A DNA stretch of 50,485 bases, from NCBI GenBank assembly GCA_020847715.1, contig JADLBM010000006.1:1-50485 (forward strand). Direction: 5' to 3'. The position numbers were made by a program, and so were the translations under genes. Positions 1 through 50,485 of this stretch are shown here, piece after piece. The notes beneath the pieces are model-generated. The model was not told the origin of the DNA, made no database searches, and was given only the letters and a program-made list of their open reading frames with translations. Source of the DNA: Candidatus Yanofskyibacteriota bacterium. GTDB lineage: Bacteria; Patescibacteriota; Minisyncoccia; 2-02-FULL-40-12; GWA2-44-9. Within the stretch, counting starts at the first letter, position 1; the number at the start of each line of letters is the position of its first letter.

Positions 1-8864: not shown

Positions 8865-8910
8865 TAAGCAAAAGCCGACCCCATGCGGGGCCGGCTTTTG
8901 TGTTGGAGTA

Positions 8911-9327
8911 TTACTCGGTGGTGGTCTCTTCGGCTGCCGGCTCGGATTCCTCCGTTGCCTTTGCCGAGACGGCTTCCGCGCGGGTCTTCTTGCGAATCTC
9001 TTTGGCGGTCTTCTCGCGGAGGTAGTACATCTTCGAGCGGCGGGTGCGGCCGGTCTTCACAACCTCGATCTTTTCGATGGACGGGAGGCGGATAGGGTAG
9101 ACCTTCTCGACGCCGTAGCCACCGATAGAGCGGCGGACGGTGATGGTGCCGCCGGCCTCGGTGCCGTGCTTGCGGGCGATGACGATACCCTCGAAAATGC
9201 TGGCCTTGCCCTTCTCGCCCTGCTTCAGCTTCTGGTGGACGCGAATGGTCATGCCAACGCTAACATCGCCGAAGCGGTCTTCGGGGTTATGCTTTGCGGA
9301 GAATGCGGAAATGACGTGCTGGGACAT
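8911..9327 (-). CDS. rplS: 50S ribosomal protein L19
   Basis: RFGDVSVGMTIRVHQKLKQGEKGKASIFEGIVIARKHGTEAGGTITVRRSIGGYGVEKVYPIRLPSIEKIEV. Confidence 0.95.
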   Translation of the reverse strand: MSQHVISAFSAKHNPEDRFGDVSVGMTIRVHQKLKQGEKGKASIFEGIVIARKHGTEAGGTITVRRSIGGYGVEKVYPIRLPSIEKIEVVKTGRTRRSKMYYLREKTAKEIRKKTRAEAVSAKATEESEPAAEETTTE

Positions 9328-9364
9328 GGGGTGAATAGAAAAAGAGACTGGCTTAGTGACGAAC

Positions 9365-10066
9365 TCAAACGCCGGACGATTCTAGCATATCCAAGGTTTT
9401 TTGCAAGTCCTGCGGGAGGTCGGCCTCCAGAGCCAACCCCTTGCCGTCCGGACCGGCAAAGCGGAGCTTCCATGCGTGCAGAAAGAGGCGTTCGAGCCCA
9501 GGCGGGAGGGGTTTCTTGGAGGTGTACAGCTTGTCCCCGGCGAGCGGACACCCGATGTGCTTCATGTGGACACGAATCTGGTGGGTGCGACCGGTGCGGG
9601 GCATAACGCGGACGAGGGTGAAGTCTTTGTAGGCTTTGACGGTCTCGTAGTCGGTGACCGCGTCTCGGACGACCAGCTCTCGCTTACCGCGAATTTGGGT
9701 GGTCTGCTTCGTGCCGAGCTTCCCCAGCGGGGCATCGATGGTGCCGGAGGGTGTTGCGGGGTGGCCGTGGACAAGGGCAAGATATTCCTTCTGAACCTGT
9801 CGCGTCTGGAAGAGATTCTTGAGGTATTCGAATGTTGGCTGATCCTTTGCGATAACCATTATGCCCGACGTCTCTTTGTCGAGGCGATGAACAAGGCCCG
9901 GCCGGAGGGGAGATTCGCCGACGCCGATGAGAGAGGGTCGTTCAGCGGCCAGTATGTCCGCGAGGGTCGTCTGGGGGTCGGTAGGGCTCACCTTATGAAC
10001 GGAAATGCCGTAGGGTTTGTCTACGGCGAAGAGGTGCTCGTCTTCGTAGATGACGGGAATGGTCAT
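9365..10066 (-). CDS. RluA-family RNA pseudouridine synthase
   Basis: GLVHRLDKETSGIMVIAKDQPTFEYLKNLFQTRQVQKEYLALVHG; GRTHQIRVHMKHIGCPLAGDKLY. Confidence 0.95.
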   Translation of the reverse strand: MTIPVIYEDEHLFAVDKPYGISVHKVSPTDPQTTLADILAAERPSLIGVGESPLRPGLVHRLDKETSGIMVIAKDQPTFEYLKNLFQTRQVQKEYLALVHGHPATPSGTIDAPLGKLGTKQTTQIRGKRELVVRDAVTDYETVKAYKDFTLVRVMPRTGRTHQIRVHMKHIGCPLAGDKLYTSKKPLPPGLERLFLHAWKLRFAGPDGKGLALEADLPQDLQKTLDMLESSGV

Positions 10067-10578
10067 ACGTGATTATATCGACGGATGGTGCGGCCATCGG
10101 GTGAGTTTTCAGCTGAAACAAGTTGGAAGAAGCTCATCACTTCAGGGTCGTCAAATACAGATAAGCCCTCCCCGAGAGTGACGGGCTCAATACTTAGCAC
10201 GACCGTATCAAGTAGGTTTTCCTGAAAGAAAGACGTATTTATCGCAGTTCCTCCGATGACCAGAGCGCGAGATTGCCCGCGTTCCGCAAGCATCGAAAGA
10301 GCAGCACGAGGCGAGGTGGCGATGATAAAGCCGGGAGCAACGAAGGATGAGTCTCTGGTCACAACAATTCGGGCAAGGCCTGCCAAACTGTCAAAATTAA
10401 CATTTTCACTCCAGTCTCGTACGTGTTCATATGTTTTTCGCCCCACGATAAAATTGCCATACTCGCGGGCCATGGTGGTGAATGTGTCCCAGTGAGCATC
10501 GGACAAGAAGTCCTCGCTCCCATCCAGGCGTGCGATGTAGCCATCCGCGGAAGTTGCGGCGAAGAGAGTTGTTTTCAT
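10063..10578 (-). CDS. RibD C-terminal / dihydrofolate reductase-like protein
   Basis: MKTTLFAATSADGYIARLDGSEDFLSD...NFIVGRKTYEHVRDW...ALVIGGTAINTSFFQENLLDTVVLSIEPVTLGEGLSVF. Confidence 0.85.
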   Translation of the reverse strand: MKTTLFAATSADGYIARLDGSEDFLSDAHWDTFTTMAREYGNFIVGRKTYEHVRDWSENVNFDSLAGLARIVVTRDSSFVAPGFIIATSPRAALSMLAERGQSRALVIGGTAINTSFFQENLLDTVVLSIEPVTLGEGLSVFDDPEVMSFFQLVSAENSPDGRTIRRYNHV

Positions 10579-10592
10579 GCGGCGGAATTATG

Positions 10593-10672
10593 TAGTCTTT
10601 CGCGCCTATGCGCGCAGGACGCTTGGCCAGCCACTTCCTTCATACATACAGAATAAGGAGTGGCCAAGTGTG
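10593..10672 (-). repeat. 80-nt tRNA tail repeat, copy 1 (after tRNA-Val)
   Basis: Minus strand CACTTGGCCACTCCTTATTCTGTATGTATGAAGGAAGTGGCTGGCCAAGCGTCCTGCGCGCATAGGCGCGAAAGACTA. Confidence 0.8.
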
Positions 10673-10743
10673 GGCGGTGAGGGACTCGAACCCCCGACAT
10701 CCTCGGTGTAAACGAGGCGCTCTACCAACTGAGCTAACCGCCC
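10671..10743 (-). tRNA. tRNA-Val(TAC)
   Basis: GGGCGGT/ACCGCCC acceptor, CCTCG TTTACAC CGAGG. Confidence 0.92.
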
Positions 10744-10764
10744 GAAAAGGAATCAAGGAATCAT

Positions 10765-10847
10765 TGTAGTCCTTCGCGCCTATGCGCTCAGGACACTTCG
10801 CCAGCCCACTCCTTCATACATACAGAACAAGGAGTGGCGAAGTGTGG
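10765..10847 (-). repeat. 80-nt tRNA tail repeat, copy 2 (after tRNA-Ile)
   Basis: Minus strand CACTTCGCCACTCCTTGTTCTGTATGTATGAAGGAGTGGGCTGGCGAAGTGTCCTGAGCGCATAGGCGCGAAGGACTACA. Confidence 0.8.
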
Positions 10848-10918
10848 GGGAGCTAGGATTCGAACCTAGGACCACCAAGGTATAAGCTTGGCGCTCTAAC
10901 CAGCTGAGCTACTCCCCC
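10845..10918 (-). tRNA. tRNA-Ile(TAT)
   Basis: GGGGGAG/CTCCCCC acceptor, CCAAG CTTATAC CTTGG. Confidence 0.9.
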
Positions 10919-11150
10919 GAATAAGTTGTAATTTATGCGCTCTGTTCTGTCGCTTGATCTGCTGCTCCCGCTTGGTTGCCGAGCTGCGGTTGGGGTGGCG
11001 CTCCGTGTATGCCAGTGTGAACGGGCCCCGACCGCGCGTGTACTTCGCTCCTGTTCCTGCCCGATGCTGTGCGATACGCGCGGCGATGTCGGTTGTGATT
11101 CCTGTGTACAGCGTACCACCACCGCACTTCAGGATGTAGACGACATACAT
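10896..11150 (-). CDS. GIY-YIG nuclease-domain protein (UPF0213/YhbQ-like); 3' end overlaps tRNA-Ile
   Basis: MYVVYILKCGGGTLYTGITTDIAARIAQHRAGTGAKYTRGRGPFTLAYTE. Confidence 0.85.
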   Translation of the reverse strand: MYVVYILKCGGGTLYTGITTDIAARIAQHRAGTGAKYTRGRGPFTLAYTERHPNRSSATKREQQIKRQNRAHKLQLIRGSSSAG

Positions 11151-11154
11151 ACGC

Positions 11155-12996
<1,842 letters not shown>

Positions 12997-13120
12997 ACGT
13001 AGCGTGCAATGTACCACGAAAGAGCGCACTCGGCAATCGCTGAAACATTGACAGGAATGGCCATTCACGGTACTTTCGCGGCGCACGTCCGCTGTTTCAC
13101 AACTAGCCCGAGGAGGTTCG

Positions 13121-14401
13121 ATGTCAGCGGTTTCCTTCGAGTCGTGGGGAAGTGCGGACACCATCGGTCCGAGCTGTCAGACGCTTCGGTTCGGCGACTT
13201 CCGAGTCGGTATCGATTTTGGCGCCGGCATGAAGGGGGACCAGCGAGCGCCCATCATCAACGGGAAGCTCGACGCGCTGTTCGTGACGCACGGTCACATG
13301 GACCATCACGGGATGGTTCCCTGCGCGCTCCGCGAGTGGCCGAACCTGCCCGTGTGGGCGACCGTCGAGACGAAGCAGTTCATGGCGTGGGCATGGTATG
13401 ACCAGCTCCGCATATGTGAGAGCGACGGCAAGGAGCCGCCGTTTACGTCTGATGAAGCCGATCGCGCACTTCGTCGAACACGGGTGATGTCTGTTGGAAC
13501 GACGATCCAGCTCGCGGAAGACCTGACGGTGACCCCGTATCATGCGGGGCACATCCTTGGCGCGGTTTCGCTCCTGTTCTGCTACCGCGGCGAATACATC
13601 TTCGTGACCGGCGACACCGGTCTTCGAGACCACTGGTTCGTTCCAGGGGCCAAGCCGCCCACGCTCGACCGCTGTGCGCTTCTCGTGCGCGAATCTACCT
13701 ACGCGGGATTGCAGTGGGAGCAGACCCGTGACGAGATTGAAGACGACCTCGTTGGAGCAGTTCTGGAGGTGCTCTGTGGCGGTGGACGGGTCGTTATTCC
13801 GACGCTCGCCATTGACCGCATGCCGAATGTTTACCGGATTCTCCAACGGGCCTGCGTCGGCAAAGATTGGCCCGTGTGGGTGAGCGGCGGCGTTGAGCCG
13901 ACGAACATCTACGCTCGGTTCGCTCCGGAGGCGAGTTGGCTTGGAGCGGTGAATCGATTCGCGTCGTCGAGGCATGAGCGACAGGCGTTGTATTCCCGGG
14001 GGCCGTTCGTCGTCATCGCTAGCTCGGGGATGGTCATGCCGCGCACGCCATCGCACCGGTGGGTCACGGCGGTCATTCGGGACCTGCGGAGCGCCATCTT
14101 CATGGTGAACTACCAAGATCCGACGGCGCCGGGCGGTCTCATTCTCAAGAGTAAGCTCGGGGAGCGGATTGAGCTTGAGCCGGGATCCGGACACACCCGT
14201 CAGCGCCTCTGCAAGGTTCAGCGATTCGACCTCTCGACGCACGCGAAAGAAGATGAGATGGCCGAGCTCGAGCGCATGCTCAATCCCGACCTCGTCGCCC
14301 ATGTGCACGGAGAAGGCGACCGCATCCAATCGTTCATCGATGCGCAGACGAGCGGCCCCCAGCGCGTCCGTACGCGCGTTGGTCAGGAGATCAAGCTCTA
14401 A
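13121..14401 (+). CDS. Metallo-beta-lactamase/beta-CASP family RNase-like protein
   Basis: VTHGHMDHHGMVPC, AGHILGAVSLLF, FVTGDTG, beta-CASP RESTYAG...GGGRVVIPTLAIDRMPNVYRIL and ASSGMVMPRTPSHRW; SD GAGGAGGTTCG upstream. Confidence 0.88.
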   Translation: MSAVSFESWGSADTIGPSCQTLRFGDFRVGIDFGAGMKGDQRAPIINGKLDALFVTHGHMDHHGMVPCALREWPNLPVWATVETKQFMAWAWYDQLRICESDGKEPPFTSDEADRALRRTRVMSVGTTIQLAEDLTVTPYHAGHILGAVSLLFCYRGEYIFVTGDTGLRDHWFVPGAKPPTLDRCALLVRESTYAGLQWEQTRDEIEDDLVGAVLEVLCGGGRVVIPTLAIDRMPNVYRILQRACVGKDWPVWVSGGVEPTNIYARFAPEASWLGAVNRFASSRHERQALYSRGPFVVIASSGMVMPRTPSHRWVTAVIRDLRSAIFMVNYQDPTAPGGLILKSKLGERIELEPGSGHTRQRLCKVQRFDLSTHAKEDEMAELERMLNPDLVAHVHGEGDRIQSFIDAQTSGPQRVRTRVGQEIKL

Positions 14402-14408
14402 ACGCACA

Positions 14409-14432
14409 CCGCCCCTTCCAAGGAAGGGGCGG
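14409..14432. terminator. Intergenic hairpin between convergent genes
   Basis: CCGCCCCTTCCAAGGAAGGGGCGG. Confidence 0.7.
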
Positions 14433-14457
14433 TTTTCTGTGCAAGCGAGGTTGTGCG

Positions 14458-15534
14458 TTACGCTTTCTGGTCGAGCGTGAGGATGAGCTTGTGATCCTTT
14501 GCATCGATACTGACGATAGCGAACGGGTAGGATGTCCCGATGGTGACAACATCCGCAGCCGGACGACCTCCGAACTCTGCCGTCGGGAGGAGCCCGACGA
14601 TGTCGTCGTTCAGCTGTACGAATGCGCCGTTGGAACGAACCTTGATGACGGTTCCTTCGACCTTCTGACCAACCGAGAACGTCTGGTCAACCGTGAGCCA
14701 CGGGTCGGGGCGGAGGGCTTTCAACGAAAGCGCCACGCGGCCACCGTCGAGCGAAATGACCTTTGCGGTGACCGTGTCGCCGCTGTGGAGAATCTGCCGA
14801 GGATCTTCGACGAACTTCCAATCAATCTCGCTGGAGTGGATGAGCCCATCGAGGTTCTCTGACAAGCGGACGAATGCGCCGAAGTCGGTGACCTCCGTGA
14901 CGGTGCCCTCAACGGTCTCGCCGACGGCAAGCTTCGCGAGCTCGCCCTTTGCGGCCTCTTCTTGGATGGCGCGCTCGGAGACGATAAGTTTCCCTTCCTG
15001 CTCGTTGTAGTCGAGCACCTTCACCTTGAAGGCCTGGCCCTTGAACTTCTGCAGTGCCTGCACGATCTTCGTGGTGTCGCCACCCTCAACCTTCGGGTAG
15101 TGCTCGCTGGAGAGCTGGGAGAGCGGGAGGAATCCCTGCACGCCCTCGACTTGCACGATGAGACCGCCTTTGTTGATGTTCTGAATGATGGTGGTGAGCA
15201 CCGAGCTCGTGTCGCGAAGCTCTTTGATGCGCTGCCATGCGGTCGTCAACTGCGCAGCTTTCAGCGACAGCTCGCGGTATCCGTCCTCATTCTCGAGTTC
15301 GAGGAGGACTGCGCTGACCTCTTCGCCCGGCTGGAGTGCGCGAACGCGGTCCGGGTTGTCATAGAACTGACCCGGGTACACGATGCCGATACCGGCGGAG
15401 CCAAGGTCGAGCATGACATTGGACTTCGAGACACTGATGACTCGCCCAGTCAGGATTTGTCCTGCGCGGGGCAGCTGGAACTCCTCTTTTGCGAGGAGAT
15501 CTTTCATGGTTTTCACCGAGGGTGCTGATGCCAT
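14458..15534 (-). CDS. rpsA: 30S ribosomal protein S1 (S1-repeat protein)
   Basis: Four S1 repeats, e.g. AVGETVEGTVTEVTDFGAFVRLSENLDGLIHSSEIDW; VGQKVEGTVIKVRSNGAFVQLNDDIVGLLP. Confidence 0.92.
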   Translation of the reverse strand: MASAPSVKTMKDLLAKEEFQLPRAGQILTGRVISVSKSNVMLDLGSAGIGIVYPGQFYDNPDRVRALQPGEEVSAVLLELENEDGYRELSLKAAQLTTAWQRIKELRDTSSVLTTIIQNINKGGLIVQVEGVQGFLPLSQLSSEHYPKVEGGDTTKIVQALQKFKGQAFKVKVLDYNEQEGKLIVSERAIQEEAAKGELAKLAVGETVEGTVTEVTDFGAFVRLSENLDGLIHSSEIDWKFVEDPRQILHSGDTVTAKVISLDGGRVALSLKALRPDPWLTVDQTFSVGQKVEGTVIKVRSNGAFVQLNDDIVGLLPTAEFGGRPAADVVTIGTSYPFAIVSIDAKDHKLILTLDQKA

Positions 15535-15654
15535 AGCAATAAAAATGTCTCTCCGTCGCACTTTGGCGACCCTTGAGACTAGGCACTACTATACCTGAGA
15601 GGACCGGGAAAATCAAGGCTTGAAATAAGGCTATTTTTTGGTATCATAGAGGGG

Positions 15655-16293
15655 ATGAATATCACGTGGTATGGTCACCGGTGCGTCCGAATCGAGAGCA
15701 AAGAAGGCAGTGTTCTCATCGATCCGTTCGACCCGAAGAAGATTGGTCTCCGCGGGCCGAATGTCGGCGATGATCTGGTCCTCCTGAGCGAGGCAGATCC
15801 CGGCTCTGCGGTACTTGAGCGCATCAACGAGAGCTCTTTTGTTGTTCGTGGGCCTGGCGAATACGAGCGCAAGGGCATTGCTGTGCGCGGCATTCAGGCG
15901 TGGCAGGATACTCAGAAGGGTCGCGAGCTTGGATTGTGTACCATCTACAGTATCGTTGCGGAGGATGTCTCGATGTGCCACCTCGGGGCGGTTGGGCAGG
16001 CCACGCTCACAAACGAACAGCTCGAAGCCGTCGGCGATCCCGACATCCTCATCATTCCGGTGGGAACGCAGAGCGCATTTGACGCGAAGGCGGCCGCGGC
16101 ACTCGTAACCGAAATCGAGCCGAAGATTGTCATTCCGGTCCAGTTTTCACTGCCGAACGCATCGTACGAGGCTGGCACACTGGAGAAGTTTGTGAAAGAG
16201 ATTGGTCTTCCGGCCGAGAAGATGGACAAGCTTCGCATTGTGAAGAAGCAGCTTCCGGTCGATCGGACCCAACTCGTGGTGCTCGAAGCGTAA
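15655..16293 (+). CDS. MBL-fold metal-dependent hydrolase (UPF0173-like)
   Basis: MNITWYGHRCVRIESKEGSVLIDPFDPKKIGLRGP; PDILIIPVGTQSAFDAKAAAALVTEIEPKIVIPVQF. Confidence 0.8.
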   Translation: MNITWYGHRCVRIESKEGSVLIDPFDPKKIGLRGPNVGDDLVLLSEADPGSAVLERINESSFVVRGPGEYERKGIAVRGIQAWQDTQKGRELGLCTIYSIVAEDVSMCHLGAVGQATLTNEQLEAVGDPDILIIPVGTQSAFDAKAAAALVTEIEPKIVIPVQFSLPNASYEAGTLEKFVKEIGLPAEKMDKLRIVKKQLPVDRTQLVVLEA

Positions 16294-16297
16294 TCCT

Positions 16298-16642
16298 ATG
16301 TCCCTCATCCAGGAGATACATGCACAGAAGCCGGCCGTCCGATACGCACTCTACGGGCTTTCGCTCGCTATCTCGCTGTCGCTTGTTGGGTTGTTCGGCG
16401 TCTCCTCGCTCCAGCGGCAGGCGTTCATGGCGCTCCATACGGATCCAGAGGAGCAGCTCGCCTACGATCAAGCCCGCGACGCGCGTCGCCCAAAGCCGGT
16501 TGCCGCACTTGCCCGAGCTGCATCGTCGCTCACCGCGAGTATCGGTTCGCTCTTTGGATGGAAGGTTGATGCGGGTTTTGACACCGAGGGGCGGGTAGGC
16601 AATGATCAGGGCGGTGTCCATCCGCTTCCGTTGTCGGAGTAG
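16298..16642 (+). CDS. Hypothetical single-pass membrane protein
   Basis: ORF between two real genes with one TM segment ([23 protein letters not shown]). Confidence 0.6.
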
Positions 16643-16659
16643 GGGCGTTTTTCATTTTC

Positions 16660-19125
16660 ATGGCAACAAAACAGAAATCACAACCGACCGAACAGCTCCC
16701 GCAGGTGAGTCCGCGGCGGGAGATTACTGAAGAAATCCAGAAGTCCTATTTGGAATACGCGATGAGCGTCATTATGTCGCGCGCGCTTCCGGATGTGCGT
16801 GACGGCCTCAAGCCGGTGAATCGTCGCATCCTCTATGTCATGCACAAGCTTGGGCTGACGCATGGGGCAAAGCTTCGCAAGTCCGCCGCGGTGGTTGGAG
16901 AGGTGCTCGGAAACTACCACCCGCACGGCGACACCGCCGTCTACGACGCGATGGTGCGCATGGCACAGGATTTTTCCATGCGATACCCGCTGGTCCACGG
17001 GCAGGGGAACTTCGGTTCGGTCGACGGCGACAGTCCTGCCGCGATGCGATACACCGAGGCGAAAATGGCGCGTATTGCCGACGAGGTTCTCGCCGACATC
17101 GAGAAAGACACGGTTGCTTTCCGGCCGAACTACGACGGCACGAAGCAGGAGCCGATTGTTCTTCCGGCGCGCATTCCAAACCTGCTCGTGAACGGCACGA
17201 CCGGCATCGCGGTCGGTATGGCAACGAACATCCCGCCGCACAACCTCGGCGAGGTGCTCGATGGCCTCATCCATCTCATTGAAGAGCCAGACGCCGATGT
17301 GAAGGATCTGATGCAGTATGTGAAGGGCCCCGATTTTCCGACGGGAGGTTCCATTTTTAATGAGAAGGACATCCTGAACGCCTACGCGACGGGGCGCGGT
17401 CCGGTTGTGATGCGCGGCACCGCGGAGATTGTCGAGGGGAAGCGCGGACAGCAGATTATCATCACCGAGATCCCATATCAGGTGAACAAGGCGGAGCTCA
17501 TTGTGAAGGTTGCCGATCTGGTGAAAGAGAAGCGGCTCGAAGGCATTCGCGATATTCGCGATGAATCCGACCGGCAGGGGATGCGCATTGTTATCGAGCT
17601 GAAGCAGGACGCGTTCCCGAAGAAGGTGCTCAACGCGCTCTATAAGCTGACTGAGCTGCAGAAGACGTTCCACTTCAACATGATTGCGCTCGTGGACGGC
17701 ATTCAACCGCAGATCCTCGGGCTCAAAACCATCCTCGAGAAGTTCGTCGAGCACCGGCAGGTCGTGGTGCGTCGCCGCAGTATGTATGAGCTCGAGCGTG
17801 CAAAGGACCGCGCGCACATCCTCGAGGGGCTGTCGAAGGCGCTTGATCATATCGACGAGATCATCAAGGTTATCAAGCAGTCGCCGACTCGCGAAGAAGC
17901 GTTCGCGAACTTAATGAAGAAGTTCAAGTTCTCCGACCGGCAGGCGAATGCGATTCTCGAGATGCGCCTCCAGTCGTTGGCGGGGCTCGAGCGCAAGAAG
18001 GTTGAAGATGAGCTCAAGGAGAAGCGCGCTATTATCGCGGAGCTCGAGGAGCTTCTCAAGTCTGCCAAGAAACTGTTGGGTGTCGTGAAAAAGGAATTCG
18101 TCGAGTTGCGTGAGAAGTACGGTGACGAGCGGCGCACGCGCGTTGTGAAGACGGCCCTGCGCGAGATTGGAGACGAAGAGCTTGTACCCGAGGAGGATGC
18201 GCTGTTCATGATCACGCTCGGCGGCTACATCAAGCGACTGCCGCCCGATGAGCTCCGCGCGCAGAAGCGCGGAGGGAAGGGTGTGGGCGGTATGGCCACG
18301 AAAGAAGAGGATGTCATCAACCATTTCTTCTTGGCGAACACGCACGACAACATCCTGTTCTTCACGAACTCCGGAAAAGTGTTCCAGATCCGGGGGTATG
18401 AAGTGCCGGAGGCAAGCCGTCAGAGCAAAGGCCGCGCTATTACGAACTTCCTGCAGGTGACGGCGAGCGACAGCATCACCGCGGTGGTTCCGCTTCCGAA
18501 GGAGAAAGAACAGAAGGGTATGTTCCTGTTCATGGCGACCACCAATGGCGTTATCAAAAAAGTGTCCATGGATGCGTTCTCGAATGTCCGCAAGAATGGC
18601 CTCCTCGCCATTAACCTCAAGGGCGACGATCGTCTCGGTTGGGTATTCGGGACCTCTGGAAACGATCAGGTCGTGATGACCACTGCATCCGGTTCTGCGA
18701 TTCGTTTCAACGAAGGCGATGTGCGTCCGATGGGTCGCGCCGCCGGCGGCGTACTCGGGATGCGGCTCGAAGCCGGCGACCGGTTGGTGGGGGCCGATGT
18801 TATTCGCGCCGGTACCGAGAAGGGCCTCACGTTGATGGCGGTCATGGCGAACGGGTATGGAAAGCGCACGCATCTCAAGGAGTACAAAACCCAGCATCGC
18901 GGCGGTGTCGGTATCCTTACGGCAAACATCACGGCAAAGACGGGCCAGCTGGTGTCTGCGCATGTCACGAACGAAGAGAACGAGGAGTTCATCGCCGTTT
19001 CGCAGAAGGGGCAGGTCATTCGCACCGCTATCAAGGAGGTTCCACTCCTTGGCCGTGCTACCCAGGGCGTGCGCATTATGCGGTTGGACTCCGGTGACCA
19101 CGTTGCTTCCGTCGTCTTGTTCTAG
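16660..19125 (+). CDS. gyrA: DNA gyrase subunit A
   Basis: [57 protein letters not shown]-terminal beta-pinwheel repeats. Confidence 0.97.
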
Positions 19126-19132
19126 CGTTTTG

Positions 19133-19165
19133 TGCACAACGCCCCGCCTCGCGCGGGGCGTTGTG
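19133..19165 (+). terminator. gyrA terminator hairpin
   Basis: GCACAACGCCCCGCCTCGCGCGGGGCGTTGTGC. Confidence 0.8.
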
Positions 19166-19178
19166 CTAAAATAGACGC

Positions 19179-19727
19179 ATGACGAATCTCCCCGAGTCGG
19201 GCGCGTTTCTTGATACCCGACGCATCGTTTCAGCGCTCGGAGGACTATCCGGTCTCAGGGTTGCCGACCTCGGGTGCGGCGCAGGGTTTTTTACTATCGA
19301 TCTCGCTCGTGCCGTAGGGAAGGACGGTATCATTTCGGCGGCGGATATTATGGAGGAGCCGCTGCAGTCGGTTCAAGCGCGAGCTTCCGCGGCTGGATTA
19401 GAGAATGTTCGCACGATTCGTGCAGATCTCGAGGTGCTTGGCGGCACGAAGATAGCGGACGGAAGTCAGGATCTTGTTCTTGTTGCGAATGTGTTGTTCC
19501 AATCCCAGAAAAAAGAAGCCATTCTCGCAGAGGCGGTCCGGATACTCAGGTCTGGCGGCCGGTTGCTCGTGGTGGACTGGAAAAAGGGAGCGGGCGGATT
19601 TGGTCCGCCGGAGTCGCTTCGTACCGACGAGGCGACGATGCAGGCCTTGGTCGGTAGTGTTGGCGTCCGATTCCAGCAGGCGCTCGACGCCGGTGCATTC
19701 TACTACGCACTTCTTTTTATCAAATGA
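19179..19727 (+). CDS. Class I SAM-dependent methyltransferase
   Basis: LRVADLGCGAGFFTIDLARAVGKDG motif I; LRSGGRLLVVDWKK. Confidence 0.88.
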   Translation: MTNLPESGAFLDTRRIVSALGGLSGLRVADLGCGAGFFTIDLARAVGKDGIISAADIMEEPLQSVQARASAAGLENVRTIRADLEVLGGTKIADGSQDLVLVANVLFQSQKKEAILAEAVRILRSGGRLLVVDWKKGAGGFGPPESLRTDEATMQALVGSVGVRFQQALDAGAFYYALLFIK

Positions 19728-21055
19728 ACATCTCCTCATTCGTGACGGATTCTCGGAAGTTGACGTATGTGCTCGGCGGCGCTATCGCGGTCATGGTGTT
19801 CATCGCGTTCGTCTTCATTCTCAGCAATGTCGGTGGTCAGCAGACCGGCGGGGATGTGACACTTACTGTGTGGGGAGTATTCGACGACCGCGCGGCGTTC
19901 AGTGCCGCATTCAAGGGGTTCGAGACAGCGAACAAAGGTGTCCACATCGACTACCGTTCATTCCCGCCGCAAGAGTATGAGGCGGCGGTCATTAATGCGC
20001 TCGCTGCAGGACAGGGGCCGGACGTATGGATGATGCACCACACATGGCTTCCGAAGCACATCGATAAGATTCAGCCGATGCCGGAGAAGCTCGCAGGGGA
20101 CAAGGATCCGTTTATGACCGTGCGAGAGTTCAAGGATACGTTCGTTGATGTGGTTGCCTATGACCTCATGAACAACGGGAAGATCTACGGGCTTCCACTG
20201 TATGTAGATACGCTTGCGCTGTACTACAACAAAGATGTGTTCGCGAGCGCGGGAATCGCTCAGCCGCCACGGACATGGACTGAATTCATGGATGATGTGA
20301 AGAAGATTACGCAGTACGACGCGAGCCGGAACATCACGCGCTCCGGCGCCGCGATGGGTTCGGCACGGAACATTAACCGGTCCACCGATATTCTCATGAT
20401 GCTCATGGTGCAGTCGGGGGTGCAGATGACGAATGCCGACGCGACGCAGGCGACCTTTTCCCGTTCCGTCGATGGGCAGAATGTCGGCGAACGGGCGCTC
20501 ACCTTCTATACTGATTTCACGAACCCCCAGAAAGAGGTCTACACATGGAACGATGCGCTGGACTACTCGATCGATGCGTTCGCTGAAGGCTCAACGGCGA
20601 TGATGATCAACTATTCGCATCAGATTCCGGTACTTCGGAGCAAGGCTCCCCGATTGAACTGGGCCATCGCTCCAGTTCCACAGGCGAGTACGGTGGATTC
20701 CCGAACCTATGCGAACTACTGGCCGCTCGTTGTATCCCTGAAGACCCAGCACGCCGCGGCTGCTTGGCGTCTCGTGAAGTACTTGGCCGTCGGAGATGGC
20801 AACATCAGCTACTTGAATGCTGCGAATCGGCCGTCTGCGCGGCGCGACCTCATCGAGCAGCAGAAGAGCGACCTTGATCTTGGCGTCTTTGCGCAACAGG
20901 CGCTGACTGCGCGGTCATGGTTCCAAGCGGACAACCAGTCGATCGAGACCATTTTTGCCGACATGATCGATGCGGTGAATCTTGGGCGGCAGTCAGTCAC
21001 GAATGCACTTCGTGAAGCTGAGACAAAAGTAACGGTCCTCATGAGCCGACGGTAG
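19724..21055 (+). CDS. Extracellular solute-binding protein (family 1, sugar type) with N-terminal TM anchor
   Basis: VTLTVWGVFDDRAAFSAAFKGFETANKGVHIDYRSFPPQEYEAAVINALAAGQGPDVWMMHHTWLP; GLPLYVDTLALYYNKDVF. Confidence 0.9.
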   Translation: MNISSFVTDSRKLTYVLGGAIAVMVFIAFVFILSNVGGQQTGGDVTLTVWGVFDDRAAFSAAFKGFETANKGVHIDYRSFPPQEYEAAVINALAAGQGPDVWMMHHTWLPKHIDKIQPMPEKLAGDKDPFMTVREFKDTFVDVVAYDLMNNGKIYGLPLYVDTLALYYNKDVFASAGIAQPPRTWTEFMDDVKKITQYDASRNITRSGAAMGSARNINRSTDILMMLMVQSGVQMTNADATQATFSRSVDGQNVGERALTFYTDFTNPQKEVYTWNDALDYSIDAFAEGSTAMMINYSHQIPVLRSKAPRLNWAIAPVPQASTVDSRTYANYWPLVVSLKTQHAAAAWRLVKYLAVGDGNISYLNAANRPSARRDLIEQQKSDLDLGVFAQQALTARSWFQADNQSIETIFADMIDAVNLGRQSVTNALREAETKVTVLMSRR

Positions 21056-21059
21056 CGCT

Positions 21060-22181
21060 ATGGCAATCCCTCGCTTCTATTTCCGATCCGTACTTCTCGG
21101 ACTCCTCCTCATGGGAGCGCTCCTTATGCCTCGCGCTGCGCTCGCAGCCGACTTCCTTCCGCTCGTGCCGTGTGGCTCCGATGCCGCTGGGCAGGCCCCC
21201 TGCACCCCGTGCGACCTGTTCAAGACAGGGAAGAATGTCGTTGATTTTGTGATGTATGGCGTCACCGGACCGATTGCCGCGTTCATGATCGTCATCGCCG
21301 GTGGCATGATTCTGCTCGGGGGAGAGTACCCCGACAGGCTGAAGCAGGGGAAGCAGATGCTCACGAATACGCTCATCGGAGTTTCAATCATCCTCGCATC
21401 ATGGTTGGCGGTCACGACGCTCATCAAGCTCTTGGCCGGCGGGAGTCAGTACGATACCTGGTACGAGTTTAGCTGTCCGGAGGGGCTGGCGAAAATCCCG
21501 CCTATCGTAACCGCGACGCCCACCACGACCGCCGCCGTGCTCCCACCGCGACCGACACCAAGCGTTCCCGCACAGGCGGGAGTGCGAACTGTTGTCGATA
21601 CGCTCCCTGTTTGCGCGACTACGGGGGCGAATGGGAAGCCGTTCCAGTGTGGGGACTGCACGGGGAAGGTTGATCCAATGACGGGAAAAACATTTGGAAG
21701 CATCATACAGCAGTATGCGAGCGGTCCGGTGACCCCGCAATTACTGAATGCCATCATGTTCGCGGAGTCATCGTGCCGCACGAATCCCGAGAATAGCGGC
21801 GCAGGCGCGTATGGGCTTATGCAGATACAACCGGCGACAGCAAATAGTTTTCGTAGTGCATGCGGTGTCTCAGAGCGTATTAATGCCGCATGGCTCATGA
21901 GCGATGCCAATATTGAAAAGATTATTTGCGTAGGGGCTGCATACCTCAAGAGCCTCGTAGGAAGTTGCGGAAGTAGCCCTGTGCATCTCGCAGCAAACTA
22001 CAACGGCAGCAATGCGTGCGGGCCGAGTCGAGACTGCTCGCAGATTCAGAGCTGTACAGGCGCCGGAGCGATGAAGCGCTGGGAGTGCCCATGGAACGAC
22101 CCTCAGCACACGACTGCAAATACGGGTTTCCATGAAACGCGGGACTATGCCCCGAAAGTTGCGTATTGCACCGCTCACTAA
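21060..22181 (+). CDS. TrbC/VirB2 (T4SS pilin)-like membrane domain fused to lytic transglycosylase (SLT) domain
   Basis: N-terminal signal + GVTGPIAAFMIVIAGGMILLGGEYPDRLKQGKQMLTNTLIGVSIILASWLAVTTL; C-terminal LLNAIMFAESSCRTNPENSGAGAYGLMQIQPATA...AANYNG. Confidence 0.85.
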   Translation: MAIPRFYFRSVLLGLLLMGALLMPRAALAADFLPLVPCGSDAAGQAPCTPCDLFKTGKNVVDFVMYGVTGPIAAFMIVIAGGMILLGGEYPDRLKQGKQMLTNTLIGVSIILASWLAVTTLIKLLAGGSQYDTWYEFSCPEGLAKIPPIVTATPTTTAAVLPPRPTPSVPAQAGVRTVVDTLPVCATTGANGKPFQCGDCTGKVDPMTGKTFGSIIQQYASGPVTPQLLNAIMFAESSCRTNPENSGAGAYGLMQIQPATANSFRSACGVSERINAAWLMSDANIEKIICVGAAYLKSLVGSCGSSPVHLAANYNGSNACGPSRDCSQIQSCTGAGAMKRWECPWNDPQHTTANTGFHETRDYAPKVAYCTAH

Positions 22182-22184
22182 TCC

Positions 22185-22790
22185 ATGCGATACACACTCT
22201 TTGTTCTCGGAATATTGGCGGTGGTGGTTGGGGGTTGGGCGGTTGGAGCGCATGCCGATGAAAGCACGCCGCAGGAGTTTTTGTACGCGTTCCACATCCG
22301 CTGGGCGAGCGGAGTCCCCTCGTGGGCCCAGACATACGAGCTGACAACGGGAGCGCAAGCAACTCCGACTGCGGGAGCATGGGCGCTGCGCGTCCTGAGC
22401 TCTGGCGGGGCCGTGCTCGAGGAGTATGCGCTGGCACCGGTACGGCAGGGGACGATGGATGTCGTTATTCCGTACGCATCGCGTGGGTTTCGCGCTGAAG
22501 TACGTGATGCCGCGGGTGCTCTGCGGCTCGAGGCGGATCTCTCAGGGAGTCGAGTGTGTAATGATGACGCCGTGTGCGATGCGCAGTATGGCGAAGACGG
22601 GGATAATTGCCCGACGGACTGTGCAGCGACCGCGGGAAGTGCGGCGACCGCAGCTATCGCGCCGCAGATTCCGGTGAGTAGTTTGCTGGGGGCGTGGCTG
22701 ATGCGCCTAAGCATGGCAGCGACCGCAATTCTTCTGCTCGGAGCCGCTGTGCGGGCGCTGGACAGTCGCCGACGGCCATACGATAATTAG
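22185..22790 (+). CDS. Hypothetical secreted/membrane protein
   Basis: Signal peptide, C-terminal TM; packed between pilin-like genes. Confidence 0.65.
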   Translation: MRYTLFVLGILAVVVGGWAVGAHADESTPQEFLYAFHIRWASGVPSWAQTYELTTGAQATPTAGAWALRVLSSGGAVLEEYALAPVRQGTMDVVIPYASRGFRAEVRDAAGALRLEADLSGSRVCNDDAVCDAQYGEDGDNCPTDCAATAGSAATAAIAPQIPVSSLLGAWLMRLSMAATAILLLGAAVRALDSRRRPYDN

Positions 22791-22796
22791 AGAGTA

Positions 22797-23072
22797 ATGG
22801 CCGACCCAATCAAGATTACAAATCCGATCGGTGTCGAGAATCTCGAAGATCTTCTTGCGGTCATTAGCGACCGTCTTCTCGAGATTATCATCCCTATCGC
22901 GGTGCTCATGTATGTGTGGGCAGGGGTGAACCTGCTTATTGCGGCCGGTGACCCCGGAAAGATTAAGAAGGCGAAAGATATTATGAAGTGGACCACACTG
23001 GGACTGCTGATCATCTTTATCGGAGGCGGATTCGTTGACCTTATCCGTAGCATTCTCAACGCGGGCCAATGA
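22797..23072 (+). CDS. TrbC/VirB2-like pilin mini-protein
   Basis: Two TM segments around LIAAGDPGKIKKAKDIMKWTTLGLLIIFIGGGFVDLIR. Confidence 0.8.
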   Translation: MADPIKITNPIGVENLEDLLAVISDRLLEIIIPIAVLMYVWAGVNLLIAAGDPGKIKKAKDIMKWTTLGLLIIFIGGGFVDLIRSILNAGQ

Positions 23073-23338
23073 ACAGTTCTACGGATGCACTGGGTTTTGA
23101 TCGGGTAGTTGCTGTGTTGAACTATCTCGTCGGGAGCGCCCTTCTGCTTGCAGGGTTTCTGGCGGTTGGCGCGATAGTCTGGTACGGACTCCGCATGGCA
23201 ACCGCAGGAGGAGATGCAACGGCGTTTAGTAAGGCGAAGAGCTACCTCATCAAGGCGTGCATCGGCGCGCTCATTATCTTTGGCGTGTATACCATCATCA
23301 ACAGCATCGGCGGCGCAGCGGATACGCTCACCAAGTAG
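23069..23338 (+). CDS. TrbC/VirB2-like pilin mini-protein
   Basis: GLRMATAGGDATAFSKAKSYLIKACIGALIIFGVYTIINSIGG. Confidence 0.8.
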   Translation: MNSSTDALGFDRVVAVLNYLVGSALLLAGFLAVGAIVWYGLRMATAGGDATAFSKAKSYLIKACIGALIIFGVYTIINSIGGAADTLTK

Positions 23339-23362
23339 TTCGATATCTGATATACTAGACCC

Positions 23363-23725
23363 ATGCAACCGCCACGCGCACTTAAGCGACTCCTCCTCCC
23401 GCTTGCTTCGCTTTCTCCGGTGCTTGCGCTCGCCCAGTCTGTCCCAGTTCCCATAGAAGGGGAAACGCTTACACTTCGGAAGATTGTTCTCTTGGTGCAG
23501 GATGTTATCGACACTCTTTTCATTCTTGTCTCTATCGTTATCGTGGGCGTGATGGTGTATGCAGGGTTCAAGATGGCGACCGCCGGCGGAGACTCAAAGA
23601 AATTCGATGAGGGAAAGACGAGGCTGAAGCAGGCGGTGTGGGGCGCTATCGTCGTGTTCGGTGTTGGTATCATCATCAATACAATCGCAGATTTCGCAAC
23701 AAGTCCTACGCAAATCTTGCGCTAG
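23363..23725 (+). CDS. TrbC/VirB2-like pilin mini-protein with signal peptide
   Basis: VYAGFKMATAGGDSKKFDEGKTRLKQAVWGAIVVFGVGIIINTIADFA. Confidence 0.8.
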   Translation: MQPPRALKRLLLPLASLSPVLALAQSVPVPIEGETLTLRKIVLLVQDVIDTLFILVSIVIVGVMVYAGFKMATAGGDSKKFDEGKTRLKQAVWGAIVVFGVGIIINTIADFATSPTQILR

Positions 23726-23740
23726 AAAGGGGGTGTCGCT

Positions 23741-24118
23741 ATGAAACGAACTATCACACAGTACGCAGTAGCAGTCGCAGTGTTTGCATTGGTGCTCGCG
23801 CCGACCATGGCATTCGCTATCACGCAGCCGACGGTCCCGCCTGGCGTTTCGGGGCAGACCATCAAGGGGTCTGACATTGTACGCATCATCAACGATGTCG
23901 TGCAGACGCTCATCACTATCAGTGTTATCGTCGCCATCGGGTACTTCATCTTGGGCGCTATCAACTACGCGACCGGACAGAAGTTCTTGGCGGGAGATAA
24001 GGGTGACGGAAAGAGTATGATGAAGAACGCGGTATGGGGCATTGCTCTCATGCTGGCCATTGGTCTTATCATCAACACAGTCGCGGGATTCATTAATCGT
24101 GGATTCAACCTCGGTTAG
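23741..24118 (+). CDS. TrbC/VirB2-like pilin mini-protein with signal peptide
   Basis: Signal peptide; FILGAINYATGQKFLAGDKGDGKSMMKNAVWGIALMLAIGLIINTVAGFI. Confidence 0.8.
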   Translation: MKRTITQYAVAVAVFALVLAPTMAFAITQPTVPPGVSGQTIKGSDIVRIINDVVQTLITISVIVAIGYFILGAINYATGQKFLAGDKGDGKSMMKNAVWGIALMLAIGLIINTVAGFINRGFNLG

Positions 24119-24136
24119 TCCATCCGTGGCCACGGA

Positions 24137-24170
24137 TACCACAAACCCCCGACATCGGGGGTTTGTGGTA
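24137..24170 (+). terminator. Terminator hairpin after the pilin-like array
   Basis: TACCACAAACCCCCGACATCGGGGGTTTGTGGTA. Confidence 0.8.
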
Positions 24171-24183
24171 TGAAGGGGTAGTT

Positions 24184-24212
24184 TTGACAAAATACTCATA
24201 AAGTGTTATTTT
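24184..24212 (+). promoter_or_regulatory. Sigma70-type promoter
   Basis: TTGACA-17 nt-TATTTT. Confidence 0.6.
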
Positions 24213-24261
24213 ATGATTTTCGAACTGAGGACGGTACATTCTCAATTGGGAGGAAGTGCAG

Positions 24262-24666
24262 ATGGCGAAAGAACGCATCGTATCCAGTATGACGCTCCAC
24301 GATATGCTGATGGCGATGTGCGGAGGTAGTCCAGGCGCTCTTACGGTCTGTCTGCGGCTTTTGGAGTGCGGCAGCAAGATTGACCCGGATGCTTTCGCGG
24401 GAGGCCTCACCAGCATCCTCGCCCTAGACAGCCTCGGGATCTACGAGGCGCGGATCTAGATGCTCTACAGCGACGCGTGTGACAGCGACCTTGTCAAAAT
24501 GGTGGCAGTGCTTCGGGCGAATCAGCTCGGTCAGCTTGCTGGTACGCGCGCAGATGCCCTGCATCACGCCATCGAACACCGCGGCGAAGGGCTCGACCTC
24601 GACGCAGTGTTGCAAGCAGTGAAGGAGCGCCTGCCTCGGTTTGGTCTCGAGGGAGCTGTTGCGTAA
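24262..24666 (+). pseudogene. Conserved small protein split by an in-frame TAG (24457-24459) followed immediately by ATG in the same frame
   Basis: ...GGLTSILALDSLGIYEARI*MLYSDACDSDLVKMVAVLRANQLGQL...; both halves in one frame; no SD-like sequence seen before the second ATG. Confidence 0.6.
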
Positions 24667-24744
24667 GTCAGCTACTGTTCGCGCGGAGCCCCGAGCAATC
24701 CATATTCGCTCGGGGTCTTCTTCTTTGTGGTATGATGGCCCCGC

Positions 24745-24826
24745 GCGCCCGTGGTGGAATTGGCAGACACGCCGCCCTTAGGAGGCGGTGCCGCAAGGCG
24801 TGGGGGTTCAAATCCCTCCGGGCGCA
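24745..24826 (+). tRNA. tRNA-Leu(TAG)
   Basis: GCGCCCG/CGGGCGC acceptor, loop CTTAGGA, long variable arm. Confidence 0.92.
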
Positions 24827-24878
24827 CATACGAACAAACAGGACGCGAAAGCGTCCTGTTTTGCGTCATAGCGAGTGA

Positions 24879-25280
24879 CTACTTCAATTCTATCTTGAGG
24901 CGCTTTGTCTTTGCTTTCTCAAGAGTCGGAAGGCGGATGGTGAGGATGCCGTTCTTCATGCTCGCCTTTGCGCTGTCGGCGTCTACCTCTTCGGGAAGGA
25001 TGATGGAGCGGGAGAACGGGCCCCAGTAGAGTTCTTGGTAGAAGTAGTTCTGCGAGCGCACCTTGGATTCTGGTGACCGCGAACCCTTGATGGTGACCAT
25101 GTCGTTGAGAATGCTGATATCGATATCAGCAGCGGTTGCACCTGCGATGGTTGATTGGATAACGATATCTCCTTCGTCGCGATACACATCGACGGTCAGT
25201 GAGCCTTCAGGCTGTTCCTGCTCTTTCCGCGATGCGGCGAGCTGGATATCCAATTCTTCGTCATTCGGCATGTAGGGCAT
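24879..25280 (-). CDS. Hsp20/alpha-crystallin family small heat-shock protein
   Basis: LTVDVYRDEGDIVIQSTIAGATAADIDISILNDMVTIKGSR...YFYQELYWGPFSRSIILPEEVDADSAKASMKNGILTIRLP. Confidence 0.93.
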   Translation of the reverse strand: MPYMPNDEELDIQLAASRKEQEQPEGSLTVDVYRDEGDIVIQSTIAGATAADIDISILNDMVTIKGSRSPESKVRSQNYFYQELYWGPFSRSIILPEEVDADSAKASMKNGILTIRLPTLEKAKTKRLKIELK

Positions 25281-25283
25281 AGA

Positions 25284-26006
25284 TCACGCGACGCTGGGGG
25301 TCACCCGGTCGCCTCGTTCTTTGATTTTATCAAACAATACGGAGACGAGGAAGGCCATAGCCATCAACAGGATGGTGGAGAACAGGAGACTCACGGATTT
25401 ATGCATTTGCGAGATGAAGAGGTTGAATGTCCAGTGGAAGACGGTGGCGAGCGCAAATCCCATAGCAAAGAGCGCTTTTCGATGCGAAAAGTAGAACCAT
25501 GCGAGTGCGATGAAGTAGCCAAGAAGTGCCGAGGAGAGCGCGTGGAGCAGGGTGGCGCCGGCGAAGCGGAGCGACCAGATGCCCATCGTCGCCGCGAGGC
25601 CGTCCCCGATGACGCGGTTGATGACGAGAATGTTCTCCATTGCGGCGAATCCCATGGCTGCCGTGAGCATGTAGATCATTGCGTCGACGGGCTCATCGAA
25701 ATCGGGCGAGCGCAGGACGACGAAAAAGACGGCGAGGTACTTTACGCCCTCCTCGATGGCCGCGGCCCAGAGATAGAATAGAGGGCTACTCGAGAGGGTG
25801 GAGGGGTCCCCACCAAACACGCGCGCGATGAACTGCACAAAGAGAAGCTGGAACATAATGGCGAGCGGAGAAAGCATGATGCCCAGCAGGAGCACTTTGG
25901 TGATGAGCACCTTCGGCTCCGGATGGCAGTCTTTTCGCAACCAATACGCCAGCCAGATAAGGCTGGGGAGCGAACCGACGAAGACGAGCAAGAGGTACGA
26001 CCCCAT
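25284..26006 (-). CDS. PrsW-family (M82) intramembrane metalloprotease
   Basis: AAAIEEGVKYLAVFFVV, FAAMENILVI, HALSSALLGYFIALA, HWTFNLFI. Confidence 0.85.
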   Translation of the reverse strand: MGSYLLLVFVGSLPSLIWLAYWLRKDCHPEPKVLITKVLLLGIMLSPLAIMFQLLFVQFIARVFGGDPSTLSSSPLFYLWAAAIEEGVKYLAVFFVVLRSPDFDEPVDAMIYMLTAAMGFAAMENILVINRVIGDGLAATMGIWSLRFAGATLLHALSSALLGYFIALAWFYFSHRKALFAMGFALATVFHWTFNLFISQMHKSVSLLFSTILLMAMAFLVSVLFDKIKERGDRVTPSVA

Positions 26007-26012
26007 TACCGC

Positions 26013-28190
26013 CTATTCTACCACGGTAGGCCACGGAGCGACCATAAGGAGATCCTTCGGGTCGGTGCTTCCGGTCATGCGACCCCACAGCTCTTCGGTT
26101 ACGAATGGGGCGAACGGGTGAGCGAGCTTGAGCGTGTTCGCGATGACCCAGAGAAGAATCTGGAGCGTGCTTTCAGCGAGCGCAGGGTCCTGGAGCTGCG
26201 GCTTGCTGGCTTCAAGATAGATGTCGGCGAGCTCGTGCCACGCGAACTGGTAGACCTGCTGGGATGCCTCATGAAGGACGGAGTGCTCCAAATTCGCGGT
26301 GACGGCACCGATTGTTTCGTTGAGCTTTGCGAGGATAGCTGTGTCGGCGTCCGTTTTCGGTTCTGGCTGTGAGCGGGGGATTGTGAGGGCGCCATCCCCA
26401 AGATTCGTGAGCACGAATCGTACGATGTTCCAGAGTTTGTTTGCGAAGTACTTATATGCACGAATCTTGTCCTCGCTGATGCGACTGTCTGTTCCGGGAG
26501 TATTTCCCACGACGAGCGCCATGCGGGCCGCATCGGCACCGTACTTTGCGGCGACCTCGATAGGGTCGATGCCGTTTCCGAGCGACTTGGACATCTTCCG
26601 GCCTTGCGCATCCCGCACCGTGCCGTGGAGGTACACGGTGGAGAATGGGATGGTGTCGAGCGCGTAGCCGGTCATTAGAATCATGCGGGCGACCCAGAAG
26701 AAGAGGATTTCATATCCTGTTTCAAGAACGGCGGTCGGATGGTAGGTGCGCAGGTCGGCGGTGTCGTCCGGCCACCCGAGCGTGGAGAACGTCCACAAGG
26801 CAGAACTGAACCATGTATCAAGCGTGTCAGAGTCCTGCTCCCATCCCGCATCGGTCGGCTCTTCGCCGACGGTCATTTCGTTGTTGCGATACCATACCGG
26901 AACGCGGTGTCCGTACCAGATTTGCCTGCTGATGCACCAGTCGCGGAGGTTATCAATCCAGTGGAAATAGGTCTTTCCGAAATGCTCCGGAATGATGGTG
27001 ATGCGCCCATCGGCGACCGGTGCCCGCATGATGTCTTTGAGGGTTGTACCGCGACCCGGGATTTCCTTGTTCACATTCACGAACCACTGCAGTTTCGGGA
27101 GCGGCTCCACGATGCCGCCGGTACGCTCGGCGGTCGCCACACTCTGAGTGGTCGCCTCTTCCTTTTCGAGGAGTTTTTGCTCGCGAAGCCATGCCACTAC
27201 GACTTCTCGAGCCTCGGTAACCTTTTTCCCGTTGAGCTCTGGCCCTCCAACCGTCATTCGCGCGTATTCGTTGATAACCTGCGGTGCGGGCAGATTATGC
27301 CGCTGAGCGATATCCCAGTCGGTCATGCTGTGCGCGGGGGTGACACCGACAGCTCCTGTGCCGAACGCCGGATCAGCCGCGGGGTCAGCAACGATGGTGA
27401 TGTGGAGCGGAACGCCGCAAAACATTACGTCGTACTCTTTTCCGATGTAGGCGCGATAGCGCTCATCGTCTGGGTTCACAGCGACCGCTGTGTCGCCAAC
27501 CTTTGTTTCGGGGCGAGTTGTTGAAATGGGGATAGGGAAGTCCTTTGCATATCGGAACGTGTAGAGCTGTGCGGTCCGTTCTTCGTAGACGATCTCGTCA
27601 TCGGAGATGGTTGTTTGGCCTTTGGGGTCCCAGTTGACGATGCGGTTGCCGCGATAGATGAGGCCGTCATCGTACATGCGCTTGAACATCGTTCGTACCG
27701 CGGTGCTTCGCGGGGCGTCCAGCGTGAACGCTTCGCGATCCCAGTCGCAGGAGGCGCCCATAACCTTGATCTGTGACGTGATAACCTCGTGGTGATGCTC
27801 AACGAACGCGCTGATGCGGCGCAGGAGCTCTTCCCGTCCGAGGTCGTGGCGACTCTTTCCTTCCTTTTTCATAATCTCTTTCTCGACGACCGACTGGGTC
27901 GCGATGGCGGCATGATCAGTCCCTGGAAGCCAAAGGGTGCGGCGGCCCTGCATGCGCGCGTAGCGCACCATGATGTCTTCTACGGTGAGCATGAGTGCGT
28001 GTCCCATATGGAGGACGCCCGTCACATTCGGCGGGGGCATGATCATGGAGAATACAGGGGCATCGGGCTTCGTGATGCCGGCCGCAATGCACGCGTCCGG
28101 GCTGAAGAATCCGCTCTCGCGCCATCGCGTATAGATGGCCGTTTCAGCAGATGCGGGGTCGTAGTTCTTGGGAAGCTCGTGTGCGCTCAT
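26013..28190 (-). CDS. valS: Valyl-tRNA synthetase
   Basis: MIMPPPNVTGVLHMGHAL, GTDHAAIATQ, KMSKSLGN; start trimmed to MSAHELPKNYDPA. Confidence 0.96.
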   Translation of the reverse strand: MSAHELPKNYDPASAETAIYTRWRESGFFSPDACIAAGITKPDAPVFSMIMPPPNVTGVLHMGHALMLTVEDIMVRYARMQGRRTLWLPGTDHAAIATQSVVEKEIMKKEGKSRHDLGREELLRRISAFVEHHHEVITSQIKVMGASCDWDREAFTLDAPRSTAVRTMFKRMYDDGLIYRGNRIVNWDPKGQTTISDDEIVYEERTAQLYTFRYAKDFPIPISTTRPETKVGDTAVAVNPDDERYRAYIGKEYDVMFCGVPLHITIVADPAADPAFGTGAVGVTPAHSMTDWDIAQRHNLPAPQVINEYARMTVGGPELNGKKVTEAREVVVAWLREQKLLEKEEATTQSVATAERTGGIVEPLPKLQWFVNVNKEIPGRGTTLKDIMRAPVADGRITIIPEHFGKTYFHWIDNLRDWCISRQIWYGHRVPVWYRNNEMTVGEEPTDAGWEQDSDTLDTWFSSALWTFSTLGWPDDTADLRTYHPTAVLETGYEILFFWVARMILMTGYALDTIPFSTVYLHGTVRDAQGRKMSKSLGNGIDPIEVAAKYGADAARMALVVGNTPGTDSRISEDKIRAYKYFANKLWNIVRFVLTNLGDGALTIPRSQPEPKTDADTAILAKLNETIGAVTANLEHSVLHEASQQVYQFAWHELADIYLEASKPQLQDPALAESTLQILLWVIANTLKLAHPFAPFVTEELWGRMTGSTDPKDLLMVAPWPTVVE

Positions 28191-29254
28191 GTTGTTGTAT
28201 TCTGCCCCAATCGGAGATTCGCGTCCATGGCGAGGTGCTCCCACGGCGTGGCGCCGGACGCGGCGTATGCAAAGTATCCTGCGACGGCAATCATCGCCGC
28301 GTTATCAGTCGTGTACCGAAGCTCGGGGAGGACGCACTGGAGATTATTCTCGCGGCACGCCACATCGAGGCGCTGACGGAGAAGAGTATTTGCGCTCACG
28401 CCGCCGGAGAGCAGGATGGCGCGAACCTGGTGTTGGGTGGCGGCTCGAATCGCTTTTTGGACAAGGACATCGACAGCCGCCTCTTGGAATGACGCGGCGA
28501 TATCCGCCTTTTCCTGCTCGGTGAGCTCGCGGGTGCTTCCGGTGATGTCGCGAATGAGGTACAGGACAGCAGTCTTGAGGCCGCTGTAGGAGAAGTCGAA
28601 GGTGTCTGCCTTCAGCATTGGGCGGGGGAGTGTGTATCGGGCCGGGTCGCCTGCACGTGCAAGTGTTGAGACTTTCGGTCCGCCCGGGTACGACAGCCCG
28701 AGAAGACGAGCGACCTTGTCGAACGCTTCACCAACAGCGTCGTCTTTCGTTTCGCCGATAATCTCGTAGGTCCCGTGGTCGCGCATGAGCACAAGGTCGG
28801 TGTGTCCGCCGGAAACAACGAGATTGAGCAGGGGAAAATCGGGGAGCTGAGCATCTCCTTCGCTTGGCGGGAGCCAATTGGAATGGATGTGGCCGTCCAT
28901 GTGGTCGACCCCCACGAGGGGGACGCTCCATTTCCACGCAAGGGTGCGCGCGAATGTGAGGCCGACGAGGAGCGCAGGTGCAAGACCTGGGCCTCGAGTG
29001 ACGGCAATGAGGTCGACGGGGGCAGTCTGATTGGCATCGCGGAGCGCCTGCTCGACGACGGGGCCAACATTCGCTGCATGCTCGCGGGCTGCGAGCGCTG
29101 GAACGACGCCGCCGTACTGCTCGTGAAGCGCGACTTGCGAAGAGATAGCATTCGAGCGCACTCGGATGGCATCGCCCCCGCCGGAGCGGGGGCTAATCTC
29201 AACGACAGATGCGGCGGTCTCATCGCACGATGTTTCGATAGCGAGAATATTCAT
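28187..29254 (-). CDS. tsaD: tRNA N6-adenosine threonylcarbamoyltransferase
   Basis: MNILAIETSCDETAASV, EHAANVGPVV, DHMDGHIHS, NLVVSGGHTDLV, GGVSANTLLRQRL. Confidence 0.95.
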   Translation of the reverse strand: MNILAIETSCDETAASVVEISPRSGGGDAIRVRSNAISSQVALHEQYGGVVPALAAREHAANVGPVVEQALRDANQTAPVDLIAVTRGPGLAPALLVGLTFARTLAWKWSVPLVGVDHMDGHIHSNWLPPSEGDAQLPDFPLLNLVVSGGHTDLVLMRDHGTYEIIGETKDDAVGEAFDKVARLLGLSYPGGPKVSTLARAGDPARYTLPRPMLKADTFDFSYSGLKTAVLYLIRDITGSTRELTEQEKADIAASFQEAAVDVLVQKAIRAATQHQVRAILLSGGVSANTLLRQRLDVACRENNLQCVLPELRYTTDNAAMIAVAGYFAYAASGATPWEHLAMDANLRLGQNTTT

Positions 29255-29298
29255 GAGCCTTTCGAGAGAGTAAAGCGAGTGAGATGTTGATTACATTG

Positions 29299-29373
29299 TA
29301 GCGCCGACGGGATTTGAACCCGTGTTACTGGGATGAAAACCCAGCGTCCTGGACCGGGCTAGACGACGGCGCC
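29299..29373 (-). tRNA. tRNA-Glu(TTC)
   Basis: GGCGCCG/CGGCGCT acceptor, CTGGG TTTTCAT CCCAG. Confidence 0.88.
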
Positions 29374-29454
29374 ATTTGACAACTACTGATTTTAGCAGGT
29401 TTCCTGCTTTTTTCAACAGAAAAGAATCCCCCGTGGGTCCGGGGGATGGTGGCG

Positions 29455-29925
29455 CTACTCGCCTGTTGGGGACAGTACTGCGACCGCGACGCTGACGGCC
29501 TCGTCGAGCGTCGGCACGATAAACCCTGCGACCTCGCGAATCATCGAATGCCAGTGCACGTTGGGGTCGTCCATGGCGATGACGATGGGCTTCCGGAACG
29601 CGTCGGCCCAGGCGATTTCCATTACGGTCCCGATCGACACCGTTCGCGCCCCGACCAGGTTGACCAGGATGAGGTCACATCGCATGACGTCCATGCGATC
29701 TCGGCAGGTGATGCCCTTCTGGGATGAGAGTGGGAGCTCTTCGTGGGGGCCCGTAATGACTCCTGCGGGGCGCAGGTACTGCTTTCCGCGCATCGGCGAT
29801 GCGGCAACGATGTGTGGCGGGAGTAGCTCCGCAACATGCGTGCGCCACCTCGTGCACTCTTCGTAGGTAGACCCTACGATGGGGCCAGCCAAGTAGATCA
29901 AGAATTCTCGCACCGATACCTCCAT
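29455..29925 (-). CDS. Nucleoside 2-deoxyribosyltransferase-like / DUF4406-like protein
   Basis: FLIYLAGPIVGSTYEECTRWRTHVAELLP...DRMDVMRCDLILVNLVGARTVSIGTVMEIAWADAFRKPIVIAMDD. Confidence 0.7.
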   Translation of the reverse strand: MEVSVREFLIYLAGPIVGSTYEECTRWRTHVAELLPPHIVAASPMRGKQYLRPAGVITGPHEELPLSSQKGITCRDRMDVMRCDLILVNLVGARTVSIGTVMEIAWADAFRKPIVIAMDDPNVHWHSMIREVAGFIVPTLDEAVSVAVAVLSPTGE

Positions 29926-29996
29926 GAATGTGCTCGGGGAACTCTACAACAACAAACCGCCCAAGGGAAGGGCGGTTTGTTCGAGCGATGCGAGAG

Positions 29997-30338
29997 CTAT
30001 TTTGTCGCGACGATCTGCGCGAAGATGTCAGGGTGTTTTGCGGCGATTACCGATAGGACTTTGCGGTCGATTTCGATGTGCGCCGCCTTCAGCTGGGCGA
30101 TGAGCTTGGAGTAGGAGACGCCGTTGTCGCGGGCTGCCGCGCCGACGCGGACGGTCCACAGGCGACGCATGGTGCGCTTTTTCTTCTTGCGGTCAGCAAA
30201 CTGGAATGTCCACGCGTGCAGGAGTGCTTCCTTCGCTGCGCGGAATTTTGTTTTACGACCCCACTTGAAGCCCTTCGCTTGTTTGAGTAGGCGCTTGCGG
30301 CGGGCGTTGGCGGTTGATCCTCGTTTGACTCTGGTCAT
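29997..30338 (-). CDS. rplT: 50S ribosomal protein L20
   Basis: MTRVKRGSTANARRKRLLKQAKGFKWGRKTKFRAAKEALLHAWTFQFADRKKKKR. Confidence 0.95.
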   Translation of the reverse strand: MTRVKRGSTANARRKRLLKQAKGFKWGRKTKFRAAKEALLHAWTFQFADRKKKKRTMRRLWTVRVGAAARDNGVSYSKLIAQLKAAHIEIDRKVLSVIAAKHPDIFAQIVATK

Positions 30339-30359
30339 GGTGGTGTAGTACGGGAATGA

Positions 30360-30578
30360 TTATTGCTCGGAAGAAATATGGCGGGACGGCAAGAGCTTCT
30401 GGAAGCTCTTTGCGAACTCGACGGGGGAGCCCTTCTGGCCGTGCTTGTGCAGGCCGGTCGAGCCGCTGTCCTTTGCGTTGAAATGGTTCTGGCCGGGCTT
30501 ACGCTTCAACACCTTGCCGGTGCCGGTGATCTTGATGCGCTTTGCCAGGGAACGATTGCTTTTGTGGGTTTTCGACAT
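30360..30578 (-). CDS. rpmI: 50S ribosomal protein L35
   Basis: SLAKRIKITGTGKVLKRKPGQNHFNAKDS. Confidence 0.9.
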   Translation of the reverse strand: MSKTHKSNRSLAKRIKITGTGKVLKRKPGQNHFNAKDSGSTGLHKHGQKGSPVEFAKSFQKLLPSRHISSEQ

Positions 30579-30586
30579 ATGAATTG

Positions 30587-31135
30587 CTATTCAGTGGCTG
30601 GCGGCTGCTTCGGAGCGACCTTCTGTCCCTTCGCTTTCTGGATGACGAGCACCCAACCGTAGGGACCGCGGATTGGCTCGCGTTGACGGGTAAAGGGGAC
30701 TGAGAGCTTCGTGAGGAAGGTCTCGAGCTGTTCGAGTCCCTTCTGCGCGAACGCTTTTTCGCGTCCGCGGAGCGTGAGCTCGACTTTCACCCAGTGGCCG
30801 TCATTGAGGAACTCATCGGCCTTCTTTGCCTTGAACATCAGGTCGTGAATGCCGGTTTTGAAGCCAACACGCACTGCTTTCGTCTGCTGTTCTTTGACCT
30901 TCGGCCGAGCCTTTTCCTCCTTGGACTTGGTGTACATGTACTTCCCATAGTCCATGATCTTGGCGATAGGGGGTTGGGCCATGGGGCTCACCTCTACCAG
31001 GTCAAGATCCTTCTCCTTTGCTAGCCGCAGCGCGTCAAAAGTCTTCATAACCCCCAACTGCTTGCCGTCCTGGTCGATGACCTGGACTTCGGGGATGCGG
31101 ATCTGATGATTGACGCGGAGTTCTCGGGTAGCCAA
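30587..31135 (-). CDS. infC: Translation initiation factor IF-3
   Basis: VNHQIRIPEVQVIDQDGKQLGVMKTFDALRLAKEKDLDLVEVSPMAQPPIAKIMDYGKYMY. Confidence 0.96.
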   Translation of the reverse strand: MATRELRVNHQIRIPEVQVIDQDGKQLGVMKTFDALRLAKEKDLDLVEVSPMAQPPIAKIMDYGKYMYTKSKEEKARPKVKEQQTKAVRVGFKTGIHDLMFKAKKADEFLNDGHWVKVELTLRGREKAFAQKGLEQLETFLTKLSVPFTRQREPIRGPYGWVLVIQKAKGQKVAPKQPPATE

Positions 31136-31199
31136 GACAATAAGAAAATCAGGCGTGGGGAGTATACCACGGGCGCTTCGTTTTGTGAAGCCCCCTGCG

Positions 31200-31760
31200 C
31201 TATTTTGCGGGACAGGAGCCCCAGAGTCCTCGGCTCGCTTCCCGTGCTTCCGCCTGGGCTGCGGCGAACTCCTTGGCGTGGGCGATGTCGGGTGGATAGG
31301 TGTTGGCGTATGCGTATCCGCGGGCGACGAGCTGAAGGTTCACAAAGGTGCCATCCGCGAGGTAGATGTAACGCAGGAGGCGGCCGTATTTATCGGTATC
31401 ACTGATATCGCGCACGAGGCGAACGAACTGTCCTTCGACGAGGGATGCGTTGTAGGAGGATGCCTCTTTTCCGAAGCACTGCACAGGGCGGCGCGGATCA
31501 ACGGTCTCGGGCGTGTTGACCCCAATGTATCGCACGCGAGTGCCTCCTTCGATCTCAATGGTGTCGCCGTCTACAACCTTTGTGACCAGCACCATGCCGG
31601 AAGGCGCCGGCTTTGGCGTCGCGGTAAGCTCGGGATTGTTGTGGCGGTCGCGCGACTCGGTCAGCCACTGCGTATAGAGCGCGATGATGAGGAGTGCGGC
31701 GGCGGTGAGGATGCGTTTCGTTGGCATATTAGCGGTAGAGGAGTGCGCGGAGCACTTCAA
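31200..31760 (-). CDS. Secreted thermonuclease (SNase-like)
   Basis: VVDGDTIEIEGGTRVRYIGVNTPETVDPRRPVQCFGKEAS...EAREASRGLWG. Confidence 0.93.
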   Translation of the reverse strand: MKCSAHSSTANMPTKRILTAAALLIIALYTQWLTESRDRHNNPELTATPKPAPSGMVLVTKVVDGDTIEIEGGTRVRYIGVNTPETVDPRRPVQCFGKEASSYNASLVEGQFVRLVRDISDTDKYGRLLRYIYLADGTFVNLQLVARGYAYANTYPPDIAHAKEFAAAQAEAREASRGLWGSCPAK

Positions 31761-32256
31761 GCTGTTTTAAGGCCCCATCCATGGCCCGTCGAGGGAGCGG
31801 TTCTGGAACAATAGCGAGTCGCTTGCAGATACTATCAAGCGTTGGCGCAGCGAGTCCGAGACGTGACCACGCAAGCGTGAATAAGTCGATGCGATGGTAG
31901 TCGGTCGGGTCCTCGATACCAGCAACCTTGAATCCTGCATCAAGGAACGAGTAGGCGAGGAAGACGTTGTAGGAGCAGAAGACGGCGTCGTGCGCCTTAT
32001 CGGCATAAACCGTGAGCGCGGTCTCCAACGATACGGCGTTTCGCCATGTCGCGGGATTGTACCCCGCCACCTCGAGGGCTTTCTTCGCGCCGGTTGCGAT
32101 GTGGAGCGGCTTGATGCGCGCATGGTACTGGTCGCCAACCTTGAGGGTGCGCTGGTCGACGATGAGGACCGCGATTTCAATAATCTCGTGAACGGCGGCA
32201 TCAAGGCCGGTCGTCTCGATATCGGTGATGGCGAGGGGGCGGTCTCGGAATCTCAT
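31729..32256 (-). CDS. DnaQ-like 3'-5' exonuclease
   Basis: LAITDIETTGLDAAVHEIIEIAVLIVDQ Exo I motif; YNVFLAYSFLDAGF. Confidence 0.8.
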   Translation of the reverse strand: MRFRDRPLAITDIETTGLDAAVHEIIEIAVLIVDQRTLKVGDQYHARIKPLHIATGAKKALEVAGYNPATWRNAVSLETALTVYADKAHDAVFCSYNVFLAYSFLDAGFKVAGIEDPTDYHRIDLFTLAWSRLGLAAPTLDSICKRLAIVPEPLPRRAMDGALKQLEVLRALLYR

Positions 32257-32283
32257 GGCACCACTCTAGCAAGAAAAAGCCCC

Positions 32284-33231
32284 TCACGGGAGGAGGGGCT
32301 TCGGTGCTGTTGGGGCGTAATAGCCGGCGCGGTGACGAACAACGACATCGTCTCGCTTTACGAACACCGAGACGGTTCGCCAGGTGCGCGGCCGCTCGGC
32401 GAGGCGTGGCTGGTAGCCGAGGTGGTACTGCGTTCGAAGCTCTTGCGTAAGAGCGGCGTATGCCGAGGGAAGGCCGTCAGGCGCCTTGAGGGCGGTAACG
32501 GTTCCGCCTGTTTTCGACGCGAGTTGACGGAGGAACCAGAATCCTTTTCTGGCCTGTTCGCGCCGTGTCGGATTTTCGACATCGTGGGGGAGCCAGATGG
32601 AATAGACCGCAACGCCACTCGTGCGAGCCGCCTCGAGCACATCGTCATCAGAGGAGAGTGAGCCGATGTCTTCTCCATCCGTAAGGAGGACAATGATGCG
32701 GCGACGCTCTTGCTGCGGAAAGCGGTTCGTCAACGTCCGCAGGTGCTCGTAGAGCGTATCGTAGAGTCGCGTGTTTCCGCGCACGGTGAGCGATGCAGTT
32801 GCCCGCTCGAGGAGCGACGGATCGTCGGTGAACTCCTGAATGACCTGGCCGCTGCTGGCGAAGGCGACGACACGGGCCTCGTCTTGCGGGCGCATGGTCT
32901 GAATAAAGCCGGCCGCTGCCTTTTGTGCAAGCGGAAACGCTGTTCGCATGGAGTCAGAGCAGTCCATCAGAATGACGAGGCTGATGGGGAGGATGTCCTT
33001 TCCGAATAGGACAGGATCAATGTTCTGCGGGGTGCCATCTTCGTAGACTGAGAAGTCTCCCATGCGGAGATCTTCGATGTAGCGGGTCCCCGCGACATTG
33101 GTCACCGAGACGGCGATGTTTACGATGTGGCTGTCTGCGGCGAATGTCGGGGTCTTGGGCGTGCCTGTGGTGCGCTCTTCTGCCTGACAGAGAGACGCAA
33201 ACGCAAGGACTGCGAACATCGCGATGCGCAT
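32284..33231 (-). CDS. Secreted von Willebrand factor A (VWA) domain protein
   Basis: MIDAS ILMDCSDSMRTAF; RIIVLLTDGEDIGS; signal peptide MRIAMFAVLAFASLCQA. Confidence 0.85.
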   Translation of the reverse strand: MRIAMFAVLAFASLCQAEERTTGTPKTPTFAADSHIVNIAVSVTNVAGTRYIEDLRMGDFSVYEDGTPQNIDPVLFGKDILPISLVILMDCSDSMRTAFPLAQKAAAGFIQTMRPQDEARVVAFASSGQVIQEFTDDPSLLERATASLTVRGNTRLYDTLYEHLRTLTNRFPQQERRRIIVLLTDGEDIGSLSSDDDVLEAARTSGVAVYSIWLPHDVENPTRREQARKGFWFLRQLASKTGGTVTALKAPDGLPSAYAALTQELRTQYHLGYQPRLAERPRTWRTVSVFVKRDDVVVRHRAGYYAPTAPKPLLP

Positions 33232-33334
33232 GTTCCACCTCTTTTTCGAAAGAACAGTGGCGTAGTATAGAAACAAAAATAGCGATATGTCAATCTTCGA
33301 AAAAGAGCCCCCGCAGGTACGCGGGGGCAGGGGA

Positions 33335-33703
33335 CTACGGGATGGTCACACTCTCGGCATCGACGGCGATGTTCCTGCAGACGAGGTAGTGGCCGTCGAT
33401 GAATCTGCTGAGGCCCTCGCGCGCACCGGAGTACTCGCAGGCAAGCTCGGGGTGCGCCGCCTCGAACGTGTGACGGGCGACAATCCACGCGTCGCCGGTT
33501 GCGGGAAAGAAGTACGAGCCCGGGGCGCTGGGCACTTCCACGGGCGCCGCGCTTGCGGGTGGCGCTGCGACCACTGCTGCATTCTTTCTCTGAGAGGACC
33601 TTATCGCGAGGACGAAAAATCCTGCGATAAGGAGGAACAGGCATACTACCACCAGGAAATGGGGCTTCTGGGGCGGATCGGTCAATCGTGTCCCTCGTGG
33701 CAC
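33335..33703 (-). CDS. Hypothetical membrane-anchored protein
   Basis: TM FLVVVCLFLLIAGFFVLAI; upstream minus-strand TTGACA-17 nt-TATAAA. Confidence 0.6.
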   Translation of the reverse strand: MPRGTRLTDPPQKPHFLVVVCLFLLIAGFFVLAIRSSQRKNAAVVAAPPASAAPVEVPSAPGSYFFPATGDAWIVARHTFEAAHPELACEYSGAREGLSRFIDGHYLVCRNIAVDAESVTIP

Positions 33704-33762
33704 GGGGCACCTCCTTGGATAAGTTTATACTATTTTCTATGTAATTTGTCAATTTTAGGACT

Positions 33763-33791
33763 TGCAAAAGGAGCTTATTTTGTGCTATACT
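33763..33791 (+). promoter_or_regulatory. ssrA promoter
   Basis: TTGCAA-17 nt-TATACT, directly before tmRNA. Confidence 0.7.
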
Positions 33792-33799
33792 ATGCCTAC

Positions 33800-34153
33800 G
33801 GGGATGATCGGTTTCGACACTGCATCATGCTCGCGCGATGCCATACGCGGTCGACCGGGACTAACCGCGCTAAACACCGGTCATACATATAACTGGCTAT
33901 TCCAACGCCAATTACGCGTTCGCCTAAGGGCGTCGCGCATCACACCCTGACGCCTGCTACGGGATCCTGTGGTGTCATCTAGCTCGCTCTAGCTGACCGT
34001 TCGCGTTTCACGGTCCGCCGAAACATTGAAACGCTAGTGCACGGTGCTTTTGACGGTTCTCTAGCCGTGCGCGAACTACCAAACCGTCTACTGTGGTAGT
34101 ACATCGTGCCGGGTATCGTAGTGGACGCGAGTTCGATTCTCGCCATCTCCACA
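33800..34153 (+). ncRNA. ssrA: Transfer-messenger RNA (tmRNA)
   Basis: 5' GGGGATGATCGGTTTCGAC, 3' GACGCGAGTTCGATTCTCGCCATCTCCACA; ORF ending ACT GGC TAT TCC AAC GCC AAT TAC GCG TTC GCC TAA (...TGYSNANYAFA*). Confidence 0.95.
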
Positions 34154-34157
34154 ATAC

Positions 34158-34189
34158 AGCAAAAAGACCCTTTCGGGGGTCTTTTTGCT
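34158..34189 (+). terminator. ssrA terminator
   Basis: AGCAAAAAGACCCTTTCGGGGGTCTTTTTGCT. Confidence 0.8.
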
Positions 34190-34255
34190 AGGTGCAGGAG
34201 GTATTGTTTTTTTATATTTTCTGTGATATAATAGTACCCGCAAAGGAGGGAGTTC

Positions 34256-34995
34256 ATGAACAACGAAGCGGATCGGGACGGTCGTATTGGTGAGCTGCTC
34301 GAGTACGACGCCATCGCGGTCGGTGAGGACATGGCCGAGTTCGCGGGACTGGGTCCCGATGTCGGCGTGCCTCTGGGCTTCATGCTTTTCCAGGACGCGA
34401 ATGCGCGCAAGGAGCAGGCGCTCACAGAGGCCGACGATACCGTGCTGCTCGGCGACCTCGAGCGCTACCTGCGCATCGTCGCGGCGGAGGGCTTCACAGA
34501 GGTGCTTCGCGTGCCGTTCACCGTGGAGGACAACTACGGCAGTAGCGGCGGCGAGGTCAAGCGGGAGGCGCTGTTCGTCTTCTTCCACGACCGTGACGGC
34601 ATCCTCCTTGTGTTCGACACCTACGGCGGCGGCAAGGTCAACAGCGGGCACTTCTACTACAACTGGGTGCCGAAGCGGAGCCAGCAGCTGGGGATGCCCA
34701 CGGGAGCGAGCGGCGGGTGGTACGGAGAGCGTCTCTGGGTCGGGCACCACGACTGCCGCGAGGCCCTGCGCTTCAAGCTCCGGCGCCTGCGCCAGCGCGG
34801 ATCGTTCGTGCCGACGTGGCAGCGGCAGCCGTTCCTGTGGCTCCTGCACTACGGCGACCACCCCACGGGAAGGAGTACGACTACGACACCATCATGCAGG
34901 AGCGGCTGTTCCTCCTGCCGGAGTACGTGCAGCGGCGCATCGCGGGCGACAAGTCGCCCGGCCCGCGCAACCGCTTCACGGAGGTCCTCGTCTAG
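34256..34995 (+). pseudogene. Hypothetical protein interrupted by a single-base frameshift near 34862-34872
   Basis: Frame 1 ...WLLHYGDHPTG then low-complexity; -1 frame continues KEYDYDTIMQERLFLLPEYVQRRIAGDKSPGPRNRFTEVLV*. Confidence 0.65.
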
Positions 34996-35034
34996 CCCCA
35001 CACAGAAAAGCTTCATGCTTTCCGCTGTGTGGGG
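34996..35034 (+). terminator. Terminator hairpin
   Basis: CCCCACACAGAAAAGCTTCATGCTTTCCGCTGTGTGGGG. Confidence 0.65.
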
Positions 35035-35082
35035 CTTTTCTGTTGCAAAACACCTCCTTCGTATGAAGGAGGTGTGAGGCGC

Positions 35083-35787
35083 TTACGGTGCGCTACGCTG
35101 AACGGTGCAGAGCGAGCTGAGCGACGGTTCGAGCTCGCGCGCCATCGTCACGACGATGGCGCGGATGAATTCCTTTGTCGCTACCACATCGATGCACGCT
35201 TGGTTGTGCTGCTCCATGGTGAGCGTCGGGGTTCCCTCGATCGCTGCGATCTTTCCGCGGATCAGGGTGCGGAGCTTGGTGACGGAGTTCTGCCACGTCG
35301 CGACTTCGAAGGCGTTCCAGACCGAACGCGCGCACAGGATCGGCTCCGGGCGGAGTGTCGTTGCGAAGCGGTTTCCGTTCCGTTCGATCGTGAGCGGAAT
35401 GCCGTCGGGATGGTCCTCCATATAGAACATGACTGCCCGCGGCAGCTCGGTCTCGAGGCGCTGTTCGCCGATCGCAGCGATGCGGTCGCCCGGCTGGATG
35501 TCGGCTGTGTGAGCCCCGGAAGGAACGAACACGCTCGACACATAGGTGTGGCGCATCAAGAGCCCGTCGGCGCCGAGGCCAAGCTCGCGCGTCTCGAGGG
35601 TGACGCCAAGCTTTGGCTCGGCAGGATCGAAGCCGAGGCGGTTCGGGAGCTGGCGGAGGATGATGTTCGTATCTTCCTCCAGCATCTTGAATGCCTTGGT
35701 AATCTCCAACTTTGTTGGAACCTGAGTGTCATCCGCCGGTGGCGGTGGTGTTGCGATGAGGGTGGCGAGCAACAAAGCGGACAGCAT
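35083..35787 (-). CDS. Secreted PDZ-like domain protein
   Basis: Signal peptide MLSALLLATLIA; FVPSGAHTADIQPGDRIAAIGEQRLETELPRAVMFYMEDHPDGIPLTIERNG. Confidence 0.65.
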   Translation of the reverse strand: MLSALLLATLIATPPPPADDTQVPTKLEITKAFKMLEEDTNIILRQLPNRLGFDPAEPKLGVTLETRELGLGADGLLMRHTYVSSVFVPSGAHTADIQPGDRIAAIGEQRLETELPRAVMFYMEDHPDGIPLTIERNGNRFATTLRPEPILCARSVWNAFEVATWQNSVTKLRTLIRGKIAAIEGTPTLTMEQHNQACIDVVATKEFIRAIVVTMARELEPSLSSLCTVQRSAP

Positions 35788-35849
35788 GGCGCCTCCTTAC
35801 AAAGAGCTTAGGCGCCATGCTACGCCCCAAGCGGGGCGTGTCAATGCAA

Positions 35850-36296
35850 TCACTCCTCGTAAGTGCCGCGCTCTTTGGAGCGCTGAACATCTTTCTTCTT
35901 GATGGCTTCTCGCTTATCGTATTTCTTCTTTCCGCGAGCGACGCCAATCTCAAGTTTAACGAGTTTTCGCTTTGCGTAGAGGCGGATCGGCACCAGGGTG
36001 ATGCCGTGGGCTTGTGCGAGTCCAATGAGGCCGGCGGTTTGCTGCTTGCTCAAGAGGAGCTTTCGGTCGGAGCGCTCCTGATATTCTTTTGGTGTGTTAC
36101 CCGGCTGGTATGGTGGAACGGATGCGCCGATGAGCCAAGGAGTCCCGTTAAGGATTTTTACATACGCCCCCTTAATGCTCGCGTGCCCAGCCTTGATGCT
36201 TTTCACTTCTGGTCCGGTCAGCACAATACCGGCCTCGACGGTTTCGAGGATGTCGTAGTCAAAGCGGGCGCGGGGATTGGTGGCCAGGTCTGCCAT
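35850..36296 (-). CDS. smpB: SsrA-binding protein
   Basis: NPRARFDYDILETVEAGIVLTGPEVKSIKAGHASIKGAYVKI...RKLLLSKQQ...KKYDKREAIKKKD. Confidence 0.96.
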   Translation of the reverse strand: MADLATNPRARFDYDILETVEAGIVLTGPEVKSIKAGHASIKGAYVKILNGTPWLIGASVPPYQPGNTPKEYQERSDRKLLLSKQQTAGLIGLAQAHGITLVPIRLYAKRKLVKLEIGVARGKKKYDKREAIKKKDVQRSKERGTYEE

Positions 36297-36302
36297 GGGT
36301 TG

Positions 36303-37346
36303 CTAGGTGCGCTCCTGGAGCGTGACGCGGCACTCTTGCGATGAACCGCCGCGCAGGTAGGTGAGGGTGACCGTGTCTCCGACGCCGTGCTTTTGGAGCA
36401 GGTCGGTGAGGTCGCTGCCAGCGGTGAGTTCGGTGCCATCGAGGTGGGTGATGATGTCGTGCTCCTGAAGTCCGGCGCGGTGTGCGGGGGAATCGGCAAG
36501 CACTGCGGCGGCTCCCGGTCGGTGATCGCGGATGACCATCGCCCCGTGGTCGCAGGGAAGTGTGTAGCGTTTTGCGAGATCGGGTGTGAGCATGACGTAC
36601 ATAAGCCCGAGATACGGCTTGATGATGCGTCCATGCTCGACGATATCGGTGAGGTCGCTCTTCGCCCAATTGATGGGAAGCGCGAATCCGATGTTCTGTG
36701 CGCCGAAGATCACAGCGGTATTGATGCCGACCACCTTTCCCTCGAGGTTGATCAATGGTCCGCCGGAGTTTCCCTGGTTGATGGCGACATCGGTTTGGAT
36801 GACACCGCGGAGCTGTTCCATGTGCGCTTCGGCGGATCCGCCCAGCGATGCGCTGATGCTGCGGGCGAGGCCGGACACGATGCCCTTGCTGACCGAGTTA
36901 CTGAAGAGACCGAGCGCGTTGCCGATAGCGATGACGGTTTGACCCAGTTCGATACCCGATGAATCGGCGAGCTCGACATGCGGAAGATCCTTCGCGTCGA
37001 CTTTCAAGACCGCGATGTCGTTGATCGGGTCGCGCGAAAGCACTTTCGCGGAGTGTTCGCTGCCGTCATTCATGACCACGGCGTATTCCGCTTCCGCATC
37101 GAATACCACATGCTTGTTGGTGAGGATGAGGCCATTCGGGTGCGCAATAAAACCCGAGCCGCCGCCAACGGTGACTTTTTGCCCGGCCCCATCTTCCACG
37201 CCACCCATCATGAACGGGTTGAAGAGTTGGGATGGGTTGATGTCGTGCATACGCGGCAGGTACTTGCTAACCACGATACTGACGACCGCGGGCGATACTT
37301 TTTTTACGGCATCGATAGTGAGTTTGTCGTAGGTGTGTGCGTCCAT
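36303..37346 (-). CDS. HtrA/DegP-type trypsin-like serine protease with PDZ
   Basis: GSGFIAHPNGLILTNKHVV, DPINDIAVLKVD, TDVAINQGNSGGPLINLEGKVVGIN, PDZ AHRAGLQEHDIITHLDG. Confidence 0.95.
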   Translation of the reverse strand: MDAHTYDKLTIDAVKKVSPAVVSIVVSKYLPRMHDINPSQLFNPFMMGGVEDGAGQKVTVGGGSGFIAHPNGLILTNKHVVFDAEAEYAVVMNDGSEHSAKVLSRDPINDIAVLKVDAKDLPHVELADSSGIELGQTVIAIGNALGLFSNSVSKGIVSGLARSISASLGGSAEAHMEQLRGVIQTDVAINQGNSGGPLINLEGKVVGINTAVIFGAQNIGFALPINWAKSDLTDIVEHGRIIKPYLGLMYVMLTPDLAKRYTLPCDHGAMVIRDHRPGAAAVLADSPAHRAGLQEHDIITHLDGTELTAGSDLTDLLQKHGVGDTVTLTYLRGGSSQECRVTLQERT

Positions 37347-37458
37347 GCGCTCCATCATACTCGTACGGGACAAAATGAGAAGCGGGAGGCTCTTTACACG
37401 GGCGCGCACATTCTATACCGTATGCGCCAACAGTACGTTGAAAACGAGGGAGAAAAGT

Positions 37459-38274
37459 ATGCATCGCGACCTGGTCGAGCGGATCGTCCGCATGAGCGTC
37501 CCGCAAAAGCCGGAGCCATTGGCGCGTGCAACCCCGCATGGACGGATGTCCGTCCAGCGTCACGCGCGCCGAAGGAGCTCTACGACCATCATCGGCCTGC
37601 GATATGCCGATGGTATTCTGTGCGTTGCCGATCGTAAGATGAGCGGGTACTGGTTCCGCATCATGTCGATGGATTTCCAGAAGATCTACACCGTCTCTCC
37701 TATCAGTGTACTGATGGGATCGGGGTCGGTCGTTTCGCTGCAGCAAGCCGAACGGTATGTTCGGCGGACCGCTAAGCAGTTCCTTATGCAGGCAAAGGTC
37801 CCCATGAGTACCGAGGGGCAGGCCGCCCTGCTTGCCGAATGGTGCGAGCTGCAGTTCATGTGGCTTGGTGAGTGGTTCTCGTTCTTCGGCATTCTTGCTG
37901 GCTTCGATACCGATGGCACCTCGCACTTGTATGCCATCGAGCAGGACGGTTGCAAGATCGAAGAGGCGCAATACTACGCAACCGGGTCCGGTGGATTCGA
38001 AGCGACGGCCGTACTCGACCAGCGATGGGAGAAGGACATGAACCTGGCCCATGCGCTTCACATCGGCGTGGACGCCCAATACCAGGCGGGTTGCCGGGAT
38101 TCCGGATCATCCGACGTACGACTTGCTATTCCGTCTGCCGCAGCGATCACCAAGGACGGCGTTCAGCCCATCAGCGAAGCCTATGTGCTCCAGGCGCTTG
38201 CGAGCGTACTTGCGCTGAAGCCGAGCAAGCCGCTGAAAACTGCGCTCGCGCTCGCTGTCGCGGGTCTCTCGTGA
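37459..38274 (+). CDS. 20S proteasome beta-type subunit-like Ntn peptidase
   Basis: Propeptide ...ARRRSS|TTIIGLRYADGILCVADRK (Thr1, Asp17), QKIY Lys, ILAGFDTDGTSHLYAIEQDGCKIEEAQYYATGSGGFEA, DSGSSDVRLAIP. Confidence 0.82.
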   Translation: MHRDLVERIVRMSVPQKPEPLARATPHGRMSVQRHARRRSSTTIIGLRYADGILCVADRKMSGYWFRIMSMDFQKIYTVSPISVLMGSGSVVSLQQAERYVRRTAKQFLMQAKVPMSTEGQAALLAEWCELQFMWLGEWFSFFGILAGFDTDGTSHLYAIEQDGCKIEEAQYYATGSGGFEATAVLDQRWEKDMNLAHALHIGVDAQYQAGCRDSGSSDVRLAIPSAAAITKDGVQPISEAYVLQALASVLALKPSKPLKTALALAVAGLS

Positions 38275-38285
38275 GGGGGTGAGGT

Positions 38286-38975
38286 GTGACCGACGCAAAA
38301 AAGAAGAAGCCGATCCCGAAGAAGCCGAAGAGCACGGCGCTTGATGCGTTCAACGCGAAGGACGCGGAGGCGCGGAAGCGTCTCGCGGGGATCTTCGTAG
38401 CGTTTGTGAAGCTTCCCGCCTCTCGCGCCAAGAAGGTTCGCGGGTTCATCTTCAGCGGATACAACAACAGCGAAGAGGCAAAAACGTACGACGGGCGGAA
38501 CTTCGAGGCACATATCATCGGGTCTCCGGTCATGCAGGTCGATGAGGTGGAGACCATGCTCAAGACGCTCGGCTTTCTCTGGGAAACTCGAGTGTCAACG
38601 AAGGACTACCACTCCTACAGTGGGCGATTGGCGTTGACGAGTATCAACCAGGCAACCATCGAGTCCTCGCAGTTCCCTCGGGCTTCTGCGGTCGAAGCGA
38701 TCTTCCTCGACAAACGGACCACGAACGCCGAAGTTCAGCGAGCGCTGTACACCGGGGAGTTCTTCACGGCTCCGCTCCACGCGGGGGCGCCCAGAGTCTT
38801 TCTCTGTGGGTGCTACGATCCAGCGCGGCGGCGCGAAGTCGAGAGTATCCTGAACGGCCTGCTTCGCCGCAAGGTGAGTGCGAGCGGTCTCCGTGCGGTC
38901 GTGCGGAAGCTCCGAAAGGCCGCAGGGGTGCGTCGGGTTGTGCACCAGAGCGTCCCTATTCGTTTTTCTTCATGA
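38286..38975 (+). CDS. Hypothetical protein encoded directly after the proteasome-like gene
   Basis: GTG start 12 bp after the upstream stop; 229 aa, Lys-rich N terminus; no family recognised. Confidence 0.7.
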   Translation: MTDAKKKKPIPKKPKSTALDAFNAKDAEARKRLAGIFVAFVKLPASRAKKVRGFIFSGYNNSEEAKTYDGRNFEAHIIGSPVMQVDEVETMLKTLGFLWETRVSTKDYHSYSGRLALTSINQATIESSQFPRASAVEAIFLDKRTTNAEVQRALYTGEFFTAPLHAGAPRVFLCGCYDPARRREVESILNGLLRRKVSASGLRAVVRKLRKAAGVRRVVHQSVPIRFSS

Positions 38976-39030
38976 CCCCCACGCTGTGGGGGTCGTTTCT
39001 TTTTTTATGCTGGTGCGGTAGTGTAGAGCC

Positions 39031-40713
39031 ATGTTTCGCCAATGGCTCCACGATACGCTCGCGCGCCTGTACCCTGGGCACCTTTTTGATGTGCTCGTGC
39101 CTCCCGACGCGGCAATGGGTGATTATTCTACGAACATCGCGTTCGTAGCGGCGAAGGCCGCAAAGAAAAACCCGCGCGACGTTGCGCAGGAGATATGCAG
39201 TGCGTTGATGCACGAGGGCAGTGATATGCTCGAGCGATGCGAGGTCGCCGGGCCGGGGTTCGTGAATGTGTTTTTGAAAGAGGCTTACCTGCAGCATCAG
39301 TTGAACGATGCGGGTATTCCGAATCTCGGGCAGGGTTCGCGGGTGATCGTTGAGTATTCGTCGCCGAACATTGCGAAACCAATGCACATTGGCCACCTCC
39401 GCTCGACGATCATCGGCGATGCGCTTGCCAACGTGTATGGGGTGCTGGGGTACGAGGTGATTCGGTGGAATTTTATTGGCGACTGGGGAACACAGTTTGG
39501 CAAACTCATCGCCGCATACAAGCGCTGGAAAGACGACGAAGCCCTTCGGGCACACCCCATCGGCGAAATGCTTCGGCTGTATGTGAAGTTCCACGATGAG
39601 ATGAAGACAAATCCGGAGCTTGAGCGTGAGGGGCAGGAGGAGTTCCGGAAGCTCGAAGAAGGCGACGCGGAAAATAGGGATATCTGGATGCGATTCCGAG
39701 AGCTTTCACTCGGCGAGTTCGATCGCATGTATGACCGCCTGCACATTGGGCTCACGGGCGCGGTCGTTCACGGAGAAAGCGATTATGAGGCGGAGCTGAA
39801 GCCGCTTATTGAGCGACTCACCGCGCAGGGCCTCACAACGGAATCCGAAGGGGCATTGATCGTCGATCTTACGGCGGAAGGTCTCGTGCCGGCACTGTTG
39901 CGCAAATCCGACGGGGCAACGCTGTACCTTACGCGCGACCTTGCAAGTCTCGAGGACCGCATAAAGGAATATACACCGGCCAAGATCCTCTATGTGGTCG
40001 CGAATCAGCAGGCGCTTCATTTCGAGCAGTTGTTTGCGGTGAAGGATCGGCTCAGGCTTGGCTCAACGGAAACGGTGCATGTGAAATTTGGCATGGTACT
40101 CGGCGAGGACGGGAAGAAGCTGGCGACCCGCGAGGGCAAAGTCATCGCGCTGGAGGAGGTGCTCGATGAGGCGGTGCGACGGGCTGCCGATGTGGTGAAG
40201 GGAAAGAACCCCGAGCTTGCCGATAGCGATGTTCAGCGAATTGCGAATACAGTTGCGGTGGGAGCACTCAAATACAACGATCTACGCCAGCATCCGCATA
40301 GCGATATCGTGTTCGACTGGGATGCCATGCTCGATCTGGGGGGCAACTCCGGGCCATATCTGCAGTACGCGTATGCGCGCCTTTCCGGCATTCTGCGGAA
40401 TGCAGGGGATGTCGCGGATGTCGTCGGGGATCGATCGCTTCTGGCGCATCCGACGGAGCGGGCGCTCCTGCGCCACCTGCTGGACTTTGGATATGCGGTC
40501 GCGCAGTGCGCGCATCTCTACGCGCTCAACGGTCTCGCGTTGTATCTGTATCAGCTCGCTGAACTGGCGAATCGCTACTATGAGCAGGTGCGCATCAACG
40601 ACGACGACAATGAAGCGCGAAAAGCGGCGCGCCTTGCACTGGTGCGCACGGTGATGGAGCGACTCAAAACAGGTCTCGCATTGCTCGGCATGGAAGCATT
40701 GGAGCGCATCTAG
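39031..40713 (+). CDS. argS: Arginyl-tRNA synthetase
   Basis: VEYSSPNIAKPMHIGHLRSTIIGDALANVY, GDWGTQFGKLI, KFGMVLGEDGKKLATREGKVI. Confidence 0.97.
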   Translation: MFRQWLHDTLARLYPGHLFDVLVPPDAAMGDYSTNIAFVAAKAAKKNPRDVAQEICSALMHEGSDMLERCEVAGPGFVNVFLKEAYLQHQLNDAGIPNLGQGSRVIVEYSSPNIAKPMHIGHLRSTIIGDALANVYGVLGYEVIRWNFIGDWGTQFGKLIAAYKRWKDDEALRAHPIGEMLRLYVKFHDEMKTNPELEREGQEEFRKLEEGDAENRDIWMRFRELSLGEFDRMYDRLHIGLTGAVVHGESDYEAELKPLIERLTAQGLTTESEGALIVDLTAEGLVPALLRKSDGATLYLTRDLASLEDRIKEYTPAKILYVVANQQALHFEQLFAVKDRLRLGSTETVHVKFGMVLGEDGKKLATREGKVIALEEVLDEAVRRAADVVKGKNPELADSDVQRIANTVAVGALKYNDLRQHPHSDIVFDWDAMLDLGGNSGPYLQYAYARLSGILRNAGDVADVVGDRSLLAHPTERALLRHLLDFGYAVAQCAHLYALNGLALYLYQLAELANRYYEQVRINDDDNEARKAARLALVRTVMERLKTGLALLGMEALERI

Positions 40714-40719
40714 CGCGCA

Positions 40720-41166
40720 CTACGCGCTTCGCTCCTTTCTGATGGCCCACCACGAGAGCACGAGCGCGCCTCCGATATCGGCGCCAAGGTCAGCGAGTGT
40801 ATCGGCGAGGTTCCCTCCGTGGAAATAGTGGTAGAGCCAGGGAGTGTAGGGGCGCGCGAGTGTGCTCGCGTATTCGGCCCACTCCCAGGCAACGCCGATG
40901 AGCGCAGTCGCTCCGGCAAGGAGAATAACCTGCTTCCATCCACGCATCTGTGGCAGTTCACGCTGAAAGAGTGCAAGCACGAACCATGCCGCGATGACAC
41001 CGCCGAGAAAATGGAGGGCCTTATCAAGCCATCCGATGCGGAGGTAGAGGTCGTACATTTCTCCTGCGATCAGCGCGAATGCGATGAGGAGGATGCCGAT
41101 GATGACGGGGGTTGCTGTGCGAATGTGGCGCAACATAGCGTCCAGTGTAGCACAAAAACGCCCCAC
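40720..41166 (-). CDS. Multi-pass membrane protein (VanZ/DUF2238-like)
   Basis: YLRIGWLDKALHFLGGVIAAWFVL...GVAWEWAEY...DTLADLGADIGGAL. Confidence 0.65.
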   Translation of the reverse strand: MGRFCATLDAMLRHIRTATPVIIGILLIAFALIAGEMYDLYLRIGWLDKALHFLGGVIAAWFVLALFQRELPQMRGWKQVILLAGATALIGVAWEWAEYASTLARPYTPWLYHYFHGGNLADTLADLGADIGGALVLSWWAIRKERSA

Positions 41167-41178
41167 AACGAGGTGGGG

Positions 41179-41472
41179 CTAGGGACGGCGCGAGCGGCTC
41201 CTTCTTACGATGCGAGAGACGATAGCTCGCAGCTCTTTGTCCTCAGCACAGTAGCGATCTTTGAGGAATCGAATGATGAGGAGGCGTCCGCGGCGAGTCA
41301 TGGCAAGTCGGGAGAGATGCCAGCGGCCATCTCGGGTGATTCCGCGGAAGAACCACTCCAAGTCGTCCGGCTCGGTGGCCCTTGCTTGCGACTCGAGCGC
41401 CTCTCGTTCACGGGCTTCCGCGCTCATGCGGCGCTTTTGCGGGCCGACATCGAACGGCTTCGGCTTTGGCAT
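41179..41472 (-). CDS. Hypothetical basic protein
   Basis: MPKPKPFDVGPQKRRMSAEAREREALESQ...; minus-strand TTGACA-17-CATACT and SD GGAGG upstream; start trimmed. Confidence 0.55.
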   Translation of the reverse strand: MPKPKPFDVGPQKRRMSAEAREREALESQARATEPDDLEWFFRGITRDGRWHLSRLAMTRRGRLLIIRFLKDRYCAEDKELRAIVSRIVRRSRSRRP

Positions 41473-41554
41473 CGCAACCTCCAGCGAGAGTATGACCGGC
41501 AGGTTTCGCATTGTCAAAGAAAGACCCCGCAGGGTGCGGGGCGTGAGGTGCGGG

Positions 41555-41821
41555 TTAGGCGCTGCGCTTTCTGGATACGGTTTTCGCCTCGTAGGTTGTG
41601 CCGCTGAGGGCGACGAACCAGGCGATGACGCACAGGACGGGGTTCGTGTTCCAGTAGTAGGTGGTCGCCAGGATGGCAACCGTGAGGTGGGGGGCGAAAA
41701 TCCACCCTAGCCATCCCAGCAGGCCGAACGAGCCCACCGTCCCCGCCACGAGCATCGTGATACGGGGGAAGAGCGCGATGCAGATGAGAAAGATCAACCC
41801 GTGGACTTGCCAGAAATCCAT
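41555..41821 (-). CDS. Hypothetical small membrane protein
   Basis: Several TM segments; minus-strand promoter TTGACT-18-TATAAT at 41841-41870, SD AAGGAGG. Confidence 0.6.
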   Translation of the reverse strand: MDFWQVHGLIFLICIALFPRITMLVAGTVGSFGLLGWLGWIFAPHLTVAILATTYYWNTNPVLCVIAWFVALSGTTYEAKTVSRKRSA

Positions 41822-41840
41822 CCCGACCTCCTTGGGGTCA

Positions 41841-41870
41841 ATTATAGCATATTTTATTGCACAAAGTCAA
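41841..41870 (-). promoter_or_regulatory. Promoter for 41555..41821
   Basis: TTGACT-18 nt-TATAAT. Confidence 0.6.
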
Positions 41871-41976
41871 TCATGGGAAAACAGTCCCCGAAAGGGCTGT
41901 TTTCAACGAAGGCGCGCCTCAATAAAGGGAACTGTTGTCAAAGAAAAGCCCCGCGGGGTGCGGGGCGGGAGGATAC

Positions 41977-42141
41977 TCAGAGGCCGAAGTGCTTCAGCGC
42001 AAAGGCCAAGCCGACGAGCGCGATGCCGACCACAAGCTTTTTCGCCCCACTTCGGTAGTGGTTGTTCGTAGAAGCTGTGGCAATTTCGAAAGTGCCGAGC
42101 ATGACCGCAAAGCCGGCGAAGGCTACCACAAATTCTGACAT
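41977..42141 (-). CDS. Hypothetical small membrane protein
   Basis: MSEFVVAFAGFAVMLGTFEIATASTNNHYRSGAKKLVVGIALVGLAFALKHFGL; SD GGAGG upstream. Confidence 0.55.
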   Translation of the reverse strand: MSEFVVAFAGFAVMLGTFEIATASTNNHYRSGAKKLVVGIALVGLAFALKHFGL

Positions 42142-42308
42142 AACTCCTCCCCAGAAAGGACGCCGGTATAGTGGCGCATTTCTCCGGTATTGGCAATCTG
42201 CTGGCTTGGTGAATACTACGGGGGAGGGCGGCGGTTGGGAGGAATTGATTGCCAATATAACGCAGATTCAGGCGTTTTCTGCGGCAATGTTAGCCCCTAG
42301 ATGATTGC

Positions 42309-42755
42309 TTATGCAAGCTCTCCTTTTAGCCGGTTTGCTTCTGTGCCAAGCGCTTGGAATATAGCATCAAAACCTCCTTGCTCGGCCTCAGAAGTGAGGC
42401 CGATTTTCCCCTCCGTTTTTCTCACGGTATCCTTCACTTTTTTGTAAAAATCACTAAGGCCTTTGCGTAGCTGCTCGTCCGAGATAAGAAATAGCCGTGT
42501 TCGTAGACCGTCGTATACCTCGGTGCTCGAAAGGAGGTCAGAAACCAATTTTGGATCAATGACACGTGCGGCGCTTTCCCAAACTGTATGGATGTTGGTA
42601 ATGGTGGCCGCTATCTCGCCGAGCTCATCACAAATAGCAATCTTGATGGCATTGCGCTCGCGACGACGTTCGTTCAGTGCGTGAATCTCATCCCCAATTG
42701 CGCCACCGACTATAGCGAGAAAGGCACCTATAATGATGAGCCACAGTTCATTCAT
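42309..42755 (-). CDS. Hypothetical N-terminal TM-anchored protein
   Basis: MNELWLIIIGAFLAIVGGAIGDEIHALNERRRERNAIKIAICDELGEIAATITNIH. Confidence 0.6.
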   Translation of the reverse strand: MNELWLIIIGAFLAIVGGAIGDEIHALNERRRERNAIKIAICDELGEIAATITNIHTVWESAARVIDPKLVSDLLSSTEVYDGLRTRLFLISDEQLRKGLSDFYKKVKDTVRKTEGKIGLTSEAEQGGFDAIFQALGTEANRLKGELA

Positions 42756-43143
42756 AGGTAATTTCTTTTACCTCACTTCCGTCTAACTCATAAGATGCGA
42801 ATCGAGCGCGAGCCCCGACCTGCGCCGCAAGGATTTTTGCCTCATCTAATTTTGCTTTCGGAACAACAATATAAAGAACGCCAGGCCCTCGGCTGAGTGC
42901 TTGCCACTCCTGGATACTCTTGAGGAAGGCATCCCCCGTTTCGACCTTCATCACGAACAAAATATTATTGTTCGGAGGAGGAATTCGCTGTTTGAAAATA
43001 ACATCCGGGAATTGTCCAGCAACAACTTCCTTAGCTTCTCCCGTGTTATCAAAAACACGAAAGCGATCCTTGAATTTCGCCAAAATAGAGGCAATAATTT
43101 TCGCTCTTATCTCGCGTTCTGTCATATGAACAGTATGAGCCAA
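42748..43143 (-). CDS. Hypothetical protein, possibly nuclease-fold
   Basis: FPDVIFKQRIPPPNNNILFVMKVETGDAFLKSIQEWQALSRGPGVLYIVVPKAKLDEAK; overlaps 42309..42755 by 8 bp. Confidence 0.55.
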   Translation of the reverse strand: MAHTVHMTEREIRAKIIASILAKFKDRFRVFDNTGEAKEVVAGQFPDVIFKQRIPPPNNNILFVMKVETGDAFLKSIQEWQALSRGPGVLYIVVPKAKLDEAKILAAQVGARARFASYELDGSEVKEITYE

Positions 43144-43199
43144 AAGGGGAAAGAATACAACGCGGGCAATGCTGTGCGAGGGGCGAACTGCTTGCTAGA

Positions 43200-43787
43200 C
43201 TACTTCGCACGCCCTGCCTCGAACAAAGCGCGCTGTTCTTCGGTCATCGGGGAGATACGATATACAATATCGTTTTCCGTCAAATCCACTCCTTCCGACT
43301 TCGCTAACCATTCCAGCGAATCACCCAAAAGGTTTACCCGTTCGCTTGTTAGGTAGCGATTGCGGAGAGAGTATATAGGCCCATTCTTCACACTTCCTGC
43401 GGAAAGTGGGGCAATGCGTCCAGCAGACGCAAGCGCAAACCACTTTTTGTGCGATACGAACTGCGAACCCTCGAACACTGGCAAGGTTGCGAGATAACTT
43501 GCGAACACAGAAGTGCGACCGCCGCCGGAACGTGCACGCCGGGATACTCTATGCCCGTTTTGGACGAGTGTGGCGTCGTCGAATTTCCAGATTTCGGCTT
43601 CTGTGGGTTCGGCGGGATCTGGCGTCGTTTTTCCTAGCGCGCTCATGCGCCCCTCCCGATACGCTGTTTCGATGAATGACTCGAGAACACCCAGGAGCGG
43701 GAGGCATTTATTGGTTGCATTCGAAATCCGAAACGTACCAATTTCTCTAAATTGCGCAAATCTTGTTTTCCAAGATGCTTTCGACAT
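43200..43787 (-). CDS. Hypothetical protein
   Basis: 195-aa ORF co-directional with the two preceding ORFs. Confidence 0.55.
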   Translation of the reverse strand: MSKASWKTRFAQFREIGTFRISNATNKCLPLLGVLESFIETAYREGRMSALGKTTPDPAEPTEAEIWKFDDATLVQNGHRVSRRARSGGGRTSVFASYLATLPVFEGSQFVSHKKWFALASAGRIAPLSAGSVKNGPIYSLRNRYLTSERVNLLGDSLEWLAKSEGVDLTENDIVYRISPMTEEQRALFEAGRAK

Positions 43788-43922
43788 GAGGGCAGGGAGG
43801 CTATTGAGTTGACTCTATACTGAAACGGAAGAGGAAGAGCGCGAGGAGGAACGCCAGTTAAATCAAATTATATTCTGAGCGTACGCCCAGGGTGAGAATT
43901 CTGCAATGGGGCTATTGGGGGC

Positions 43923-44040
43923 GTTGCAGCAGGATTCGCCCTCGGCTCTCGGCTCGCCGTCGCTCGCCTCGGCCTAGGCACGGGCTCCCGGCGACATCAG
44001 CTGATGTCGCATCGGTCCGCCCTTCGAATCCTGCCCCACC
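43923..44040 (-). repeat. tRNA-3'-end-mimicking palindromic element, copy D (initiator tRNA)
   Basis: Minus strand GGGGCAGGATTCGAA...core...CGAATCCTGCTGCAAC; GCAGGATTCG/CGAATCCTGC inverted repeat matching the fMet tRNA T arm. Confidence 0.75.
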
Positions 44041-44051
44041 CACAAAGCGGC

Positions 44052-44087
44052 ATAACAAAAGAGTCCCGTAGGGGACTCTTTTGTTAT
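44052..44087 (-). terminator. Hairpin after initiator tRNA
   Basis: ATAACAAAAGAGTCCCGTAGGGGACTCTTTTGTTAT. Confidence 0.8.
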
Positions 44088-44091
44088 GTAG

Positions 44092-44163
44092 TTGCGGGGG
44101 CAGGATTCGAACCTGCGACCTTCAGGTTATGAGCCTGACGAGCTGCCGCTGCTCCACCCCGCT
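44092..44163 (-). tRNA. Initiator tRNA-fMet(CAT)
   Basis: GCGGGGTGGAGCAGCGGCAGCTCGTCAGGCTCATAACCTGAAGG; unpaired position 1-72. Confidence 0.9.
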
Positions 44164-44257
44164 ATATTGAACCTATTAACTATACGCTTCTTTTCGCTGT
44201 GCCGCAAGAGGGGAGGTTGATAATACAACGAAAATACGATATGATGCGCCAGTATTT

Positions 44258-44329
44258 GCCGGCGTAGTTCAACGGTTAGAACGGGTCACTCATAACGACC
44301 AGACGAAAGTTCGACTCTTTCCGCCGGCA
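44258..44329 (+). tRNA. tRNA with CAT anticodon (elongator Met or Ile2)
   Basis: GCCGGCG/CGCCGGC acceptor, loop CTCATAA, T arm GAAAG TTCGACT CTTTC. Confidence 0.82.
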
Positions 44330-44332
44330 CAT

Positions 44333-44370
44333 GTGTATGCCCAAGACCCTTGAGGGTGTTGGGCATACAC
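44333..44370 (+). terminator. Hairpin after CAT tRNA
   Basis: GTGTATGCCCAAGACCCTTGAGGGTGTTGGGCATACAC. Confidence 0.75.
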
Positions 44371-44382
44371 CGTATGATGAAG

Positions 44383-44501
44383 GGCGAAAGAGGCGAACGC
44401 CGGACCGATGCGCCGCGAGTTCGCGGCGCCGGGAGGCGGTGGCCAGCCCGAGGTCTTCGACGGAAGACCGAGAGGCGAGGCCGACTCTTTCCGCCGGCAC
44501 A
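44383..44501 (+). repeat. tRNA-3'-end-mimicking palindromic element, copy C (CAT tRNA)
   Basis: 5' arm GGCGAAAGAGGCG vs reverse complement of the 3' arm GGCGGAAAGAGTCGG; CGACTCTTTCCGCCGGCACA (44482-44501) is an exact 20-nt copy of the tRNA 3' end (44312-44331). Confidence 0.85.
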
Positions 44502-44578
44502 CTTGGCCACTCCTCATTCTGCATGTATGAAGGAAGTGGCTGGCCAAGTGTCCTGAGCGCATAGGCGCGAAGGACTCC
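44500..44578 (+). repeat. 80-nt tRNA tail repeat, copy 3, directly after the duplicated tRNA 3' end
   Basis: CACTTGGCCACTCCTCATTCTGCATGTATGAAGGAAGTGGCTGGCCAAGTGTCCTGAGCGCATAGGCGCGAAGGACT. Confidence 0.8.
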
Positions 44579-44624
44579 CAAAGCTCCGCTGAGACACTTG
44601 GCCGTTTGTCTGTATACTGAAGCT

Positions 44625-45911
44625 ATGGATCACGGATTTCCGCATCAACTCCACACGTTCCCATCCGGCCTTCGGTTGGTGACGGTCCCTATGCCTGCCG
44701 CGACAACGGCGACAGTATTGGTGCTCGTGAAGTGCGGCTCAAAATACGAGCCGCGGGAATTGGGTGGTATCTCGCACTTCTTAGAGCACATGATGTTCAA
44801 GGGAACCTCGCGCCGTCCGGGGTATCTCGATATCAGTCGTGAACTCGATGGCATCGGGGCGAGCTACAATGCGTTTACGAGCAAAGAGGTGACCGGCTAC
44901 TACGCGAAAGCGGCGGCCAGCAAGCTCGATACTATCATGGATGTCGTGTTCGACGTCTTTCTGAACTCGAAGCTGGAGCAGGGGGCAATGGAGATTGAGC
45001 GCGGCCCCATCATCGAAGAGCTTCGGATGCGTCGCGATGATCCCCAGCAACATATCGGGAGGCTGTTCGAGGAGCTGCTCTACGGGGACCAGCCGGCAGG
45101 ATGGGAAGTCGGTGGAACGGAAGAAACCGTGCGCGGGATGAGCGCGTCTCAGTTGCGACAGTGGTTCGACACGCACTATGTTGCCGCGAACACGGTCATT
45201 GCCGTCGCGGGAAGTATCGATCCCGAGCAGGTACTCGCCAAGGTAGAAGCGGCATTCGCGCACATCCGGCAGGCGGAGCGTGCAGAAAAGCTTCCCGTCC
45301 TACAGGCCCAAACGGCGCCTGCGGTGAAGGTAGTATCCAAGGATGTCGAACAGCTCTACGTGAGCCTCGGAGTCCGAGCCTACGATGTTTTCGACGAGCG
45401 TCGCTATGCGGCGGGCCTCTTGGCGCAGATTATGGGAGGCGGCATGAGCTCGCGATTGTTCGATGAAGTGCGCGAGAAGCGCGGACTGGCGTACTACGTG
45501 TGGGCAGGGAACACGAACTACACCGATTCAGGCTACTTCGAAATCGGCGCAGGGCTGAATCAGGCAAAAGCCAAAGAGGGAATATCGGTCATTCTCGCCG
45601 AACTTGCGAAGACCGCGGTAGATGGCGTTACACCCGAAGAGCTGACTCGCGTGAAAGATCAGGCAGAGGGACGGTTGGCATTTACACTCGAGAGCACGAG
45701 CGGCGTTGCAGATGATTTCGGCGGTTCAGTGCTCTTCTTTGATCATGTCGTCACTCCACAGGAGGAGCTGGCGAAGATCCGCGCGGTCACACATGATGAT
45801 ATTCGGGCGGTTGCCGCGGATATATTCCGTGACGATCGGCTCAATTTGGCGGTCATCGGGAAAAGCGTTGATCCCGAAGAGTTCCGCTCCGTACTCCATT
45901 TCAATCCATAA
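44625..45911 (+). CDS. M16-family zinc peptidase (insulinase/processing peptidase-like)
   Basis: GGISHFLEHMMFKGTSRR HxxEH motif; MEIERGPIIEELRMRRDDP. Confidence 0.95.
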   Translation: MDHGFPHQLHTFPSGLRLVTVPMPAATTATVLVLVKCGSKYEPRELGGISHFLEHMMFKGTSRRPGYLDISRELDGIGASYNAFTSKEVTGYYAKAAASKLDTIMDVVFDVFLNSKLEQGAMEIERGPIIEELRMRRDDPQQHIGRLFEELLYGDQPAGWEVGGTEETVRGMSASQLRQWFDTHYVAANTVIAVAGSIDPEQVLAKVEAAFAHIRQAERAEKLPVLQAQTAPAVKVVSKDVEQLYVSLGVRAYDVFDERRYAAGLLAQIMGGGMSSRLFDEVREKRGLAYYVWAGNTNYTDSGYFEIGAGLNQAKAKEGISVILAELAKTAVDGVTPEELTRVKDQAEGRLAFTLESTSGVADDFGGSVLFFDHVVTPQEELAKIRAVTHDDIRAVAADIFRDDRLNLAVIGKSVDPEEFRSVLHFNP

Positions 45912-45913
45912 CC

Positions 45914-46954
45914 ATGGCTGAGCGTACTCAGGTTGATATTTCGGCAGCCAGCGTGTTCCGCGCCCTTCTGGTGGTGCTCGCGTTTTTCCTGCTCTACCTG
46001 CTCTCGGATGTGCTCATCATTCTGCTGTTCTCTATTGTGGTGGCCTCGGCCGTGTCGCCATTCGTTACATGGTTTCAGCGGAAGGGGTTGCCGCGACTTG
46101 TTGCGGTTATCGTGCTGTACCTGATGGTGCTTGCGGTTGGCGTGGTCATTTCCTCGCTCGTGCTTCCATCGGTTTCCTCGGACTTTTCTCAGCTGACAGC
46201 ATACCTGCCGAAAATCGCCAGCGAGCTTTCGGTCTCACTCGACACCGTCCAGAAGGATTCTCCGCGATACTTCGATTTTGTGTCGGAGATTCAGAACATT
46301 CTCGAGGTGCTGAGCGGGTACCTCCAGCAGTTCTCGCAATCGGCGCTGAATCTTGTCGTAGGGGCATTTGGCGGCATCTTCTCGTTCGTCGCCATCGTTG
46401 TCATTTCGTTCTACCTGTCGGTCATGAAGAACGGTATCGAGAGTTTTCTCGAGGCAGTCGTTCCGGAGCGATATGAGGAGTATATCGTCGACCTGTGGCG
46501 CCGCGTGGAGATCAAGGTGGGCCTCTGGCTGCAGGGGCAGCTCTTGCTGGCACTTATTGTCGGGCTGTTGGTGTATGTCGGACTGGCGCTGCTGGGCGTT
46601 CGATTCGCCCTGATTCTCGCGATACTCGCCATGCTTCTGGAAATCGTGCCTATCGCGGGTCCGGTGCTCGCATCCATCCCGGCAATCGGTATGGCATTCA
46701 TGCAAGACCCGGTGCTCGGATTGTGGACGCTGGTGCTCTATGTGGTTGTCCAGCAGTTTGAGAACCACGTGTTGGTGCCTCTGGTGCTTGGAAAGACGAC
46801 CGGACTCAATCCCATCGTGGTCATTTTGGCTATCCTCGTTGGTGCGCAGCTGGCAGGCATTGCAGGGGCCCTCTTGGGCGTCCCTGTTGCCACAATCATC
46901 GTGGAGATTATCGATGATATGGCCCGCCTGAAGTCTTCGCGCCGTACCTCCTAG
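45914..46954 (+). CDS. AI-2E family transporter-like membrane protein
   Basis: Multiple TM; LALIVGLLVYVGLALLGVRFALILAILAMLLEIVPIAGPVLASIPA...FENHVLVPLVLGKTTGLNPIVVILAILVGAQLAGIAGALLGVPVATI. Confidence 0.9.
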   Translation: MAERTQVDISAASVFRALLVVLAFFLLYLLSDVLIILLFSIVVASAVSPFVTWFQRKGLPRLVAVIVLYLMVLAVGVVISSLVLPSVSSDFSQLTAYLPKIASELSVSLDTVQKDSPRYFDFVSEIQNILEVLSGYLQQFSQSALNLVVGAFGGIFSFVAIVVISFYLSVMKNGIESFLEAVVPERYEEYIVDLWRRVEIKVGLWLQGQLLLALIVGLLVYVGLALLGVRFALILAILAMLLEIVPIAGPVLASIPAIGMAFMQDPVLGLWTLVLYVVVQQFENHVLVPLVLGKTTGLNPIVVILAILVGAQLAGIAGALLGVPVATIIVEIIDDMARLKSSRRTS

Positions 46955-47655
46955 TGGCTTCCGGAACTCTCTTCATCGTTGCGACTCCCATCGGGAATCT
47001 TCAGGACATCACGTTCCGTGCTGTTGAGGTGCTCACGGCGGCGGATGCGATTTTCTGCGAAGACACGCGGGTAACCGCAAAACTGCTTGCCCACCTTAAG
47101 ATTCAGAAGCCGCTCTTTGCGTACCATCAGCACAGCGACGAGAAGGTTATCGGGCAGGTTGCGGCGACCCTCCGTGAGGGTATGCGCGTGGTACTAGTGA
47201 GCGATGCGGGCACTCCGGGAATCAACGACCCTGGCGGCATGCTCATCGCGCGCCTGCTTGCGGTAGAGCCGACGCTCACGATCGTGCCGATTCCAGGTCC
47301 TAACGCAGCGATTACGGCGCTTTCTGCGAGCGGATTTCCTGCGGGCCGGTTCCAGTACTGGGGTTTCATTCCGCACAAGAAGGGGCGGCAGACGCTCTTC
47401 CGTGAGCTGGCGGCATGCGAAGACACCGTTGTGTTCTATGAGTCGAAGCACCGCATTGGAAAGACGCTCGAACAGGTGCGTGAGGCGTTCGCTGCTGCTG
47501 AAACGCCGGAGCGACCACTGGTAATCGGGCGCGAGCTCACGAAGCAGTTCGAGACATTTTATCGGGGGACGGTGGAACAGGTGCTGCGCGCGCTTCAGGA
47601 GGATGAGACCCTCGGTGAGTTCGTCGTTGTCGTGGGGCCGCGGGGCTGGCACTAA
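46954..47655 (+). CDS. rsmI: 16S rRNA (cytidine(1402)-2'-O)-methyltransferase
   Basis: LFIVATPIGNLQDITFRAVEVLTAADAIFCEDTRVTAKLLAHL; VSDAGTPGINDPG; GTG start. Confidence 0.95.
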   Translation: MASGTLFIVATPIGNLQDITFRAVEVLTAADAIFCEDTRVTAKLLAHLKIQKPLFAYHQHSDEKVIGQVAATLREGMRVVLVSDAGTPGINDPGGMLIARLLAVEPTLTIVPIPGPNAAITALSASGFPAGRFQYWGFIPHKKGRQTLFRELAACEDTVVFYESKHRIGKTLEQVREAFAAAETPERPLVIGRELTKQFETFYRGTVEQVLRALQEDETLGEFVVVVGPRGWH

Positions 47656-47686
47656 GCCAGATTCTGTGGCATGATGCGCCTATTCT

Positions 47687-49171
47687 ATGGCGCGTTTTTA
47701 TATCACGACATCCATTATGTACGCTAACGCGAGTCCGCATGTCGGGTTCGCGCTGGAGATGATCCAAGGGGACGCAATAGCCCGCTATCGCCGCATGATG
47801 GGCGATGAGGTCGCCTTCCTCACGGGGACCGATGAGCACGGAACGAAGGTCATGCGCACCGCGGAGCAGGCCGGTGTCCCGACGCAAGAGTTCGTAGACC
47901 GGATTGCCGGAGAGGTCGGCGCTCTTGCGCGGCGGCTGAACATTTCGAATACCGATTTCATCCGCACCTCTGACAGGGTCCGCCACTGGCCTGCAGCCCA
48001 GCGGATATGGAGGGAAATGGTCGCGCGCGGGGACCTCTATAAGCGCTCCTATGAGGGCTACTACTGCGTCGGTCACGAGGCTTTTATCAAGGAAAGTGAG
48101 CTCGAAGACGGTCTGTGCCCGCTCCATAAGAGCGCTCCGGAGCGACTCAAGGAGGAGAATTGGTTCTTCCGCCTCTCGAAGTACAGGGATGATATTCGAC
48201 GGCGTATCGAATCCGGTGAGCTTGCTATTGTGCCCGAGACGCGGACAAAAGAGCTGCTGAACCTACTTGAGGATGCCGAAGATGTAAGCTTTTCGCGACC
48301 CGCAGAGCAGCTTCCATGGGGAATTCCGGTCCCCGATGACGCAACGCAGACGATGTATGTGTGGGCCGACGCGCTCACGAACTACATCTCAGCGCTCGGG
48401 TACGGCACGGATGAGGCGGGGATGGTGTTTTGGCCCGCGGATGTACACCTTATTGGGAAGGATATTCTCCGGTTTCATGCCATGGTCTGGCCTGCGATGC
48501 TTCTTTCGGCGGGGATGAGCGTCCCGAAAGCAATCTATGTCCACGGATTCATTACGGTAGACGGGCAGAAGATGTCGAAATCACTAGGGAATGTTATCGA
48601 TCCCGTAGCGCTTCTCGAGCAGCAGCCGGCGGATGTCGTTCGGTACTTCATGCTCCGAGAGATTCCGAGTACTGACGACGGGGACTTTTCGTGGAAAAAC
48701 CTCGAAAACCGCTATGTATCAGATCTCGCCAATGGGCTGGGGAATCTTGTCCAGCGCGTCGCCACGCTCATCGAGACGAAGCTTGGTGGGACGCTCGTTA
48801 TCGGGTCATTCGATCAGGAGACGGAGAAGGTGCTTAGCTGGTTGTGGGATACTAAAGGTTATAAAGCGGCGTTCAGCACATTTCGCCTCCACGATGCTCT
48901 TGGGGATGTCTGGACAAGAATCGGAATCGCAAACCAATACCTCAACGACCGCGAGCCGTGGAAGCAGGAGGGGGAGGCGCAGGCGCTCACGCTTCGCGTG
49001 GCGGCGGGCATACTCCTGCATATCGCGTGGCTTCTCCAGCCGTTCATGCCGGAAACGGCGCAGAAGATTGGAGATGTCTTTGGGGCCCCACTTACCGAGG
49101 CGCCTGATCGAGAGGCTACAGTCTCGATTACGAAAGGTGCGCCGCTTTTCCCGCGACCTTCGAAAGAGTAG
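47687..49171 (+). CDS. metG: Methionyl-tRNA synthetase
   Basis: YITTSIMYANASPHVGFALEMIQGDAIARYRRMMGDEVAFLTGTDEHGTKV; KMSKSLGN. Confidence 0.96.
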   Translation: MARFYITTSIMYANASPHVGFALEMIQGDAIARYRRMMGDEVAFLTGTDEHGTKVMRTAEQAGVPTQEFVDRIAGEVGALARRLNISNTDFIRTSDRVRHWPAAQRIWREMVARGDLYKRSYEGYYCVGHEAFIKESELEDGLCPLHKSAPERLKEENWFFRLSKYRDDIRRRIESGELAIVPETRTKELLNLLEDAEDVSFSRPAEQLPWGIPVPDDATQTMYVWADALTNYISALGYGTDEAGMVFWPADVHLIGKDILRFHAMVWPAMLLSAGMSVPKAIYVHGFITVDGQKMSKSLGNVIDPVALLEQQPADVVRYFMLREIPSTDDGDFSWKNLENRYVSDLANGLGNLVQRVATLIETKLGGTLVIGSFDQETEKVLSWLWDTKGYKAAFSTFRLHDALGDVWTRIGIANQYLNDREPWKQEGEAQALTLRVAAGILLHIAWLLQPFMPETAQKIGDVFGAPLTEAPDREATVSITKGAPLFPRPSKE

Positions 49172-49227
49172 GCAATTCGCCGTTTCTGAGTCGTTTCGTT
49201 TTTTGTCGTCCGTGAATAATAAGCAGA

Positions 49228-49974
49228 ATGGAAAAAATTATCGATACACACTGCCACGTGCAGATGCCTCAGTACGATGAAGATAGGGGGGTGGTCATCG
49301 AGCGGGCGCTGGGTGCTGGTATTGGAATGGTTTGTGTTGGAGTAGATTTGCCGTCGAGCCAGGCGGCGATTCGGCTCGCCGAGAAGTATGAAGGTTTATA
49401 TGCCTCGGTGGGACTCCACCCGAACGACAATCTGGATGAGCGATACGACCAGTCGGCGTACGAAGTGCTCGCGAGACATCCGAGGGTGGTTGCGATCGGT
49501 GAGATTGGTCTGGACTACTATCGCGTAACTGACTCGATCTTGAAGGAGCGGCAACGTGAGCGATTCATCCGGCAGCTCGATATGTCGGAGAAGCCGATCA
49601 TCATCCATTGTCGAGATGCGCATGATGATATGCTTCCGCTCCTTGCGGGGCGCACGAATCGAGGAGTTATCCATTCGTTCACGGGAACGGCTGAGCAGGC
49701 GAGAGCATACTGCGCGCTTGGGTGGTACATCGGACTCAATGGCATCGCGACCTTCTCAACAGAGTACCAAGAAATGATTCGCGCGATTCCTGCCGATCGC
49801 TTGCTCTTAGAAACTGATGCTCCGTATCTCGCGTCAGCTCCTCATCGAGGGAAAAGGAATGAGCCTCTCTATATAGAGGGTGTGGGTAACTTCATAGCTG
49901 ATATTCGGGGGGTTCCTCCCGCAGAGCTATTTAGGATGACAACTGAGAACGCAAAGCGCCTATTCGGTATATAG
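49228..49974 (+). CDS. TatD-family metal-dependent DNase/hydrolase
   Basis: IDTHCHVQMPQYDEDR, SVGLHPND, AIGEIGLDYYR, PIIIHCRDAHDD, LLLETDAPYLAS. Confidence 0.95.
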   Translation: MEKIIDTHCHVQMPQYDEDRGVVIERALGAGIGMVCVGVDLPSSQAAIRLAEKYEGLYASVGLHPNDNLDERYDQSAYEVLARHPRVVAIGEIGLDYYRVTDSILKERQRERFIRQLDMSEKPIIIHCRDAHDDMLPLLAGRTNRGVIHSFTGTAEQARAYCALGWYIGLNGIATFSTEYQEMIRAIPADRLLLETDAPYLASAPHRGKRNEPLYIEGVGNFIADIRGVPPAELFRMTTENAKRLFGI

Positions 49975-50048
49975 CAGTATGAATCTCTATATATCATTCA
50001 GTATGAATGATTATGGAGTATAGATATCATAAAGCTTGAATTGTTCGC

Positions 50049-50082
50049 GATCTACCCAGCATCTTCTCGTGCTGGGTAGATC
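50049..50082 (+). terminator. Terminator hairpin
   Basis: GATCTACCCAGCATCTTCTCGTGCTGGGTAGATC. Confidence 0.75.
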
Positions 50083-50190
50083 TTTATTTTGGCGTGAATG
50101 GTGGTCGCTTGGTGGCGCTTTTCGTGAGGAATAGAGCCAGTATTCGTGCTAAAATGGATTGGGGATTTTTATTAGCTCCTCACTGGCTGC

Positions 50191-50485
50191 ATGCGGATAT
50201 TTTTTGATTTTCGACTTGCACAAAAAAGCAGTGGTAGCGCTCCATTGAGACGCGCTGGCATTGTTGCCCTCGTTGCACTCTCTGCTCTCACCCTCGGCGC
50301 CACCGCCGGCTCTCTGACCCCCTCTGCGCTCCCCGCCTCCACCATGCACTCGCTGTCGGAGGTCTACGCATCCATCGCATCTGCTGCCTTCGACTCCTCT
50401 GCGATTACCGCAAACCAGAACGGCTCCCTCATCGCCCAGCTCAAGTACATGAACAACCAGCTCGCTTGGGCCTCTTCCTCCACCG
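50191..50485 (+). CDS. N-terminal fragment of a secreted/surface protein running off the window
   Basis: Hand translation MRIFFDFRLAQKSSGSAPLRRAGIVALVALSALTLGATAGSLTPSALPASTMHSLSEVYASIASAAFDSSAITANQNGSLIAQLKYMNNQLAWASSST; open to the window end. Confidence 0.7.
   Translation, partial: MRIFFDFRLAQKSSGSAPLRRAGIVALVALSALTLGATAGSLTPSALPASTMHSLSEVYASIASAAFDSSAITANQNGSLIAQLKYMNNQLAWASSST

Follow-up and report, generated by a model that had tools for sequence, protein, structure and literature searches.

The gene at 37459-38274 of the window (the whole stretch of 50,485 nucleotides analysed here) probably encodes the proteolytic subunit of a stand-alone, two-gene proteasome of the 20S type which, judging from sequence comparison, would likely work uncapped and tag-less. 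Its partner, at 38286-38975, is assigned to a family of divergent alpha-like subunits (henceforth referred to as alpha'). Bacterial proteasomes are usually tied to Pup and an ATPase. Proteasomes or pupylation enzymes of bacteria have been described from Actinobacteria, Nitrospirae, Armatimonadetes, Verrucomicrobia and a few others (PMC5666114, PMC7947786), and the literature that we searched contained no description of a proteasome in Parcubacteria/CPR; subscription papers, including the UBact reports, lay outside that search and we therefore claim no priority. The source genome (G000, class Paceibacteria) comprises 687 kb in 26 contigs and is 94.17% complete.

A reading of the window from its sequence alone (henceforth the sequence-only reading) had named a proteasome beta-like peptidase at 37459-38274, and this assignment held. 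The forward-strand open reading frame starts with the ATG at 37459, with GAGGGAGAAAAGT just 5' of the start, encodes 271 amino acids and matches PF00227 at 4.3e-25 (88.9 bits, where the curated cut-off is 22.4). Since it was the only PF00227 match of the whole genome in a genome-wide profile search (6.6e-26), the match stands far above chance. Among solved structures, the closest are beta subunits from archaea and eukaryotes, the best archaeal one being 6he5 (2.5e-12). Among the NCBIfam models, the archaeal beta model TIGR03634 gave 93.4 bits and the actinobacterial/bacterial beta model TIGR03690 gave 61.9 bits; as both scores miss the equivalog cut-offs (224 and 191.9, respectively), the window beta is a divergent homologue and a member of neither equivalog. 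No HslV model was found among its NCBIfam matches with E up to 1, and no Anbu model either, although NCBIfam may not hold one. A search of genome contigs with the single window sequence found no relatives and the same search with a three-sequence beta alignment found five loci, the nearest named relatives being Candidatus Paceibacterota bacterium Gw_Eff_bin_126 (L042) and Candidatus Yanofskybacteria nzgw416 (L043); the viral contigs searched contained none.

Fourteen relatives of the window beta from its class were aligned with it; in these 15 sequences T42 (Thr1), G52, D58 (Asp17), K75 (Lys33), G89 (Gly47) and G176/G178 of the GSG motif are invariant, and the Thr1, Asp17 and GSG landmarks picked out by the sequence-only reading are thereby borne out. 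The lysine had been described as one residue off Lys33: the offset is there, but it results from a one-residue insertion, and K75 itself is invariant in all 15 sequences. Alignment to mature beta subunits beginning at Thr1 predicts a propeptide of 41 residues (37459-37581), in which Ser41 is the last residue before Thr42. Position -1 is occupied by Gly, Ser, Asn or Lys among the relatives, so that Gly is usual but not fixed; the Ser of the window protein is atypical for self-processing and counts against our preferred explanation. Overall, these comparisons confirm at the sequence level a genuine 20S-type beta subunit, with its predicted catalytic residues complete, in a reduced genome.

The gene had also been called an orphan, which the analysis does not support, and the sequence-only reading was mistaken in seeing no alpha subunit in the window. 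A forward-strand gene at 38286-38975, which starts with GTG 11 bases past the beta stop, encodes a protein of 229 amino acids without the catalytic Thr and Lys, and it escaped notice because it is highly divergent: by itself it has no Pfam match and no direct match in the PDB. At the level of its family, a search with PF00227 at E up to 1 picks out 9 of the 15 members (best 2.6e-11), and the family profile retrieves mycobacterial and rhodococcal PrcA first from the PDB (5.8e-15), well ahead of eukaryotic and archaeal alphas. When the window alpha' was removed from the profile it still ranked first among the 307 open reading frames of the window (2.3e-18), as it did with its whole genus left out (1.4e-10); a profile without any member of its taxonomic family missed it, and recovered the G003 copy at 9.8e-12 and the G019 copy at 5.9e-7 among 2240 open reading frames. 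By hhalign, the set from the window's family aligned with a set from two other families of the same order (probability 94.5, E 8e-8) and the latter aligned with the alphas of Pup clusters (probability 97.5, E 9e-12), while negative controls (unrelated neighbour proteins and reversed sequences) reached at most 2.3. A small alpha' profile (A1) aligned with Pup-type alphas at a probability of 96.5. Used by itself, A1 retrieved no proteasome from the PDB, nor did the profile of Pup-type alphas by itself reach the window alpha'; the case for homology therefore passes through these intermediates, by which 38286-38975 is placed in a predicted alpha-like family with stepwise homology to PrcA.

Fold prediction was run on alpha' and was suggestive for a homologue only. 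The AlphaFold models of alpha', built from only three alpha' sequences, had a pLDDT of about 40. The order of elements in these low-confidence models (a helix, two strand pairs, two long helices, a strand region and two helices) fits that expected of an alpha subunit, and a fold search with the window model was uninformative. With the Yanofskybacteria homologue of alpha', proteasome subunits, many of them alpha, made up 47 of the 50 best matches in the PDB; none was significant alone (E at least 0.07), and we take this result as corroboration only.

The sequence-only reading had seen no Mpa/ARC ATPase, Pup or PafA gene in the window and had advised a search of the rest of the genome. Genome-wide, neither a PF03136 protein (Pup ligase/depupylase) nor an ARC-like AAA protein was found in G000. 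Profile searches detected no PF03136 protein in G000, G001, G003 or G019, of which G001 belongs to the same genus and is 100% complete; the profile is matched in 12 of 143 related genomes, at 1e-76 to 1e-124. The AAA proteins of G000, named from their translations, are FtsH, RuvB, DnaX, DnaA and ComM, with no Mpa/ARC-type or PAN-type ATPase among them; as the genome is 94% complete, an ATPase or Pup gene may have been missed. ClpP is absent from G000, and ClpX, ClpB and HslU were not found in it, AAA_2 matching only below cut-off at the DnaX locus. A C-terminal stretch of Lon lies on contig C9, and the idea of FtsH as the only AAA+ protease was rejected on this account. In the relatives with stand-alone pairs, FtsH is present and Lon is found in most; the AAA proteins inspected there included no ARC.

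The lack of a detected Pup ligase or Mpa/ARC makes an uncapped particle the most likely arrangement. The beta subunit would be made as a precursor with its 41-residue propeptide, and self-cleavage between Ser41 and Thr42 on assembly would free Thr1; the full conservation of Thr1, Asp17 and Lys33 suggests that these residues hydrolyse peptide bonds. Alpha', presumably catalytically dead and related to alpha subunits through the profile chain, may form the outer gating rings of an alpha'-beta-beta-alpha' chamber, in which unfolded or damaged proteins and peptides would be degraded without ATP, beside Lon, FtsH and HtrA. ATP-independent 20S activity has precedent (PMC6466877, PMC8223512, PMC8665760). 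We regard it as unlikely, though the least so of the alternatives, that the alpha'/beta core is instead served by an unrecognised activator or unfoldase, such as a divergent ARC, an ATPase-less Bpa-like ring or Lon/FtsH. It speaks for this alternative that mycobacterial 20S cores are gated and work with regulators, the ATP-independent Bpa among them, whose genes lie apart from those of the core (PMC6466877, PMC8223512), and that in Pup-linked relatives within the class an ARC ATPase is still encoded next to the proteasome core. However, there is no ARC-like AAA protein in G000 or among those inspected in the stand-alone relatives, and FtsH and Lon have protease domains of their own; Bpa (PF10759) had no match in seven genomes, a result that is not decisive because the search control was silent too.

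The distribution of alpha' bears on whether beta acts alone. The alpha' profile has matches in 15 of 143 related genomes, all of which also contain beta, and three genomes have a PF00227 protein but no alpha' match; the hypergeometric probability of this co-occurrence (1e-17) overstates the association, the same loci having served to train the profile. Five extra pairs outside the training set (L066, L067, L068, L071 and L077) show the same beta-alpha' arrangement. In nearly all window-type loci a gene of about 205-295 codons directly follows beta, and in most of them it overlaps beta by a few bases. It is rather improbable, in our view, that beta forms a homo-oligomeric peptidase like HslV, BPH or Anbu and that the downstream gene is unrelated or a non-structural accessory. 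Such an arrangement would account for the lack of a Pfam match to the window alpha', for an AlphaFold model that could not be interpreted and for the other PF00227 proteins of the class without an alpha' match, yet it has to contend with the stepwise profile links from alpha' to PrcA, whose controls were clean, with alpha' occurring only where beta is, and with the lack of HslU in G000; moreover, neither a 41-residue propeptide nor an alpha partner has been reported for HslV, BPH or Anbu (PMC8665760). Separately, four loci (L069, L070, L072 and L073) represent another PF00227 group of the class, which starts with MTL(V/T)I and has no propeptide, and no alpha' match was found within the locus sequence examined.

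The two-gene core thus remains our preferred explanation, and its surroundings are conserved. Upstream and in divergent orientation (reverse strand, longest open reading frame 36303-37409) lies a gene for an HtrA-like trypsin-fold protease, which is also the neighbour in G001, G003, G019 and G031; downstream on the forward strand lies argS (arginyl-tRNA synthetase, 39031-40713), as it does in these four genomes and in G039 and G041, all assignments being read from translations. The tmRNA partner SmpB (35850-36296, reverse strand) is likewise a neighbour in several related loci. The neighbourhood HtrA-beta-alpha'-argS therefore recurs in several genera, with beta/alpha' upstream of argS in G000, G001, G003, G019, G031, G039 and G041 and, where the contig reaches, a gene for HtrA, SmpB or 3-methyladenine glycosylase on the other flank. 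That the pair is a decaying and unused, if still readable, remnant of a lost Pup-proteasome would agree with the missing Pup genes, the strong divergence of alpha' and the patchy distribution, but it is very improbable, since decay would not have left both reading frames intact across several genera, at 22-34% identity, nor have preserved each catalytic column and the neighbourhood. In G041 (L059, 9921-10568) and G031 (L061, 10000-10770) a divergent ClpP-like gene lies between alpha' and argS. A tmRNA gene at 33800-34152 of the window, with the predicted tag peptide GYSNANYAFA, lies near SmpB, HtrA and the beta/alpha' pair, and these genes together possibly form a protein quality-control neighbourhood.

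The sequence-only reading had expected bacterial proteasomes to be patchy, and so they are here: PF00227 proteins were detected in 18 of the 143 relatives and, across the class, in 29 of the 384 genomes sampled. In six genomes (G009, G032, G037, G087, G114 and G141) the beta/alpha genes are accompanied by an ARC ATPase and by Pup ligases, and ARC proteins have the proteasomal OB domains PF17758/PF16450. Further stand-alone pairs are found elsewhere in the class, in G147, G188, G248 and G284, the last of which has two alpha/beta pairs (L079 and L080): one is stand-alone, and the other has in its vicinity a Pup ligase as well as a Pup-like open reading frame ending in GGE. The beta tree unites the window's family (support 100/99), and it neither establishes nor rejects one clade comprising the stand-alone pairs (AU p 0.21). 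The Pup clusters share with the window homologous beta and alpha genes in identical order, and differ in having ARC, Pup ligases and Pup-like open reading frames beside the core. The window locus looks like a pared-down relative of these clusters, and both loss and a separate lineage are possible histories.

Among known systems, the window resembles the actinobacterial PrcB/PrcA pairs of Mycobacterium and Rhodococcus in having a beta gene with a long propeptide followed by an adjoining alpha gene; the class beta profile has its top match in Rhodococcus PrcB (1.9e-43), and the alpha' profile in PrcA. In contrast to the actinobacterial system, the window genome has no detected Pup ligase (PafA/Dop) or Mpa/ARC, its alpha' lies under Pfam detection and residue -1 of its beta is Ser. 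The archaeal 20S proteasome has an identical catalytic set, and the single window beta scores highest on the archaeal beta model; however, its 93.4 bits are far under the equivalog cut-off, it has the 41-residue propeptide, the alpha' family is nearer to PrcA than to archaeal alpha and no PAN-type ATPase was seen. OGZ26396.1 (PMI-3), one representative among the homologues listed by Fuchs et al. 2021 (PMC8665760), may derive from a candidate-phylum genome, to judge from its accession. HslV, BPH, Anbu and the 22 further homologues of Fuchs et al. 2021 are bacterial members of the same Ntn family as the window beta, and for many of them no dedicated AAA+ partner is known (PMC8665760). The homologues of Fuchs et al. 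are described as single genes without informative genomic context, whereas the window holds a two-subunit pair, a comparison made by description (PMC8665760).

Importantly, a two-gene core without Pup ligase or ATPase, in a class that also has full Pup clusters, offers a natural test of the role of uncapped 20S particles, and the presence of stand-alone and Pup-linked loci in one class, with both in G284, allows a test of the way in which the Pup system was acquired or lost. Alpha subunits can diverge so far that standard annotation no longer recognises them, so 'orphan' beta genes of reduced genomes should be re-read together with their neighbours. More tentatively, and with rather less confidence than in the core itself, we suggest that a free-standing alpha'/beta core, tag-less and ATPase-less, persists in candidate-phylum lineages, either as a successor to the Pup system or without any tie to it, and, the order being without canonical ClpP, could serve, Lon aside, as the chief soluble chambered protease.

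Canonical ClpP, which almost all remaining Paceibacteria have (E about 1e-80), is missing across the window's order (G000-G044), which has only divergent ClpP-like genes (best 4.5e-31), with none in G000. The notion that the proteasome replaces ClpP was rejected, as most genomes of the order are without both beta and canonical ClpP. Six further loci, L053-L058 (in G076, G101, G061, G065, G052 and G092), contain genes of Pup-ligase type in genomes without any PF00227 protein; as in Corynebacterium, pupylation may operate there although no proteasome core is present. Four Pup-ligase matches are present in G101, several of the six loci also contain ARC and Pup-like open reading frames, and the Pup-like protein of L056 (G065, no core detected) matches PF05639 at 3.7e-19.
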